Source: Paenibacillaceae bacterium (lineage in GTDB: Bacteria; Bacillota; Bacilli; Paenibacillales; CANHGK01). Taken from it: a stretch of DNA of 64,000 bases. The stretch is from NCBI GenBank assembly GCA_947460235.1, contig CANHGK010000012.1, positions 1 through 64,000 of the forward strand, read 5' to 3'. Below the pieces are notes generated by a model. It did not search any database. It was not told where the DNA came from and worked only from the letters and a program-made list of their open reading frames with translations. The first letter of the stretch is position 1. Each line of letters opens with the position of its first letter. Below, piece by piece: positions 1-64,000 of this stretch. The translations under genes and the position numbers were made by a program.

Positions 1-428
1 TATCCGAATGGTTGAACTCACCAGTGATTGCTGATGATTCAGGTTTGTGCGTGGATGCATTTCACGGAGGACCAGGCGTTCGCTCCGCGCGTTTTGCGGG
101 TGAACATGCCACCGATGAACAAAATAATAATAAATTATTAATTGAATTAGAACGTGTAAAGGCGGACACTGAGGACAAACGTGCTGCTCGTTTTGTTTGT
201 GCGCTAGCCGTTGTAGATACCGCAAGTGCGTATACCTTAACCGTGCGCGGTACATGTGAAGGACATATTTTGTTTGCACCTCAAGGAGAAGGCGGATTTG
301 GTTATGATCCCTTGTTTTGGTTGTCTGATTTTCAAAAAACAATGGCCCAATTAACCATCGACGAAAAAAATGCAATTAGTCATCGCGGAAATGCATTAAA
401 AGCATTAATTCAAAAGTTAAAATCTTAA
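1..428 (+). CDS. rdgB: XTP/dITP (non-canonical purine NTP) pyrophosphatase, 5' end cut off
   Basis: The enzyme hydrolyses ITP, dITP and XTP to the monophosphate and pyrophosphate, clearing deaminated purines from the nucleotide pool. The reading frame is already open at base 3, so the N-terminal part lies outside the window. The family signature PVIADDSGL followed by GGPGVRSARFAG is present near the visible start, and the C-terminal GGFGYDPLFW and SHRGNALKAL motifs are intact. About 140 residues are visible, against roughly 195 to 200 for the family. A strong inverted repeat follows the stop. In B. subtilis the rdgB homologue also lies shortly upstream of tig, so context agrees. Confidence 0.95.
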   Translation, partial: SEWLNSPVIADDSGLCVDAFHGGPGVRSARFAGEHATDEQNNNKLLIELERVKADTEDKRAARFVCALAVVDTASAYTLTVRGTCEGHILFAPQGEGGFGYDPLFWLSDFQKTMAQLTIDEKNAISHRGNALKALIQKLKS

Positions 429-430
429 AG

Positions 431-485
431 AAATAGGAGCCTTTCATGATCGCATTTATTATGCAATCAGAAGGGCTCCTATTTT
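431..485. terminator. Convergent terminator between rdgB and the asparagine synthetase gene
   Basis: AAATAGGAGCC at 431-441 pairs with GGCTCCTATTT at 474-484, with a loop of about 30 bases. A-rich and T-rich flanks on either side would let it act in both directions, ending rdgB on the plus strand and the asparagine synthetase gene on the minus strand. Confidence 0.7.
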
Positions 486-2319
486 ATAAGAAAAGTACGT
501 TATATTTTTTTATCCATTCATTCAGTTGCAATAAATAACCGAACCATTGCACATTGTTCATCAGTTGTCCAAACCACTTTAGATCGGAACCGCTTTTGTG
601 TGATTCAATTAATTTGCTTACTGCATCTCGATCAACAATTTGAAAGAGCGGGGCGTCAATTTCAACTAAGTTTTCGATCGCGTTCATAATCAATTCTTCA
701 TAGATCGGATGAACCGTTTTTGGAAATGGATTTTTTTTGCGCCAAACAAATTCATCTGGCAACATGTTTTTGCTAGCCAATCGTAAAATGCCCTTTTCGC
801 GCTGTAATGCATTTTTAACGTTCCATGGTAACCGATAGGCGAGTTCTACTAAGCGATGATCACAGAAAGGGACGCGTACTTCTAAGCCGCAAGCCATGCT
901 CATGCGATCTTTACGATCTAATAAAACAGGCATAAAATAATCAATATTTAACTTTGTAATTTGTCGTATGCGTTGATCTTCTTCAGTTCCGATCGATTCA
1001 CTTGTACTGGACTGCAACGCCTGCTGCCAGCGGGTTTGTGCGTAATTCAAAGGATTCAGTTGCTCGGTCCAATGTGAGTGAATCATGCTAGAACGCTCAG
1101 AGATTGCTTTTGACCAAGGAAAAGCATCATGAATTGCAAGATCGGATTGACTCCACAATCGAAACCACGGGTATCCTCCGAAGATTTCGTCAGCACCTTC
1201 ACCGGACCAGGCAACGGTGACATGTTTTTTAATTTCACGGCAAAATAATAATAAGGAACTGTCAATGTCAGCCATGCCAGGTAAGTCTCTTGCTTGCATC
1301 GCATCGTGTAACGCATTGAAAAGAGGTGTTTGCTCGAGCGTAACCGTACGATGGTTTGTATTTAACAACGCTGAAATCCCACGTGCAAATGGTTCGTCAT
1401 CTTCTGGCACCCAAGCGGTCGCTTTGAAATGTTCGTCTTGCTCTTCAAAATGGATCGAAAAGGTATGTAATTGTTCTTTGAGATGTATTGCGGAATAAGC
1501 GGTTAATAAACTAGAATCAAGTCCGCCTGATAAAAAAAATCCAATTGGAACATCTGATTGAAGTTGTCTAGACGTGATGTCTTCGAGTAAGCGTTGGATT
1601 TCAGAAGCGGCATCTTCGGTCGTTTGTGGGCAAGGGGCCATGGCTAATTTCCAATACGTTCTTTTTTGCAATCCAATTCTTGTGAAATAGGCATATTCTC
1701 CAGGAAGCAATTCGAATACATCACGAAATGGAGTTGTTCCAGGCGTTCTAGCAGGACCGATCAATAGGAGTTCCATCACACCCTGTGCGTCAACGATTGG
1801 ATGAACGAGTGGATAGGTAAGGATTGCTTTGATTTCCGACGCAAAAACAAATGTTTGATTGATGTGACTATAAAAGAATGGCTTTACACCTAATCGATCT
1901 CGTGCACAAAATAAACGTTCACGTTTTGATTCCCAAACTGCGAAAGCAAAAATCCCATTAAAGCGGTACAAACATTCAGCTTCCCAGTGCATGTATGCTG
2001 CAAGTACAATTTCTGTATCACATGTTGTGGCAAAGGAATAACCAGCGAGCTCTAATTCCTGTCTCAATTCATTCGCATTATAAAGTTCACCGTTATAAAT
2101 TAGCGTATACGTTTGAAGGGAATTAGAGCGTGTCATTGGTTGCATGCCGTTTAATGGGTCCATGACGGAAAGTCTTCGATGTCCAAACATGCCTACCGTT
2201 AAATCAGCAATCCCTTGTTGGTCCGGACCACGAGGTGTTAACGTTTGGGTCATTGCCTCGATTAAGGAAACATCATTTTTGTTTTCATTCCAATTAATCC
2301 ATCCGCAAAATCCACACAT
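484..2319 (-). CDS. asnB: Asparagine synthetase (glutamine-hydrolysing)
   Basis: It makes asparagine from aspartate, ATP and glutamine. The N-terminal glutamine amidotransferase (class II) domain covers about residues 2-190: Cys2 is the nucleophile once Met1 is removed, with HRRLS near 47-51 and NGELYN at 76-81. The ATP-binding synthetase domain carries the P-loop SGGLDSS at 264-270. At 611 residues it matches the B. subtilis AsnO class (about 614), which is sporulation-linked there. The start is supported by GGAGGG a few bases upstream. A 6-bp hairpin (CCGTAA/TTACGG, 2335-2353) lies directly before the ribosome site. I cannot tell AsnB, AsnH and AsnO apart with certainty. Confidence 0.93.
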   Translation of the reverse strand: MCGFCGWINWNENKNDVSLIEAMTQTLTPRGPDQQGIADLTVGMFGHRRLSVMDPLNGMQPMTRSNSLQTYTLIYNGELYNANELRQELELAGYSFATTCDTEIVLAAYMHWEAECLYRFNGIFAFAVWESKRERLFCARDRLGVKPFFYSHINQTFVFASEIKAILTYPLVHPIVDAQGVMELLLIGPARTPGTTPFRDVFELLPGEYAYFTRIGLQKRTYWKLAMAPCPQTTEDAASEIQRLLEDITSRQLQSDVPIGFFLSGGLDSSLLTAYSAIHLKEQLHTFSIHFEEQDEHFKATAWVPEDDEPFARGISALLNTNHRTVTLEQTPLFNALHDAMQARDLPGMADIDSSLLLFCREIKKHVTVAWSGEGADEIFGGYPWFRLWSQSDLAIHDAFPWSKAISERSSMIHSHWTEQLNPLNYAQTRWQQALQSSTSESIGTEEDQRIRQITKLNIDYFMPVLLDRKDRMSMACGLEVRVPFCDHRLVELAYRLPWNVKNALQREKGILRLASKNMLPDEFVWRKKNPFPKTVHPIYEELIMNAIENLVEIDAPLFQIVDRDAVSKLIESHKSGSDLKWFGQLMNNVQWFGYLLQLNEWIKKYNVLFL

Positions 2320-2334
2320 CTCGATTCAATCCCT

Positions 2335-2353
2335 CCGTAACGATTTATTACGG
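2335..2353 (-). other. Inverted repeat just upstream of the asnB ribosome-binding site
   Basis: CCGTAA (2335-2340) and TTACGG (2348-2353) form a 6-bp stem with a 7-base loop. On the transcript the stem ends at the GGAGGG of the asparagine synthetase gene. It could be an operator or a leader hairpin that affects translation. No T-box motif is present. Confidence 0.35.
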
Positions 2354-2422
2354 ATAGCATATGCAAGAAAGTGAAAACGTGTGCTACTTTGCGCAAACGA
2401 TTTGTGAGATTTGCAAAAAAAA

Positions 2423-2584
2423 TTAATTGGAACTAATCCAACGATAAAAGGCATCGATTTTACGTTGACTAAATTCAAATGTATTTTCCAAATGATCTTC
2501 AACGATTTGATATTGATTAATTTTTTGTTGCACGTTCAAAAAAAGTTGAGCGACGATAAACAATGCGACTAATTGTTCAAACAT
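2423..2584 (-). CDS. Small hypothetical protein, 53 residues
   Basis: I do not recognise this gene. An ATG at 2584 opens a 54-codon frame that ends in TAA at 2423. An AAAGG stretch lies about 11 bases before the start. The protein begins with a hydrophobic stretch (LVALFIVAQLFL) and continues as a charged, helix-prone tail rich in Gln, Asp and Glu ending in RWISSN. This pattern fits a small single-pass or membrane-associated protein. It lies between the asparagine synthetase gene and tRNA-Arg, all on the minus strand, so read-through from the tRNA promoter is possible. Codon use resembles the neighbours, but it may be a chance frame. Confidence 0.5.
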   Translation of the reverse strand: MFEQLVALFIVAQLFLNVQQKINQYQIVEDHLENTFEFSQRKIDAFYRWISSN

Positions 2585-2708
2585 GAGGACCACGACCTTT
2601 CTGCGGTGGAAAAGAAAGTTTTAGCTTTATGTGATCAGTATATCACCAGTGAATACGTTTTCATATGAGACTTTTCTGAATATTCAATTTTGTCAAGTTA
2701 AAAAAATG

Positions 2709-2782
<74 letters not shown>

Positions 2783-2815
2783 AGGTAAGTATAGGATTTC
2801 CAAAAGACTTCGTAT

Positions 2816-2844
2816 ATAATAGCATACGAAACCATTAAGTACAA
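2816..2844 (-). promoter_or_regulatory. Sigma-A promoter for tRNA-Arg
   Basis: On the minus strand, TTGTAC (2844-2839) and TATTAT (2821-2816) are separated by 17 bases, placed about 35 bases before the tRNA. The -10 region overlaps a plus-strand TATAAT (2815-2820) that could serve the gene at 2875, though I see no good -35 for it. Confidence 0.65.
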
Positions 2845-2874
2845 TCGAGATTGTCTGCGGGGTGGAATAAGTTC

Positions 2875-3753
2875 ATGAAGAGAAAAACGAAAGCAGTTCA
2901 TAAACAAGAGAACTTATTTGTACTGCCGCAAACAATCCATGCGGTAGAGCAGCAATTGGCTGAACATTTTAGAAACGAAGAATGGTTTGAAGCGCTAGAT
3001 AAACTGGAATGGTTACTTTCCATTCCGGATTGTGATTTTGCCAAATTGGAACAGTGGAAATCAATTCAACGAGCCCTATTTGAACTTGTGCCGAGTGAAG
3101 AAACGAACGAACCACCAGTAAATGAGAATGAATTGTACTCACAAATGATGCGTGATAAATCGACATATGATCCAACGAGCGTGAAGCGATGTTTTCAAGT
3201 GCTTTGGAATAACCCCTCGGTGGAATCGCAGCTCATTGCAATTGATCAACTGACGTATATGGTACATGAATCAATAGATCATGAACTTATTCGTTGGTTA
3301 GCAGAAAAGGCGCGTCAGACACAACTTCAATTTCGTGTCTTACTTGCGCTAAAAAAACGTGGTTGGAATCGCGATGTGGTCGTGCCAGGACATTCATCAA
3401 GCCATATGATCAATCCAATTGAACTGCCTGATGAATCCATTGATTGGCCTTGGAACATTCGGTTGATCGGACAAGGGTTATCCGAATGGTTTGAATCGGA
3501 TTATCCAAGCTTTTTACCGCTCATTCAAAGCTTCTGGCAAGAATGGATTCATCGTATTTATTTAGAACCTCTTTATCAAGATTTAATCAAATTAAAAGAA
3601 TCAGAATCAGCAATTTGGACAGAGGCAATTTTCCGTGAAGCGATATTGGCTTGGACAGGAGAAGAGTCAAAGGAAGGAATACGTACGGACCACATAAAAT
3701 GTGAAATCATTCGAAAAAGGTTGCGACTTTATTTTCAGCCCTACGGGAGTTAA
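2875..3753 (+). CDS. Conserved hypothetical protein upstream of tig
   Basis: I do not recognise a characterised family. The protein is 292 residues from ATG 2875, chosen because GGGGTGG lies 8 bases upstream; an in-frame TTG at 2851 lacks a ribosome site. It begins with a basic segment (KRKTKAVHKQ) and is otherwise soluble and probably all-helical, with many Trp residues and a charged middle. It has no signal peptide or membrane segment. It occupies the position of B. subtilis ysoA, a TPR protein just before tig, so a repeat-type helical scaffold is possible, but I cannot see clear TPR consensus residues. Confidence 0.75.
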   Translation: MKRKTKAVHKQENLFVLPQTIHAVEQQLAEHFRNEEWFEALDKLEWLLSIPDCDFAKLEQWKSIQRALFELVPSEETNEPPVNENELYSQMMRDKSTYDPTSVKRCFQVLWNNPSVESQLIAIDQLTYMVHESIDHELIRWLAEKARQTQLQFRVLLALKKRGWNRDVVVPGHSSSHMINPIELPDESIDWPWNIRLIGQGLSEWFESDYPSFLPLIQSFWQEWIHRIYLEPLYQDLIKLKESESAIWTEAIFREAILAWTGEESKEGIRTDHIKCEIIRKRLRLYFQPYGS

Positions 3754-3786
3754 TACAAATCATTCAAGTTTTCGATTTTGTATGAG

Positions 3787-3814
3787 TTGAAATGCATTTT
3801 GATTATGCTATAAT
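3787..3814 (+). promoter_or_regulatory. Sigma-A promoter for tig
   Basis: TTGAAA (3787-3792) and TATAAT (3809-3814) are separated by 16 bases. TGC before the -10 makes it an extended -10 promoter. The tig start codon lies 42 bases further on. Confidence 0.8.
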
Positions 3815-3856
3815 AGTTTGAGTTATTAGGGCCAATTGTTGGAGGGGAATTATTAG

Positions 3857-5173
3857 ATGAAAGCAGTTGTTGAAACGGTCGACCAGCACCAACGCAAACT
3901 GGAGATCGAAGTAGAAGAAGCACGCGTGGAAGATAGTTTGGATCGTGCATTTAAGAAAGTTGTTAAAAACGTTAACGTGGCAGGGTTCCGTAAAGGGAAA
4001 GTTCCACGCATGATTTTTGAAAAGAAATTCGGAGTTGAATCGCTTTATCAAGAAGCGTTAGATATCATTCTTCCGGAAGTTTACTTTGAAGCTGTCAAAG
4101 AAACAGGAATTGATCCGATTGACTACCCGAAATTAGATGTTGTTCAATTTGCTCGTGGTTCGAAATTGATTTTTAACGCGACAGTTGTTGTTCGTCCTGA
4201 AGTAACATTGGGCGCATACACAGATATCCAAGTTGAAGAGAAAGATTTCTCGGCAACGGATGAAGATGTGGCAGCAGAGTTGGATAAAGCCCGCGATCGT
4301 CGTGCGGAATTACTCGTTCTTGAACCAAACGAGAAAGCAATTGATGGTGATACAGCGATTATTGACTATGACGGCTTTGTTGATGGAGTCGCATTTGATG
4401 GCGGTAAAGGCGAGCGTCACAACCTTGTGCTTGGATCAAATTCCTTTATTCCAGGATTTGAAGAGCAATTGATTGGAACAACAAAAGGTGCGAACGTGAA
4501 GGTTAACGTTTCTTTCCCTGAAGACTATCATCATGAGCCGTTGGCAGGGAAAGCTGCAATTTTCAATGTTATCGTACATGATATTAAGCGTAAAGAATTA
4601 CCGGAGTTGAACGATGAACTCGCTCAAGATATCGGTGAGTACGATACGCTTGAAGAGTGGAAAGAAGATTTGAAAGCGCAAATTGCACACCGCAAATTGC
4701 ACGATCAAAACCATTTTGTTGAGGGTCAAGTTGTTGACGCGGTTGTTGCTGTTTCAACGGTTGAAATCCCAGACATTATGATCGCAAACGAAACAGAAAC
4801 GATGCTTAAAGATTTAGAAGGTCGTTTGAAACAACAAGGCATGAACATTGATTTGTATTTGCAATTAACAGGCATGACGAAAGAAGCGCTTGCTGCTCAA
4901 TCCAAACCGGAAGCAGAAAAACGCGTTCGCCGTACCCTCGTGTTGGATGCTGTTGCAAAAGCAGAAAATATTGAAGTGACACCTGCGGAATTAGAAGAAG
5001 AGTTCGTTAAAATTGGTAAACAATATAATATGTCAGCTGAACAAGTCGCAGTGTTGTTCGATCAAAACCAAACGACACAACGTTACATTGAACAAATGAT
5101 TAATTCAAAAACTGTGCAGTTCCTAGTTTCCAAAAGTAGTGCAGCTCATTTAATCCATATTCACCAAGACTAA
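3857..5173 (+). CDS. tig: Trigger factor, ribosome-associated chaperone and peptidyl-prolyl isomerase
   Basis: It binds the ribosome near the exit tunnel and shields nascent chains. The N-terminal domain holds the ribosome-docking signature GFRKGKVP at residues 43-50. The FKBP-type isomerase domain lies at about 160-245 (GDTAIIDYDGFVDG through IPGFEEQLIG), followed by the long helical C-terminal chaperone domain. At 438 residues it is full length for the family. GGAGGGG precedes the ATG. The order tig, clpP, clpX, lon, engB places it in a protein quality-control cluster; B. subtilis has the same order except that clpP is elsewhere. Confidence 0.98.
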   Translation: MKAVVETVDQHQRKLEIEVEEARVEDSLDRAFKKVVKNVNVAGFRKGKVPRMIFEKKFGVESLYQEALDIILPEVYFEAVKETGIDPIDYPKLDVVQFARGSKLIFNATVVVRPEVTLGAYTDIQVEEKDFSATDEDVAAELDKARDRRAELLVLEPNEKAIDGDTAIIDYDGFVDGVAFDGGKGERHNLVLGSNSFIPGFEEQLIGTTKGANVKVNVSFPEDYHHEPLAGKAAIFNVIVHDIKRKELPELNDELAQDIGEYDTLEEWKEDLKAQIAHRKLHDQNHFVEGQVVDAVVAVSTVEIPDIMIANETETMLKDLEGRLKQQGMNIDLYLQLTGMTKEALAAQSKPEAEKRVRRTLVLDAVAKAENIEVTPAELEEEFVKIGKQYNMSAEQVAVLFDQNQTTQRYIEQMINSKTVQFLVSKSSAAHLIHIHQD

Positions 5174-5201
5174 TCTCATAGCATTACGAATATTTATACG
5201 G

Positions 5202-5227
5202 AAGAAGACACGATTGCGTGTCTTCTT
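5202..5227 (+). terminator. Hairpin after tig
   Basis: AAGAAGACACG pairs with CGTGTCTTCTT around a short loop. Only a short T tract (TTTAC) follows, so termination may be partial and some tig transcripts may run into clpP. Confidence 0.5.
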
Positions 5228-5289
5228 TACGCTATCTATGGTATTATATGAGAAAATGACATGACTATTTTATGAGGAGAGCTGCGCAA

Positions 5290-5883
5290 ATGAATTTGGT
5301 GCCGATCGTGGTCGAACAAACGAATCGGGGAGAACGATCCTACGATATTTATTCCCGCCTCTTGAAAGATCGAATCATTTTTCTTGGATCAGCAATTGAT
5401 GATGATGTGGCAAATGTCATTATTGCACAACTTTTATTTTTAGCAGCAGAAGATTCCGAAAAAGAAATCAGTATATACATCAATTCTCCTGGTGGTTCAG
5501 TAACAGCAGGTTTGGCAATACTTGATACGATGCGCTATATTAAACCGGATGTAGTGACGATTTGTGTCGGTATGGCAGCCAGTATGGGGTCATTACTATT
5601 GACTTCAGGGACGAAGGGGAAACGTTACGCTTTACCGAATAGTGAAATTATGATCCACCAGCCGCTTGGCGGCGTATCCGGGCAAGCTTCGGATATTAAG
5701 ATCCATGCGGAATGGATTATGAAAACGAAACGTAAGCTCAATGAAATGTATGTTGAATACACTGGTCAACCATACGATAAGATTGAAAATGACACCGACC
5801 GCGATAATTTTATGACCGCTGCAGATGCAAAAGCATACGGATTAATCGATCACGTCATTACACGTAACGATTTGAGTAAATAA
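5290..5883 (+). CDS. clpP: ATP-dependent Clp protease proteolytic subunit
   Basis: ClpP forms the tetradecameric serine-protease chamber that works with ClpX, encoded next door. From ATG 5290 the catalytic triad falls at Ser98 (GMAASMG), His123 (IHQPLGG) and Asp172 (DTDRDNF), exactly the B. subtilis numbering. This and GAGGAG upstream support this start over the ATG at 5272. The product is 197 residues, normal length. The clpX start lies 11 bases beyond its stop, so the two are probably co-transcribed. A TATTAT-like -10 sits near 5243, but I find no CtsR operator. Confidence 0.98.
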
Positions 5884-5894
5884 GGGGTGTTCTG

Positions 5895-7157
5895 ATGTTC
5901 AAATTTAATGATGAAAAGGGCCAATTAAAATGCTCTTTTTGTGGTAAAACACAGGAACAGGTTCGTAAATTAGTCGCTGGACCAGGTGTATATATTTGTG
6001 ATGAATGCATCGAACTCTGTACAGAAATCGTCGAAGAGGAACTCGGTTCCGAAGAACAATTGGATATGAAATCTGTTCCAAAACCAAAAGAGGTCTTAAA
6101 TATTTTAGATTCGTATGTCATTGGACAGGAAGTTGCGAAGAAATCATTAGCTGTAGCGGTATACAATCATTACAAGCGCGTGAATTCAGCAACGAAATCC
6201 GAAGATGTTGAATTGCAAAAAAGCAATATTTTACTAGTCGGACCTACTGGCTCTGGTAAAACATTGCTCGCACAAACATTGGCAAAAATCTTGAATGTTC
6301 CTTTCGCTATCGCGGATGCAACATCCCTAACTGAAGCTGGATATGTCGGTGAGGATGTTGAGAATATTTTGCTTAAATTAATTCAATCCGCAGATTACGA
6401 TGTAGAGAAGGCTGAGAAAGGCATTATTTATATCGATGAAATTGATAAAATTGCACGCAAGTCAGACAATCCGTCGATCACACGCGACGTGTCTGGTGAA
6501 GGTGTTCAACAGGCTTTATTGAAAATTTTGGAGGGTACGGTTGCATCGGTTCCTCCGCAAGGCGGACGCAAACACCCGCATCAGGAATTCATCCAAATTG
6601 ATACCACGAATGTATTGTTTATTTGCGGTGGTGCATTTGATGGATTGGAACAAATTATTAAACGTCGTCTCGGTAAAAAAGTGATCGGTTTCGGATCTGA
6701 CGGTCAACGTGCAGAATTGCGTCAAGGCGATACACTGAAGATGGTATTGCCGGAAGATTTATTAAAGTTCGGACTAATTCCGGAGTTCGTAGGTCGTTTA
6801 CCAGTACTTGCAACGTTGGAACAACTTGATGAACCTGCGTTGATCCGTATTTTAACTGAACCGAAGAACGCTTTAGTGAAACAGTATCAAAAATTACTTG
6901 AACTTGATAATGTTTCCTTGGAATTCCAATCTGAATCCTTGGACTGGATTGCAAAAGAAGCAATTAAGCGGAATACTGGTGCGCGCGGTTTGCGTGCAAT
7001 TATTGAATCCATCATGCTTGATGTAATGTTTGAAGCGCCGTCCCGTACGGATATTCAAAAAATTGTTATTACAAAAGAAATGGTGGAAGATAAAGTTCCG
7101 CCATTAATGACGATTAAAGAGTCAATTACAGCGAAAAAGAAAGGAGAAAGCGCCTAA
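5895..7157 (+). CDS. clpX: ATP-dependent Clp protease ATP-binding subunit
   Basis: ClpX is the AAA+ hexamer that unfolds tagged substrates and feeds them to ClpP. A zinc-binding domain uses Cys13, Cys16, Cys35 and Cys38. Walker A is GPTGSGKT at 116-123, and Walker B is [10 protein letters not shown]. The [11 protein letters not shown] segment and a C-terminal [10 protein letters not shown] sensor-2 motif are present. The length of 420 residues is typical. It follows clpP after 11 bases. A terminator overlaps its stop codon. Confidence 0.98.
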
Positions 7158-7175
7158 TTTATTAGGCGTTTTCTT
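7151..7175 (+). terminator. Terminator overlapping the clpX stop codon
   Basis: CGCCTAAT (7151-7158) pairs with ATTAGGCG (7161-7168), followed by TTTTCTTCT. The TAA stop of clpX lies inside the 5' arm. Confidence 0.7.
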
Positions 7176-7198
7176 CTGTAGGATTGGGAGGAACTACG

Positions 7199-8305
7199 AT
7201 GTATTTACGTGAACAGACCGTGCCCGTTCGCGTGCGTGATCTCGTGATCGGTGGAAACAATCAGGTCGTAATGCAAAGTATGTGTACGACCAAAACAGCG
7301 GATGTGAAAGCAACTGTTGCAGAGATTCACCGTTTAGAAGAAGCAGGTTGCCAACTTGTGAGAGTAACGGTGAATAACAAGGAAGCTGCAGATGCAATTA
7401 AAGAAATTAAGAAACAAATTAAAATACCACTCGTTGCCGATATTCATTTTGATCATCGTCTCGCACTCATGGCTATTGAAAATGGGATTGATAAAGTACG
7501 GATTAATCCAGGTAATATCGGAAAACGAGATCGCATTGAAGCGGTTGTTAAGGCTTGTAAAGAACGCAACATTCCAATTCGGATCGGTGTGAACGCAGGT
7601 TCGCTCGAGAAGCATTTGCTCGACAAATATGGCTATCCGACACCAGAAGCGATGGTCGAAAGTGCATTGTTTCATATCGGAATCCTTGAGGAATTGGATT
7701 TTCATAATATTATTGTATCATTGAAAGCATCAGATGTGCCGATGGCCATTGCTGCGTATACGAAAGCTGCTGCAGCATTTCGATATCCATTACATTTAGG
7801 GATAACAGAAGCTGGTACATTGTTCTCCGGGACGGTAAAAAGTGCTGCAGGACTAGGTGCATTACTTGCTCAAGGGATTGGGAACACAATGCGGATTTCA
7901 CTTAGCGCAGACCCAGTTGAAGAAATTAAAGTATCTCGTGAATTGCTCAAAAGCTTCGGTTTAATTGCGAACGCTGCAACACTTGTATCCTGTCCAACGT
8001 GTGGTCGTCTAGATATCGATTTGTTTACACTTGCGAATGAAGTGGAGAAATACATCGAGAAAGTCAAAGTTCCAATTAAAGTTTCTGTACTTGGTTGTGC
8101 GGTCAATGGACCTGGTGAAGCTCGGGAAGCCGACATCGGCATTGCTGGTGCGCGAGGAGAAGGTATGCTTTTCCGCTATGGTGAAATGATTCGCAAAGTT
8201 CCGGAAGCTGAACTTTTGGATGAATTAAAAAAAGAAATCGATATTATCGTTGAACATTTCGAGCGAACCGGTGAAATACCAGGCCGAAATCACGCACTTG
8301 CATAA
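7199..8305 (+). CDS. ispG: 4-hydroxy-3-methylbut-2-en-1-yl diphosphate synthase (MEP pathway)
   Basis: IspG (GcpE) converts methylerythritol cyclodiphosphate to HMBPP using a [4Fe-4S] cluster, the penultimate step of bacterial isoprenoid synthesis. From ATG 7199 (GGGAGG 6 bases upstream) it has 368 residues. The cluster ligands are visible as Cys265 and Cys268 (SCPTCGR) and Cys300 ([11 protein letters not shown]), with Glu307 as the expected fourth ligand. The N-terminal TIM-barrel part has [10 protein letters not shown]. Its position between clpX and lon differs from B. subtilis. Terminators lie on both sides, so it is probably a separate transcription unit, although I see no clear promoter in the short gap. 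Confidence 0.97.
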
Positions 8306-8309
8306 AATA

Positions 8310-8357
8310 CCCCCACAGACTGAATCGATGTCACCGGATTCGGACTGCGGGGTTTTT
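8310..8357 (+). terminator. Terminator after ispG
   Basis: CCCCACAGACTGAAT pairs, with small mismatches, with ATTCGGACTGCGGGG, followed by TTTTTGTTT. Confidence 0.75.
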
Positions 8358-8375
8358 GTTTCCAATATCTTACGA

Positions 8376-8404
8376 TTGGACTTCTCTTCATGGTTTGCTA
8401 AAAT
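8376..8404 (+). promoter_or_regulatory. Sigma-A promoter for lon
   Basis: TTGGAC (8376-8381) and TAAAAT (8399-8404) are 17 bases apart, with TGC before the -10. The lon start is 41 bases downstream. I see no CtsR or CIRCE operator. Confidence 0.7.
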
Positions 8405-8445
8405 GAAAGAACGCACAAACCCATGCATCGAAGGAGGGGCGAACA

Positions 8446-10800
8446 TTGTCAACCAATAAGATGAAACCACGCCGTTTGCCATTGCTTCCTTTACGAGGAT
8501 TATTAGTATTTCCAAGTATGGTTTTGCATTTGGATGTCGGCCGAGAAAAATCGGTGAAAGCGCTCGAGAAAGCAATGGTCGATGATCATTTGATTTTGCT
8601 CGCTTCGCAAACAGAAGTGAATTTGGAAGATCCGTCAAAGGCGGATATCTATACAGTTGGGACCATTTCTCACGTTCGTCAAATGCTTAAATTGCCAAAT
8701 GGTACAATTCGTGTGCTTGTCGAAGGATTACAACGCGCTGAAATTAAAGGATTTGAGTTGGAAGAGCCGTTTTTTGAAGTTGAAGTACAACCTTTAACGG
8801 AAGATACGGTCGCAGATGCGGAAACGTCGGCACTCATGAGATCTGTGCTCTCGCAATTTGAATTATATTTATCGTTAACCAAGAAGGTCGCACCTGAAGT
8901 GCTTGGATCAGTTACTGACATTCAAGAGCCGGGGCGTCTTGCAGATGTAGTCTCAAGCCATTTGAATCTTAAAATTCGTGATAAACAAGAAATTCTCGAG
9001 AAAATTGATGTTCGTGAACGTTTGGAGCGCTTGTTAGAATTCCTTAATAATGAACGCGAATTGCTGGAGCTTGAAAAACAGATTAATCAACGCGTTAAGA
9101 AACAAATGGAAAAAACGCAAAAGGAATATTATTTGCGCGAGCAAATGAAAGCGATCCAACGTGAACTTGGCGACAAAGAAGGACGTCTCGGTGAAATTGA
9201 GGAACTCCGCAATACACTGCGAGAAACGCCAATGGCTGATCATGTGCGTGAAAAAATCAATAAAGAAATTGATCGCTTGGACAAGGTGCCTGCCGCATCT
9301 CCGGAAACGGGAATGATTCGTCATTATATTGATTGGTTAATCGCCTTACCTTGGGAAAAGCAAAGTACAGATGTGATCGACCTCGAAAAATCATTAGAAA
9401 TTTTAGATGAAGATCATTTCGGACTAGAAAAAGCCAAAGAACGCGTCCTTGAGTATCTTGCCGTACAAAAACTCGTCAAGAAAATGAAAGGTCCAATTCT
9501 CTGTTTAGTCGGGCCTCCAGGTGTCGGTAAAACATCACTTGCACGTTCGATCGCGAAATCGCTCGGTCGTCAATTCGTACGGATTTCACTTGGTGGTGTC
9601 CGAGATGAAGCAGAGATTCGTGGGCACCGACGTACGTATATCGGATCATTGCCTGGACGAATCATTCAAGGAATCAAAACGGCAGGAACGAATAATCCTG
9701 TCATTTTACTTGACGAGATTGATAAGATGGCGATGGATTTCCGAGGAGACCCTGCATCTGCACTTTTAGAAGTGCTCGATCCGGAGCAGAATCATACGTT
9801 TTCAGATCATTTTATTGAGCTTCCGTTCGATCTTTCAAATGTAATGTTTATAACGACTGCGAACACAACGCATACCATTCCGCGCCCATTATTGGACCGT
9901 ATGGAATTGTTGTCGATTCAAGGCTATACAGAACTTGAAAAATTACAAATTGCGAAACGTTATTTATTGCCAAAGCAATTGCGTGAACACGGAATTACAC
10001 CAGAACAACTCCAAGTCGAACCGGATATGATGCTACAAATGATTCGCTCATACACGCGTGAATCCGGCGTACGTTTGCTGGAGCAGTTACTTGCTGCAGT
10101 TAGTCGTAAAACAGCGAAACATATCGTATTAAACGAAGGGAAGTTGGATCAACCACCTCCTGCAGTAGTGCTCACGAAAGAGAAGTTGACGTCATTCCTT
10201 GGTCCTGCTAAATTCCGTCAAAACCGAATCGAAGAACAAGATTTGATCGGGGCTGTGACTGGACTTGCATGGACAGAAGTTGGCGGAGATACAATGGTTA
10301 TTGAAGTCACAGTAATCCCTGGAAAAGGTAAATTAACGCTCACAGGTAAACTAGGTGATGTCATGAAGGAATCCGCACAAGCGGCGTTTAGTTATATTCG
10401 ATCGCGTGCGGTACATTTTCTTATTGATCCTGATTTCCATGAGAAAAATGATATTCATATTCACGTGCCTGAAGGCGCCATTCCAAAAGACGGACCGTCT
10501 GCAGGAATTACGATGGCGACGGCCATTATTTCCGCATTAACGAAACGTCCTGTGTCGCGTGAAGTAGCGATGACTGGTGAGATTACACTTCGCGGACGCG
10601 TATTGCCAATTGGTGGTTTGAAAGAAAAATCACTTGCTGCACATCGTGCGGGCATCAAAAAGATATTGGTTCCAAAAGATAACGAAAAAGATTTGGTGGA
10701 TTTACCAGAAAGTATCAAAAATGAAATGGAATTCTTGCTTGTCAATCATATGGATGATGTCATTCAGCACGCAATGGTAAAGACGGTTTGGATTCAGTAG
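8446..10800 (+). CDS. lon: ATP-dependent serine protease Lon (LonA type)
   Basis: Lon degrades misfolded and regulatory proteins in the cytoplasm. The N-terminal substrate-binding LAN domain ([16 protein letters not shown]) spans about residues 10-205, followed by a coiled coil. The AAA+ module has Walker A GPPGVGKT at 356-363 and Walker [11 protein letters not shown]. The C-terminal protease domain has the Ser685/Lys728 dyad (PKDGPSAG and GLKEKS). The start is TTG at 8446, supported by AAGGAGGGG. The 784 residues match the family. The lonB gene that precedes lonA in B. subtilis is absent here. Confidence 0.98.
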
Positions 10801-10812
10801 GAGGATTTTGTT

Positions 10813-11451
10813 ATGCAAGTTCATACCGCCGAGTTATTAATTAGTGCTGCATCGGACAAGCAATATCCGGAAGGTGAAATTCCGGAAATTGCAATGGCCG
10901 GACGATCCAATGTGGGCAAGTCTTCGCTAATTAATTGTATTATTTCACGTAAAGCGTTGGCGCGTACAAGTTCGAGACCGGGTAAAACACAATTACTTAA
11001 CTTTTATGAAATATTCGGTAAATCGGAAAAAGGGGAGTTTGAAGGTTCGTACCGAATCGTCGACGTACCCGGTTACGGGTTTGCAAATGTTTCCAAATCC
11101 ATCCAAGCCAAATGGGGCCAAATGATGGAGCAATACTTTGTGAATCGCCAACCACTTTGTGGTGTGTTATTGATCGTTGATTTACGACATCCACCTAGCA
11201 ATGAAGATGTGCTGATGTGGAATTGGTTACGGCATTTTGATATCAATACTGCCGTTATCGCTACGAAAGCTGACAAATTATCCAAAAATCAAATTCCGAA
11301 ACACTTAGCGGTCATCCGCCGAGAATTACAAGGAATTGAAACGAGTCCGTTTATAACGTTCTCCAGTGAAACGGGGCAAGGACGTGACGAAATTTGGTCA
11401 CTTTTGTTTAAATGGGCGAAAGAATTTGAAGAAGCGAGAAAAACAGAGTAA
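10813..11451 (+). CDS. engB: Ribosome biogenesis GTPase EngB (YsxC)
   Basis: EngB is an essential GTPase acting in 50S ribosomal subunit assembly. G1 is GRSNVGKSS at residues 30-38, G3 is DVPGYG and G4 is TKADKL. The switch-I region LARTSSRPGKTQ is typical. The length of 212 residues is slightly long but normal. AGGAGG overlaps the end of lon 12 bases before the start, so it is co-transcribed with lon, as in B. subtilis. Confidence 0.98.
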   Translation: MQVHTAELLISAASDKQYPEGEIPEIAMAGRSNVGKSSLINCIISRKALARTSSRPGKTQLLNFYEIFGKSEKGEFEGSYRIVDVPGYGFANVSKSIQAKWGQMMEQYFVNRQPLCGVLLIVDLRHPPSNEDVLMWNWLRHFDINTAVIATKADKLSKNQIPKHLAVIRRELQGIETSPFITFSSETGQGRDEIWSLLFKWAKEFEEARKTE

Positions 11452-11458
11452 AAACGAT

Positions 11459-11491
11459 GAAATCGTGGGATTTTCCCACGGTTTCTTTTTA
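11459..11491 (+). terminator. Terminator after engB
   Basis: GAAATCGTGGGA and CCCACGGTTTC form a stem around TTTT, followed by TTTTT. Confidence 0.85.
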
Positions 11492-11564
11492 TATGTTGTG
11501 GATTTTCAGCCGAATATGATGAAATTTAGAAGAATTTTGAGGTGGAAATGGTAGCGGAATTTCA

Positions 11565-11573
11565 TGGTATAAT
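11565..11573 (+). promoter_or_regulatory. Extended -10 promoter before the 211-residue gene
   Basis: TGGTATAAT (TGN plus a consensus -10) is present. I do not see a good -35 at 16-18 bases. It lies 51 bases before the ATG at 11625. Confidence 0.5.
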
Positions 11574-11624
11574 TAATGTGTTAAAACGTTTCGGGACGTA
11601 GCCCGAAGAATTGAGGAGATTTTT

Positions 11625-12260
11625 ATGGCTCACCGTCTAGCCACCGAGTACACCCAATCACGTCTGGTATTATCTGAGCAAGATCTCCAGAAAGTTTGTG
11701 GCATTTTTATGTCGCATCAAATTTCTGTGGAACGTTCTGGTGATGATGTCGGATGGTGCGTGTTAAGGTTAGAGAAAGAGCAAGAAGTCGTATTGTTGGC
11801 ATTTGAGAACCGTCAAAGTCAGTATGTATTCGAAGGTACATTCCGAGTTAAACAGCGTGATTTGGTGAATGCAATGCGTGAAGTTGTTGCGACATTCAAA
11901 GGTCATGCGATTGTGAATCGGATTTATCAACAGTTTACGATCTCCTATTATTACGAACACGGTACTGTTACAAAAATTGTAGAGTCCAATGATGATGTAC
12001 AATCCATGATTTTCGAGAAAAAGCATCAACATGGGGAATTCGTAAACGAAACAAGAAAAACGGCAACTCAAGAACGTCTGCAAACTGTTTTTGAACGCAA
12101 TGATGTTGAACTTCGTATCGCCGAATTGAAAAAACAAATTGATGAATGGTTAGACATTCGTAATCGATTGAAGATTTCTGTAATTCCCGATCAAATTCAT
12201 GCAATTGATCGCCGTTTAATTAAACTAACTAGCGAATTAATCATTTCTGAAGCTATTTAA
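11625..12260 (+). CDS. Conserved hypothetical protein with a coiled-coil C terminus
   Basis: I do not recognise this 211-residue protein. It is soluble with no signal peptide. The first part (to about residue 140) looks mixed alpha/beta with two Cys-free beta-rich stretches around FEGTFRVKQRDLVNAMREVV and FTISYYYEHGTVTKIV. From about 145 on it is charged and likely a helical coiled coil (ERLQTVFERNDVELRIAELKKQIDEWL). GAGGAG sits 8 bases before ATG. It has its own extended -10 promoter and a terminator, so it is monocistronic, between engB and speD. The clean start, good codon usage and flanking signals make it a real gene. Confidence 0.8.
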   Translation: MAHRLATEYTQSRLVLSEQDLQKVCGIFMSHQISVERSGDDVGWCVLRLEKEQEVVLLAFENRQSQYVFEGTFRVKQRDLVNAMREVVATFKGHAIVNRIYQQFTISYYYEHGTVTKIVESNDDVQSMIFEKKHQHGEFVNETRKTATQERLQTVFERNDVELRIAELKKQIDEWLDIRNRLKISVIPDQIHAIDRRLIKLTSELIISEAI

Positions 12261-12323
12261 GCGCAGATTTCGACAAAAAACGTACGTTTACATTGTAAAA
12301 TGTATTTAATATTTGCATTTTAA

Positions 12324-12356
12324 CGGGCTTTCTTCGGAAAGCTCGTATTTATTTTT
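12324..12356 (+). terminator. Terminator after the 211-residue gene
   Basis: CGGGCTTTC and GAAAGCTCG pair around a stable TTCG tetraloop, followed by TATTTATTTTT. Confidence 0.8.
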
Positions 12357-12430
12357 AAAAACATATTGCATTTCATCTTCAAGGGTGTTACTTTTGTTTT
12401 TGTCACCAAAAAGAGCTTTAGCGCGTGACG

Positions 12431-12540
12431 AACTACATTAGGAACCAGGATTCACTCAATCAGGATTTAATTAATCCCTCAAAAAGTGAATGACGTAGGT
12501 CCTAGCGAATGAAACGAAACATTTTATTCCTAGGAAGGGG
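12431..12540 (+). promoter_or_regulatory. Structured leader of speD with competing stems
   Basis: Three nested helices can form: TTAGGA(A)CC (12438-12446) with GGTCCTAG (12498-12505), ATTCACT (12450-12456) with AGTGAAT (12485-12491), and GGATT (12463-12467) with AATCC (12473-12477). The segment TCCTAG (12500-12505) can instead pair with CTAGGA (12530-12535), which runs into the GGAAGGGGG ribosome site of speD. The outer helix and the ribosome-site helix therefore exclude each other. This layout suggests translational control. I do not match it to a known riboswitch class. Confidence 0.5.
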
Positions 12541-12548
12541 GAACGAGA

Positions 12549-12950
12549 GTGGGATATTCAACTTTCGGGAGACACGTTACTTTGGATGCATGGGGTGTCC
12601 AATTTGATTTAATCAACAATGAGGCATGGCTTACATGTCAAATGATTGAGGCTGCAGAATTTTGTGGCGCTACGATTCTATCCGTACAGTCGAAACAGTT
12701 TCAACCTCAAGGAGCCACGATTTTAGTTATGCTTGCTGAGAGTCATCTTTCGATTCACACCTATCCAGAACGAGGATTTGCAGCAATTGATTGTTACACT
12801 TGCGGTGATTCGGTTGACCCTCAAATGGCAGTTGAATATCTTGTTCGTGTTTTGAATCCAGAGAGAATTAATATTAAAAAATTGATACGTGGAGTTGGCG
12901 AAATCTTGGTAGAAACACCTGAGATTGCAACGTTGCTCACTGTAAAATAA
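12549..12950 (+). CDS. speD: S-adenosylmethionine decarboxylase proenzyme (bacterial SpeD)
   Basis: SpeD produces decarboxylated SAM, the aminopropyl donor for spermidine synthesis. It self-cleaves before Ser65, which becomes the pyruvoyl group. The residues ESHLSIHTYPE (64-74) hold Ser65 and His70, and Cys85 (CYTCGD) is the third processing residue; these match the 63/68/83 pattern of the Thermotoga enzyme shifted by two. The product is 133 residues with a GTG start at 12549 preceded by GGAAGGGGG. No spermidine synthase gene lies nearby. A structured leader precedes it and a strong terminator follows. Confidence 0.97.
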   Translation: MGYSTFGRHVTLDAWGVQFDLINNEAWLTCQMIEAAEFCGATILSVQSKQFQPQGATILVMLAESHLSIHTYPERGFAAIDCYTCGDSVDPQMAVEYLVRVLNPERINIKKLIRGVGEILVETPEIATLLTVK

Positions 12951-12962
12951 TATGGTTTTAGG

Positions 12963-12993
12963 AAAAGACTCTGCATAAGCAGAGTCTTTTTTT
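12963..12993 (+). terminator. Terminator after speD
   Basis: AAAAGACTCTGC and GCAGAGTCTTTT pair around ATAA, followed by a T run. Confidence 0.9.
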
Positions 12994-13053
12994 GTCGATT
13001 TTATGAACTTCAATACATCGACACATACACAAAGTGAATCGATCACAATCGTG

Positions 13054-13062
13054 TGCTATAAT
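13054..13062 (+). promoter_or_regulatory. Extended -10 promoter of the hem operon
   Basis: TGCTATAAT lies 23 bases before the hemA ATG. No consensus -35 is visible. A PerR box like that of the B. subtilis hemA promoter is not evident here. Confidence 0.55.
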
Positions 13063-13085
13063 CCTTTTTAAGAGGAGGGCGCAGC

Positions 13086-14414
13086 ATGAATATTATCGTG
13101 ATTGGCATTAATTTTAGAACGGCACCAATAGCAATTCGCGAACAATTTACGTTCCGTGAAGATGAAGTTTCCAATGTTCTTTCTCACATCAAAAAAACTA
13201 AGCGAGTGCTTGAAACCGTTCTGCTTGCGACCTGTAATCGGACAGAAATCTATGTGTTAACGGATCATATGCCTGCAGCGCGTGAACATTTGAAAACATT
13301 TTTAAGTAACAGGTTTGGCGTTTCAAACCAAGAATTACATGAATATTTATATATCCTTGAAGGTCGAGATGCATTACTGCATCTGTTCCGTGTAACCAGT
13401 GGATTGGATTCTATGGTACTCGGCGAAACGCAAATTTTGGGTCAAGTTCGCAGCGCTTTTTTAACCGCTCAACTTGAAGGTGCGACCGGCACATGGTTTA
13501 ATCGATTGTTCAAACAAGCGATTACGTTGGCGAAAAGGATTCATACAGAAACAGAACTTGGTGAACATCCCGTATCCGTGAGTTATGCTGCGCTCGATGT
13601 CGGCAAACGAATGTTTGGTTCGTTGCAAGATAAATCGGTATTGATATTAGGTGCCGGGAAAATGGGTGTTTTAACCGCGAAACATTTACAAAGTGAAGGC
13701 GTTAAGCAAATCCTTGTATCGAATCGTACGTCAGATCGTGCAACGGAACTTGCGCAATTATTTGATGGAATTCCTGTGGAATGGGATCAACGCGTTAATG
13801 CATTGAAGTATGTAGATATCGTTGTATCATCAACAGGTGCTTCTGAATGGGTATTAACAAAAAAACATTTGGAAGATGCAATGAATAAGCGTAATCATCG
13901 ACCAATTTATTTAATTGATATTGCAATGCCAAGAGATATTGATCCTACCGTTACTGAAGTCTCGGAGGTTAAACTGATTGATTTGGATTCATTGTCTGCA
14001 TCAATTGAATCCAATCTTTCAATCCGTGAGCATATTGCTGCGCGTTTAGACGGATGGTTGAATGACGAAATTTGTGAATTCGAACAATGGATCGCATTGC
14101 AGGGAGTCGTTCCGCTCATTCAAGCCCTACAGGAAAAATCGAATGAAATTCATCAAGAAATGATGGAAAGTTTAACTGCGAAGTTACCAGATTTATCAAT
14201 TCGCGAAGTTAAAATTATTCGTAAATTATCGAAAAGTGTTGCCAATCAAATTTTGCGTGAACCGATCTTGCGACTGAAAGAGTCATCGGGAGATGCAAAT
14301 GCAACAACACTCAAAATAGCGTTTGAATCGTTGTTTGGACTCGAAGAACGCGTTACACAAATTAATAAACGTCAAGTAATACATGTTTCTGAACTTGAGC
14401 AATGTATTGAATAA
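13086..14414 (+). CDS. hemA: Glutamyl-tRNA reductase
   Basis: This is the first enzyme of the C5 haem pathway, reducing glutamyl-tRNA to glutamate-1-semialdehyde with NADPH. The catalytic Cys50 sits in LLATCNRTE. The GETQILGQVR and LGEHPVSVSYAA signatures follow, and the NADPH-binding domain has LILGAGKMG. The C-terminal dimerisation helix bundle is complete at 442 residues. AGAGGAGGGC precedes the ATG. It leads the haem gene run, but a terminator-like hairpin separates it from the next gene, so either read-through or a second promoter is needed. Confidence 0.98.
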   Translation: MNIIVIGINFRTAPIAIREQFTFREDEVSNVLSHIKKTKRVLETVLLATCNRTEIYVLTDHMPAAREHLKTFLSNRFGVSNQELHEYLYILEGRDALLHLFRVTSGLDSMVLGETQILGQVRSAFLTAQLEGATGTWFNRLFKQAITLAKRIHTETELGEHPVSVSYAALDVGKRMFGSLQDKSVLILGAGKMGVLTAKHLQSEGVKQILVSNRTSDRATELAQLFDGIPVEWDQRVNALKYVDIVVSSTGASEWVLTKKHLEDAMNKRNHRPIYLIDIAMPRDIDPTVTEVSEVKLIDLDSLSASIESNLSIREHIAARLDGWLNDEICEFEQWIALQGVVPLIQALQEKSNEIHQEMMESLTAKLPDLSIREVKIIRKLSKSVANQILREPILRLKESSGDANATTLKIAFESLFGLEERVTQINKRQVIHVSELEQCIE

Positions 14415-14448
14415 ATTAAAATAACATGTTTTAAAGTTAATAGTGTGA

Positions 14449-14484
14449 GGATGGTTTGTTTTTAACAAACGATCCTTTTTTTTT
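14449..14484 (+). terminator. Terminator-like hairpin after hemA
   Basis: GGATGGTTTGTT and AACAAACGATCC pair around TTT and are followed by eight Ts. It lies between hemA and the rest of the haem genes and would lower downstream expression. Confidence 0.8.
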
Positions 14485-14599
14485 ACTAAATATTGATTTG
14501 ATTTCTGTTTTACAAAGGACAATGTCTACAGATAACGAATATATAAAAGGTTAATTTGTGATTCACACCAAGAGATAGATAACAGGGTAGGTGGCATTT

Positions 14600-15418
14600 A
14601 TGTCAGAGGGGTTGGCCGTCAATTTGAAATTGAACGGCCGAAATGTAGTGGTGTTTGGCGGAGGGGCTGTTGCCGCTCGGAAAATTCCGTTATTATTGCG
14701 TGCCGAAGCAATCGTACATGTAATCAGTCCTACCATTTGTGACTCTATTAAACGATTAGCAAAAAAACATGTAGTACATTGGATTTCGAAATCTGCGGAA
14801 CAATTTTTGAAACAACCTGATGCGTTTTGGCACCATGCAATTTTGGTTGTCATGACAACTGATGATTATCATACACATGATATAATACGTGAACATGCCA
14901 TGCATATTCCGCTTCAACTTGATGCTGGGAGAGCAGATCAAGGTAATGTTTCATTACCTGCACTATGGCAAACTGAAGGACTTACGGTGGCATTTTCCAC
15001 GAATGGAATTAGTCCTGGTTTGGCCAAAATGGCGCGTGAGCAATGGACCGAATGGTTCACACAATTTTATGGAAACCGGTTTGGATGTTATACTCGGATT
15101 GTCGAAATGTTACGTAAGCAATTCAAGCACCATGTCGAAGATGCTCAATTACGTCAATCGCTCAATCGGGTGTTGACCGATCCAAATCAATTTTTGGATT
15201 TTCAATTGGCTTGTGCTCATTTGGATGACCCGCAAGACATTGTTGATCAAATGATGCGCTCTTTTATGATTGAAATGGGACTTGACCATGAGATAACGAT
15301 AGAAAAATCCGCTCATACTGAAGTGCAGGAGCGGGAGGAGAACGAGGTTCATGCAAACGATCAAAGTAGGAACGAGATCGAGTTTGTTAGCTCGAACGCA
15401 AACGGAACAAACAATTGA
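14600..15418 (+). CDS. Precorrin-2 dehydrogenase / siroheme synthase (Met8/CysG-N type)
   Basis: It oxidises precorrin-2 to sirohydrochlorin with NAD and may insert iron, leading to sirohaem. The N-terminal Rossmann motif VVVFGGGAVAARK lies near residue 20. The characteristic AFSTNGISPGLAK segment is present, followed by a helical C-terminal domain. The protein is 272 residues from ATG 14600 (GGTAGGTGG upstream); GTG 14591 is a weaker alternative. It takes the place of hemX after hemA. Its last 68 bases overlap the start of hemC, and those codons give a charged, low-complexity tail. Methylase activity would come from the CobA domain two genes on. Confidence 0.92.
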   Translation: MSEGLAVNLKLNGRNVVVFGGGAVAARKIPLLLRAEAIVHVISPTICDSIKRLAKKHVVHWISKSAEQFLKQPDAFWHHAILVVMTTDDYHTHDIIREHAMHIPLQLDAGRADQGNVSLPALWQTEGLTVAFSTNGISPGLAKMAREQWTEWFTQFYGNRFGCYTRIVEMLRKQFKHHVEDAQLRQSLNRVLTDPNQFLDFQLACAHLDDPQDIVDQMMRSFMIEMGLDHEITIEKSAHTEVQEREENEVHANDQSRNEIEFVSSNANGTNN

Positions 15419-16325
15419 ACGACTTCGAGAACTTGTCAAAGAACAGATGTTAGATGTCACGTTTGAGACGGTATTCATTCAAACGACTGGTGATCGAGTT
15501 CTTGACGTTAGTCTCTCTAAGGTTGGCGGAAAAGGACTTTTTACGAAAGAAATTGAGCAGGCATTAGCAGATGGCGCAATCGATGTGGCTGTTCATAGCA
15601 TGAAAGATGTTCCGTTCGAAATGGACGACCTATTTTGCATTGCAGCGATTCCGATACGTGAAGATGCACGCGATGCATGGTTAAGTACGAAATTCGAGTC
15701 ATGGGATGATTTGGACTCAAATGCAGTTGTTGGTACGAGTAGTTTGCGTAGAAGTGCATCACTGAAATCCGCGAAACCATCAATTACAATAAAAATGCTT
15801 CGCGGTAATGTCGATACTCGTTATCAGAAAATGGTACAAGGTGATTACGATGGAATTATATTAGCCGCAGCTGGGTTACACCGACTTGGCTGGAAAGATC
15901 GAATTCGGTCGTATGTTCCAATCGACAACTGTTTGCCGGCAGTTGGTCAAGGTGCTCTGGCACTGCAATGTCGCAGCGATGATCGGCAAGTAATTGACGT
16001 TATTTCCCTAATTCATGATTCTCAAACTGGATTCGCGGTTCAAGCAGAACGGGCCTTTTTGAGAATGTTGGAAGGTAGCTGTCAGGTTCCAATCGGTGGG
16101 TATGCCGCGTGGTCTGAAAATGAATTGCTGTTAAATGGGATGATTGCGATGTCCGATGGTTCAAATGTATTACGGGGTTCTCGTCGATTTGTTCGAAAAA
16201 ATGAACATTCAAATCTTGATATAGAACAACAAGTCATCCTAATGGGCGAGGAATTAGCGGCTGAATTACGCAATCACGACCAAGGGTCAGTATGGAATGC
16301 GATACGGGGAGTGAACGTGGAATGA
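15351..16325 (+). CDS. hemC: Porphobilinogen deaminase (hydroxymethylbilane synthase)
   Basis: It links four porphobilinogens into hydroxymethylbilane. The N terminus IKVGTRSSLLARTQT is the family signature, with the substrate-binding KGLFTKEIEQAL and HSMKDVP. Cys244 in EGSCQVPIGGYA anchors the dipyrromethane cofactor. The 324 residues are normal length. GGGAGGAG lies upstream, inside the preceding gene, which it overlaps by 68 bases. Its stop overlaps the start of the next gene by 4 bases, so the two are translationally coupled. Confidence 0.98.
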   Translation: MQTIKVGTRSSLLARTQTEQTIERLRELVKEQMLDVTFETVFIQTTGDRVLDVSLSKVGGKGLFTKEIEQALADGAIDVAVHSMKDVPFEMDDLFCIAAIPIREDARDAWLSTKFESWDDLDSNAVVGTSSLRRSASLKSAKPSITIKMLRGNVDTRYQKMVQGDYDGIILAAAGLHRLGWKDRIRSYVPIDNCLPAVGQGALALQCRSDDRQVIDVISLIHDSQTGFAVQAERAFLRMLEGSCQVPIGGYAAWSENELLLNGMIAMSDGSNVLRGSRRFVRKNEHSNLDIEQQVILMGEELAAELRNHDQGSVWNAIRGVNVE

Positions 16326-17866
16326 ATGCAAAGGGACATGTATATTTAGTTGGTGCAGGACCTGGCGATCCCAAGTTAATTACAATCCGTGGCCGCGAAG
16401 CGATTGAGCGAGCGGATGTGCTTGTGTATGACCGTTTAGCAAATCCTAGATTATTACAATGGGCAAAACCGAACACAAAGAAAATTTACGTTGGGAAATT
16501 ACCCGATCGACATACACTGAAACAACATGAAATTAATCAACTGCTTATTGATCTTGCACTTGAAGGGCATATAGTCACCCGGTTAAAAGGCGGAGATCCA
16601 AGTGTATTTGGCCGAGTCGGGGAAGAAGCGGAAGCGTTAGTCGCGAATGGAATTCGTTTTGATATGATTCCAGGTGTGACATCCTCAATTGCGGTTCCCC
16701 TATATGCAGGGATACCTGTAACGCACCGAGATTTTACATCTTCGCTTGCGATTGTGACAGGACATGAATGTACGAAGAAAGAAGATTCGTCTCTTGATTG
16801 GGAAAAGCTTGCGCAAGCAACGGGTACGATGGTATTTCTAATGGGTGTGAAAAACGTATCGTACTTATGTTCGAATATGATTCGATATGGGAGATCGGAA
16901 ACGACACCGGTTGCTGTTGTGCAATGGGGAACGAGTGCGTTCCAGCGAACGATCATCGGAAATTTGCAAACGATTGAACAGGACATTAAAGAATCGGGCA
17001 TTACATCTCCTGCAGTTATCGTTGTTGGTGAAGTTGTAAACCTTCGTAACACATTGAATTGGTTTGAAACAAAGCCGTTATTCGGTAAACGAATTGTCGT
17101 CACAAGAGCGAGAGCACAATCCAGTTCTTTGGTGGATCACATAGACTTGCTTGGCGGAGAAGCGATCGAATTGCCGGTCATTGAAGTGACTGATTCGGAT
17201 CAAGGTTTCGATTTGTCGGAACCTGAGAAGTTTAATTGGATTGTATTTACGAGCGTAAATGCAGTTGAACATTTTTTTAAAGCCATTCGATTATTAAATG
17301 TCGATGCGCGTCGTTTCGCAAAAGCAAGGATTGCTGCGATTGGACAAGCAACCGCTGATGCACTTGCTTCTTTTGGGTGGTTGTCAGAAGTTTGTCCAGG
17401 TCAACAGGATCGTGATGGACTTTTGCAAGCTTTGCAACAGCAAATTCAACCAGGATCAAATATACTTTTGCCTAGAGGGAATTTAGCGAGCAATTGGTTG
17501 CCTGATCGATTACAAGAATTTGGAGCAAACATCCAAAACTGGACGGTGTATTCAACAAAACCCGTTACGGAAGAAGAATCTATGGCAGATATCATTCAAG
17601 AATTGCGAGTTGGTAGAATTAACGCGATTACATTTACTTCGTCCTCAACAGTACAACATTTTATTGAACCACTGAAACGACTTTTAGGGGATGAGGTTCA
17701 AACATTGCTCACCGATATCCCTTTTGTTTGTATCGGGCCACAAACGGCTGAAACAGCGATAACTTATGGATTTGGCGTGATCCATACAGCAAATTCAACG
17801 GGGATTGATGGACTTATTGAAAAACTGTTAGAGGTGATGTTAAATCGTGCGGAAGGAGAGAAATAG
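16322..17866 (+). CDS. cobA-hemD: Fused uroporphyrinogen-III C-methyltransferase and uroporphyrinogen-III synthase
   Basis: Two enzymes share one chain. Residues 1-245 form a SAM-dependent uroporphyrinogen-III methyltransferase ([35 protein letters not shown]) that makes precorrin-2. Residues from about 250 form uroporphyrinogen-III synthase ([38 protein letters not shown]), which closes hydroxymethylbilane to uroporphyrinogen III. The start ATG 16322 overlaps the hemC stop as ATGA, with GGGGAGTG before it; an upstream ATG at 16292 lies inside hemC. This fusion occurs in several Paenibacillus- and Clostridia-like Bacillota, while B. subtilis has a stand-alone HemD. It supplies the substrate of the siroheme gene in the same operon. 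Confidence 0.96.
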
Positions 17867-17868
17867 CA

Positions 17869-18864
17869 ATGAGTTTTCCGATTCAACGAAACCGTAGATT
17901 GCGTAAATCGGGAGCGATCCGTGCGATGGTGCGTGAAACGGTATTATCGGTTTCTGATTTTATTTATCCTTTATTTGTCGTGGAAGGTTCAAATCGAAAA
18001 GATGAAATTTCTTCGATGCCTGATGTTTTTCATTTTTCATTGGATGTTCTACAGACTGAGATTCAAGAGATTGTTGAACTTGGCATTCGCAGTGTGATTG
18101 TATTTGGTGTTCCAAACGATAAAGATCCACATGGTCATGAGGCGTATCACAACAAGGGAATTGTTCAACGGGCAATAAGACAAATTAAACAATGGGCTCC
18201 AGAATTATGTGTAATTGCAGATACATGTTTATGTCAATTTACGGACCATGGCCATTGCGGAATTGTGCAAGATGGCGATGCCTTCGTCGATAATGATGCA
18301 ACGTTACCGTTATTGGCGCAAACGGCGGTATCTCAAGCAAAAGCAGGCGCGGATATCATCGCACCATCGAATATGATGGATGGTTTTGTTGGCGCTATTC
18401 GAAATGCGCTAGATATTCACGGCTTTGAACATATACCGATTATGTCTTATGCGGTGAAATATGCATCGGCGTTTTACGGTCCATTCCGCGACGCTGCGCA
18501 TTCGACTCCGCAATTCGGTGACCGCAGAACATATCAAATGGATCCCGCAAATGCACGTGAAGCGCTGCGTGAAGCGCAAAATGATGTGGATGAAGGTGCG
18601 GATTTTTTGATGGTCAAACCAGCACTTGCGTACTTGGATATTATTCGAATGTTACGAGATCGATTTGATTTACCATTAGTTGCGTATCATGTGAGTGCGG
18701 AATATTCGATGATTAAAGCTGCCGCGCAAAATGGATGGATCAACGAAAAGTTAGTAACCATCGAAACTCATCTTGGAATGAAACGTGCCGGTGTTGATTT
18801 GATCATTACCTACTCTGCAAAAACAATGGCAAAATGGCTGCGTGAAGGGGGATTTTCGCAATGA
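17869..18864 (+). CDS. hemB: Delta-aminolevulinic acid dehydratase (porphobilinogen synthase)
   Basis: It condenses two 5-aminolevulinates to porphobilinogen. The metal-site loop [14 protein letters not shown] is rich in Cys, indicating a zinc-type enzyme. The Schiff-base lysine is Lys250 ([10 protein letters not shown]), and a second active-site lysine lies in [17 protein letters not shown]. The 331 residues are standard. GGAAGGAG precedes the start, which lies two bases after the previous stop. Its stop overlaps the start of hemL by 4 bases. Confidence 0.98.
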
Positions 18865-20171
18865 GTAATGCCTATGAAAAAAAGCGGATCAACAAAAATG
18901 CTTCTGTTGCATTTGAACGTGCAAAAAAAACGATCCCTGGCGGTGTAAATAGTCCGGTGCGTGCATTTAAATCGGTTGGGCAAGTGCCAATATTTGCAGA
19001 GCGTGGGCTGGGTTGTTATGTTTACGATAATGATGGCCAACAATATATCGATTATATTGGGTCGTGGGGACCGCTGATCTTCGGACATGCAGATCCAGAT
19101 GTGGTGGAAGCAGTTCGCGAAAAAGTGGCGTTGGGAACTTCGTTCGGCGTTCCGACCGAATTAGAAATTGAAATGGCAGAATTGGTTCGATCCATGGTAC
19201 CTTCGATGGAAATGGTACGGATGGTAAACTCAGGTACGGAAGCAGCGATGAGCGCGATCCGACTTGCACGTGCGTTTACTGGCAGGACGAAAGTGATTAA
19301 GTTTGATGGATGTTATCATGGTCATGTTGACGCACTTTTGATAAAGGCAGGTTCTGGTGTGGCAACGCTCGGATTGCCTGATAGTCCTGGTGTACCTGCA
19401 GCGATTGCGGCTCAGACGATCATTTTGCCATACAATGATTTAAGTGCAGTTGAAGCAGCCTTCAAACAATTTGGTGATGACATTGCAGCAGTTGCCGTTG
19501 AGCCGATTGCAGGGAATATGGGCGTCGTTCCACCGGCAACAGGTTTTTTACAAGGATTGCGATTGCTGACAGAACAATATGGTAGTGTGCTTTTGTTTGA
19601 TGAAGTCATGACTGGTTTCCGAGTACATCCAGGTGGTGCTCAAGGGTTATATGGAATCAAACCGGATATAAGCTGTTTTGGCAAGGTGATCGGCGGCGGA
19701 TTACCAGTTGGAGCATATGGCGGACGTGAAGACATCATGCAAATGATCGCACCTAGTGGACCTGTATATCAAGCGGGAACATTGTCCGGAAATCCATTAG
19801 CAATGATTGCTGGATTGACGACGCTCAAAAAATTACAAGATGGTTCTGTATATCAGGCACTCGAGGAAAAAGGTGCAAAATTGGAAGCGGAATTTTTGCG
19901 GTTATCGAAAATGTACAGTATACCAATGACGATCAACCGCGTCGGTTCAATGATTTGTCCTTTTTTCACAGAAGAAACGGTCACTGATTATGATTCCGCA
20001 AAAAAATCAAATCTTGTTTTGTTTAATCGATATTTCTCTTTGATGCTTGATCAAGGGATATTACTCCCGCCATCGCAGTTCGAAGGGTATTTTATATCTA
20101 ATGCTCATGGAGAAGTAGCACTAAATGAAACAATGTTTGCCGTTGAGCATGCGTTTGCAAATCTAGGTTAA
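18861..20171 (+). CDS. hemL: Glutamate-1-semialdehyde 2,1-aminomutase
   Basis: This PLP enzyme moves the amino group of glutamate-1-semialdehyde to give 5-aminolevulinate, the second step of the C5 pathway started by HemA. The signature [16 protein letters not shown] opens the protein. [15 protein letters not shown] binds the cofactor, and the PLP lysine is Lys275 ([17 protein letters not shown]). The 436 residues are full length. ATGA overlaps the hemB stop. It is the last gene of the operon. The gene at 23416 is in the position of spoVID, which directly follows hemL in B. subtilis; two to three other genes intervene here. Confidence 0.98.
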
Positions 20172-20180
20172 AATTCCTTT

Positions 20181-20194
20181 TGTAAACGCTTAAA
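20181..20194 (+). promoter_or_regulatory. Possible catabolite-responsive element (cre)
   Basis: TGTAAACGCTTAAA matches the CcpA consensus TGWAANCGNTNWCA at all but one of the fixed positions (the penultimate C is A). It lies just after the hemL stop and 118 bases before the CheX-like gene. It overlaps the arm of a CCTTTTGTAAAC/GTTTATGAAAAGG inverted repeat. A single near-match in a low-GC gap may be chance. Confidence 0.25.
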
Positions 20195-20311
20195 AAAATA
20201 CTAATCATTTTTATGTTTATGAAAAGGGTTTCACGAAAGGAAATAGAATTTTAATTAGAGTAAAACCCGAAAATTGTTGATTCGTATTTTAATTTGGGGA
20301 GTTGTTATAAA

Positions 20312-20767
20312 ATGATTTTGGTTCAACCGATGGTAGATTCCGTAACTCAAAACTTATCAATGTTTGGATTCGCACCAGAATACAAGGGCGTATCTGATAT
20401 TCAAGGTAATGAAATTTCGTTAGGGGATGTCCACGTTTTATTTGGCTTAACGGATGGACTACATGGTAGTTTGACCTTTGGTTTCAAAATGCCAACTGCG
20501 ATGAATATCGTTTCATTTATGATGGGCGGCATGGAGATGCCCTCGTTTGATGAAATGTGTCAAAGTGCCCTGGGTGAACTTGGGAATATGATTGTTGGTA
20601 CAGGATTGAACAACGCGCAATCGCCAACGCTCATAAATTTCTCGCCACCAACGTTGGTCGTTGATGGTCATATCTTCATCTCTACAAAAGAGTCCAAAAC
20701 ACAAAAACTTGAATTTGAATTAAATGGCACACCTTTCTATATTGCCATTAATCTAGAAAATCAGTAA
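20312..20767 (+). CDS. CheX-like phosphatase-fold protein
   Basis: CheX/CheC-family proteins dephosphorylate CheY-P. The conserved active-site pair appears once as E89-L-G-N92 in SALGELGNMIVGTGLNNA, like the single site of CheX. The product is 151 residues from ATG 20312, with GGGGAG 11 bases upstream; an in-frame TTG at 20294 lacks a site. It has no membrane segment or signal peptide. There are no chemotaxis or flagellar genes around it, so the partner response regulator is unknown. The pseudouridine synthase gene starts 13 bases after its stop, hinting at shared transcription. Confidence 0.75.
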   Translation: MILVQPMVDSVTQNLSMFGFAPEYKGVSDIQGNEISLGDVHVLFGLTDGLHGSLTFGFKMPTAMNIVSFMMGGMEMPSFDEMCQSALGELGNMIVGTGLNNAQSPTLINFSPPTLVVDGHIFISTKESKTQKLEFELNGTPFYIAINLENQ

Positions 20768-20780
20768 AAGGGGTCGTGTG

Positions 20781-21626
20781 ATGACGGTTCCGGGACAACG
20801 TGTGTATCAATTTTGGAACTTTTCTCGTCCGATGAGATGGGAGCTGCTGGAACAATGCGGCGTCCCGTCTATCGGGCGTTCTTATTTATTGCGACGATTT
20901 GGGGTATCGATAGATGAACCATTCCGCAGAATGACATTATTTCCTTCGGAAAAATCTCAATTCGAAATGTTGTCCGATGGGTTAGCGGATGCTGAAATGA
21001 TTTGGAGCGATGCATTTTTATGTGTTGCAAACAAGCCGCCTGGATTGAAGGTTCATCCAAATGATGGTTCAGAAGATGATTCGTTACTTCATCGCGTAAC
21101 CAAAATGCGATATCTTGAAGCTCAACAGGATCGGATGCGACATATTCATCGACTTGACGAAGCGACTTCTGGACTTGTTTTATTTGCTTCGTGTGATTAT
21201 GCGCAGCATGTACTCGACGCGTTTATGCGCGATCGCATGATTCATCGTACGTATCATGCGTGGGTAAAGGGCACTCCAAAAAAAGTTCAAGGTACAATCG
21301 ATGATCCGATTGGTCGTGATCGAAACCATCCGACAAAACGCCGCGTTAGTCTGGGTGGACAGAAAGCCGTGACGCATTACCGCGTCATCGATCAAAAAAA
21401 AGGTTGCTCTTTGCTCGAATTGAATTTGGATACTGGCAGAACGCATCAAATTCGGGTACATCTTCAGCATTTAGGGCACCCAATTTTGAATGATTCACTT
21501 TATGGGAATGTTACAGATCCAGATTTTCCGATGTCACTCGTTGCAGTGCAGTTATCTTTTCCTCATCCTTGGCATGGTCAGCAAGTTGATGTTCGCATTG
21601 ATCCACCCGATTGGTTCAAAATTTAA
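20781..21626 (+). CDS. RluA-family pseudouridine synthase
   Basis: It isomerises uridine to pseudouridine in rRNA or tRNA. The catalytic motif HRLDEATSGLVLF holds the active-site Asp. Other family blocks are VANKPPGLKVHP, GRTHQIRVHLQHLGHPI and a short S4-like N-terminal region (residues 1-65). The product is 281 residues. AAAAGGGG precedes ATG 20781. The RNA target cannot be read from sequence, as RluD, YjbO and YlyB types look alike here. A bidirectional terminator follows. Confidence 0.93.
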   Translation: MTVPGQRVYQFWNFSRPMRWELLEQCGVPSIGRSYLLRRFGVSIDEPFRRMTLFPSEKSQFEMLSDGLADAEMIWSDAFLCVANKPPGLKVHPNDGSEDDSLLHRVTKMRYLEAQQDRMRHIHRLDEATSGLVLFASCDYAQHVLDAFMRDRMIHRTYHAWVKGTPKKVQGTIDDPIGRDRNHPTKRRVSLGGQKAVTHYRVIDQKKGCSLLELNLDTGRTHQIRVHLQHLGHPILNDSLYGNVTDPDFPMSLVAVQLSFPHPWHGQQVDVRIDPPDWFKI

Positions 21627-21635
21627 ATAAAAAAT

Positions 21636-21684
21636 GGTTCCGAACTGGTTAATGAACTGTGACCTGAATCGGAACCTTTTTTTT
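21636..21684. terminator. Convergent terminator between the pseudouridine synthase and amylase genes
   Basis: GGTTCCGA (21636-21643) pairs with TCGGAACC (21669-21676). T8 follows on the plus strand and ATTTTTTATTT on the minus strand. It serves both converging genes. Confidence 0.85.
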
Positions 21685-23272
21685 ATTGTTTTAAAACAAC
21701 AGTACTGTAAGGTCGAAGTGAGATTAACGTTCCACTCCATTTGTTTAGCGAGTCTGTGCTAATTAAAAGTTTAGAAAAGTGATCGTTGATTGTGACTGAT
21801 TGGGTATTAGCGGATAAATTAATGAGTACTAGTAAGCGATCCTTTTTGGTAAAGCGTGTATATGCCTGAATGGATCGATTTGATACTTTATAATCTTCAA
21901 GCGCTCCGTTTTGTAGCAATGGTTCACGAAGGCGTAAATGGATTAAATTTCGATACAATGAAAGAAGTGATGTCGGATCATTCTTTTGTGCTTCGACGGA
22001 CGGTGGGTTATTCGTATTAACGTTGGATGATTCCCAACGCGTTTTCCATTTGCCGTCTGCACCGTTTTTGTACCATAAAAACGGTTCGCGGATCAATTCG
22101 TCTGGTTTATGGCCAAACATACCAATTTCATCACCATAGTAAATATAAGGTGTTCCTGGCAGCGTCAATAACATCGCAATTGCTGTTTTTGATGGATTAA
22201 TGCCACGACGTAATTGACTCATCGGACGATCCATATCATGGTTTCCGATAAATGTTCCATCGGATACGGGTCCTTTGGCATCGCGTAAATAAGAAGAATA
22301 GATCGGATTTAGATACTGCCCGAGCGCTTCAGATGTTTCTGAATTAGAAATTCCAATTATTTTTTTTTGTAGATCAAAATTGAAAGAAGCGTTAAATGTT
22401 TTATTCAGATGCGGTGAAATCACATGAGGTGAGTCCCAAATTTCCGAAATTAAATATACATTCTTATTTATTTGACTTAATCCTTTGCGGAATTCTTGCC
22501 ACCATGCCACATTTTTTGCAATGACTGCTTTTTTGCCGTGATCTGAAGCAAAATTTTCGTAGACATGTTTTGCGGCATCAAGCCGAAATCCATCGACACC
22601 GATTCGAAGCCAATACTTGCCGATATTTACAAATTCGTTACGCACTTGTTTGTTATCGAAGTTAAAGTCCGGCATTTTATTCCAAAAAATTGCCAAGTAA
22701 TGGTTTCCATTCGATTCGTAAAATACATTCTGTGAGAATGCGCCCTCCGTTTGTGTGTCAAGGCCTTGATCTTCGGCCCATACATACCAGTTATGATAGT
22801 TACTAGTAGCGTCTTTTGCTTGATTGAACCATGTATGTTCGTCACTCGAGTGGTTTATCGCAATGTCTAAGATGACTTTTATGCCGCGCTTATGAGCGGC
22901 TTTCACTAATTTTTTCAAATCATCAATTGTACCGTAGTTCGGATTGATCGCATAATAATCGGTCGTGTCATACCCGTGATAAGAGGGTGATTTGAAAATC
23001 GGCATCAACCAAATCCCTGTTACTCCGAGATCCGTATTTGTTTTTGGATTGCCATCATTTAAGTAATCAAGTTTTTCGGTGATTCCTTTTAAGTCACCAA
23101 TACCATCACCATTTGAATCTGCAAATGAGCGGACAAAAATTTCATAAAAGACGCCCTCGCCTTTGATCGTCGGTGTTTGAACGACTAATGGCGTTGATGC
23201 ATGGCTAGCCTGCAGGATCGGGATAGATGCAATTAAAAAAAACATGAATGTAGTTAGCAGTTTAAACTTCAT
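21683..23272 (-). CDS. Secreted GH13 alpha-amylase family glycoside hydrolase
   Basis: This is an alpha-glucan hydrolase exported by the Sec system. A signal peptide (MKFKLLTTF, a hydrophobic core, then QASHA) ends near residue 25. GH13 regions are all present: DIAINH (136-141), GFRLDAAKH with nucleophile Asp232, SEIWD with acid/base Glu277, and IGNHDMD with Asp346. The fifth region reads MPDFN, close to the MPDLN type found between oligo-1,6-glucosidases and neopullulanases. A C-terminal beta domain completes 529 residues. ATG 23272 was chosen because GAGGTG lies 5 bases before it. Substrate preference is not decidable. Confidence 0.93.
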   Translation of the reverse strand: MKFKLLTTFMFFLIASIPILQASHASTPLVVQTPTIKGEGVFYEIFVRSFADSNGDGIGDLKGITEKLDYLNDGNPKTNTDLGVTGIWLMPIFKSPSYHGYDTTDYYAINPNYGTIDDLKKLVKAAHKRGIKVILDIAINHSSDEHTWFNQAKDATSNYHNWYVWAEDQGLDTQTEGAFSQNVFYESNGNHYLAIFWNKMPDFNFDNKQVRNEFVNIGKYWLRIGVDGFRLDAAKHVYENFASDHGKKAVIAKNVAWWQEFRKGLSQINKNVYLISEIWDSPHVISPHLNKTFNASFNFDLQKKIIGISNSETSEALGQYLNPIYSSYLRDAKGPVSDGTFIGNHDMDRPMSQLRRGINPSKTAIAMLLTLPGTPYIYYGDEIGMFGHKPDELIREPFLWYKNGADGKWKTRWESSNVNTNNPPSVEAQKNDPTSLLSLYRNLIHLRLREPLLQNGALEDYKVSNRSIQAYTRFTKKDRLLVLINLSANTQSVTINDHFSKLLISTDSLNKWSGTLISLRPYSTVVLKQ

Positions 23273-23316
23273 ACGACACCTCAATGAGTTAGCTTTTATT
23301 TGATTAATCTTGTTAG

Positions 23317-23345
23317 ATCTTACGGTTCATTGTGATGAAAAACAA
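23317..23345 (-). promoter_or_regulatory. Likely promoter of the amylase gene
   Basis: On the minus strand, TTGTTT (23345-23340) and TAAGAT (23322-23317) are 17 bases apart, 45 bases before the ATG. It lies back to back with the sigma-E-type promoter of the next gene. No clear cre site is seen. Confidence 0.4.
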
Positions 23346-23354
23346 TCAGAACAT

Positions 23355-23383
23355 GTATATTTTTCGAATGTGTTTCATACGGT
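23355..23383 (+). promoter_or_regulatory. Sigma-E-type sporulation promoter of the SpoVID-like gene
   Basis: GTATATT (23355-23361) and CATACGGT (23376-23383) are separated by 14 bases. They closely fit the mother-cell sigma-E consensus (KMATATT and CATACANT, one mismatch each). The ATG is 33 bases downstream. This agrees with B. subtilis spoVID being sigma-E dependent. Confidence 0.65.
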
Positions 23384-23415
23384 GGTGAAAAGGTCAATGA
23401 GAGAGGTGTTGTACA

Positions 23416-24192
23416 ATGGAATTTCCGTTGATTGAAATGATCCAGTTGACGCAATCACAACCTGAAGTGCAGGAATGGGCATGGATCGAAATGATTCCGC
23501 AATTGCAACAAGAAACAAAAGAACATGGAATTCATTTGCGCGGTCATTTGAAATTTCTCGGAGAATATCAGTCTTCTTCATCAATTATTAATGAATCGTG
23601 GACGTATCAAATGCCAATTGAAATCACATTACCTGTAGACCGAGTAGAACCTTCAAATGAACTGAATATTTCAGTTACTGATTTAGCAATGGAAAAAATC
23701 AATGGACATTCATGGCGTATGGTTGGGAAGTTATTTTTAAATGGAATGATTGAAGAAAAAAAGGTCGACGCCGCGGGGACATTAGAAGCGCAAGAAGTAG
23801 TAGCAAGTGAAGTAGTAGCAAGTGAAGTAGTAGCAAGTGAAGTAGTAGCAAGTGAAGTCCAAGTGAGCGCAGAAAAACAAGTGATCATTCATGAGGATCT
23901 CATTGTCACTGAAGTAACGCCCGTAATCTTCGAGGAGAAAGCAGTTGTAATTGCAGAAAAAGAAGTCACAATCGAGCAACCATCGCAACGAGCTACCCAT
24001 TGGAGTAATTGGCTTACGAAATCAAAACTGAGTAGTGAATCAACGTATACACTGCGCATGATTATTGTTCGCGAATCAGAAAGTTTAACGGACTGGGCGA
24101 AACGATTTGATGTTTCACCGCGCGCTATTTTGCAACATAATCGATTGGAAAATGATCAATTACAAGTGGGACAATTCATCTGGATTCCTTGA
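23416..24192 (+). CDS. spoVID: SpoVID-like spore coat assembly protein with C-terminal LysM
   Basis: SpoVID guides coat proteins around the forespore. The N-terminal domain (about 1-125) resembles SpoVID: LKFLGEY and MPIEITLPVDRVE match its LELTGEY and FPVDITIPKNKV blocks. A Glu/Val-rich linker includes four exact EVVAS units (127-146). A LysM module fills residues 210-258 (SLTDWAKRFDVSPRAILQHN). It is 258 residues, against 575 in B. subtilis, mainly because the middle is short. The gene lies between hemL and valS as in B. subtilis and has a sigma-E-type promoter. The similarity is moderate, so the symbol is tentative. Confidence 0.75.
   Translation: MEFPLIEMIQLTQSQPEVQEWAWIEMIPQLQQETKEHGIHLRGHLKFLGEYQSSSSIINESWTYQMPIEITLPVDRVEPSNELNISVTDLAMEKINGHSWRMVGKLFLNGMIEEKKVDAAGTLEAQEVVASEVVASEVVASEVVASEVQVSAEKQVIIHEDLIVTEVTPVIFEEKAVVIAEKEVTIEQPSQRATHWSNWLTKSKLSSESTYTLRMIIVRESESLTDWAKRFDVSPRAILQHNRLENDQLQVGQFIWIP
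23794..23853 (+). repeat. Four exact 15-bp tandem repeats inside the SpoVID-like gene
   Basis: The unit GAAGTAGTAGCAAGT is repeated four times without change and followed by a partial copy (GAAGT). It encodes EVVAS in frame. Exact DNA identity suggests recent slippage expansion, and copy number may vary between strains. Confidence 0.97.
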
Positions 24193-24241
24193 CTGAATAG
24201 GTTTTGTTGTTTAAGATGAAAACGAATGAATTAATCATTTC

Positions 24242-24280
24242 AGTCCCTTTGCCGCATCCGTTCGGGCATGGGGACTTTTC
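24242..24280 (+). terminator. Terminator or attenuator between the SpoVID-like gene and valS
   Basis: AGTCCC.TTGCC pairs with GGGCA.GGGGACT around a GTTC-type loop, with TTTT right after the stem and further Ts beyond. It ends 23 bases before the valS start. No T-box specifier or AGGGTGG sequence is present upstream, so valS lacks the usual tRNA-sensing leader. Confidence 0.6.
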
Positions 24281-24302
24281 ATCTTTGTTAGGAGGTCAAC
24301 TG

Positions 24303-26975
24303 ATGTCTGCCACTCATGAAACACCTGTATCGTCCATGCCGAGCACATACGACCCGAAATCCGCGGAAGCCAAATGGTATCCGTATTGGATGGAAGGTGG
24401 ATTTTTTAAAGCTGGTCAGCGCCCAGATGCCAAACCATATACGATCGTAATCCCGCCGCCCAATGTGACAGGCATGTTGCATATCGGTCATGCGCTTGAT
24501 TTTACATTGCAAGATATTCTCGTCCGGTTGAAACGGATGCAAGGCTTTGATGTGCTTTGGTTGCCAGGGACGGACCACGCGGGAATCGCGACGCAAACCA
24601 AAGTTGAGCAGAAATTGCGTGAGACTGGGGTAACACGTTACGATTTAGGCCGTGAGAAATTTTTGGAACAAGTATGGATCTGGAAAGATCAATATGCGAA
24701 TACGATTCGTGCGCAGTGGGCAAAAATGGGTTTCTCACTCGACTACTCACGGGAGCGTTTCACGTTAGATGAAGGATTGTCCAAAGCCGTTCGGGAAGTT
24801 TTTGTTCGTTTATATGAACAAGGACTTATTTACCGAGGCGAACGGATTATTAACTGGGATCCGGCAACGCGCACGGCGCTTTCGGATATTGAAGTTGAAT
24901 ATAAAGAAGTTCAAGGGAATTTGTATCATTTACGTTATCCGCTGTCCAATGGGCAGGGGCATTTGGTCGTTGCCACGACTCGGCCTGAAACGATGCTAGG
25001 TGATACTGCGGTTGCAGTCAATCCTAAAGATGAGCGGTATGCCCATTTGATTGGTCAAACGGTTACATTACCGCTTGTTAATCGTCAAATTCCAATCATT
25101 GCGGATGATTATGTAGAAAAAGAATTTGGTAGTGGTGCTGTGAAAATTACGCCGGCGCATGATCCGAATGACTTTGAAGTTGGTCGCCGTCATGAATTGC
25201 CAATTATATTGGTGATGGACGAAACTGGTGTGATGAATGCGAATGCAGGCGCATACGAAGGTCTTGACCGTTTTGTATGCCGCAAGACGTTAATTGCTGA
25301 TCTTGAGGCGCAGGGATTGCTTGAAAAAATTGAAACACATGTGCATCAAGTCGGGCATAGTGAGCGCAGCGGTGCAGTCATTGAGCCTTACTTATCGACG
25401 CAATGGTTTGTTTCAATGAAACCGCTCGCAGAACAAGCCATCGAAACACAAAATTCTGAAGCGGGCGGCGTCAACTTTGTGCCTGATCGTTTTGAGAAAA
25501 TTTATTTGCGCTGGATCGAAAATGTACGCGACTGGTGTATTTCTCGACAATTATGGTGGGGACATCGAATTCCAGCTTGGCATTGTGCGGATTGTGGTCA
25601 AATTACCGTTGCACGAGAAGATGCACACACTTGTAAACATTGCGGTTCTTCCAATGTTGAGCAAGACAATGACGTACTTGATACATGGTTTAGTTCAGCG
25701 CTCTGGCCGTTCTCAACACTTGGCTGGCCGGATCAAACAGAAGATATGAAACGTTTTTATCCGACGGATTGTTTAGTTACCGGTTACGATATTATTTATT
25801 TCTGGGTTGCACGGATGATTTTCTCTGCGCTCCAATTTACCGATCAAATTCCATTCAAAGATGTATTAATTCACGGTCTTGTGCGCGATGCGGAAGGACG
25901 CAAAATGTCCAAATCCCTCGGTAACGGGGTTGATCCGCTTGAAGTGATCGAGCAATTTGGTGCGGATGCACTGCGTTTTATGATTGCAACAGGTAGTACG
26001 CCAGGTCAAGATTTACGTTTCCGAATGGAAAAAGTAGAACAGGCAAGAAACTTTGCAAATAAAATTTGGAACGCGTCGCGTTTTGTACTCATGAATGTTC
26101 AAGGTCTCACACGTACGGATGTGCATTTGAATCGTTCGCTCAGCGCTGCAGATCAATGGATTTTAAGCCGATTGAAAGCAGCAGTTCAAGAAGTGACACG
26201 CCTGATGGATACGTATGATTTCGGTGAAGTTGGCCGCGTGCTCTATAATTTTATTTGGGACGATTTTTGCGATTGGTATATTGAACTTGCAAAATTACCT
26301 TTGTATGGTCAGGACGTAGAATCGAAAGCAACAACACAAGCGGTCTTACTCTACACGTTAGAAGCAATTTTGCAAATGATTCATCCTTTTATGCCGTTCT
26401 TGACCGAAGAAATTTGGCAACATATGCCGCATGAAGGTGACACAATCGGATTGTCTCCATGGCCTTGCGTTGATGTTGCGATTGACAATGCTGCAGTTCA
26501 AGAAATGGAATTGATTATGCAGTTGATCAAATCTGCACGTAATGTTCGTGCAGAGGTGAATGTTCCAATGGGGCGTAAAGTAACAATGATCGTTCGTGCC
26601 AACGATGATGCGATATTGGCATCTCTTGAACGACAACGTGCGCTTGTGGAACGCTTCTGTAATACGGAATCATGTGTTATGAGTGCGAATGTGTTATCAC
26701 CTGAGCAGGCAATGTCAGCGGTTATTTCAGGTGCAACATTATTCTTCCCGCTTGCCGGGTTGATTGATGTGGCGCAAGAAGTTGCACGTTTGAACAAAGA
26801 ATTGCAAACCTTGACCTTTGAAGTTGAACGAATCGATAAAAAATTATCCAACGAAGGCTTTGTGGCGAAAGCACCGGTGACTGTGATTGAAGAAGAAAAA
26901 ACGAAACGCGCGGATTACGCACAAAAACGCACACACGTCCTTGAACGTTTAGAAGAAATGAAAAAGTTAACGTAA
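24303..26975 (+). CDS. valS: Valyl-tRNA synthetase
   Basis: It charges tRNA-Val. The class I signatures are HIGH at residues 60-63 ([12 protein letters not shown]) and KMSKS at 534-538. The CP1 editing domain lies between them ([15 protein letters not shown]). A four-Cys zinc module (CADCGQ and CKHCGS) sits before the KMSKS half. A C-terminal coiled coil ([23 protein letters not shown]) completes 890 residues. The start is ATG 24303, with AGGAGG 7 bases upstream; the longer frame to 24204 would include the terminator hairpin. folC follows after 33 bases. Confidence 0.98.
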
Positions 26976-27008
26976 AGAATGTAATGTTGATGGGAAGGAA
27001 GATGATGG

Positions 27009-28385
27009 ATGGGTTTCAGTGTTGCATTTACACACGTGAATGATGCGATTGCATGGTTGGAATCTCAAGTGAGTCATGGGATTAAACCAGGTTTAAAGCG
27101 CATGGAATGGATGATGGAAGAACTTGGTCACCCGCATCGCAACTTGAAATGGATACATGTTGCAGGTACGAACGGTAAAGGTTCGACATGTGCATTTATT
27201 GAATCCGTTCTGCGTCGTGGAGGGTTTGATACCGGGATGTTTACGTCGCCATACATCACTTCTTTTCAACAACGGATTTCATATAATGGTGAACCGATTG
27301 CTGATGTCGATTTGCTTCGATTAATTAATCAGGTATATGCCTTGTCAGATCAATTAAATCAAACCGACCTTGGTGCGCCAACGATGTTTGAACTCGTGAC
27401 GGTGGTTTCAATTTTGTATTTTGCGACGATAGCTTATCCTGATTACGTTGTCTGGGAGACTGGACTTGGCGGTAGACTGGATTCGACAAACATCGTCGTT
27501 CCAGTAATTTCTGTCATTACGTCAATCGCAATGGATCATACGGAGTTTCTTGGTGATACGATTGAAGCGATTGCTGCAGAAAAAGCGGGAATTATTAAAG
27601 CAGGCGTTCCAGTTGTAACAGGTGTTCAGGACTCAGAAGCGCTAAACGTTATCCGCCGCATCGCAAAAGAAAAAAATGCAACTTTGTATGAAGCAGGGAA
27701 ACATTTTCAGACGATTGAGATTGCTTCAGGTGGCCCAGCGCACGGTGATACGTTCCAATTTGAAGGTATTTTTAGCACCTATACACCTGTCGTGAGTGGA
27801 TTGATTGGCTCATACCAAAAAATAAATGCTTCAATCGCATTGATGACTATTGATGTCCTTCGTCAGTATCTCGCGCTTGTGGTCGATTCTGAGGAAGTGA
27901 TCAAGGCAATTACTGATGTGCAGTGGCCTGGACGTATGGAATGGATTAACAAAGAGCAGACGTTGCTTGTCGATGGGGCGCACAATCCGCAAGGTGCACA
28001 GGCACTTGCGCAGACACTGTTTCAATGGCCAGAGGATCGAAAACCTTTTATATTTTTGATCGCTGTGATGGGCACAAAAGATGTGCGAGGTATTTTACCA
28101 TCATGGTTGCCGCTTGCATCAGAAATGATCGTGACGACATTACCCGTTCGCGGCGGCATGAACGCAGAACTTTTAAACGATGCAATGATAAAAGAACGTG
28201 AACGAATGGGATTTGATGGTCAAGTCAGTGTTCGCATGATCGCTGATTGGAAAGAAGCGATTTCACAGTGGAAACTTGCAGTAGCTGATTCCGGTGGAAC
28301 AGGGATCGCTTGTGGATCGTTATATTGGATTGCTGATGTGCGCAGATGGGTAAAAGATGGTTTGGAATCCTCCAAAGGTTGGTGA
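27009..28385 (+). CDS. folC: Folylpolyglutamate synthase / dihydrofolate synthase
   Basis: It adds glutamates to folates and, in many bacteria, makes dihydrofolate from dihydropteroate. The Mur-ligase ATP loop GTNGKGST is at residues 53-60, with MFTSPYITSFQQRI, ETGLGGRLDSTN and DHTEFLGDTI following. DGAHNPQGA marks the C-terminal domain. It has 458 residues. GGGAAGGAAG precedes the ATG. It follows valS, as in B. subtilis, and is 4 bases from murC. Confidence 0.97.
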   Translation: MGFSVAFTHVNDAIAWLESQVSHGIKPGLKRMEWMMEELGHPHRNLKWIHVAGTNGKGSTCAFIESVLRRGGFDTGMFTSPYITSFQQRISYNGEPIADVDLLRLINQVYALSDQLNQTDLGAPTMFELVTVVSILYFATIAYPDYVVWETGLGGRLDSTNIVVPVISVITSIAMDHTEFLGDTIEAIAAEKAGIIKAGVPVVTGVQDSEALNVIRRIAKEKNATLYEAGKHFQTIEIASGGPAHGDTFQFEGIFSTYTPVVSGLIGSYQKINASIALMTIDVLRQYLALVVDSEEVIKAITDVQWPGRMEWINKEQTLLVDGAHNPQGAQALAQTLFQWPEDRKPFIFLIAVMGTKDVRGILPSWLPLASEMIVTTLPVRGGMNAELLNDAMIKERERMGFDGQVSVRMIADWKEAISQWKLAVADSGGTGIACGSLYWIADVRRWVKDGLESSKGW

Positions 28386-28389
28386 CCGA

Positions 28390-29793
28390 ATGAAAACGAT
28401 CCATTATATTGGTATTGGTGGCTACGGGATGAGCGCCATTGCTCGTGTAGCATTAGAGAAAGGGTACCGAGTGACGGGCTCAGATGTTGCCAAGTCCGCA
28501 CTTGCTGCTCAACTTGAAGTTGCAGGAGCGGAATTACATATTGGGCATGATGCCCGCTGGGTAGAAGGTGCAGACGAAGTTGTGTATTCGACAGCGATTG
28601 CTGATGATCATGTGGAGGTTATGGCTGCTAAACAAGCGGGAATTCCACTAAAACATCGTGCGGAACAACTGGCTGAATGGCTGCATTTGAATAAGGGAAT
28701 TGCAGTCGCGGGTGCGCATGGCAAAACGACGACATCGTCGATGGTTGCACATGTGCTTCGGGAAGCTGGTCTGGAGCCTACGTTTATTATCGGCGGAGAA
28801 GTAGTTAACGCAGGAACAAATGCGCAGGCGGGAAGCGGACAATTCACGGTGGCGGAAGCAGACGAGAGCGACGGTTCATTTTTGAATTATCATCCATGGG
28901 CTGCGATTGTCACGAATATCGAAGCAGATCATTTAGAACATTACAAAGGCGAATATGCAAATTTATTTAATTCTTATCAACAATTTATAGGTCAAGTTCA
29001 AGCAAATGGAATTTCTGTTTTGTGCGCGGATGATTCGGAAGTATGCAAAATCATTCCATTTTCCGGTGGAAACCCTATCTTATATGGTTTAAAAGCAGGC
29101 GGGGAATCACTTGATTGGACTGCAGATCACATTGAACTTGGCGACCGAAGTGCTAGCTATCATGTCATCCATCGCGGTGAGTTTTGGGGACAGGTAAAAT
29201 TAAGGGTTCCAGGCATTCACAATGTATCGAATTCACTTGCTGTGATTGCCGTTGCTATGGCATGTGGTGCTGCAAAGGATGCAGTAATTGAGGCGCTGGG
29301 TACATTTGGCGGTGCGAAACGCCGCTTTCAAGTCATTGGTGAAACTCAAGATTGGCTCGTTGTGGATGATTATGCACACCACCCGACAGAAATTTCTGCT
29401 ACACTGAAAGCTGCAAAAGCGACAGGGCGAAGAATTGTCGCGATTTTCCAACCGCAACGGTATACGCGGACCTATTTTTTGTTCGATCAATTTGCAGAAT
29501 CATTCCGCGAAGCGGACGTGCTTTTGTTAACGGATATTTTCTCACCAGCTGGGGAGAAAAAAATTGACGGTGTAAGTTCAGTTGATTTACTCAAACGCAT
29601 GGATGAGTTACAAGCTGGACCTGTTGTGGCCATTCATACGCCAAATTTGCAAGATGTACTTGTTCAGTTAGAGCAGGTTGCAAAACCTGGAGATCTCGTA
29701 CTTACGATGGGTGCGGGTGATGTATGGAAAGTAGCGAAACAATTTTGGGCGATTATCGGTTCGGAAACTACGGTTAAAGGTGGTCAGCTATGA
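28390..29793 (+). CDS. murC: UDP-N-acetylmuramate--L-alanine ligase
   Basis: It adds the first amino acid of the peptidoglycan stem peptide. The N-terminal UDP-binding motif HYIGIGGYGMSAIA begins the protein. The ATP loop is AGAHGKTTTSS, with EADESDGSFL and NIEADHLEHY next and DDYAHHPTEI in the C-terminal domain. The product is 467 residues from ATG 28390; AAAGGTTGG overlaps the folC stop. Its location between folC and sppA differs from B. subtilis. Its stop overlaps the sppA start by 4 bases. Confidence 0.97.
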   Translation: MKTIHYIGIGGYGMSAIARVALEKGYRVTGSDVAKSALAAQLEVAGAELHIGHDARWVEGADEVVYSTAIADDHVEVMAAKQAGIPLKHRAEQLAEWLHLNKGIAVAGAHGKTTTSSMVAHVLREAGLEPTFIIGGEVVNAGTNAQAGSGQFTVAEADESDGSFLNYHPWAAIVTNIEADHLEHYKGEYANLFNSYQQFIGQVQANGISVLCADDSEVCKIIPFSGGNPILYGLKAGGESLDWTADHIELGDRSASYHVIHRGEFWGQVKLRVPGIHNVSNSLAVIAVAMACGAAKDAVIEALGTFGGAKRRFQVIGETQDWLVVDDYAHHPTEISATLKAAKATGRRIVAIFQPQRYTRTYFLFDQFAESFREADVLLLTDIFSPAGEKKIDGVSSVDLLKRMDELQAGPVVAIHTPNLQDVLVQLEQVAKPGDLVLTMGAGDVWKVAKQFWAIIGSETTVKGGQL

Positions 29794-30752
29794 GTCGGAG
29801 AGCAGTTTCGTTAATCATTATTACAGCGCTCGTAATCGTTTCGATGTTTGTTCCAAGTGTAAGTGGTACTACGACAAACGAAGAAGAAATGTTCACCGCG
29901 AATGCTTGGAAAGAAGTTAAAGTAAGTGGTAACGGGCCGGATAAAGTTGTGCAATTACATTTTGAAGGTGAGATTTCTTCAGCAAAAGATCAATTCGGGA
30001 ATAGTACATATTCTCTTTGGAAATCTGAACTGGAGCAAGCCAAAGCAGATGATCATGTAAAAGCGATCGTCATTGCTGTTGACAGTCCTGGCGGGGAAGT
30101 AATTCCTTCTGCGGAATTGCACGATCTTATACAGTCCGTTCAATCGTCAGGCAAAAAAGTTGTCATCAGCATGCAAAACATGGCTGCGTCTGGTGGATAT
30201 TACTTGTCAGCGCCAGCTGATGTTATTTTCGCAATGCCTGCCACATTAACTGGTAGCTTAGGTGTCATTTTTAGCGTTCCCAATTACGCCAAAGCAGCCG
30301 ATTGGATCGGTTATAAAGAAAATGTAATCAAAAGCGGTGAGTTCAAAGATATCGGTTCTCCGCTGCGTGAAATGACAGATTCCGAACGGGCGATTTTTCA
30401 GACGTTGGTTAATGAATGCTATCAAGCATTTGTTGATGTCATAAGCAAAGGCCGAGGGATCAAACGTGAAGAAGTGTTGAAAATTGCAGATGGACGCGTC
30501 TATTCCGGCTTACAGGCACAAAAAATCGGATTAATCGATCAAATCGGAACGTTTGATGATGCGACAGAGTATGCCGTTAATGAATTTGCGAATGGAACAT
30601 CTTCCGTTGTTGAATACGTTCAAAATGTTTCATTGGTTGAGCAGTTTTTATCTGGAATTGGTGTCAAAGTAACACCGCTTCAAACTTGGATAAGTGCAGT
30701 ATCTTCTTCAATGGATACAAGGCCGCGCATGCTGTATTTGTTCCGTCCGTAG
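29790..30752 (+). CDS. sppA: Signal peptide peptidase SppA (S49 family)
   Basis: It is a membrane-anchored serine protease that degrades leftover signal peptides. One N-terminal hydrophobic segment (VSLIIITALVIVSMFV) anchors it, with the protease domain outside. The catalytic Ser134 (MAASGGYYLSAP) and Lys186 (SGEFKDIGS) are 52 residues apart, the same spacing as in B. subtilis SppA (147 and 199). PGGEV precedes them. It has 320 residues. It overlaps murC by ATGA and is followed closely by the RDD gene. Confidence 0.95.
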   Translation: MSRRAVSLIIITALVIVSMFVPSVSGTTTNEEEMFTANAWKEVKVSGNGPDKVVQLHFEGEISSAKDQFGNSTYSLWKSELEQAKADDHVKAIVIAVDSPGGEVIPSAELHDLIQSVQSSGKKVVISMQNMAASGGYYLSAPADVIFAMPATLTGSLGVIFSVPNYAKAADWIGYKENVIKSGEFKDIGSPLREMTDSERAIFQTLVNECYQAFVDVISKGRGIKREEVLKIADGRVYSGLQAQKIGLIDQIGTFDDATEYAVNEFANGTSSVVEYVQNVSLVEQFLSGIGVKVTPLQTWISAVSSSMDTRPRMLYLFRP

Positions 30753-30773
30753 ATTCGGCAGGGAGGGTTAGTT

Positions 30774-31289
30774 ATGGATCATCAAACAGCAGATCATATA
30801 CAAATTCAAGAAGCCTTGGATTTGGAACGACAAGATTTGTTTTTGGAACGGCAAGAACTACAGCGTGAACGTGAACGACTTGATTTGTTAGTGCGATCTC
30901 GATCATCACGACGATATCGTTTACTAGCGTTTCTTGTTGATATCTGGTCAGCATGGTTATTAGCCCAGATTATTTGTTGGGTACTTCCAAGCATTTCGTC
31001 ATTAACGGTAATGATTGCAGTGTATCTATTAGCTGTCGTTGTCCTGACCAAACGATTTGGTCAGTCACTCGGGAAAATGGCATTTGAATTAAAAGTTGAG
31101 ACGATTGATCGCGCTCCATTAGATTGGGGAAACGTAGTCCTTCGCGAAGTACTCGGTAAATTTGTTAGTGTTGTTACCGTGATTGGATTGTTTGTTCCCT
31201 TTTTCAATGTTCGTCAATTGGCTATTCATGATTATATGACGTTAACTGTTGTAACATCGATAGAGCAACGCGTCCGAAAGGAAGGATAA
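30774..31289 (+). CDS. RDD-family membrane protein with an N-terminal coiled coil
   Basis: The function is unknown; RDD proteins are small polytopic membrane proteins, some linked to ion exchange. Residues 15-45 are strongly charged and heptad-like (LERQDLFLERQELQRERERL). They are followed by RRYRLLAFLVDIW, the R...D start of the RDD domain, then three hydrophobic segments with GQSLGKMAFELKV between them. It has 171 residues. GGGAGGG lies before ATG. In B. subtilis YteJ, an RDD protein, sits beside SppA, so this pairing is conserved and the two may work together. Confidence 0.88.
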   Translation: MDHQTADHIQIQEALDLERQDLFLERQELQRERERLDLLVRSRSSRRYRLLAFLVDIWSAWLLAQIICWVLPSISSLTVMIAVYLLAVVVLTKRFGQSLGKMAFELKVETIDRAPLDWGNVVLREVLGKFVSVVTVIGLFVPFFNVRQLAIHDYMTLTVVTSIEQRVRKEG

Positions 31290-31292
31290 CCG

Positions 31293-33092
31293 ATGAGTTC
31301 AACTCCTATACGTTCGCGTGAGCGCGGATGGTTAATTGGCTGGATGATCGCAACGCTATTGCTCGTTTGTTTTGTAGTAATTACGCAAACATTTAATTTG
31401 GATTCGGTTATGAGTTCGATTTCTGCAGTTTTTTTAGTGGTCATGGCGGTTGTTTATTCGTTTCATTTACGAACAGATCGTTGGATGATCACATTTGGTG
31501 CGGTGATCACCTATACGATATTTGTAACGAGTGGGATGATAACAGAATGGATATTGCATAGTCTTGCACTAGTTCTCGTGCTGGTTATGCAACGGAAATG
31601 GGCATGGAAAACGCTGATTCGGTGGTTAAGCGGTTCGTTGTGGTGTTCTGCTGCTGCGGCAACTGGTTATACCATGGTACATTTGGCAGATGACAAATTG
31701 ACCATGTATTTGCCATCATTCGCACCATATGCGGATGATGTGAGTTATTTACTCGTATATGTCGTGGTTTTATATGGACTTCGTTCTGTTGACCAATATT
31801 TTCATGAACCGTGGAGCGATCCTGTGATTTTCCCGAACTGGAAGTGGGAGACATTCACGTTATTTCTGATTCCGCCGTTTGCGCTTTTAATGCATTCATT
31901 TGCTGCGGAAGGCGATCAATTGGCCATCATCTATTTGATCATCCCGCTAATTGCGATGGGATATATTTTTTATTTGTACGCAAACATGGAAGATATGCAA
32001 ATTCAGCTCACAACGATTCATGATTTATCTTATGCATTTTCTGCTGAGTTAAAAATGGACAAGGCATTGGCTGCGTTCTATGAAGGCCTGCAAAGGGTCA
32101 TTCCGTTTCAATCTGTCTATTTATACGAATTGGATGAGGATCGTCAAACATTGCAAATCATTCATTCGAGTAGTCAGGATGATGAAGTGGAAGGCGGTCC
32201 GATTCAGTTGAAAATGGATGAACCGCTTGTATATCCATTCACTTCAAAGAAACTCCAAAGTTTTAAAAAAACATTTCAAATTCACTTGGAGCAACATGAG
32301 AAAATCTCGATTTTTCCGATGGCATGGAACCGAGTCATCCGCGGATTTGTTGTTATTGCCCATTCACGTGGTTCTGACCTTAAAGGTCGGAAACGAGTAC
32401 TCGCTGAAATTTTGATTCGCCAAGTAACGGTTGCGATTTATAACTCCAAACGCTATGAAATGTCAAAGCAAAAAAGCCGGGAAGACGAATTGACTGGTTT
32501 AGTGAATCAACGACATTTTGAAACGCGGTTATATCAGGAACTTCAAATTGCTGCACAAACTGGACGTCAGTTTAGTGTACTTTTGATGGATATTGATTTT
32601 TTCAAAAAAGTGAATGATACTTACGGTCACTTAGCAGGTAATGTTGTTCTAAAGGGAATTGCGGATATTTTAAAATCGTTGACGGGGAAAGATGATACGG
32701 TATCAAGATATGGTGGAGAAGAGTTCTGTGTCATTTTGCATGGCATGGACGCAAGGCGTGCAGCATGGGCAGCAGAATCCATTCGAGTTGAAGTTGAAAA
32801 CACGACCTTTTGGGTTCGACAAGATTTGCATGAGGAACCTTCATCCGTAACAGTAACTCCTGCCGGAGAAATTGAGGAACCCCATGTCACAGAACATTCG
32901 AGTTCCATCGAAGGTGCTACGACGATTGATGACCCAGATGCAGTTCCTGTACAAGTGACGATCAGCATCGGTCTTGCCACATTTCCTGATCATGCAGAAG
33001 ATGCACACGGGTTAATTCGGTTGGCTGATCGGGCAATGTATGTCGGTGCGAAGCAAGCTGGTCGTAATCGGGTCGCGGTTTATAGAAAATAA
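31293..33092 (+). CDS. Membrane-bound diguanylate cyclase (GAF-like plus GGDEF)
   Basis: It is predicted to make cyclic di-GMP. Residues 1-235 hold seven to eight hydrophobic segments. A GAF-like cytoplasmic sensor covers about 245-385, followed by a GGDEF domain (DELTGLVNQRHFE; LLMDIDFFKKVNDTYGH). The active-site loop is GGEEF at 474-478, so catalysis is expected. The upstream inhibitory RxxD site reads GKDD, so product inhibition is probably absent. An acidic insert of about 45 residues (about 500-545) interrupts the domain before VTISIGLATFP. The start lies 3 bases after the RDD gene, and GAAAGGAGG-like sequence precedes it. Confidence 0.9.
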   Translation: MSSTPIRSRERGWLIGWMIATLLLVCFVVITQTFNLDSVMSSISAVFLVVMAVVYSFHLRTDRWMITFGAVITYTIFVTSGMITEWILHSLALVLVLVMQRKWAWKTLIRWLSGSLWCSAAAATGYTMVHLADDKLTMYLPSFAPYADDVSYLLVYVVVLYGLRSVDQYFHEPWSDPVIFPNWKWETFTLFLIPPFALLMHSFAAEGDQLAIIYLIIPLIAMGYIFYLYANMEDMQIQLTTIHDLSYAFSAELKMDKALAAFYEGLQRVIPFQSVYLYELDEDRQTLQIIHSSSQDDEVEGGPIQLKMDEPLVYPFTSKKLQSFKKTFQIHLEQHEKISIFPMAWNRVIRGFVVIAHSRGSDLKGRKRVLAEILIRQVTVAIYNSKRYEMSKQKSREDELTGLVNQRHFETRLYQELQIAAQTGRQFSVLLMDIDFFKKVNDTYGHLAGNVVLKGIADILKSLTGKDDTVSRYGGEEFCVILHGMDARRAAWAAESIRVEVENTTFWVRQDLHEEPSSVTVTPAGEIEEPHVTEHSSSIEGATTIDDPDAVPVQVTISIGLATFPDHAEDAHGLIRLADRAMYVGAKQAGRNRVAVYRK

Positions 33093-33105
33093 AGAACATA
33101 GTTCT
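33093..33105 (+). other. Perfect palindrome before spoIIB
   Basis: AGAAC-ATA-GTTCT is a perfect 5-bp inverted repeat with a 3-base centre. It runs directly into a TATAAT (33105-33110). It could be an operator on a promoter for spoIIB. The spacing is one base short of the Bacillus LexA box (GAAC-N4-GTTC). Confidence 0.3.
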
Positions 33106-33162
33106 ATAATTTTAAAAAATACATATGATGTTCCTAACAGATCGTGTCGGGAGGCTATGTGT

Positions 33163-34032
33163 ATGCTGTTGCAACGAAAACAAACCCCGTCGGAAGACGG
33201 GGTTTTGCGTTTTCAAAATTTAATATCACAAAAAAGTCCAATTCAATTGCTTCCTCCGCGGCTTACTTCAGATCAAAACAAAGTGTCGATTGAAAGTAAT
33301 GATGATTTTGAAATGCATATTGACGAACCTGTGAAGAAAACAAAAAGATGGACCGAACAAACCATGAATGTTCTTGCTGCAATGGGTGCGGGTTTTGTAG
33401 GGTTATTTTTTTGTTATGTGAGTGTGCAGTGGATGCAACATGCGGAACATTCGGTCTTATCACACGTTCAACAAGTACAAACAGAAACATCAATTAAAGC
33501 AACATCAGGGCAATTGGTATCATTAAACGAACCTTGGTATGTGCTTCAGTGTGGTGTGTTTAGTGAGATGGAACAAGCGGAATCGATGAAACGTTCACTA
33601 GACACAAAAGGGTTTCCAAGTACAGTCACGACATCAGCACCTTTCTCTATATATAGTGGGGTTTTTCAAGTGAAGTCAGATGCTTTACGCGCAGCACAAA
33701 TACTTCGCAGCCAAGGCATTGACGTTTTTGTAAAGGCGATTTCGGTTCAATCGACAAATGTTGCATTTCGTACATTGCTTCTTAAAATTAGCAAACCGTT
33801 ATCACAATGTTGGACATTCGAAGCAGCAACATGTTCAAAATCAGAAACATGGACTGAAATCGCGCAAAGCATTCAAAACTATCGCGTTAATTCGGTGACA
33901 CCCGTTTCTGTCAACCAACCGTTGAATGAATTAATTCAAATTATTGCAGAAAATTGCAGACATCCGGAGTTGGCATATGGTCGACTTGCCAATAAACAAT
34001 TAATTGAAATAATAACGAATGATATGAAATGA
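33163..34032 (+). CDS. spoIIB: SpoIIB-like SPOR-domain protein
   Basis: SpoIIB localises to the sporulation septum and helps septal peptidoglycan thinning and engulfment. This protein has a cytoplasmic N-terminal region, one membrane segment at about residues 68-88 (MNVLAAMGAGFVGLFFCYVS) and an outer SPOR domain at about 122-200 (EPWYVLQCGVFSEMEQAESM...). It has 289 residues from ATG 33163 (GGGAGG 8 bases upstream). Its position before maf, radC and mreB equals that of B. subtilis spoIIB, with matching architecture but weak sequence identity. A terminator-like hairpin lies within codons 7-15. Confidence 0.78.
   Translation: MLLQRKQTPSEDGVLRFQNLISQKSPIQLLPPRLTSDQNKVSIESNDDFEMHIDEPVKKTKRWTEQTMNVLAAMGAGFVGLFFCYVSVQWMQHAEHSVLSHVQQVQTETSIKATSGQLVSLNEPWYVLQCGVFSEMEQAESMKRSLDTKGFPSTVTTSAPFSIYSGVFQVKSDALRAAQILRSQGIDVFVKAISVQSTNVAFRTLLLKISKPLSQCWTFEAATCSKSETWTEIAQSIQNYRVNSVTPVSVNQPLNELIQIIAENCRHPELAYGRLANKQLIEIITNDMK
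33183..33210 (+). terminator. Terminator-like hairpin inside the 5' end of spoIIB
   Basis: AACCCCGTC (33184-33192) pairs with GACGGGGTT (33197-33205) around GGAA, followed by TTGCGTTTT. It encodes part of TPSEDGVLR in the spoIIB frame. It may end transcripts from the cyclase gene, or attenuate spoIIB itself. Confidence 0.6.
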
Positions 34033-34123
34033 GTCATCGTTTCGTCTCTTGTCCATGGGGGGGTATCTCTGATAAGATAAGATGGGGAAATTGAAACGTA
34101 ACGAACTCACTAGGAGAACCCGC

Positions 34124-34366
34124 ATGAAAAAAAACAATTGGACGTTACTTTTGTTTTGCGTTGGCGGTTTATTCATCGGAACGTTACTTGCACATGCAGT
34201 ATTCACCTGGACAGGATGGGGATTTATGTCCCAAGGGATGCCGCTCATATGGCAACCGAAAGGTGATCTCGGATTTCTTGTGTACGATTTACATCTCGAA
34301 TTGAAACTGAATATTGGCAGTTTTGCTGGTATTGCATTGGGAATTTGGATGTTTCGTAGATGGTAA
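34124..34366 (+). CDS. DUF4321 family small membrane protein
   Basis: The function is unknown. The 80-residue protein has an N-terminal membrane segment (WTLLLFCVGGLFIGTLLAH), a middle loop with GDLGFLVYDLHLELKLN and a C-terminal hydrophobic segment (IGSFAGIALGIWMF). This two-segment layout and the LxxDL...L motif match DUF4321, whose genes often lie next to maf. AGGAGAACCCGC precedes ATG 34124; an in-frame ATG at 34082 has no ribosome site. Confidence 0.8.
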   Translation: MKKNNWTLLLFCVGGLFIGTLLAHAVFTWTGWGFMSQGMPLIWQPKGDLGFLVYDLHLELKLNIGSFAGIALGIWMFRRW

Positions 34367-34401
34367 CTGAACTGCTTGCAGTTTTATGATGAGGTGGATG
34401 A

Positions 34402-35031
34402 ATGATCGTGCAAACAGAAAAGATTCAAAAACCGAAACAATTGGTGATGGCATCTGCATCACCAAGACGTGCGGAATTAATTCAAACGTTTGGCATCCCA
34501 GCAACGATTATGCCAAGTCATTGTGATGAATCGGTACCGACTGATTGGTCGGCGGACAAGGTTGTTGAACAACTTGCACTTCGTAAAGCGCGTGCGGTTG
34601 TGGAGCAAGCAAAGGCGAGTATTGATGAACCTTATAACGGTATTTTTATTGTTGGCGCAGATACGGTTGTCGTGAGTGATGGAGAGATTCTGGGAAAACC
34701 ATTAGATGAGGCAGATGCTGCGCAAATGTTGAAACGTTTGCAAAATCATGTACACACGGTCATGACTGGGGTTGCCATTGTTTCATTGGAAACTGGAGAA
34801 GCTGTCGTCTCACATGGAGAAACAATTGTATCGTTTAAGGCATTCTCGGATGCATTAATTGAACGATATATTCGAAGCGGGGAACCGATGGACAAGGCAG
34901 GCGCCTATGGTATTCAAGGGCTTTTATCCACACATATCGACCGCATTGAGGGATGTTATTTTAACGTGGTCGGATTTCCGCTTTCGGTATTTTCTGATCT
35001 GCTTGCTTCATTCGGACTTGAAGCTTGGTAA
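34402..35031 (+). CDS. maf: Maf family nucleotide pyrophosphatase
   Basis: Maf proteins hydrolyse dTTP, UTP and modified nucleotides, and overexpression blocks septation in B. subtilis. The N-terminal MASASPRRAELIQTFGI signature, GADTVV with the catalytic Asp, and GKAGAYGIQG-like DKAGAYGIQG are present. It has 209 residues, slightly long because of an extra N-terminal stretch. GAGGTGG lies just before ATG 34402. The radC start follows after 30 bases. Confidence 0.95.
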   Translation: MIVQTEKIQKPKQLVMASASPRRAELIQTFGIPATIMPSHCDESVPTDWSADKVVEQLALRKARAVVEQAKASIDEPYNGIFIVGADTVVVSDGEILGKPLDEADAAQMLKRLQNHVHTVMTGVAIVSLETGEAVVSHGETIVSFKAFSDALIERYIRSGEPMDKAGAYGIQGLLSTHIDRIEGCYFNVVGFPLSVFSDLLASFGLEAW

Positions 35032-35061
35032 TCCAAGTTCAAGCGAAACGGAGCGAACATT

Positions 35062-35763
35062 TTGAAACAAACAATCCATCAATTGACGGTTTGTGAACGC
35101 CCAAGGGAACGCTGGTTATCTCTTGGTCCACATGCATTAAGCGCAGCTGAACTGATCGCAATTATTATTCGCAATGGGACGGTTGATTGTAGCGCAATTC
35201 AGATGGCGCAGCATTTGTTAGGTCAGGCAGGTCAAATGAAAGAATTATCTCGCTGGAGTATTGATCAATTGACCCAAATGAAAGGTCTTGGTCCGGTGAA
35301 AGCGATGCAAATTTTGGCGGCATTCGAACTTGGACGCCGTTTGTTTATGGAAACAGATGCAAGGACAGAGCGTAAAATCCGCTGTCCACAGGACGTGAGT
35401 GATTGGCTCGAGCCTGAATTGCGGTTCTTACAAAAGGAGCACTTTGTGTGTATCTTTTTGAATACAAAGCATGTTGTCATTGGCAGAGAAACATTGTCAA
35501 TTGGAACGTTAGACGCTACGTTAGTGCACCCACGTGAAGTGTATAAGGCGGCGATTCAGCGTTCTGCTTCATCAATTATATGTGTGCATAATCATCCGAG
35601 TGGTGATCCAACGCCAAGTTCGGAAGATGTAATGTTAACGAAACGATTAATTGAAGCAGGAAGCCTAATTGGGATCGATCTTTTGGATCATGTGATTATC
35701 GGTGACGGGCGTTTTGCGAGTCTGAAAGAACTAGGTTTAATTAACACAATGGGGAACGGTTGA
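35062..35763 (+). CDS. radC: RadC family JAB-domain protein
   Basis: The biochemical role is unsettled; the family was once linked to DNA repair. The N-terminal helix-hairpin-helix region ([30 protein letters not shown]) is followed by a metal-binding JAB domain with the [14 protein letters not shown] motif. It has 233 residues. The start is TTG at 35062 with GGAG about 9 bases upstream. The order maf, radC, mreB is the same as in B. subtilis. Confidence 0.95.
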
Positions 35764-35782
35764 TACGGAAGGGGACATTAAG

Positions 35783-36817
35783 ATGTTTGGACGATTTGCC
35801 AAAGATCTTGGGATTGACTTGGGGACTGCGAATACGCTAGTTTATTTGAAAAATAAAGGGATTATGGTCCGAGAACCTTCGGTCGTAGCTACGAATATTG
35901 AGACGAAAGAGATCATTACCGTCGGAGACGATGCAAAAAAAATGATCGGCCGAACACCGGGTAATATTGTCGCGGTCCGTCCAATGAAAGATGGCGTGAT
36001 CGCCGATTTCGAGACAACTGCAATTATGATTAAATATTTCATGAATAAAGCAGTAAAACAACGCATGTTTTTTCATTTTCGTCCAAATGTAATGGTTTGT
36101 GTACCATCTGGAATTACGGCTGTTGAGAAACGTGCGGTAGAAGATGCGACGAAACAAGCTGGCGCGCGTGAGGCTTACACGATCGAAGAACCGTTTGCTG
36201 CTGCAATTGGTGCTGATTTACCGGTATGGGAGCCAACTGGTAGTATGGTTGTAGATATCGGCGGCGGTACGACAGAAGTAGCGGTCATTTCACTCGGCGG
36301 AATTGTAACGGCAAAATCAATTCGCGTTGCCGGCGATGAAATGGATGAAGCAATCATGCAATACATTAAGAAGAACTATAATTTACTGATCGGTGAACGG
36401 ACGTCTGAGCAAATGAAAATTCAGATCGGTTCGGCTTTGCCATTTGAGAAAAAAGAAACAATGGAAATTCGCGGACGTGACTTGGTGACTGGTTTGCCGA
36501 AAACAATAACGGTTTCTAGCGATGAAGTGGTTGAGGCGCTTGCGGATACACTGAATAGCATTGTAGAAGCAGTAAAAAATACGCTAGAGAAATGTCCGCC
36601 TGAGTTGTCAGCAGACATTATTGATCGTGGTATCGTATTAACTGGCGGCGGCGCGCTCGTGCGCAACTTGGATCGTTTATTAGCGAATGAAACTGGAATG
36701 CCTGTTCACGTTGCTGAAAATCCGCTTGATTGTGTTGCGATCGGGACAGGCCGTGCACTTGAAAATATACATCTTTTCAAAATGAAATCGGGACCGACAA
36801 GCCGTTCCCGTCGCTAA
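35783..36817 (+). CDS. mreB: Rod shape-determining protein MreB
   Basis: This bacterial actin homologue guides lateral cell-wall synthesis. The nucleotide-binding motifs [29 protein letters not shown] and [15 protein letters not shown] are present. A C-terminal basic tail ends in SRSRR. It has 344 residues. GGAAGGGG precedes the ATG. It starts the mreBCD-minCD series. Confidence 0.98.
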
Positions 36818-36841
36818 CCGTAACCAAAGAAGGTGTCAGGG

Positions 36842-37702
36842 TTGGGACAAGATTTCAATCAACGTAAACTGTTTCTAACGTTGCTCGGCTTTATCGTATT
36901 GATTGCGGGAATGGGGATTAGTTTGCGAACTCAAGCTGGGCAGAACTGGCTCGGACAAATGATCAGTGATACCGTGAATGGTACCGAGCGACTATGGTTC
37001 AAGCCGATTTTTGCAGTATATGAAACTGTTCAAGAAGTATCCCGCATGCGTACATTAGATGAGGAAAACGCTATTTTGCGGCAGACTCTGGCACAATATG
37101 CGAAGGATGCAGCACGTTTGAACGATCTAGAAGCTCAAAATTTGCGATTAAAAACTGCACTTGATTTTACAGAACGACAAAAACAATTAAATAATTACAT
37201 TTATCGGATTGCCGAAGTCATCGCGGGTAGTCCGGATTTGTACCATAATCACATCATTATTAATCTCGGTTCCAAGGATGGCGTTCGGGTGAATATGGCG
37301 GTAACTACGGTCGATGGTTTACTTGGTCGAATTATCGGAGTATCACCGTTTACCTCGACGGTTCAAATGCTAACAGAGATGGACAATCAGTCAACGACAA
37401 AAGGAATTGCCGCAACCGTCAAAGGTAAGGAATCGGCATCGTTTGGACTCGTTGAAGGGTATGATCGGACGACAAATCGATTAATTATGACAAAAATTGA
37501 TCCTTCCGATCCGATCCAACCAGGTGATGAAATTGTAACGTCGGGACTTGGAGATGTATTTCCGAGAGGGCTTGTCGTGGGTACGCTTGAAAACAAAACG
37601 ATTGATGAATTTGGGTTGACATATCGCGCGTTGGTTAAGCCAAACCAAGATTTCCGGCGAATTCACGAAGTGTTTGTCGTTGAAGTTCCGGAAATGAGGT
37701 AA
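36842..37702 (+). CDS. mreC: Rod shape-determining protein MreC
   Basis: MreC is a bitopic membrane protein linking MreB to the wall synthesis enzymes outside. A single N-terminal membrane segment (LFLTLLGFIVLIAGMGI) is followed by a coiled coil (about 65-110) and the beta-barrel MreC domain (IINLGSKDGVRVNMAV, GDEIVTSGLGDVFPRGL). I prefer the TTG at 36842 because AAGGTG lies 6 bases before it; GTG 36833 falls inside that site. The product is 286 residues. Confidence 0.95.
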   Translation: MGQDFNQRKLFLTLLGFIVLIAGMGISLRTQAGQNWLGQMISDTVNGTERLWFKPIFAVYETVQEVSRMRTLDEENAILRQTLAQYAKDAARLNDLEAQNLRLKTALDFTERQKQLNNYIYRIAEVIAGSPDLYHNHIIINLGSKDGVRVNMAVTTVDGLLGRIIGVSPFTSTVQMLTEMDNQSTTKGIAATVKGKESASFGLVEGYDRTTNRLIMTKIDPSDPIQPGDEIVTSGLGDVFPRGLVVGTLENKTIDEFGLTYRALVKPNQDFRRIHEVFVVEVPEMR

Positions 37703-37708
37703 CGAATC

Positions 37709-38218
37709 ATGACCCGTTGGATCTTTTGGATGTTTGTGTTGTGTGGTCTCGAAGGTGCATTATCATATTGGGTATTCCCTTTTGCCGGTAGTAATCAATG
37801 GCTAATCGTGCCTCATTTGATTTTAATTCGGTTAATTGTTTGGACATACGAAGGACATGGCCAGCGTGTGTTGTGGTTTGCACTTTGTACTGGTTGGCTT
37901 CAAGATTTAACAATTGGGACGCCACTTCTTGGAGAGCATGCTTTCGCTTATGCGCTTACCGTTATTGTCATTGGCTGGTATTCAGCGTGGCAACCGAATC
38001 CGGATACACCACGATGGTTGTCCGGATTTTCGATCGGTTTATTGTGTTGTGATTTGACCTTATACGTTTTAAACCGTATGTTTTCACAGACGGATGTATC
38101 TTTTTTTTGGATAATCGGGCAACATCTGTTGCCAAATTTGATTTTGCATGTCATGATTTTGTTCGTCGGTATTGGAATCCGCAATGTTTGGCGGGCCAAT
38201 CGAATTAACGGGATTTAA
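37709..38218 (+). CDS. mreD: Rod shape-determining protein MreD
   Basis: MreD is an integral membrane partner of MreB and MreC. It is 169 residues with five to six hydrophobic segments and few charged residues. Sequence conservation in the family is low, so the call rests on position after mreC, length and topology. GAGG lies 8 bases upstream of ATG, 6 bases after the mreC stop. Confidence 0.9.
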   Translation: MTRWIFWMFVLCGLEGALSYWVFPFAGSNQWLIVPHLILIRLIVWTYEGHGQRVLWFALCTGWLQDLTIGTPLLGEHAFAYALTVIVIGWYSAWQPNPDTPRWLSGFSIGLLCCDLTLYVLNRMFSQTDVSFFWIIGQHLLPNLILHVMILFVGIGIRNVWRANRINGI

Positions 38219-38251
38219 ATGATAGGTTTTAGGAATGAGGAGGCTTGCGGA

Positions 38252-38938
38252 ATGACGGGTGAAATAGTCAAAGAGGTTCAGCCCGAACCAGTGAAACATC
38301 ACGTCGTAATCAAAGGCGTAAAGGATGGACTCATTTTTCAATTCAGTGACCATTGTGAATGGCAAGAGATTTTGGACGAACTTGTGTATAAATTTGAAAA
38401 TACACACCAAAAGTTGCTTAGTGGAACGTCCATTCCGGTCACCATAAAAATGGGTGAACGAGTCATCAGTGATGAGCAACGTGAAGAATTATTGAAAACC
38501 ATTGCAACGAATGAAAATCTCGTTGTACGTGCGATCGAAAACAACATTACGCAATTGGAGCTTCACATAAACGAAGTGATGCTTTCAAATGCCAAAATTA
38601 TTCGGGGAACGATTCGTTCCGGTCAAGTAGAACATCATAAAACGAATGTATTATTAATCGGAGACGTAAATCCTGGTGGTACGATTTCTAGTGATGGCGA
38701 TGTGTATGTACTTGGTTCCATGCGTGGCATTGCGCATGCTGGTGTGTCCGGTAATGAAATGGCAATAATTGCGGCATCTCATTTGCGCCCGACACAACTT
38801 AGAATTGCAAACATGATTAGCCGACCACCGGATGAGTGGAGTGTTGAAGATGTACATATGGAATTTGCTTTTTTACAAGAAGGGCAAATGAATATCGAGA
38901 AAATTCAACTACTAAAGAGATTACGCCCGGATCGATAA
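38252..38938 (+). CDS. minC: Septum site-determining protein MinC
   Basis: MinC inhibits FtsZ assembly away from mid-cell and is recruited by MinD. The N-terminal domain (about 1-105) is followed by the C-terminal beta-helix (LIGDVNPGGTISSDGDVYVLGSMRGIAHAG). The start is ATG 38252, backed by GAGGAGG; an ATG at 38219, directly after the mreD stop, has no site and would add 11 residues. It has 228 residues. Confidence 0.96.
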   Translation: MTGEIVKEVQPEPVKHHVVIKGVKDGLIFQFSDHCEWQEILDELVYKFENTHQKLLSGTSIPVTIKMGERVISDEQREELLKTIATNENLVVRAIENNITQLELHINEVMLSNAKIIRGTIRSGQVEHHKTNVLLIGDVNPGGTISSDGDVYVLGSMRGIAHAGVSGNEMAIIAASHLRPTQLRIANMISRPPDEWSVEDVHMEFAFLQEGQMNIEKIQLLKRLRPDR

Positions 38939-38979
38939 ACGATCCATTAGTTTTGATCTTGGGATTGGAGTGAGTGTGA

Positions 38980-39774
38980 ATGGGAGAAGCGATTGTCATT
39001 ACATCCGGTAAGGGTGGCGTAGGCAAAACGACTACGTCTGCAAATATCGGAACGGCATTAGCGATTCAAGGCAAAAAAGTAGTTATGGTAGATACGGATA
39101 TCGGTTTACGAAACCTTGACGTCGTCATGGGTCTCGAGAATCGAATTATTTATAATTTGGTGGACGTGATCGAAGGAAAATGTCGATTGAACCAAGCGTT
39201 GATTAAGGATAAACGTTGTGAAGAATTATATCTTTTGGCTGCAGCACAAACGAAAGATAAAGACGATGTGACACCTGATCGGATTAAATTAATTATTGAT
39301 GAATTAAAATTGACTCATGATTTTGTTATCATCGATTGCCCGGCTGGGATCGAACAAGGTTTCCGGAATGCGATTTCTGGTGCTGATCGTGCGATCGTTG
39401 TAACAACCCCTGAAACGGCAGCAGTTCGCGATGCAGACCGTATTGTTGGTTTGCTCGAAAAACAAAATATTCCGAGCCCGAGTTTGATCGTGAATCGGAT
39501 TCGTCCTCACTTGATCAAAAATGGGGACATGCTCGATATTGATGAAATTTGCAATATTCTCGGTATCGATTTATTAGGTATTGTTCCTGATGATGATAAC
39601 GTAATTAAAGCGGCAAACAGCGGTGAACCTGCGGTCTTGAACGTAAAAACACGTTCTGCGATTGCGTACCGGAACATTGCGCGGCGTATTTTGGGGGATA
39701 ATGTTCCATTGTTATCCTTAGAAGAGAAACCGACCTTCGGAAAGCGCGTGAAAAAATTTCTTGGTTTAGGTTGA
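38980..39774 (+). CDS. minD: Septum site-determining ATPase MinD
   Basis: MinD is a membrane-associated ParA-type ATPase that activates MinC. The deviant Walker A GKGGVGKTT is at 10-18, followed by VDTDIGLRNLD and VIIDCPAGIEQGF. The C terminus FGKRVKKFLGLG is the amphipathic membrane-targeting helix. It has 264 residues. GGAG precedes the ATG. No MinE or DivIVA gene is in this window. Confidence 0.98.
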   Translation: MGEAIVITSGKGGVGKTTTSANIGTALAIQGKKVVMVDTDIGLRNLDVVMGLENRIIYNLVDVIEGKCRLNQALIKDKRCEELYLLAAAQTKDKDDVTPDRIKLIIDELKLTHDFVIIDCPAGIEQGFRNAISGADRAIVVTTPETAAVRDADRIVGLLEKQNIPSPSLIVNRIRPHLIKNGDMLDIDEICNILGIDLLGIVPDDDNVIKAANSGEPAVLNVKTRSAIAYRNIARRILGDNVPLLSLEEKPTFGKRVKKFLGLG

Positions 39775-39780
39775 TGTATC

Positions 39781-40923
39781 GTGTTAGATAAAATTAAAAA
39801 AATGGATCGTTGGATGGTGCTGCTGCTGTTTGTTTTTTCAGTGGCAAGCACCTTTATTGTTTATAGCGCTACGCGTGCCAATGAAAAATTCGTCTCGATG
39901 GGTGTAAAGAACATGTTGAATTTTGGAGTTGCATTCATCGTGTTGTTTGTGGTCATGAGTTTGAATTATCGATGGTTCGTAAAATATGCGTCATGGATTT
40001 ATTGGACTGTGATCGCTTTACTCATTCTTGTGTTTCCATTTGGCGCTGAAATTAACGGGGCTAAAGGATGGTTTCGAATTGGAATCGGGTTTGATATTCA
40101 ACCAGCAGAAATGATGAAATTGGCACTCATTTTATATTTTGCTGAACGATTAAGTCGTAGACGTGGTCTTTCACTTCGGTTTTGGGAAGATTTAATCCCA
40201 CTAATTTTATATACGTTGTTGCCGTTTTTATTAGTTGTTATTCAACCCGATCTCGGAAACGCTATTATTTACATTATCATTTTACTTGGGATGTTATGGA
40301 TTGCTAACGTCAGACTGATCCACGTAATCGTTGGCACATCACTTGTCGTGATTGGGCTCGGATTATTTTTCGGGTTGTTCAGTACACAACATGAATGGTT
40401 CAAACAGCACCTAAAGCCCCACTGGGTTCAGCGAATTGATACCTTTTTAGACCCAACAAAAGTATCAAAAGATGCTTCGTATCAGGTTGATAATGCGATT
40501 CGTGCAATTGGTTCAGGCGGAGTATCTGGTGAAGGATATATGCAAGGAACTGCAGTGCAGAAGCAATTTATACCGTATCCGTATTCTGATTCTATTTTTG
40601 TTGTTGTCGCAGAAGAATTCGGATTTACCGGAGCGGCGACGTTATTAATGTTGTACTTTATGCTGCTAACGCGAATTTTATCAACGGCTTCGATAACGAC
40701 TGATTATGCAGGGACGTATATTGCAGTAGGCGTATTGTCTATGCTGGTATTTCAGGTGTTTGAGAACATTGGGATGCTCATCGGTTTAATGCCACTGACA
40801 GGCATTACGTTACCATTTATCAGCTATGGTGGTACATCGTTGTTGATGAATATGTGTTCGCTTGGATTTGTACTGAGCATTGGCGTGCATCAAGGGAAGT
40901 TGGATGAATATTTAGAAGCGTAA
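39781..40923 (+). CDS. rodA: SEDS peptidoglycan polymerase, RodA type
   Basis: RodA polymerises glycan strands from lipid II in the elongation complex. The protein has about ten membrane segments. Family motifs include AKGWFRIG...IQPAEMMKLALIL and the C-terminal GITLPFISYGGTSLL. It has 380 residues. GTG 39781 lies 6 bases after minD with a weak AGGT site. RodA rather than FtsW is inferred from the short N terminus and the context with mreBCD. This insertion between minD and spoIVFA is not found in B. subtilis. Confidence 0.93.
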   Translation: MLDKIKKMDRWMVLLLFVFSVASTFIVYSATRANEKFVSMGVKNMLNFGVAFIVLFVVMSLNYRWFVKYASWIYWTVIALLILVFPFGAEINGAKGWFRIGIGFDIQPAEMMKLALILYFAERLSRRRGLSLRFWEDLIPLILYTLLPFLLVVIQPDLGNAIIYIIILLGMLWIANVRLIHVIVGTSLVVIGLGLFFGLFSTQHEWFKQHLKPHWVQRIDTFLDPTKVSKDASYQVDNAIRAIGSGGVSGEGYMQGTAVQKQFIPYPYSDSIFVVVAEEFGFTGAATLLMLYFMLLTRILSTASITTDYAGTYIAVGVLSMLVFQVFENIGMLIGLMPLTGITLPFISYGGTSLLMNMCSLGFVLSIGVHQGKLDEYLEA

Positions 40924-40950
40924 TTTTTAAAAAAATTTGAACATATCGTA

Positions 40951-40986
40951 GGCATGAATCCGATTTTTGGGTTCATGCCTTTTTTG
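40951..40986 (+). terminator. Terminator after rodA
   Basis: GGCATGAATCC and GGGTTCATGCC pair around a seven-base loop, followed by TTTTTT. Confidence 0.9.
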
Positions 40987-41006
40987 TTTTAGAAGGGATG
41001 GGGTTC

Positions 41007-41324
41007 ATGCGCATATCATTAGGGAAATCGTGGACGATGTGGGTTGCTATTTGTTTATTTGCGCTAATGATGGTTACTGAAAAACATGAACAGTTAAAGA
41101 ATGAAGATGTCACAGCTGTAGCCGTGTTTAAACAAGTTTCAGATGGTCGTGAAATTCACGCCCCTTTTGATGGGGTAATTTCGGACGCGTATCAGGGGAA
41201 AGTTAGGGTGTGTATGCCGTTGGACCAAAAGAAATGTATCGTTTATTTGGGTCTAGATATGATTCTTGTGCGATCTGGACAGCAGCTTCAAACCGGTGAG
41301 TTGATTGGAGTTTATCAGCGATGA
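41007..41324 (+). CDS. spoIVFA: Minimal SpoIVFA-like protein
   Basis: SpoIVFA anchors and inhibits the SpoIVFB protease in the outer forespore membrane. This 105-residue protein has one membrane segment (WTMWVAICLFALMMV) and a C-terminal M23-like beta fold (IHAPFDGVISDAYQGK, LRTG-like LQTGELIGVY) without zinc-ligand histidines, as in SpoIVFA. B. subtilis SpoIVFA has 264 residues, so most of the linker is missing. The frame is intact, and its ATGA stop overlaps spoIVFB. ATG 41007 was chosen for AAGGGATGGGG upstream; ATG 40998 is possible. Confidence 0.75.
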   Translation: MRISLGKSWTMWVAICLFALMMVTEKHEQLKNEDVTAVAVFKQVSDGREIHAPFDGVISDAYQGKVRVCMPLDQKKCIVYLGLDMILVRSGQQLQTGELIGVYQR

Positions 41325-41923
41325 ATATTCGAATTCATCCATTATGGTTCGTATCGGGGATTTATTTTTATGTATATGATTTTTTGGAATGGTGGTTAAT
41401 GATTCAATTAATTGTACTCTTACATGAATTCGGACATGCATGGATGGCGAAATCACTACATTGGAAGATCATTACACTTCATATGACACCGATCGGCGGT
41501 ATGTTGGAGTTGGAACCGCGGTGGATCTCGCGAACGACAGATTTGGTGCTTGTTGCCCTTTCCGGTCCTGCTATGAATGCGTTACTTATTATAGTCGGTA
41601 ATTTAATTGGTGATTTTCAAGCTTGGAGCGGTGCAAATTTGATGATGATTTTGTTTAATTTGTTACCCATTTTCCCATTAGATGGCGGTCAAATTGTAAA
41701 AGCAATCTTGTATCGGTGGATTGAGTATGATAAAGCGGAACGAATACTCGTTATATGGGGATTACTTGTAACATTTCTTGGTGTGGGTTTGTTTATTCAG
41801 TTTGTTGGATATCATTTTGGCATCATAATCATTGGACTGTTTTTGGTTGAACAAAATATACATTACTTAAAAATGTTAAAATGGCGTTCATTGCGTCGGC
41901 GATTTATGTCGTATTCACCTTGA
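41321..41923 (+). CDS. spoIVFB: SpoIVFB-like intramembrane metalloprotease (site-2 protease family)
   Basis: SpoIVFB cleaves pro-sigma-K within the membrane during sporulation. The zinc motif HEFGH is at 35-39, and the third ligand lies in NLLPIFPLDGGQI. SGPAMNALL is also conserved. Four to five hydrophobic segments are visible. It has 200 residues, shorter than the B. subtilis 288 because the C-terminal CBS domain is missing. The start overlaps spoIVFA by 4 bases. Confidence 0.93.
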   Translation: MNIRIHPLWFVSGIYFYVYDFLEWWLMIQLIVLLHEFGHAWMAKSLHWKIITLHMTPIGGMLELEPRWISRTTDLVLVALSGPAMNALLIIVGNLIGDFQAWSGANLMMILFNLLPIFPLDGGQIVKAILYRWIEYDKAERILVIWGLLVTFLGVGLFIQFVGYHFGIIIIGLFLVEQNIHYLKMLKWRSLRRRFMSYSP

Positions 41924-41948
41924 ACTAATGTTTTCGGTGTGGTATCAT
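41920..41948 (+). promoter_or_regulatory. Sigma-A promoter of the rplU operon
   Basis: TTGAAC (41920-41925, overlapping the spoIVFB stop) and TATCAT (41943-41948) are 17 bases apart. The predicted start of transcription is near 41955. Confidence 0.75.
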
Positions 41949-41954
41949 GGCTTT

Positions 41955-42059
41955 TAGTGTGCAATGCACGCTGTAACCGCACATCAATGGTTATTAAGTG
42001 TTGTCCTTTGTGGATGACCACCTAACATGGCGAGTCTGAGTAGATGAGGAGGTGCACAT
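41955..42059 (+). ncRNA. Ribosomal protein L21 leader (autoregulatory 5' UTR)
   Basis: The roughly 105-base leader folds into successive hairpins: AGTGTGC/GCACGCT (41956-41972), AACC/GGTT (41975-41992) and GTTGTCC/GGATGAC (around 42000-42017). Position directly before rplU and size match the Rfam L21 leader found in Bacillota, which is thought to bind L21. I have not compared it with the covariance model. Confidence 0.75.
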
Positions 42060-42371
42060 ATGTACGCAATTTTTGAAACAGGCGGGAAACAATACAAAGT
42101 TCAAACTGGCGATGTTATCTTCATTGAGAAATTGGAGGCAACGGAAGGTGAAGTTGTCACGTTTGATAAAGTTTTTGCTGTTTCCGATGCAAAAGGTTTC
42201 ACAGCGGGTACTCCATTAATTGCTGGTGCGAAAGTAACTGGTAAAGTGGATAAACACGTTAAAGGCGAGAAAATCATCGTTTATAAATACAAAGCGAAGA
42301 AAAACTACCGCCGTAAGCAAGGTCACCGTCAACCGTACACGAAAGTGACGATTGAAGCGATCAACGCGTAA
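42060..42371 (+). CDS. rplU: 50S ribosomal protein L21
   Basis: It binds 23S rRNA in the large subunit. The start [25 protein letters not shown] is the classic family opening (shown here only as [15 protein letters not shown]). The C terminus [14 protein letters not shown] matches the family signature. It has 103 residues. GAGGAGG precedes the ATG. It forms an operon with prp and rpmA. Confidence 0.98.
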
Positions 42372-42386
42372 TACACGGAGGTACTC

Positions 42387-42746
42387 ATGATCAATGTGAT
42401 CATCGATCGCCGTAAGCAAGATGGGCGCATTATTTCATTTCGTGTAAGTGGACATGCCGGATATGCTGAGCCTGGTAAAGACTTGGTATGTGCAGGAGTA
42501 TCTACCGTTACCGTTGGTACGGTTAACGCGATTGAAGTGTTGCTCAGAATTGAGTTGCCCGCACGAGTTGAAAGCGGGTTGTTGGAGGCGTCCATACCGG
42601 ACATCGCCGATGAAGCAACCGGTGAGCGCGTGCAGTTATTACTCGAATCCATGATCGTCATGTTGCGTTCCATTCAGGAAGCATATGGAGATGTGGGAAA
42701 GTTTATCCGCATTCAAGAACGGGCGAACCGTTCAAGTACAATATAA
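42387..42746 (+). CDS. prp: Ribosomal-processing cysteine protease Prp
   Basis: Prp removes the N-terminal extension of ribosomal protein L27 before assembly. The dyad is His23 ([10 protein letters not shown]) and Cys35 (DLVCAGVS), with the same spacing as in Staphylococcus aureus Prp (22 and 34). It has 119 residues. The order rplU-prp-rpmA is conserved. The target gene rpmA starts 29 bases after its stop and carries the matching cleavage motif. Confidence 0.96.
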
Positions 42747-42775
42747 TTTATCTTAAGAACAAGGAGGTGGAAACG

Positions 42776-43066
42776 ATGATTCGTTTGAATCTACAGTTGT
42801 TCGCGTCGAAAAAAGGGGTCGGATCGACCAAAAACGGACGTGACAGCCATTCCAAACGTCTTGGCGCTAAACGCGCTGACGGACAGTTTGTTTTGGGCGG
42901 TAATATTCTCGTTCGCCAACGCGGTACGAAAATTCACCCAGGCAATAATGTCGGTATTGGTTCTGATGACACGCTTTACGCGATTGTATCTGGTGTTGTC
43001 AAATTTGAGCGTTGGGGCCGTGACCGCAAAAAAGTGAGCGTATACCCAGTCGCACAAGAGGCTTAA
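42776..43066 (+). CDS. rpmA: 50S ribosomal protein L27 with cleavable N-terminal extension
   Basis: L27 reaches the peptidyl-transferase centre through its N terminus. The first residues [17 protein letters not shown] include the Prp recognition sequence [11 protein letters not shown], so the precursor is cut before Ser11 or near it. The start is ATG 42776, supported by AAGGAGGTGG 5 bases upstream; GTG 42767 lies inside that site. It has 96 residues. Confidence 0.97.
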
Positions 43067-43080
43067 TTTATGCATCCGCA

Positions 43081-43135
43081 AACCTGGCGGGCACTTCGGC
43101 GCATTTGTATCTGCCGTATGCTGGCCAGGTTTTTT
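43081..43135 (+). terminator. Terminator after rpmA
   Basis: AACCTGGC (43081-43088) pairs with GCCAGGTT (43123-43130), with a further inner stem, followed by TTTTT. Confidence 0.85.
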
Positions 43136-43184
43136 ACGATCATGAGTAAGTTTTTTATTGATCCAGCAGAAAGGCGGCATTCCG

Positions 43185-43760
43185 ATGACGGAACATTCAC
43201 TGCAAGCGTCTGATGTAAACAAAGTATGGTCTGACGCAATGCGCAGTATAAGACATGCGCAGTTGAACGAACTTCAATTAATTCGAAGTTATTCGAAAAT
43301 GCAGCACAGTGAAAAAATGGAGCGGTGTGTGGCCTTCATGCTGGAGAAATTGGATCAGGAACGCATGATCCAATCGTACGGGGATCCTGTTTGGTTAGCG
43401 CGGCTATTGCCGCTCGTGTATGGCGTTGGTCGGATTCGGGTGCGTTTTGAACAACTGATTTATCAGTTATCATCAGCATCACTCGAACAAGATTGGCAAT
43501 GTAGTCTGTGGGTAGAACAGGCACTTTATGAAATAATTGATCGTTTTAATTTATTAACTGGTGCGGGTGTTTCCCCGGAACCACAGGTGTTACGTGTCAG
43601 TATCCACACATTGGATACACTGACGGAAATTCGAATGAAACCATGGAAATCAGAAGGTTTTGACCAACTACTTGAATTTGCACAAACGATTTCGGGGAAT
43701 CCTGAAATCACAGACAATCAAGAGCATGGTACTGTTATTGTCCGTTGGTCATGGAGGTGA
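43185..43760 (+). CDS. spo0B: Spo0B-like sporulation phosphotransferase
   Basis: Spo0B passes phosphate from Spo0F to Spo0A in the sporulation phosphorelay. The phospho-accepting helix reads SIRHAQLNELQLIRSY, with His24 matching B. subtilis His30 in RHDWMNKLQLIKG; the Asp after the His is Ala here. A C-terminal half of about 110 residues would be the degenerate ATPase-like domain. It has 191 residues (B. subtilis 192). AAAGGCGG precedes ATG 43185. It lies between rpmA and obgE, the same place as in B. subtilis. Confidence 0.88.
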   Translation: MTEHSLQASDVNKVWSDAMRSIRHAQLNELQLIRSYSKMQHSEKMERCVAFMLEKLDQERMIQSYGDPVWLARLLPLVYGVGRIRVRFEQLIYQLSSASLEQDWQCSLWVEQALYEIIDRFNLLTGAGVSPEPQVLRVSIHTLDTLTEIRMKPWKSEGFDQLLEFAQTISGNPEITDNQEHGTVIVRWSWR

Positions 43761-45080
<1,320 letters not shown>

Positions 45081-45136
45081 AACGGCATGTCCGCCGGTGC
45101 CGATTAAGAACCGGTCGGCGGACGAGGCCGTTTTTT
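45081..45136. terminator. Terminator between obgE and the DUF2627 gene
   Basis: AACGGC...GTCCGCCGG pairs with CCGGTCGGCGGAC...GGCCGTT, followed by TTTTTT on the plus strand. Its 3' part overlaps the end of the minus-strand gene, whose stop is at 45104. Confidence 0.75.
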
Positions 45137-45406
45137 CTCGCGGAAACGCGGGGATACATAATTACGTTTGCGGTCGCGGTAAAAGGTCCAACCTGCAATA
45201 AAGCCAACCCCTGCGATAAACATAATCAATCCGATCAGAAATAAGAGCCAATCGAATCCGTGCTGTGTTTGAGCAGGGTCTTGTTGTGCAAACCAGTCGA
45301 AGAGTGAATCTTTCATTTTCAAAAATCCTGCGGTGGCAAGCCATCCCGGTAATACCAAAAGTAATACGGCAATGAATCGGCCGAATGTGGCAGATGCGTT
45401 AGACAT
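45104..45406 (-). CDS. DUF2627 family membrane protein (YqzF-like)
   Basis: The function is unknown. The 100-residue protein starts with FGRFIAVLLLVLPGWLATAGFLKMKDSLF and has a second segment LLFLIGLIMFIAGVGFIAGWTFYRDRKRN, both typical of B. subtilis YqzF (I quote only parts: GRFIAVLLLVLPG and GVGFIAG.TFYRDRKRN). A proline/arginine-rich tail follows. GGAG lies 8 bases before ATG. In B. subtilis yqzF is also next to the bkd genes. Confidence 0.87.
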   Translation of the reverse strand: MSNASATFGRFIAVLLLVLPGWLATAGFLKMKDSLFDWFAQQDPAQTQHGFDWLLFLIGLIMFIAGVGFIAGWTFYRDRKRNYVSPRFREKKRPRPPTGS

Positions 45407-45433
45407 GATGTATCTCCTTTATTCGAAAAGTTT

Positions 45434-45456
45434 ACCCAAATTCATCTTACTTGGGT
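45434..45456. other. Inverted repeat in the divergent region before the bkd operon
   Basis: ACCCAA (45434-45439) and TTGGGT (45451-45456) form a 6-bp inverted repeat with an 11-base spacer. It lies in the -35 to -50 zone of the lpdV promoter, whose extended -10 TGATACAAT is at 45478-45486. It is a candidate operator. Confidence 0.35.
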
Positions 45457-45477
45457 TCTCGCCATGATTCAACTTTG

Positions 45478-45486
45478 TGATACAAT
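45478..45486 (+). promoter_or_regulatory. Extended -10 promoter of the bkd operon
   Basis: TGATACAAT is followed after 25 bases by the GTG start of lpdV. No consensus -35 is seen. A -12/-24 sigma-L promoter, used for bkd in B. subtilis, is not visible. Confidence 0.45.
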
Positions 45487-45511
45487 AAGTAAAGTTGGAG
45501 GGATGTTAAAA

Positions 45512-46966
45512 GTGGCACGTTTAGTTGATGTGGTTGTCTTAGGCGGCGGCACAGGTGGATATATTGCGGCAGTTCGTGCTGCACAATTAGGGAAGCAAGT
45601 CGTGATTGTTGAACGGGACCGTCTTGGCGGAACCTGTTTGCATCGTGGTTGTATCCCAAGCAAAGCGTTGCTAAAAAGTGCGGAAGTGTGCCGCACAGTA
45701 GCTGATGCACATACATATGGGGTAACGGCATCACCAATGAGCTTTGATTTAACGGCAGCGATGAAACGGAAACAACAAGTCGTAGACACGTTACATCAAG
45801 GCATTTTGACGTTGATGAAAAAACATAAGATTGAAGTAGTTTATGGTGAAGGGCGTTTAATGGGCGCGTCGATTTTTTCACCACGCAGTGGTGTTGTGTC
45901 TGTGATGTTGCCAGATGGTACAATGGATACAATCATTCCTGGACAATTAATTATTGCAACAGGTTCTCGTCCGCGTATGTTGCCGCATTTACCAGTTGAC
46001 GGTAAAATTGTTTTAACGAGTGATGAGGCTTTAAATCTTAACTCATTACCGAAGTCGATGGCGATTATCGGCGGTGGCGTCATTGGAGTTGAATGGGCTT
46101 CGATGATGGTCGATTTTGGCGTGAATGTAACGTTGATTGAGATGGGACCACGATTATTGCCCCAAGAAGATCATGAACTTGCGAAGCGGATGCGCGAAGC
46201 ACTTGCGGGACGCGGCGTGAAAATTTTAACGGATGCGACAGTTGAATCGATTCAAACAGACGATGCATTGGCTTCTGCGGAACTTAGAATTTCTCGTAAA
46301 ATAGTGAATGACGATGGACAAGAATTGCCGACAGAATCGCTTTCGGTTACCGCTGCGACTGTACTTGTATCGGTTGGAAGGGTTCCAAATTCCGATTCAA
46401 TCGGTTTAGAAAACACGGATGTGAAATTAAAGAATGGTGCAATTCTCGTCAATGAATTCATGCAAACGTCCGAGTCGCATATTTATGCGATTGGTGATGT
46501 CATTGGTGGTTGGCAACTTGCGCATGTTGCTTCGCATCAAGGATTGATTGCAGTTGAACATGCGGCGGGACTCAAACCGATTCCGTTTAGTCAATTGCTC
46601 ATTCCGCGTTGTGTATACAGTCATCCGGAGTTGGCATCGGTCGGTATCACCGAATCTGATGCAAGAACTTCTGGTAAGAATATAGATGTAGTACGTTACC
46701 CGTTCCAAGCGATTGGCCGTGCACATGTGCTTGGTGAACCACAAGGATGGTATAAAGTAATTATTGATAAAGATCGTGAAGAATTACTCGGTGTGCATGT
46801 TATCGGTGCGCATGCAACTGAATTAATCAGTGAAGCCACGTTAGCACAATCTTTACATGTCAGTCCGCAAGAATTAATGCATGTCATTCATCCTCATCCG
46901 ACGCTATCAGAAGGTTTTCCGGAAGTGATGCGCAAATGGCATGAAAGTCGTAAAGCAGCGCATTAA
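45512..46966 (+). CDS. lpdV: Dihydrolipoamide dehydrogenase (E3) of the branched-chain 2-oxoacid dehydrogenase
   Basis: This FAD enzyme reoxidises the lipoyl group of E2 with NAD. The FAD site VVLGGGTGGYIAA is at 8-20. The redox disulfide is Cys42/Cys47 (GGTCLHRGCIPSKALL). The NAD-binding motif IIGGGVIGVEWAS and the C-terminal HPHPTLSE with the catalytic His are present. The start is GTG 45512, with GGAGGG 10 bases upstream; the ATG at 45503 abuts that site. It has 484 residues and is first in the E3-E1a-E1b-E2 operon. Confidence 0.95.
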   Translation: MARLVDVVVLGGGTGGYIAAVRAAQLGKQVVIVERDRLGGTCLHRGCIPSKALLKSAEVCRTVADAHTYGVTASPMSFDLTAAMKRKQQVVDTLHQGILTLMKKHKIEVVYGEGRLMGASIFSPRSGVVSVMLPDGTMDTIIPGQLIIATGSRPRMLPHLPVDGKIVLTSDEALNLNSLPKSMAIIGGGVIGVEWASMMVDFGVNVTLIEMGPRLLPQEDHELAKRMREALAGRGVKILTDATVESIQTDDALASAELRISRKIVNDDGQELPTESLSVTAATVLVSVGRVPNSDSIGLENTDVKLKNGAILVNEFMQTSESHIYAIGDVIGGWQLAHVASHQGLIAVEHAAGLKPIPFSQLLIPRCVYSHPELASVGITESDARTSGKNIDVVRYPFQAIGRAHVLGEPQGWYKVIIDKDREELLGVHVIGAHATELISEATLAQSLHVSPQELMHVIHPHPTLSEGFPEVMRKWHESRKAAH

Positions 46967-46997
46967 GAAAAGTTGATTGCACGTAGGGGGTAGACCA

Positions 46998-48011
46998 ATG
47001 TCTCAATCTTTCATTGAACAAAAAAATGTCCACCATTCACTCGGGATGACCGATGCGGATGTGATAAAAATATACCGGACAATGAGGTTGGCGCGACTTT
47101 TTGATGAGCGTTCTGAGTTGTTGCAGCGTGCTGGGAAAGTGGCTTTTCATGTTTCCGGTCAAGGACAGGAAGCTGCACAAGCGGCAGCGGCGCATGCACT
47201 CGATTTAGCGCATGATATGTTTTTCCCGTACTATCGCGATTATGCATTTGTTCTTGGCGTTGGATGTGAAGTTAGCGACTTAATGTTAAGTTTGTTCGCA
47301 AAAGCTGCGGATCCGTTTAGCGGCGGCCGTCAAATGCCTGGTCATTTTGGTTACAAAGCGAAACGGATTGTTACAGGTTCTAGTCCGGTAACGACACAAG
47401 TTCCGCATGCGGCTGGATTTGCTCTTGTCGCAAAAATGCGAAACCAACCATCCGTTTCATTTGTGACGTTTGGTGAAGGTTCGAGTAATCAGGGTGACTT
47501 CCATGAAGGATTGAATTTTGCTGGTGTGCATAAGTTGCCAGTTATCTTTTTCTGTGAAAACAATCAATATGCAATATCGGTGCCGTATGTGAAGCAAATG
47601 GCTTGTGCGAAAGTTTCTGATCGTGCTGCTGGTTACGGGTTTCCAGGTGTGAGTGTCGATGGAACAGATCCGTTCGAAGTATATGCCGCTGTCAAAACGG
47701 CGCGTGAACGGGCGCTTCGCGGTGAAGGTCCAACGTTAATTGAAGCACAAATGTATCGGCTGATGCCGCATTCAACGTCAGATGACGATAGCCAATACCG
47801 CTCCAAAGCGGAAGTTCAGGCAGAACGCGAACGCGATCCCCTACCACGGATGTTAATGTATATGATGCAGACGGGCATTTGGGACGATGTGAAGGAAGCG
47901 GAACTTAAAGCAGAATGCGTCAAAATAATTAATGCAGCGACTGAACTAGCTGATAAAGCGCCATATCCAGTTGCAGAAGACACGTTAAAACATGTCTATG
48001 AGGGGGATTGA
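46998..48011 (+). CDS. bkdAA: Branched-chain 2-oxoacid dehydrogenase E1 subunit alpha
   Basis: It decarboxylates branched-chain 2-oxoacids with thiamine diphosphate together with the beta subunit. The closest pattern is B. subtilis BkdAA: RQMPGHFG, RIVTGSSPVTTQVPHA, and the TPP-binding GEGSSNQGDFHEG...ENNQYAISVP. It has 337 residues. GGGGGT lies 6 bases before ATG 46998. The product feeds acyl-CoA primers for branched fatty acids, typical of this group. A pyruvate-type E1 is less likely because of these BKD-like blocks. Confidence 0.93.
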   Translation: MSQSFIEQKNVHHSLGMTDADVIKIYRTMRLARLFDERSELLQRAGKVAFHVSGQGQEAAQAAAAHALDLAHDMFFPYYRDYAFVLGVGCEVSDLMLSLFAKAADPFSGGRQMPGHFGYKAKRIVTGSSPVTTQVPHAAGFALVAKMRNQPSVSFVTFGEGSSNQGDFHEGLNFAGVHKLPVIFFCENNQYAISVPYVKQMACAKVSDRAAGYGFPGVSVDGTDPFEVYAAVKTARERALRGEGPTLIEAQMYRLMPHSTSDDDSQYRSKAEVQAERERDPLPRMLMYMMQTGIWDDVKEAELKAECVKIINAATELADKAPYPVAEDTLKHVYEGD

Positions 48012-48014
48012 GCG

Positions 48015-48998
48015 ATGGCTAAAATCAGTTATTTAGAAGCGATTCGCTCAGCAATGCGCGAAGAAATGGAACGAGATGCGGATGTGTTCGTCCTGGGTGA
48101 AGATGTCGGGGTCAAAGGCGGCGTATTTCATGCAACGAAAGGTTTTTATGAGCAGTTCGGTGAAATGAGATCGCTCGATACACCGCTTGCAGAATCTGCG
48201 ATCGCAGGGGTTGCAATTGGTGCGGCAATGGCTGGAATGCGTCCGATTGCCGAAATGCAGTTTGCAGACTTTATTTTTCCGGCAACCAATCAAATCATTA
48301 GCGAGGCAGCGAAAATTCGTTATCGTTCAAATAATGATTGGAATTGTCCCCTCGTCATCCGTGCACCGTTTGGCGGTGGAATTGGTGGTGCGCTGTATCA
48401 TTCTCAATGTCCGGAGTCGGTGTTCTTTGGCACACCTGGACTAAAAATTGTTGCCCCATCTACACCATATGATGCAAAAGGTTTACTTAAAGCGTCGATT
48501 CGCGACAATGACCCGGTGCTATATTTTGAACATAAAAAATGTTATCACTCCATCACTGGCGATGTTCCAGAAGAAGATTACATTGTTCCGATTGGCAAAG
48601 CGGATGTGAAACGAGAAGGTCATGATATCACTGTGATTACCTACGGCTTGATGGTGCATTATGTCCTACGTGCAGCAGAAGAATTGTCAAAAGAAGGAAT
48701 AGAAACGCTTGTTCTTGATTTACGAACGATTCAACCGCTTGATGTAGACGCAATTATCGCAGCGGCGAAGCAAACGGGTAAAGTGCTGATCGTGCATGAA
48801 GATAACAAAACCGGTGGTGTCGGGGCTGAGGTTGCCGCAATTATTGCTGAAGAAATATTGTATGACCTCGATGCACCGATTCAACGATTGGCTGCTCCGG
48901 ATGTTCCAGCTATGCCAATTAACCCAATTCAAGAGAAGTTCTATATGTTAAATCCGGATAAAATCGCTGCTAAAATGCGTCAACTTGCCGAGTGGTAA
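48015..48998 (+). CDS. bkdAB: Branched-chain 2-oxoacid dehydrogenase E1 subunit beta
   Basis: It completes the E1 active site. The start SYLEAIRSAMREEMERD, GEDVGVKGGVF and the IRAPFGGGIGGALYHSQ segment are typical. The C-terminal transketolase domain has VIVHEDNKTGGVGAEVAA. It has 327 residues. The start lies 3 bases after bkdAA, with GAGGGGG in the end of that gene. Confidence 0.95.
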   Translation: MAKISYLEAIRSAMREEMERDADVFVLGEDVGVKGGVFHATKGFYEQFGEMRSLDTPLAESAIAGVAIGAAMAGMRPIAEMQFADFIFPATNQIISEAAKIRYRSNNDWNCPLVIRAPFGGGIGGALYHSQCPESVFFGTPGLKIVAPSTPYDAKGLLKASIRDNDPVLYFEHKKCYHSITGDVPEEDYIVPIGKADVKREGHDITVITYGLMVHYVLRAAEELSKEGIETLVLDLRTIQPLDVDAIIAAAKQTGKVLIVHEDNKTGGVGAEVAAIIAEEILYDLDAPIQRLAAPDVPAMPINPIQEKFYMLNPDKIAAKMRQLAEW

Positions 48999-49030
48999 GT
49001 TGTAACCGCTAAGGAGGGTCGTACGAATTT

Positions 49031-50347
49031 ATGGCACGAGAAACGCTCACGCTTCCACTTTTATCTGAATCGATGGCGGAAGCGACGATTGGCAAATGGC
49101 TCAAAAAACCAGGCGATTCGTTTGAACCGTATGATGTGCTTTGTGAATTAATTACTGAGAAAGTAACAGCAGAAATGCCTGCTACGTATGCGGGTGTTAT
49201 GGCTGAAATTATCGCACCTGAAGGATCTACGGTACCTGTCGGAGGCGCATTATGTGTTGTTGCTCGAGATGGAGTTGATAATGAGGTTGAAGATCCTAAC
49301 ACATCCAATGAACAAGTCTCAGAACACATTGGAAATCTAGATAAATCGTCAACAACTTCAGGCGAGGGTGCGAATCGTACGGTCATTGAAGGACGTTTCT
49401 CACCAGTCGTACTTCGCTTGTTGCAAGAAAATCGATTAGATCCTGCCCAAATTAAAGGCTCTGGTTTTGAAGGACGTGTGACGCGAAAAGATGTGCTTGA
49501 TCACATTGCAAATACACCGAAGCGCCAAACCATCGTCATGGAGACACCTGCAGAGTCTGCAAATCAGCAAATTCGTCATTCTGGCTTGCATTTGTCGGAA
49601 CAACCAGCGATAAAAAAAGTTCAAATGGATTCCCCTCCACCAAGGGATCCTGATAGTTATGAAATCGAAGTAACTCCCGTTCGTAATACGATTGCATCCA
49701 AAATGCGTCAAAGCGTGTCAGAAATTCCGCATGCATGGACGATGATTGAAGTAGATGTGACGCCGCTTGTTGCACTTCGAAACCAGTTTAGAGATGAGTT
49801 CCAGCGTAAAGAAGGCATCAATTTAACGTATTTACCTTTCTTGATTCAAGCAGTTGTGAATGCGATTAAAGATTATCCGATCATGAATTCGCATTGGGCG
49901 GTTGATAAAATTGTTGTAAAACGTGCAATTAATATTGCGCTTGCAGTTGGTACGGAAGACTCCGTACTAACACCTGTCATCAAAAATGCAGACCAAAAAA
50001 ACATACTCGGGATTGCTCGTGAAATTGATGGACTTGTCAACAAAGCGCGAGCGGGTAAATTAACGCTAAGCGATATGACAAGCGGAACCTTCACAATTAA
50101 TAATACAGGAAGCTTCGGATCCATCTTGTCGTATCCGATCATTAATTATCCGCAAGCAGCAATATTGACGTTCGAATCCATCGTAAAAAAACCGGTTGTG
50201 ATTGATGATATGATTGCGGTTCGTTCTATGGTGAACTTATGTTTGTCTTTGGATCATCGGATTTTGGATGGCGTAATTTGCGGTCGCTTCTTGCAACGTG
50301 TTAAAGAAAATTTGCAAAGTTACGACCGCAATACGAAGTTGTACTAA
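49031..50347 (+). CDS. bkdB: Branched-chain 2-oxoacid dehydrogenase E2 (dihydrolipoyl acyltransferase)
   Basis: The E2 core transfers the acyl group to CoA. The lipoyl domain (1-75) carries Lys44 in ITEKVTAEMP. A polar linker follows, then a peripheral subunit-binding domain (about 118-155: SPVVLRLLQENRLDPAQIKGS) and the catalytic domain (about 205-438) with LSLDHRILDGV. It has 438 residues. AAGGAGGG precedes ATG 49031. It converges on the Prli42 gene without a clear terminator. Confidence 0.96.
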   Translation: MARETLTLPLLSESMAEATIGKWLKKPGDSFEPYDVLCELITEKVTAEMPATYAGVMAEIIAPEGSTVPVGGALCVVARDGVDNEVEDPNTSNEQVSEHIGNLDKSSTTSGEGANRTVIEGRFSPVVLRLLQENRLDPAQIKGSGFEGRVTRKDVLDHIANTPKRQTIVMETPAESANQQIRHSGLHLSEQPAIKKVQMDSPPPRDPDSYEIEVTPVRNTIASKMRQSVSEIPHAWTMIEVDVTPLVALRNQFRDEFQRKEGINLTYLPFLIQAVVNAIKDYPIMNSHWAVDKIVVKRAINIALAVGTEDSVLTPVIKNADQKNILGIAREIDGLVNKARAGKLTLSDMTSGTFTINNTGSFGSILSYPIINYPQAAILTFESIVKKPVVIDDMIAVRSMVNLCLSLDHRILDGVICGRFLQRVKENLQSYDRNTKLY

Positions 50348-50354
50348 GAGGCGA

Positions 50355-50450
50355 CTAGCGAAATAATTCAACCGAAAATAACAGAGTGGATAACAACATT
50401 GCAATCAATGTCGCATAAACGAATGTACGAATTAACCATCGTGGCATCAT
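50355..50450 (-). CDS. prli42: Stressosome-associated miniprotein Prli42
   Basis: Prli42 is a tiny membrane protein that tethers the stressosome in Listeria and is conserved in many Bacillota. The 31-residue product matches its size. It has basic residues first (PRWLIR), then one membrane segment with the family pattern YATLIAMLLSTLLF. AAAGGAGG lies 13 bases before the first ATG, which is long; a CTG codon sits nearer. It converges on bkdB and diverges from the M20 peptidase gene. Short length limits certainty. Confidence 0.7.
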   Translation of the reverse strand: MMPRWLIRTFVYATLIAMLLSTLLFSVELFR

Positions 50451-50471
50451 AAACTTCAGACGGCCTCCTTT

Positions 50472-50493
50472 CTAGAATACTACTCTATTCTAG
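50472..50493. other. Perfect inverted repeat between prli42 and the M20 peptidase gene
   Basis: CTAGAATA (50472-50479) and TATTCTAG (50486-50493) form an 8-bp perfect inverted repeat with a 6-base centre. It lies midway between two divergent genes, so it may be a shared operator. -10-like TAGAAT and TATTCT sequences lie within it. Confidence 0.4.
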
Positions 50494-50527
50494 CGAAGGG
50501 GGCCGATTTTGGAAAGGAGCAACATTT

Positions 50528-51658
50528 ATGGTTCAACAGGAACGATTACTTCAAACTTTTTTTGAATTGGTACGCATTGATAGCGAAACGACATTTGAAA
50601 CAGAAATTGCTTCTGCCTTGACCTTGCGTTGGACGGAACTGGGACTTCGTGTATTTGAAGATGATGCGCCGTCAAAAATCAAACATACGGCAGGAAATTT
50701 AATCATTAATTGGGACGCTTCAAGTGGATGTGAAGCGGTGACGCCTATTTTCTTTACGTCCCATTTTGATACCGTTGTCCCAGGCAAAGGGATTCAGCCG
50801 AGATTAGATGCAGATGGCTATATTCGTAGTGATGGTAAGACGATTTTGGGTGCCGACGACAAAGCTGGTTTAGCAGCGATGATTGAAGCTGTTCAAGTCA
50901 TTCAAGAACAAGGGTTGCCACATGGTCCGATTCAATTCGTGCTTACCGTTGGCGAAGAAGCCGGATTAAATGGAGCGCGTGTGCTGGATGCGTCGTTAAT
51001 CCATGCAAAAATGGGTTTTGCACTTGATTCCAATGGCCCTGTTGGGGATTTGATCGTTGCTGCTCCAACGCAAGCAAAAATTAAAATGGAAGTATACGGT
51101 CGCTCCGCACATGCAGGTGTAAATCCGGAGGCGGGAATTAGTGCGATTCAAGTGGCAAGCAAGGCGATCTCACAAATGCAACTTGGCCGTATTGATGCAG
51201 AGACCACTGCGAACATTGGTAAATTTTCCGGAGGCGGTCCAACAAATATCGTTTGTGATTACGTAGAAATTGATGCAGAAGCACGTAGTATCCGACTCGA
51301 ACGGATGCAAGAGGTTGTTGAACAAATGCGCAGCGCACTGTTAAAAACTGCAGAAACGTTTCAAGCACAAGCTAAAATGACCGATGAAATCATGTATCCG
51401 GCATATCGTTTAGAGGAAAGCGACCACGTCGTCCAAATCGCGGAGCGAGCAGTACGTCAAATCGGTCGTATACCTCAGTTGTTAATTAGCGGAGGCGGAA
51501 GTGATGCGAATGTGTTTAATGGAAAGGGGATTCCAACGCTCAATGTCGGTGTTGGGTATGAGCATATTCATACAACGAAAGAACAAATTCCTTTGACTGA
51601 ACTGGTCGCACTAACTGATTTCGTACTCGCGGTGATCTCTCAAACGGTGGAGGCATAA
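50528..51658 (+). CDS. M20 family metallopeptidase (PepT-like, YqjE type)
   Basis: It is a di-zinc aminopeptidase of the peptidase T-like group. Metal-site motifs include TSHFDTVVPG, LGADDKAGLAAM and TVGEEAGLNGAR with the catalytic Glu pair. A dimerisation domain (KIKMEVYGRSAHAGVNPEAG) precedes the C-terminal SGGGSDANVFNGKGIPTLNVG. It has 376 residues. AAGGAGC precedes the ATG. Its substrate is unknown. nudF follows after 2 bases. Confidence 0.93.
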   Translation: MVQQERLLQTFFELVRIDSETTFETEIASALTLRWTELGLRVFEDDAPSKIKHTAGNLIINWDASSGCEAVTPIFFTSHFDTVVPGKGIQPRLDADGYIRSDGKTILGADDKAGLAAMIEAVQVIQEQGLPHGPIQFVLTVGEEAGLNGARVLDASLIHAKMGFALDSNGPVGDLIVAAPTQAKIKMEVYGRSAHAGVNPEAGISAIQVASKAISQMQLGRIDAETTANIGKFSGGGPTNIVCDYVEIDAEARSIRLERMQEVVEQMRSALLKTAETFQAQAKMTDEIMYPAYRLEESDHVVQIAERAVRQIGRIPQLLISGGGSDANVFNGKGIPTLNVGVGYEHIHTTKEQIPLTELVALTDFVLAVISQTVEA

Positions 51659-51660
51659 AA

Positions 51661-52272
51661 ATGAATCAACTAAAAAAGGATTTGCATGCGTTTCAAGTGA
51701 ATTCGATCGCTGCCAATCAAGTGTTGCCGGAAGTGAGTGAGCATATTGAACCAATTTTTCAGGGGAAAGTGATTTCATTGCAAGTGGATACCGTTCGATT
51801 ACCAGACGGTGAAACCGGTACACGTGAAGTCGTAAAACACCCCGGAGCTGTTGCGGTTTTGGCGATTCATGATGATAAAATGGTCGTTGTTGAGCAATAT
51901 CGTGTTGCACTTGGGCGCAGTCAGATTGAAGTTCCCGCGGGTAAGTTGAATGGAAATGAAGATATTTGGGAAGCGGCGTGTCGTGAATTGAAGGAAGAGA
52001 CTGGATATATTGCTTCCGATTGGAAGCATTTATATTCTTGTTACACATCCCCTGGATTTGCAGACGAATTTATCCATTTATTTTTGGCGGAAAGCTTAAT
52101 TGAAGGCGATGCCGATCCGGATGAAGATGAGTTTTTGGAGAGCTTTGAAATTACATTGGAACAAGCGATAAAACTCATTTCAAATGGGACGATTTCAGAT
52201 GCCAAAACGATTTTATGTGTGCTCGCTTGGCAACACTATCGTATGACTGGATCGATTCTCGGTAGCATTTAA
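51661..52272 (+). CDS. nudF: ADP-ribose pyrophosphatase (Nudix hydrolase)
   Basis: It hydrolyses ADP-ribose to AMP and ribose 5-phosphate. The Nudix box is complete: G(x5)E then REL.EETGYI within GKLNGNEDIWEAACRELKEETGY. An N-terminal beta region (VISLQVDTVRLPDGETG) is typical of the ADPRase subfamily. It has 203 residues. GGTGGAGG lies before the ATG. It precedes spoIIM and fur, as B. subtilis nudF does. Confidence 0.95.
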   Translation: MNQLKKDLHAFQVNSIAANQVLPEVSEHIEPIFQGKVISLQVDTVRLPDGETGTREVVKHPGAVAVLAIHDDKMVVVEQYRVALGRSQIEVPAGKLNGNEDIWEAACRELKEETGYIASDWKHLYSCYTSPGFADEFIHLFLAESLIEGDADPDEDEFLESFEITLEQAIKLISNGTISDAKTILCVLAWQHYRMTGSILGSI

Positions 52273-52273
52273 G

Positions 52274-52302
52274 TCATAATTTTCCGCTTCTGCTCATAAG
52301 GT
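52274..52302 (+). promoter_or_regulatory. Sigma-E-type promoter of spoIIM
   Basis: TCATAAT (52274-52280) and CATAAGGT (52295-52302) are 14 bases apart, the same spacing as the promoter at 23355. They fit the sigma-E consensus with one and two mismatches. spoIIM is sigma-E controlled in B. subtilis. Confidence 0.5.
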
Positions 52303-52334
52303 GGACCAACTTCAGTTGGACGGGCGGGATGAAA

Positions 52335-52949
52335 ATGCAACGGATGGGTTGGTATGTTTTTGTTATTGGGATTTTTGTGGTCGGTGTTTGTTTTGGAACA
52401 TGGTTAATGATGGTTTTAACAAATGACCAACGTGTTGAACTTTGGACATGGCTGAAACAATGGTACTCTCAACCGGATTCGTGGTCTGCTGCAGATCACA
52501 CGGACGCTTGGCAACAGACGAGTATTTCTCATATGAAATGGATTTTGTTTATTTGGTTATGTGGATTGACTGTCGTTGGCATTCCGTTCGTGCTTTTGGT
52601 CAACTTTTTCAAAGGTGTTATGGTTGGATTTACAATGGGGTTGTTTGCTGTTTCTGCATCATGGCATGGCATTTTTGCAGGTGCGATTAGTATATTGCCA
52701 ACAAATTTATTGCTAATGCCGGTGATGATTTTAATTAGCGTAAGCAGTATCCATTTTGCGCTAACGGTCATCCGTGAGCGGTTTGTTCAAAAAAACGGTC
52801 CAGTTTTTCCGGTGCTCGTACAGCATTCAGGCATTGCATTTGCTATTTTGATAGTAGTAGTTGGCATATCATGGGTGGAAGTTAATGCGCTACCGGTATG
52901 GATGGATTGGATTTGGTCGCACTGGCCTAGTTTACGCATTTTTGTTTGA
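52335..52949 (+). CDS. spoIIM: Stage II sporulation protein M
   Basis: SpoIIM is a membrane part of the SpoIID-SpoIIM-SpoIIP engulfment machine in the mother cell. The protein has five hydrophobic segments and the conserved LVNFFKGVMVGFTMG and ILPTNLLLMPVMI blocks. It has 204 residues. GGGCGGG lies 6 bases before ATG 52335. A small hairpin (CCAACT/AGTTGG, 52307-52320) lies upstream in the leader. fur follows. Confidence 0.92.
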   Translation: MQRMGWYVFVIGIFVVGVCFGTWLMMVLTNDQRVELWTWLKQWYSQPDSWSAADHTDAWQQTSISHMKWILFIWLCGLTVVGIPFVLLVNFFKGVMVGFTMGLFAVSASWHGIFAGAISILPTNLLLMPVMILISVSSIHFALTVIRERFVQKNGPVFPVLVQHSGIAFAILIVVVGISWVEVNALPVWMDWIWSHWPSLRIFV

Positions 52950-52975
52950 CAGTAAATTAAGGTGAAATCTATAAT
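52946..52975 (+). promoter_or_regulatory. Sigma-A promoter of fur
   Basis: TTGACA (52946-52951) and TATAAT (52970-52975) are consensus hexamers 18 bases apart. The -35 begins just before the spoIIM stop. Confidence 0.85.
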
Positions 52976-52983
52976 GATTACAA
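52969..52983 (+). promoter_or_regulatory. PerR-box-like operator on the fur promoter
   Basis: CTATAATGATTACAA matches the PerR consensus TTATAATNATTATAA at 12 of 14 defined positions, and covers the -10 and start site. It fits Fur (10 of 14) and Zur (10 of 14) boxes less well. In B. subtilis fur is repressed by PerR. Confidence 0.5.
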
Positions 52984-53007
52984 ATGTTCGTTTTAGGAGG
53001 ATCCGCG

Positions 53008-53490
53008 GTGGAAGACCGAATTGAACGGATCAAGCAATTATTGCAGAATCACAATTATAAACTAACACCGCAGCGTGAGGCGACGGTACGCGTACTCCTC
53101 GAGAACGAAGAGGATCATTTGAGCGCAGAGGATGTCTTTATGCTGGTGAAGGATAAAGCGCCAGAAACGGGTCTTGCAACGGTATATCGGACATTGGAAT
53201 TGCTTGCAGAACTGCAAATTGTTCACAAGATGAATTTTGGTGACGGTGTTGCGAGGTACGATTTGCGTTCGGAAAACATGGAGCGACATCATCATCATTT
53301 GCTTTGCATCCAATGTGGTACGGTAGATGAGATTATGGATAATTGGCTTGTGGCGATTGAAGAACGCGTTGAAAAAGAGTATAAATTTCAAATTACGGAT
53401 CACCGTTTGGTGTTCCATGGTGTCTGTTATCGGTGTAGCGGGAAATCGCGTCCGGATCGTCTTGGTGTAGACCCAGGTTTGAGCAATTAA
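53008..53490 (+). CDS. fur: Fur-family metalloregulator (ferric uptake regulator)
   Basis: It represses iron-uptake genes when bound to Fe(II). The winged helix covers about 1-80 (YKLTPQREATVRVLL, ATVYRTLELLAE). The metal and dimer region has HHHHLLCIQCGTVDE, and a second Cys pair lies in CYRCSG, which together hold the structural zinc. It has 160 residues. The start is GTG 53008, with AGGAGG 8 bases upstream. The HHHH block and position after nudF/spoIIM favour Fur over PerR and Zur. Confidence 0.92.
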   Translation: MEDRIERIKQLLQNHNYKLTPQREATVRVLLENEEDHLSAEDVFMLVKDKAPETGLATVYRTLELLAELQIVHKMNFGDGVARYDLRSENMERHHHHLLCIQCGTVDEIMDNWLVAIEERVEKEYKFQITDHRLVFHGVCYRCSGKSRPDRLGVDPGLSN

Positions 53491-53539
53491 GAGCACATCG
53501 TTTCGGCAGGGTTAGCCGACCTAACGTCGTGCTTTTTTT
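53491..53539 (+). terminator. Terminator after fur
   Basis: AGCAC..CGTT and AACG..GTGCT pair around an inner TCGGC/GCCGA hairpin, followed by seven Ts. Confidence 0.85.
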
Positions 53540-53574
53540 ATCCAAAGATGATTTCATTAGGGGGGGCGATCACG

Positions 53575-54678
53575 ATGCACGTCGGAGTTCCTAAAGAAAT
53601 AAAGGCGGATGAGCGGCGGGTTGCGTTAATACCAAGTGTGGTAAGTGCTTTAACATCACGTGGACATCTTGTGCGTGTGGAATATGGTGCTGGTGTCGGT
53701 AGCGGGTTTGCTGATGATGAGTTTAAGTGTGCGGGTGCGCTCATGTGCGATGCAGACGATGTTTGGAATGCATCAGAATTGATCGTCAAAGTGAAAGAGC
53801 CATTGGCCGCTGAAGTGCATTATTTTCGTAAGGGGTTGGCTTTATTTACGTTTTTGCATTTGGCGGCAGTTCCTGAGCTTGCAAAGGCATTATGTGATTC
53901 TGGGGTGACTGGAATTGCCTATGAAACAGTTCAGATGAATGATGGCCGATTGCCGCTACTCGCACCGATGAGTGAAGTTGCCGGCCGTATGTCGATTCAA
54001 ATTGCGGCACATTTGCTCGAAAGTCCTAATGGTGGCCGCGGTCAACTGATGGGCGGGGTGCCCGGTGTGCCTGCGGCAAATGTAGTTATCGTCGGAGCTG
54101 GTGTCGTTGGAACGCAAGCGATGCAAATCGCACTTGGGATGGGTGCGAATGTAACGATTTTTGACCGAAACGTTGATCGCCTTCGTTCGATCGATGTGAT
54201 GGAACGTGGGCGAGTGCAAACGAGATATCCTCATCCTGCGGATGTAATGGAAGTCACTTCGCATGCAGATGTTCTGATTGGTGCGGTTCTTATTCCTGGG
54301 GCAAAGGCACCTAAAGTGATCACAATTCAAATGGTGGAGAAAATGAAACCAGGTTCAGTAATCGTGGATGTCGCGATCGACCAAGGCGGTTCTGTCGAGA
54401 CAATGGATCGTGTGACATCGCATCGTTATCCGACATTTGAAAAATTTGGCGTATTGCATTATGCAGTTCCGAATATTCCAGGTGCTGTTCCTCGGACGGC
54501 GACGATGGCGCTTGTCAATGCAACGTTTCCCTTTCTAGAACGCATGGTTGGGATGGGCGTTGTAGAAGCTTTGCGAACTGACTCGGCGCTACGGTTAGGA
54601 TTAAATACGTACGATGGTGCAATTGCACACGCAGCTGTTGCGGAAGCTTTAGGTATGCCTTATGTTGCTTTTCATTGA
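53575..54678 (+). CDS. ald: Alanine dehydrogenase
   Basis: It interconverts alanine and pyruvate with NAD, and in Bacillus supports growth on alanine and sporulation. The N-terminal GVPKEIKADERRVALIPS, KVKEPL with the substrate Lys, and FLHLAA with the catalytic His are present. The NAD loop is VIVGAGVVGTQA. It has 367 residues from ATG 53575 (GGGGGG upstream). The position between fur and xerD is unlike B. subtilis. Confidence 0.96.
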   Translation: MHVGVPKEIKADERRVALIPSVVSALTSRGHLVRVEYGAGVGSGFADDEFKCAGALMCDADDVWNASELIVKVKEPLAAEVHYFRKGLALFTFLHLAAVPELAKALCDSGVTGIAYETVQMNDGRLPLLAPMSEVAGRMSIQIAAHLLESPNGGRGQLMGGVPGVPAANVVIVGAGVVGTQAMQIALGMGANVTIFDRNVDRLRSIDVMERGRVQTRYPHPADVMEVTSHADVLIGAVLIPGAKAPKVITIQMVEKMKPGSVIVDVAIDQGGSVETMDRVTSHRYPTFEKFGVLHYAVPNIPGAVPRTATMALVNATFPFLERMVGMGVVEALRTDSALRLGLNTYDGAIAHAAVAEALGMPYVAFH

Positions 54679-54699
54679 TAATCATTGGCAGGTGTAGGT

Positions 54700-55632
54700 A
54701 TGAGTTCAGTCATTCCGGTAGCAATGGGCTTAACATTAAAAGAATATGCCGATTATTTAGCGGTAGAGAAAGGGTTATCCTCGAATACGTTAGAGGCGTA
54801 CGAGCGGGATTTGACGTATTTATTAGAACAACTTGGGCAGCGCGGTGTTTCGTCATGTGCAGAAGTGACGGAAGCGGCGCTGCTTGGTGTTTTGTCGGCA
54901 CTTCGCAGGGCACGCCGGGCGTCTTCAACGGTGGCACGAATGATTGTTTCGTGGCGCGGTTTTTTTCAATTTTTGGTTCGCGAAGGAATGATCCCAAGTG
55001 ATCCAACAGAACATTTGGAAGGACCATCGGTGCCGCGGAAATTGCCGCGTGTATTATCTGAGCAAGAAATTGAAAGCTTATTGAAAGCTCCAGACACAAC
55101 AGACGTACTTGGGATTCGAGAACGAGCGATGCTTGAATTGATGTATGCAACTGGTCTTCGCGTTTCAGAAGTCGTTAATTTGAATGTTCAAGATATTTTA
55201 CCTGGCGTGCCGTTGCTTCGAACGATGGGAAAAGGTAGTAAAGAAAGGATGGTTCCATACGGCTCCCATGCTACGCACTGGATTCAACGCTATTTACGGG
55301 ATGTGCGTCAAACATTAACTGCAAAACATCAGTCAGAACAAGCATTGTTTGTGAATCATCATGGCGGCCGTTTAACTCGGCAAGGGTGTTGGAAGTTAAT
55401 TAAAAAATTGGCAGTAGTCGCTGGGGTCGGTCTCGGGTTGACACCGCATACGCTTAGACATTCGTTTGCTACTCATTTGCTAGAACACGGTGCAGATTTA
55501 CGGGTTGTTCAGGAAATGCTCGGACATGCAGACATTGCTACTACGCAAATCTATACGCATGTGTCGCGTACGCATATTAAAAAAGTGTATGACAACGCAC
55601 ATCCGCGAGCGAAACGGAAAGGTGGTTCTTGA
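54700..55632 (+). CDS. xerD: Site-specific tyrosine recombinase XerD
   Basis: XerD acts with a partner at dif to resolve chromosome dimers. The N-terminal SAM-like domain (LKEYADYLAVEKGLSSNTLEAYERDL) is followed by the catalytic domain with Arg in ATGLRVSEVV, HTLRHSFATHLLEHGADLR, a downstream His in LGHADI and the nucleophile Tyr in TQIYTHV. It has 310 residues. AGGTG lies 5 bases before ATG 54700. The order fur, xerD, deoB, punA is as in B. subtilis apart from ald. Confidence 0.95.
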   Translation: MSSVIPVAMGLTLKEYADYLAVEKGLSSNTLEAYERDLTYLLEQLGQRGVSSCAEVTEAALLGVLSALRRARRASSTVARMIVSWRGFFQFLVREGMIPSDPTEHLEGPSVPRKLPRVLSEQEIESLLKAPDTTDVLGIRERAMLELMYATGLRVSEVVNLNVQDILPGVPLLRTMGKGSKERMVPYGSHATHWIQRYLRDVRQTLTAKHQSEQALFVNHHGGRLTRQGCWKLIKKLAVVAGVGLGLTPHTLRHSFATHLLEHGADLRVVQEMLGHADIATTQIYTHVSRTHIKKVYDNAHPRAKRKGGS

Positions 55633-55635
55633 TCA

Positions 55636-56832
55636 ATGGTCGATCGGGTGATTTTGATTGTACTAGATAGCGTTGGGATCGGAGAAGCACCGGATGCTAA
55701 AGACTATGGTGATATTGGATCAGATACGCTCGGGCATTTGTATGCGCGAATTCCCGGATTTCGTTTACCGAATTTTGAACGCATCGGACTTCATGCGTTA
55801 TTACAGGTAAAACCTGATCTATCAGGATCTTTAGAACGCATAGAGTCGACAGGTGCATACGGAAGATTGCAGGAAATTTCAAATGGTAAAGATACGATGA
55901 CCGGACACTGGGAATTGCTCGGTATTCATATGACGACGCCATTGGATACGTACCCGCAAGGTTTTCCTGTGGATTGGATCGTAGCGCTTGAGAAGCATAC
56001 TGGGCGTGGTGTAATCGGAAATTGCGTTGCATCAGGAACGGCGATTTTGGATGAACTTGGACCAGAACAAATGCGGACTGGCAAATGGATTGTGTATACG
56101 TCTGCGGACAGTGTATTTCAAATTGCGGCGCATGAGGAGATGATCCCGCTAGACGAATTGTATGAAGCATGCCGGTTTATGCGTGAGTATACGCTCGCTA
56201 CTCCTCAATCTGTAGGAAGGATTATTGCCCGTCCGTATAAAGGGGTAGCAGGTGCATTTGAGCGGACATCGAATCGGCATGATTATGCAATGGTTCCGCC
56301 GAAACGGACGGCGTTGAATGAATTGAAGGATGCAGGACTTGATGTGTTAGCGGTTGGCAAAATCAATGATATTTTTTCTGGTCAAGGGATTACCGCTACT
56401 TGGTCTTCAAAAGATAATGCAGATGGCATGCGATTGACGCTAGAACGAGTAAGAGAATCGTTTCGCGGTTTATTGTTTACAAATTTGGTCGATTTTGATG
56501 CGAAATATGGACATCGCCGGGATGCACAAGGATATGCTCGGGCACTCACTCAATTTGATGAATGGTTGCCTTCGCTCCAAGCGGAAATGACAGAGCGGGA
56601 TTTGTTGATCATTACGGCTGATCATGGAAATGACCCATATCACCCTGGCACCGATCATACACGGGAATATGTGCCGTTACTTGTTTGGAATAAGCAATTA
56701 ATCGGGTCAATTGACTTAGGTGTTCGCGGAACTTTTGCTGATATCGCTGCAACAATTTCTGATGTATTTGGTTTAAAAAAGCCTGACATTGGTGACAGTT
56801 TTTATCGTATAATTGTGGAACAGATAAATTAG
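55636..56832 (+). CDS. deoB: Phosphopentomutase
   Basis: It interconverts ribose 1-phosphate and ribose 5-phosphate (and the deoxy forms), linking nucleoside phosphorylases to central metabolism. The alkaline-phosphatase-like metal motifs are DSVGIGEAPDA at the start and TADHGNDP...DHTREYVPLL near the end; Thr in KDTMTGHWE is the expected phospho-residue. It has 398 residues. It begins 3 bases after xerD and leads into two punA genes. Confidence 0.97.
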   Translation: MVDRVILIVLDSVGIGEAPDAKDYGDIGSDTLGHLYARIPGFRLPNFERIGLHALLQVKPDLSGSLERIESTGAYGRLQEISNGKDTMTGHWELLGIHMTTPLDTYPQGFPVDWIVALEKHTGRGVIGNCVASGTAILDELGPEQMRTGKWIVYTSADSVFQIAAHEEMIPLDELYEACRFMREYTLATPQSVGRIIARPYKGVAGAFERTSNRHDYAMVPPKRTALNELKDAGLDVLAVGKINDIFSGQGITATWSSKDNADGMRLTLERVRESFRGLLFTNLVDFDAKYGHRRDAQGYARALTQFDEWLPSLQAEMTERDLLIITADHGNDPYHPGTDHTREYVPLLVWNKQLIGSIDLGVRGTFADIAATISDVFGLKKPDIGDSFYRIIVEQIN

Positions 56833-56847
56833 AGGAGCGGTAGAGAA

Positions 56848-57702
56848 ATGAGTGCAGCAGAACATGGAACGGGACATGCTCAACATGATTTTTTTCACAT
56901 GATAAATGAAGCGGCAGATTTTATTAAAGCGAGAATCGTTGAGATTCCTCAAATCGGTATGATTTTAGGGTCAGGACTGGGGATGTTAGCGAAACGTATC
57001 GAATCGCCAATTGTGATTCCATATGCTGAAATTCCACATTTTCCACGTTCAACCGTTGAAGGGCATGCCGGCGAGTTGGTGATTGGAACACTTGAAGGGC
57101 GCCGTGTCATTGCAATGAATGGTCGTTTTCACATTTATGAAGGATATACTCCCCAAGCGATTACGTTCCCAGTGCGGGTGATGAAGCGACTAGGGATTGA
57201 ATCGCTCGTCGTAACCAATGCGGCTGGAGGTATTAATACATCTTATTCACCAGGTGATTTGATGATTATCTCGGATCATTTGAATATGCAATTCCGTCAT
57301 CCATTAATCGGACCAAATGATGATTCCTTTGGCGTTCGTTTTCCAGATATGAGTGCCGCATACAGTCCTCGTCTGCGTGCGATTGCCAAACAAGTTGCAG
57401 CAGCACAATCCTTAGGGATTCAAGAAGGTGTGTATGTTGGGTTGACGGGTCCTTCTTATGAGACACCTGCAGAAATTCGTATGTTCCGTACGTTAGGTGC
57501 AGATGCAGTTGGAATGTCTACGGTAGCGGAAGTACTTATTGCTAGACATGCGGGGATTGAAGTGCTCGGAATTTCTTGTATTAGTAATATGGCGGCAGGC
57601 ATTTTGCCACAACCGTTATCACATCTTGAAGTGATGGAAACAACGGAACGTGTGAAAGATTCATTCGCGAAACTTGTATTAGGAATTTTGCCTCACATGT
57701 AA
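56848..57702 (+). CDS. punA: Purine nucleoside phosphorylase, inosine/guanosine type
   Basis: It cleaves inosine and guanosine with phosphate to the base and ribose 1-phosphate, which DeoB then uses. It belongs to the trimeric PNP family: ILGSGLG binds phosphate, and the base-recognition residues Glu205 (SYETPAE) and Asn247 (ISNMAAG) match human Glu201 and Asn243. His259 matches human His257. It has 284 residues. It is most like B. subtilis PupG. AGAGGAGCGG precedes the ATG. Confidence 0.96.
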   Translation: MSAAEHGTGHAQHDFFHMINEAADFIKARIVEIPQIGMILGSGLGMLAKRIESPIVIPYAEIPHFPRSTVEGHAGELVIGTLEGRRVIAMNGRFHIYEGYTPQAITFPVRVMKRLGIESLVVTNAAGGINTSYSPGDLMIISDHLNMQFRHPLIGPNDDSFGVRFPDMSAAYSPRLRAIAKQVAAAQSLGIQEGVYVGLTGPSYETPAEIRMFRTLGADAVGMSTVAEVLIARHAGIEVLGISCISNMAAGILPQPLSHLEVMETTERVKDSFAKLVLGILPHM

Positions 57703-57732
57703 TCGCAAAGATTCATTTAAGGGGGTGATGCC

Positions 57733-58566
57733 GTGGCACTGACACGAGCGGACCTTGTTTATTCAGCAACGGAAGCTGTGAAGCAACGATTAGGCGGACG
57801 TCAACCCGTAATCGGAATGATATTAGGTTCCGGTCTGGGGGAATTAGCGCGGCAAATAATCGATCCAATCACGATTCCATATGCTGATGTCCCGCATATG
57901 CCTGCCTCCACAGTAGCAGGGCACGCGGGTCGGTTCGTATGCGGCCAATTTGAGGGACATACCGTTCTCATGATGCAAGGTCGGGTACACTATTACGAAG
58001 GTTATCCAATGGGCGATTTGGTTTTACCTGTTTATGTGATGAAAGAACTTGGTGTGAAGACGTTAATTGTAACGAATGCAGCTGGTGGGATGAATCCATT
58101 GTTCCAGCCAGGTGATGTGATGTTGATCAGCGATCACATTAACTGGACGGGTGACCACCCGCTAATTGGTCCAAATGATGCACGGTTAGGACTGCGATTT
58201 CATGATATGTCCGCAGCATATGATCCTGAATTGTTAACATTAGCAACGCAAGTATCCGTTTCCGTACCGGAATTGCGACTTCGGGTAGGTGTATATGCGG
58301 CTATTAGTGGTCCAGCATATTTGACGCCTGGGGAACTACGTTTGTTAGCTCGTGTTGGCGCAGACGCAGTTGGCATGTCTACTGTTGCGGAAGTGATTGC
58401 GGCGAGGCATGCTGGATTACGTGTGCTAGGTTTCTCGTGTATTACAGATATGGCGATTGCGGACCATTTGGAGCCGCTGTCGCACGAACAAGTTCTTGCT
58501 GTTGCAGAACGCACGAAACCTGCAATGGTAAGGTGGTTACACGAATTGTTACGTGTAATCATTTGA
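57733..58566 (+). CDS. Second purine nucleoside phosphorylase with altered base-recognition residues
   Basis: This is a diverged tandem paralogue of the previous gene. Phosphate and ribose motifs are kept (ILGSGLG, VAGHAGR, GRVHYYEGY, and His251 matching human His257). The two base-contact residues differ: Leu197 (AYLTPGE) replaces the Glu and Asp239 (ITDMA) replaces the Asn. Human methylthioadenosine phosphorylase has a non-Glu residue and an Asp at the same places, so 6-aminopurine nucleosides such as adenosine may be preferred. It has 277 residues. GTG 57733 is preceded by AAGGGGGTG. Confidence 0.9.
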   Translation: MALTRADLVYSATEAVKQRLGGRQPVIGMILGSGLGELARQIIDPITIPYADVPHMPASTVAGHAGRFVCGQFEGHTVLMMQGRVHYYEGYPMGDLVLPVYVMKELGVKTLIVTNAAGGMNPLFQPGDVMLISDHINWTGDHPLIGPNDARLGLRFHDMSAAYDPELLTLATQVSVSVPELRLRVGVYAAISGPAYLTPGELRLLARVGADAVGMSTVAEVIAARHAGLRVLGFSCITDMAIADHLEPLSHEQVLAVAERTKPAMVRWLHELLRVII

Positions 58567-58585
58567 CACAGGGGAGGGTGATGGC

Positions 58586-58780
58586 ATGAACATTGGGTCA
58601 CAAATACCTGCGAGTATTTCTCAGAATGATCCCGTGAAACAAGCCGTCGACATTCAGTTGATGCGAAGAACGAAAGATATGGCCCAGCAACAATCGCAAG
58701 CCATTTTGGATGCGATGCCCAAAACCCCGAATACTCCAACGCACCCTTATTTGGGGCAACGGATTGATATTCGATTTTAG
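58586..58780 (+). CDS. YjfB-like putative motility protein
   Basis: The function is unknown; Pfam calls the family 'putative motility protein' from B. subtilis YjfB. The 64-residue protein has the short helical middle (VKQAVDIQLMRRTKDMAQQQ) and the C-terminal HPYLGQRIDIRF, close to the family ending HP.LG..IDI. GGGGAGGGTG lies just before ATG 58586. It follows the second punA by 19 bases and ends in a strong terminator. No flagellar genes are near. Confidence 0.75.
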   Translation: MNIGSQIPASISQNDPVKQAVDIQLMRRTKDMAQQQSQAILDAMPKTPNTPTHPYLGQRIDIRF

Positions 58781-58796
58781 ATGAAGATAGTTTTTT

Positions 58797-58849
58797 GACC
58801 GCCATGATGATTTGAACGGAACCGTTCAAATCATCATGGCGGTCTTTTT
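58797..58849 (+). terminator. Terminator with a perfect 23-bp stem
   Basis: The arm starting GACCGCCATGATG (58797-58819) is perfectly complementary to the arm ending CATCATGGCGGTC (58822-58844), with AA at the centre, followed by TTTTTG. It closes the deoB-punA unit. Confidence 0.93.
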
Positions 58850-58957
58850 GTATTTCGTTGTTTAGAAATTTTACATATCACGTCATTGGTCGTGTTGATC
58901 TGAAGGAATCGAATAACGATTTTTTTCTCCAAAGAGATGTAATATTTATTTTTTCGC

Positions 58958-58988
58958 TTGAAATAAGAACGTAAGTTCGTGTTATAAT
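58958..58988 (+). promoter_or_regulatory. SOS promoter of the Y-family polymerase gene
   Basis: TTGAAA (58958-58963) and TATAAT (58983-58988) are 19 bases apart. A LexA box lies in the spacer and another just after the -10. Confidence 0.65.
58966..58979 (+). promoter_or_regulatory. LexA (DinR) box 1
   Basis: AGAACGTAAGTTCG fits the Bacillus SOS box CGAAC-N4-GTTCG, differing mainly in the first base. It lies between the -35 and -10. Confidence 0.8.
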
Positions 58989-58989
58989 A

Positions 58990-59003
58990 AGAACATAAGT
59001 TCC
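58990..59003 (+). promoter_or_regulatory. LexA (DinR) box 2
   Basis: AGAACATAAGTTCC fits GAAC-N4-GTTC. It begins two bases after the -10, 24 bases from box 1, so the two sites lie on similar faces of the helix. Confidence 0.8.
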
Positions 59004-59022
59004 TATTGCGAGTGGTGATGAC

Positions 59023-60255
59023 ATGGAACGGGTTGTATTTTTAATTGACATGCAAAGTTTTTATGCAAGTGTAGAAAAAGCGGCACATCCTCAGTATCGC
59101 GATTTGCCGCTGATCGTTGCGGGGGATCCGGCGCGCCGATCGGGGATTGTGCTTGCTGCGTGTCCGCTTGCGAAGAAGTTTGGAATTGAGACGACGCAGC
59201 GTCTTGGCGAAGCGCTACGTAAATGTCCGGATGTGATCGTGATGCGGCCGCGAATGGGTGAATATTTGAAGGTCTCCATTCAAATTAGTACGATTTTGCA
59301 CGATTATACGGATCTTGTTGAACCGTATTCGATTGATGAGCAGTTTTGTGAGATGACGCCGGTGATGCGATATTTTGGCAAATCGGCGGAAGAGATTGCT
59401 GCAGATATGCAGAAACGGATATCTGCAGAGATTGGTGTATATTCTCGCGTTGGTATCGGTGAAAATAAGATGCTTGCTAAGCTTGCCTGTGATAATTTTG
59501 CGAAGAAGCGAGAGAGCGGTGTTTTTACGTTGCTCCGCCAACGGTTAGCCGAGGATTTATGGCCACTACACATTGGGGCGATGTTTGGTGTTGGTTCGCG
59601 CATGGAGAAGCATTTGCAGCGCATCGGAATTTATACGATTGGTGAATTGGCGAATACGCCAGTAGAATTGTTACGTTCAAAATGGGGTGTCAATGGTGTT
59701 GTGCTTTGGCGGACGGCACATGGCCTCGACGATTCACCAGTGACGATTCGAACGCATGACAGTCAGAAGGCGGTCGGTCACCAAATGACATTGCCGCGGG
59801 ATTATCGTGATCCGCAGGAAATCGAAGTTGTTTTGTTGGAACTATGTGATGAAGTAGGTAGGCGATGCCGGCGAAAAGGGTACCGTGGAACCGTGCTATC
59901 GGTTGGTTGTGTCGGTGGCGGGCAAGATGAGCGGAGCGGGTTTCATCATCAGATGACATTACCAGAACCGACGGCGATAACCCAAGAATTGTTTGCTGCT
60001 GCACGAGGAATGTTCCGCAACTATTGGGATCAAGGACCTGTAAGACGTATGGGTGTTTCTCTCAGTGGATTGCAGACGAATGAGTGGGTGCAGATGACAT
60101 TGTTTGAAGATCGCGAGCGGCAAGAAACGTTAGAGAAAACATTAGATGATATTAAAGATAAGTTTGGTAGTGCGGTGATTCGCCGTGCAAGTTCATTTTT
60201 AGCGGCTGGTCAAGCTGATGCGCGATCACGCAAAATCGGCGGACATTATGAATAA
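59023..60255 (+). CDS. Y-family DNA polymerase (UvrX/YqjW type)
   Basis: It is a translesion polymerase. The palm motifs are FLIDMQSFYASVE (first acidic residue) and SIDEQFCEM (the SIDE pair). A helix-hairpin-helix follows (FGVGSRMEKHLQRIGIYTIGELA). A C-terminal QMTLF peptide (in EWVQMTLFED) is the expected sliding-clamp binding site. The 410 residues and SIDEQF motif resemble UvrX and B. subtilis PolY2 rather than DinB. Two LexA boxes control it, and a YolD-like partner follows. Confidence 0.92.
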   Translation: MERVVFLIDMQSFYASVEKAAHPQYRDLPLIVAGDPARRSGIVLAACPLAKKFGIETTQRLGEALRKCPDVIVMRPRMGEYLKVSIQISTILHDYTDLVEPYSIDEQFCEMTPVMRYFGKSAEEIAADMQKRISAEIGVYSRVGIGENKMLAKLACDNFAKKRESGVFTLLRQRLAEDLWPLHIGAMFGVGSRMEKHLQRIGIYTIGELANTPVELLRSKWGVNGVVLWRTAHGLDDSPVTIRTHDSQKAVGHQMTLPRDYRDPQEIEVVLLELCDEVGRRCRRKGYRGTVLSVGCVGGGQDERSGFHHQMTLPEPTAITQELFAAARGMFRNYWDQGPVRRMGVSLSGLQTNEWVQMTLFEDRERQETLEKTLDDIKDKFGSAVIRRASSFLAAGQADARSRKIGGHYE

Positions 60256-60290
60256 GGAAAAGAATTTGTTACAGTGTTGGGGGTGGATGG

Positions 60291-60710
60291 ATGCAATACG
60301 GAAAATTATCGGTAGGGAAGAATGTGCTTTGGGAATCGAGCCGAATGATGTTGCCTGAACATCGCGAGGCGTTTGTTGCGGAGCGCAAACAATGGGGACA
60401 AGCGGTCAAACCGCTACCGGATGAACAAGTAACGTCTGTTTGGTTGGAGTGTTTGGAATTATCATTTCGCAATCGCGCAGTGATTCGGATTGTTGTATGG
60501 GAAATTCATCGGGAAATCGTCAAATACGGATATGTTCGTGCAGTTGATTTCGCAAAGCAACGGATACAATTGGAGTCATTACACGTTTCAGACGAAACTG
60601 GGGAATTGGAATTCGGAAGTTTGAAACATGCCGAACCTAGGACGGGCGTTGGTAGTCGGATGTGGATATGCTGGAACGATGTGATTGGATTGGAGACGAT
60701 TTACGAATAA
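60291..60710 (+). CDS. YolD-like protein
   Basis: YolD-like proteins are commonly encoded next to UvrX/YqjW polymerases and are thought to assist them. The family block W.SSRMMLPEHREA appears near residues 14-26. The remainder is a beta-rich domain. It has 139 residues. GGGGGTGG lies before ATG 60291, 36 bases after the polymerase stop, so it should be SOS induced. The C-terminal half is less typical. Confidence 0.85.
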   Translation: MQYGKLSVGKNVLWESSRMMLPEHREAFVAERKQWGQAVKPLPDEQVTSVWLECLELSFRNRAVIRIVVWEIHREIVKYGYVRAVDFAKQRIQLESLHVSDETGELEFGSLKHAEPRTGVGSRMWICWNDVIGLETIYE

Positions 60711-60772
60711 AGCAGGATTTTTCGCCATCGACGTCGAAACAACGGACATTCCAAGGTGGAGGTGTCGACAAC

Positions 60773-63154
60773 TTGATAGACAACGTAACTCATCCAAAAC
60801 GTACACGTAACAGGCTCATCAGCATCGCTGCAATTTTGTTGGTGACTGCAATGGCGTTTAGTGCGTCAGGATGTACAAGCACGCCAAATGATGCACAACC
60901 GTCATCTTCGCCGCAAGCGAATACAGAGAATCAATTGCTAACTGTTAAGCAGACCGGTGATTTGTTGGAGTGGGAAAACAAAGGAACAAAAATTCAAGTT
61001 CAAATCTGCATGAATAATATTATGAAAGTTCGTTACCTCCCGAAAGGGATGGAAGATAAACATACAGATGTTATTATTGACCGAACATGGGAATCGGTGA
61101 ATGCACAAATGGATGTCACTGCTCGTCCGATTGTCATAAAGACGAAACAGATGACTGTGAAAGTCGATCCAGAAAAAAATACGCTTGACGTATATGACGC
61201 AAACGACAAGATGATGATGAAACAAATCAAAGTTGATGTGGATAAGTCTGACTACCAATTTGAGCACGCATCGTCGAATGACATTTTGTACGGATTGCAT
61301 GGATACGATGCATGGCAATCGACATCGGAGGGAATCGTACGTCCGTATGGCGGTATTTTTAAAGGAGGTACGCAAGGTTATCCGTCAGCACCGTGGATTT
61401 GGTCACCGAGTGGTTGGGGGATGTTAGTCGACGCATTAACGGGTAAAGCTGGTAACAGTAGTGAAAAAATCAGTTTGAATGGAATACCAAAAAACTATCC
61501 TTTTACTTACTTTATCGTATTAGGAAATAGCTATGAATTGATGGGAAGTTTGTCAGAGATTAGCGGTAAAGCACCAATGTTCCCAAAATGGGCGATGGGC
61601 TTTACGAATAGTGAATGGGGTATCGACGAGAAGGAATTGAAAAGTATCGTGAATACCTATCGTCAAAAGAAATTGCCAATCGATAATTACACGCTTGATT
61701 TTGATTGGAAAGCGTGGGGTGAAGATCATTACGGTGATTTCATATGGAACACCAAAAATTTCCCGGATGGCTCAAGCGGTAAACTACGTGATGATATGGA
61801 AAAATTAGGGGTGAAATTGACTGGTATTTGGAAGCCGAGGATTCACTTCAAAACAGAACATGGACAATATGCTAAAGACCACGGATTTTTCGTGAAAACA
61901 AAACAACCATATTCAGACTATTTTTCAGGAAAACTAACCCTAGACATTGATTTTACAATTCCTGATGCACGCAAATGGTATTTCGATCATGCGAAAGATG
62001 CATTTAAGAGTGGATTGGTCGGATGGTGGAACGATGAGGCGGATGATGGAACAGCGTTACAGTTCATGATGATGCAAAAAGCACTTTATGATGGACAACG
62101 TAGTATTAGCCCCCTACGAGTGTGGTCCATGAATCGTAACTTTTATCTTGGTGATCAACGCTATGGTTATGGTGCTTGGTCAGGTGATATTAGTTCAAGT
62201 GCAAAGGCGATGAGTGAACAACCAACAAAAATGTTGTCAGCAGTAAATGTAGGCTTGAATAAGTGGAGCATGGATACCGGGGGATTCCAAGGTACACCTG
62301 ATCCAGAAACCTATACTCGCTGGATGCAGTTTAGTGCATTAGTACCAGTATTCCGAGTGCATGGTACGCTTAATCAACAACGTCAACCATGGGTATATGG
62401 AGAAGTCGCTGAAAAAGCAGTGAAACCAATGATGTACTGGCGTTACGAGCATATTCCGTATATTTATAGTTATGAGCGGGAAACGTACGACAACGGAATT
62501 GGATTGGTACGTCCATTGTTCTATGAATTCGGAAAAGATGATAAAGTTCAAAATATTTCGAATGAGTGGATGTTTGGTGATCATATGCTTGCTGCTCCGG
62601 TCACCGATGAATGGGTTTCCAACTGGCCGATCTATTTACCTGAAGGAACTTGGTATGATTATTTCAAAGGTACAAAGTATGAGGGCAAACAACAATTCTT
62701 ATATAAAGTAGACGATAAAACATGGCAGGATGTACCGTTATTTATACGTCAAGGTGCCATTATTCCTTCTCAACCGTACATGAACTATGTTGGTGAGAAA
62801 CCGGTTCCTGAAATTACGCTAGATTTGTTCCCAGATACGCGTGAAACGTCATTCAGTTACTATGATGACGATGGGGCAACCTATGATTATGAAAAAGGTA
62901 TATATTTCAAACAAAATATGCACTTAAAACAAGAAGGTAAAACTGTAAATTTCAAAATCGATGCGGTTGAAGGTACGTTTAAGTCTGAACTTAAAACATA
63001 TTTAATTAAAATTCATGGCCTAAAAGGAAAATCAGTAACATTTGGTGGTGCGGCAGTGCAGAACGTTGCCGTTTCAAAAGATATTTATGGTGACGTGACT
63101 ATCGTAAAAGTTCCGGCAGGCCAAGAAGGCGCGCTAGAATTATCGGTTGAATAG
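60773..63154 (+). CDS. Lipoprotein GH31 family alpha-glucosidase
   Basis: It is predicted to release glucose from alpha-glucans outside the cell. A type II signal peptide (KRTRNRLISIAAILLV... ending FSASGC) places the lipidated Cys near residue 26. The GH31 beta/alpha barrel shows PKWAMGFTNSEWGI, the nucleophile Asp in GWWNDEAD and the acid/base Asp in WSGDISSS. C-terminal beta domains follow. It has 793 residues. I chose TTG 60773 since AAGGTGGAGGTG lies 8 bases upstream and the longer frame runs into the yolD gene. Specificity (maltose, xyloside or other) is not decidable. Confidence 0.9.
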   Translation: MIDNVTHPKRTRNRLISIAAILLVTAMAFSASGCTSTPNDAQPSSSPQANTENQLLTVKQTGDLLEWENKGTKIQVQICMNNIMKVRYLPKGMEDKHTDVIIDRTWESVNAQMDVTARPIVIKTKQMTVKVDPEKNTLDVYDANDKMMMKQIKVDVDKSDYQFEHASSNDILYGLHGYDAWQSTSEGIVRPYGGIFKGGTQGYPSAPWIWSPSGWGMLVDALTGKAGNSSEKISLNGIPKNYPFTYFIVLGNSYELMGSLSEISGKAPMFPKWAMGFTNSEWGIDEKELKSIVNTYRQKKLPIDNYTLDFDWKAWGEDHYGDFIWNTKNFPDGSSGKLRDDMEKLGVKLTGIWKPRIHFKTEHGQYAKDHGFFVKTKQPYSDYFSGKLTLDIDFTIPDARKWYFDHAKDAFKSGLVGWWNDEADDGTALQFMMMQKALYDGQRSISPLRVWSMNRNFYLGDQRYGYGAWSGDISSSAKAMSEQPTKMLSAVNVGLNKWSMDTGGFQGTPDPETYTRWMQFSALVPVFRVHGTLNQQRQPWVYGEVAEKAVKPMMYWRYEHIPYIYSYERETYDNGIGLVRPLFYEFGKDDKVQNISNEWMFGDHMLAAPVTDEWVSNWPIYLPEGTWYDYFKGTKYEGKQQFLYKVDDKTWQDVPLFIRQGAIIPSQPYMNYVGEKPVPEITLDLFPDTRETSFSYYDDDGATYDYEKGIYFKQNMHLKQEGKTVNFKIDAVEGTFKSELKTYLIKIHGLKGKSVTFGGAAVQNVAVSKDIYGDVTIVKVPAGQEGALELSVE

Positions 63155-63157
63155 TTG

Positions 63158-63192
63158 AAAAACCGGTTCCTTCCGAGGAATCGGTTTTTTTT
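63158..63192 (+). terminator. Terminator after the GH31 gene
   Basis: AACCGGTTCCT and AGGAATCGGTT pair around TCC, followed by a T run. Confidence 0.88.
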
Positions 63193-63203
63193 AGGAAGTT
63201 AAA

Positions 63204-63232
63204 TTGACTCATTTTGAGGGGATGGCTATAAT
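63204..63232 (+). promoter_or_regulatory. Sigma-A promoter of secD
   Basis: TTGACT (63204-63209) and TATAAT (63227-63232) are 17 bases apart. The leader of about 55 bases has a small GTCC/GGAC hairpin (63240-63255). Confidence 0.8.
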
Positions 63233-63293
63233 TAGTTCAGTCCGCGAGAGGTGGACAAGGTTGCTGATCAGACAAAAGGGGGACCAATGGTTT

Positions 63294-64000
63294 ATGGATT
63301 TCAAAAGACTGCTCGTATTTATCCTTCTTATTGCAGTTACATTCGGTGTCATTGTTTTTACAGGAGGATACAGTAGTTCACTCAACATTCCTGGACATAC
63401 GAAACTTGGATTGGACTTGAAAGGCGGTTTTGAGATTCTTTATAAAGCGAGTCCGATTGAAGATGGGAAAGCAGTGGAACGTGATTCACTCGTTCAAACA
63501 GCACAAAGTTTGGAGAAACGTGTGAACGCCTACGGGGTAGCTGAGCCTGAGGTCTTAATCGAAGGAACAGATCGAATTCGTGTTCGAATTGCAGGGGTTT
63601 CTAATGAATCGAAGTTGCGGGATATTTTAAGTAAACCAGCTGAATTGACATTTCGTTCAGATGATGGGAAGAAAAAAGAATTAATTGGTACGGACTTCGT
63701 TGAAAAAGGTGCGATGCTTGATTATGATCCGAATACGAAGGAACCGATCATTTCGCTAACGGTGAAAGATGCAAGTAAATTCACTGAAATTACACAGCGG
63801 TTAAATGGCAAACAATTAGCGATCTATTTGGATGATAAAATGCTTACGAATCCAGTGATTCGAGATGTTATTTCTACTGGTAAAGCTGTTATTTCAGGAA
63901 GTTATACAGCTGAAGAAGCAAAAGATATCGCAGACACCATTAATCTTGGGGCACTTCCACTTAAATTAAATGAAATTTATATGCAACGTGTTGGTGCGAC
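63294..64000 (+). CDS. secD: Protein translocase subunit SecD, 3' end outside the window
   Basis: SecD helps release proteins on the outer face of the Sec translocase using the proton gradient. One N-terminal membrane segment (LLVFILLIAVTFGVIVF) is followed by GLDLKGGFEILYKA, the conserved SecD opening, and the large external domain (SLEKRVNAYGVAEPEV). The frame stays open to the window end after 235 codons. ATG 63294 has AAGGGGG about 12 bases upstream. Whether secF is fused, as in B. subtilis SecDF, cannot be seen. Confidence 0.95.
   Translation, partial: MDFKRLLVFILLIAVTFGVIVFTGGYSSSLNIPGHTKLGLDLKGGFEILYKASPIEDGKAVERDSLVQTAQSLEKRVNAYGVAEPEVLIEGTDRIRVRIAGVSNESKLRDILSKPAELTFRSDDGKKKELIGTDFVEKGAMLDYDPNTKEPIISLTVKDASKFTEITQRLNGKQLAIYLDDKMLTNPVIRDVISTGKAVISGSYTAEEAKDIADTINLGALPLKLNEIYMQRVGA

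Follow-up and report, generated by a model that had tools for sequence, protein, structure and literature searches.

The speD gene of a Paenibacillaceae bacterium is preceded by a conserved leader RNA in which a single strand can pair with either of two partners, the second of which runs into the SD sequence. On comparative grounds, this leader is a strong candidate for a new metabolite-sensing switch, and it belongs to no family of Rfam 15. We describe it in the window, by which we mean the whole analysed stretch of 64,000 nucleotides.

The speD gene starts with a GTG at 12549, and its open reading frame (12549-12950, + strand) encodes an S-adenosylmethionine decarboxylase of 133 amino acids, which matches PF02675 (AdoMet_dc) at an E-value of 3.2e-34 and TIGR03330 (SAM_DCase_Bsu) above the cut-off. 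A terminator scan of the locus identified one intrinsic terminator belonging to the upstream gene and one after speD, and as these flank the leader and speD, the two form a single isolated unit. A third terminator-like site (12582-12602) lies within the speD coding sequence, and the scan found no intrinsic terminator between the promoter and speD. The probable promoter consists of TTGCAT, 17 nt and TACTTT, a spacing that fits an extended -10 promoter. A plain consensus promoter scan did not call these boxes, TACTTT being a poor -10, and by eye the alignment has TTGCAT-N17-TATTTT with a preceding TGn repeated upstream of the leaders of relatives. The only conserved promoter-like boxes are these (12366-12394), and they lie upstream of the structure, so that the threat recognised in the original prediction, a promoter downstream of it, did not materialise. 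We infer a transcript start at about 12401-12405, and the leader and speD most likely share one short transcript. Directly downstream of speD lies a haem/sirohaem gene cluster (13086-18864), with ORFs that we take from their translations to be hemA-like and then hemC-, hemD- and hemB-like. Elsewhere in the window, a ribosomal protein L21 leader, a known Rfam family, was found at 41965-42047 (53.5 bits). The features of the locus are as follows.

12323-12346, + strand: intrinsic terminator of the upstream gene (ORF 11625-12260), from the terminator scan
12366-12394, + strand: probable promoter, TTGCAT at 12366-12371 and extended -10 TGTTACTTT at 12386-12394, from the alignment of relatives
12402-12429, + strand: 5' hairpin GUCAC/GUGAC, from folding; this genome only, missing from the aligned relatives
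12439-12446, + strand: P1 5' arm UAGGAACC (UAGGAaCC), from comparison and the swap test
12447-12449, + strand: P1/P2 internal loop, 5' side, AGG, conserved in the leader comparison
12450-12456, + strand: P2 5' arm AUUCACU, from covariation
12462-12479, + strand: apical hairpin P3, AGGAUU/AAUCCCU, from folding and alignment
12485-12491, + strand: P2 3' arm AGUGAAU, from covariation
12492-12497, + strand: P1/P2 internal loop, 3' side, GACGUA, conserved in the leader comparison
12498-12505, + strand: shared arm GGUCCUAG, either the P1 3' arm or the 5' arm of the anti-P1 hairpin, from the swap test and folding
12507-12529, + strand: distal stem of the platform hairpin, GAAUGAAA/UUUUAUUC, from covariation and from 59 of 59 distinct segments
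12530-12535, + strand: competitor CUAGGA, the 3' arm of the anti-P1 hairpin, from the swap test and folding
12531-12541, + strand: extended SD UAGGAAGGGGG with the core AAGGGGG at 12535-12541, from anti-SD complementarity
12544-12567, + strand: start-codon hairpin, CGAGAG (12544-12549) with CUUUCG (12562-12567), from leader scoring
12549-12950, + strand: speD, from PF02675 and TIGR03330
12959-12994, + strand: intrinsic terminator after speD, from the terminator scan

The central claim of the original prediction, that TCCTAG at 12500-12505 pairs either with TTAGGA at 12438-12443 or with CTAGGA at 12530-12535, proved exact to the base, and the three-helix structure it had drawn corresponds to P1, P2 and the apical hairpin P3. 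In the P1 pairing, UAGGAaCC (12439-12446) pairs with GGUCCUA (12498-12504). The P3 stretch, which includes the stem GGAUU/AAUCC, is the variable inner part of the leader, and its place is occupied by a second module in other families. In the other pairing, UCCUAG (12500-12505) pairs with CUAGGA (12530-12535) and the helix continues into the distal stem of the platform, giving a hairpin of 14 pairs. As had also been claimed, CUAGGA is joined directly to the ribosome site: it runs into the SD. The UAGGAA of the P1 5' arm repeats the first six bases of the SD. The anti-P1 hairpin engages the first five bases of the eleven-base SD, of whose core AAGGGGG a single base is lost to it. The sequence GGAAGGGGG lies ahead of the GTG with confirmed coordinates (12533-12541), and the extended SD UAGGAAGGGGG pairs, two G.U pairs included, with CCUCCUUUCUA, the end of GGATCACCTCCTTTCTA. 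The GGATCACCTCCTTTCTA pattern, located by sequence match alone, has five and one copies in two complete genomes of the order; a search for 16S rRNA in the draft genome to which the window belongs (2.72 Mb, listed as 99% complete) gave no match. Beyond the SD, bases before the start pair with codons 5-7 in the start-codon hairpin, and the start codon begins at the final base of its 5' arm. Across 69 leaders this hairpin has a mean of 6.5 contiguous pairs, compared with 3.6 for shuffled 5' arms. The start-codon hairpin is common to the leaders of STFGRH-type SpeD.

Folding of the single sequence gives a weak signal, with 25 of 200 shuffles of 12400-12570 equally stable (z -1.17). We nevertheless rejected a chance fold because of the comparative evidence. 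An alignment of 64 leaders (A4), fitted to the model and taken from a set of 70 by omitting near-duplicates together with L077 and L078, has changes on both sides in 12 of 22 pairs. Its covariation score was 0.183 versus 0.083 after shuffling (0 of 500 as good), and slid partners scored at most 0.047. In the distal stem of the platform, all 8 pairs are changed on both sides in other families. A MAFFT alignment of 32 inner modules (A5) has such changes in 4 of 6 pairs of P2 and a whole-structure covariation score of 0.300, versus 0.163 for shuffled alignments (0 of 500 as good). The platform also stood out when tested without an alignment: with five outer bases fixed on each side, its inner part out-folded shuffles of the same composition in all 59 distinct segments (each p 0.05 or lower, mean z -3.7), three of the 70 leaders (L077, L090 and L078) being unparsed.

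Both pairings of the shared arm were compared with swapped partners, using 54 distinct combinations from the 70 leaders, a wrongly cut shared arm of L028 among them. P1 arms taken from one leader fit each other better than arms exchanged between leaders (0 of 10000 permutations did as well), and the shared arm fits its own competitor better than others (again 0 of 10000), both tests being inflated by relatedness. The substitutions can be followed directly: UAGGAUC/GAUCCUA replaces UAGGAaCC/GGUCCUA in one group of families, and in L107 and L108, from another class, the three strands change jointly to UGGGA, UCCCGG and CUGGGA. At L107:1790-1971, in the vicinity of speD, there is a cobalamin riboswitch (142.8 bits). 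Two leaders break the CUAGGA pattern. By eye, L077, which lacks CUAGGA, apparently pairs UUCUCUU with AAGAGAG at the SD, and L078 is a divergent paralogue. As these alignments and swaps establish at the level of sequence, the P1 and anti-P1 pairings are both conserved and selected. The 5' leader of speD has two features by which riboswitches are recognised: it contains a conserved structured element, and two mutually exclusive conserved structures touch an expression signal, the SD, on which they would act.

Within the order, a blastn search with 12400-12570 identified the leader in 46 of 60 genomes and 24 of 27 genera, the named relatives that carry it being Paenibacillus. Conservation in relatives had been set beforehand as a test of the leader and was borne out by this search. 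The PF02675 search covered 13 of the 14 genomes without a blastn match and found no match in 5 and a weak one (~1e-13) in 8, so the leader is missing where speD of the window's type is missing. In 35 leaders (L001-L035), P1, P2 and the competitor segments are near letter-for-letter identical, and the inner loop and the platform loop differ in sequence and length. No pair is changed on both sides within the order. The helices are invariant there, which makes covariation in the order uninformative, and the covariation that had been asked of relatives was instead seen in distant families, in P2 and the platform hairpin.

We extended the search to the class with R1, a covariance model built from 29 leaders, and R3, a covariance model of the inner module nested inside the same helix. 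Searched at full length in 398 Bacilli genomes, R1 matched 124 genomes and 54 of 146 genera; R3 matched 232, with a single site per genome. Both models matched in 93 genomes and either in 263, and PF02675 was found in 292. Among these 292, an R1 or R3 match was present in 262 and missing from 30. In the sole match-bearing genome without PF02675 (G302), the match occupies bases 13-69, at the end of a contig. As R1 alone matched 31 genomes, including that of the window, and R3 alone 139, neither module is essential everywhere.

The position of the matches is constant. In 70 of 71 R1 loci examined, those of the window's order included, speD follows 6-10 nt after the motif; the other, a 14-bit second match in L081 with no ORF, was taken as chance. 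For all 99 R3 matches compared, the PF02675 domain is encoded on the same strand and starts 56-91 nt further downstream, the row for G079, which has no motif position, having been skipped. Of 20 speD genes from genomes without R1, 16 have a related leader that keeps the inner part ACUUAAAGGGUUAGGACCUCnnnGGACUAACUUUCCCCCGUGGU in a helix of varying sequence (L130 being counted via R3), and none was found upstream of speD in the other four (L114-L117). Two R1 matches per genome occur in G226, G147, G107, G069, G121, G157, G167, G177, G207 and G236 (loci L054, L056-L062 and L066-L069); where both loci were fetched, as in G226, G069 and G147, each leader precedes its own speD and the inner parts differ. 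The leader RNA is rare outside Bacilli. The model R2 matched 9 of 398 genomes of the phylum, of which G523, G750 and G772 belong to other classes and have speD, and R3 matched 7 of 338 genomes, of which G730 is from outside the class and has speD. Four other weak non-Bacilli matches, without speD (L109, L111, L113 and L152), were rejected as chance. In the sequences compared, the leader RNA accompanies speD only. The switch that the original prediction had read from one locus was sound in its conserved structured leader and exclusive pairings; it had overlooked this breadth, as well as the nested module, the start-codon hairpin and the SD copy in P1.

In other Bacilli, the second module lies within P2 and has the form UUAAAGGG...CUUUCCCCCGUG. 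Its CCCCC strand is the complement of GGGGG in the SD, and the AAAGGG on its opposite side is SD-like. A C-strand of CUCUCC or CUCCUC is often accompanied by an SD of AGGAGAG or AGGAGGG. Over 46 distinct pairs, a C-strand and the SD of the same leader have a mean Watson-Crick run of 5.46, versus 5.19 when swapped, with 91 of 10000 permutations as high; for nine leaders the C-strand was assigned manually, as was the SD for L121, and relatedness is uncorrected. This co-fit lends weak to moderate support to a pairing between the inner module and the SD, since every SD has its complement in some C-rich strand. No recognisable inner module was found in the window's order, and R3 has no match in the window's genome, where the C-strand is UCCCUC and lies in part inside P3. 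In the inner module at L121:542-650, the loop is about 50 nt larger and apparently stem-forming, with the conserved flanks intact.

The best reading is a translational switch, given that one strand at the SD has two conserved pairings of which only one can form at a time. We consider it probable that this conserved, cis-acting leader RNA regulates speD at the level of translation, through strand exchange, and regard it as a candidate metabolite sensor. UCCUAG would serve as an internal anti-SD. Paired with the upstream SD look-alike UAGGA, it would close P1 and leave the extended SD free, which would be the ON state; paired with the UAGGA that begins the real SD, it would form the long hairpin against the ribosome site, with P1 open and half of the SD hidden, which would be the OFF state. 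A metabolite of the pathway from SAM to spermidine may set the balance at the invariant P1/P2 internal loop (AGG/GACGUA). When each pairing was enforced in turn, all 7 leaders tested had the anti-P1 state below the P1 state, the difference being 1.5 kcal/mol for the window and 4.3-8.0 kcal/mol for the others; in L067 the unconstrained fold has another pairing, 0.2 kcal/mol below the anti-P1 state. Because the anti-P1 hairpin is the default by calculation, a P1-stabilising ligand would be expected to raise speD expression, which fits a substrate (SAM, putrescine) better than the end product. The predicted accessibility of the SD, however, gives no consistent direction: relative to the P1 state, the anti-P1 hairpin lowers it in 4 of 7 leaders and raises it in the other 3, which include the window. 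The inner module seems to repeat the device of an SD copy and an anti-SD strand. We tentatively raise a wider idea, which may well not hold: that a lineage-wide SAM/polyamine riboswitch class governs speD in most Bacilli, with two nested strand-exchange modules that each have an SD look-alike and an anti-SD strand. Leaders with both modules could then integrate two signals at a single ribosome site in the manner of a logic gate, one module sensing, for example, SAM or putrescine and the other spermidine.

A strong rival, which we consider possible, is that spermidine or decarboxylated SAM turns expression OFF. The product would stabilise a fold in which the inner C-rich strand sits on the SD (CCCCC:GGGGG), as in pseudoknot riboswitches, and the anti-P1 hairpin would present the SD. 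Biosynthetic genes are usually under feedback repression, both CCCCC and GGGGG are conserved, and variants of the C-strand are matched by variants of the SD to a degree that the 91 permutations mentioned above reach. However, that permutation ignores relatedness and any SD resembles the complement of a C-rich strand, the window's own UCCCUC is partly taken up by P3, and an OFF switch of this kind leaves the retention of UCCUAG and CUAGGA unexplained. Autogenous control, with the SpeD protein itself binding the leader and shifting the balance of folds, would fit a leader that is associated exclusively with speD and has near-invariant loop sequences, but the inner module is common to two divergent types of SpeD; we know of no protein-RNA control of such a kind for SpeD and think this explanation unlikely. 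An equally low probability attaches to a structured leader without a ligand, be it a passive initiation structure, a fold that responds to temperature or ions, or a determinant of mRNA stability: the start codon does lie in or at a conserved hairpin (6.5 versus 3.6 pairs in 69 leaders), but invariant internal loops and two conserved competing pairings exceed the needs of a passive hairpin.

Two further explanations were rejected. The frame GTG AAT GAC GTA GGT CCT AGC GAA TGA is open and stopped in the window and could encode a leader peptide that controls speD, and a frame of 8 codons was present in 16 of 70 leaders scanned. Across families, however, the frame ranges from 3 to 42 codons or lacks a stop in the stretch, and the GTGAA start is missing in 4 of 70 leaders; on these frame lengths, with neither the frame nor its length conserved, we regard control by an upstream ORF as very improbable. 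Membership in the known SAM-I-variant class of spermidine riboswitches, which is found before speD, speE or ldcC, is less credible still. The target gene speD is the same (PMC10853860), but our leader has no Rfam match at all, the SAM-I covariance model included, and the terminator platform is absent, there being no terminator between promoter and speD.

At the gathering score, a search of Rfam 15 (4227 families) gave no match for the window's leader or eight related loci, and in E-value mode nothing credible was found over the leader in the window, twenty loci and L118. The original prediction had likewise recognised no known consensus, and the covariance search agrees with it. In the open-access literature, which our search covered, we found no description of this leader RNA, and an earlier account elsewhere is possible. 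The accessible portions of PMC11109978, PMC8632094, PMC6429828, PMC7266159, PMC4448311, PMC5519356 and PMC10853860 contain no account of it. A 79-nt Hfq-associated RNA from the speD-gapB intergenic region of B. subtilis is listed as 'unknown or speD leader region' in a table of PMC3574147, and that entry gives no structure, conservation or function. The closest parallel in target is the SAM-I-variant spermidine riboswitch, which precedes speD, speE or ldcC in Bacillota, acts by transcription termination and is rare, with 13 examples in PMC10853860. Like it, the speD leader is a leader RNA before a polyamine gene and a proposed sensor of the same pathway; unlike it, the leader is common, lies at the ribosome site and differs in sequence and fold. 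In that 2023 paper, which deals with the one accepted spermidine riboswitch, further polyamine riboswitch classes are deemed seemingly certain to await discovery (PMC10853860).

With the leader present in 262 of 292 Bacilli genomes with AdoMet_dc and absent from Rfam 15, the idea of such a polyamine class lends itself to direct tests in laboratory strains of Paenibacillus and Bacillus. Few metabolites that interact with RNA are as abundant as spermidine and SAM. In the SAM-II, SAM-III (SMK) and preQ1-II riboswitches, the aptamer fold and the SD compete for one strand, and the SMK riboswitch is tied to a single gene, metK. The speD leader has no sequence or covariance-model match to these classes in Rfam; it resembles them in having one strand whose alternative partners are the putative aptamer fold and the SD. 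We thus describe it as a translational riboswitch-like RNA of unusual design and a putative member of the riboswitches. Its combination of an SD copy with an internal anti-SD, apparently repeated in two nested modules, would be both compact and unusual beside these systems.
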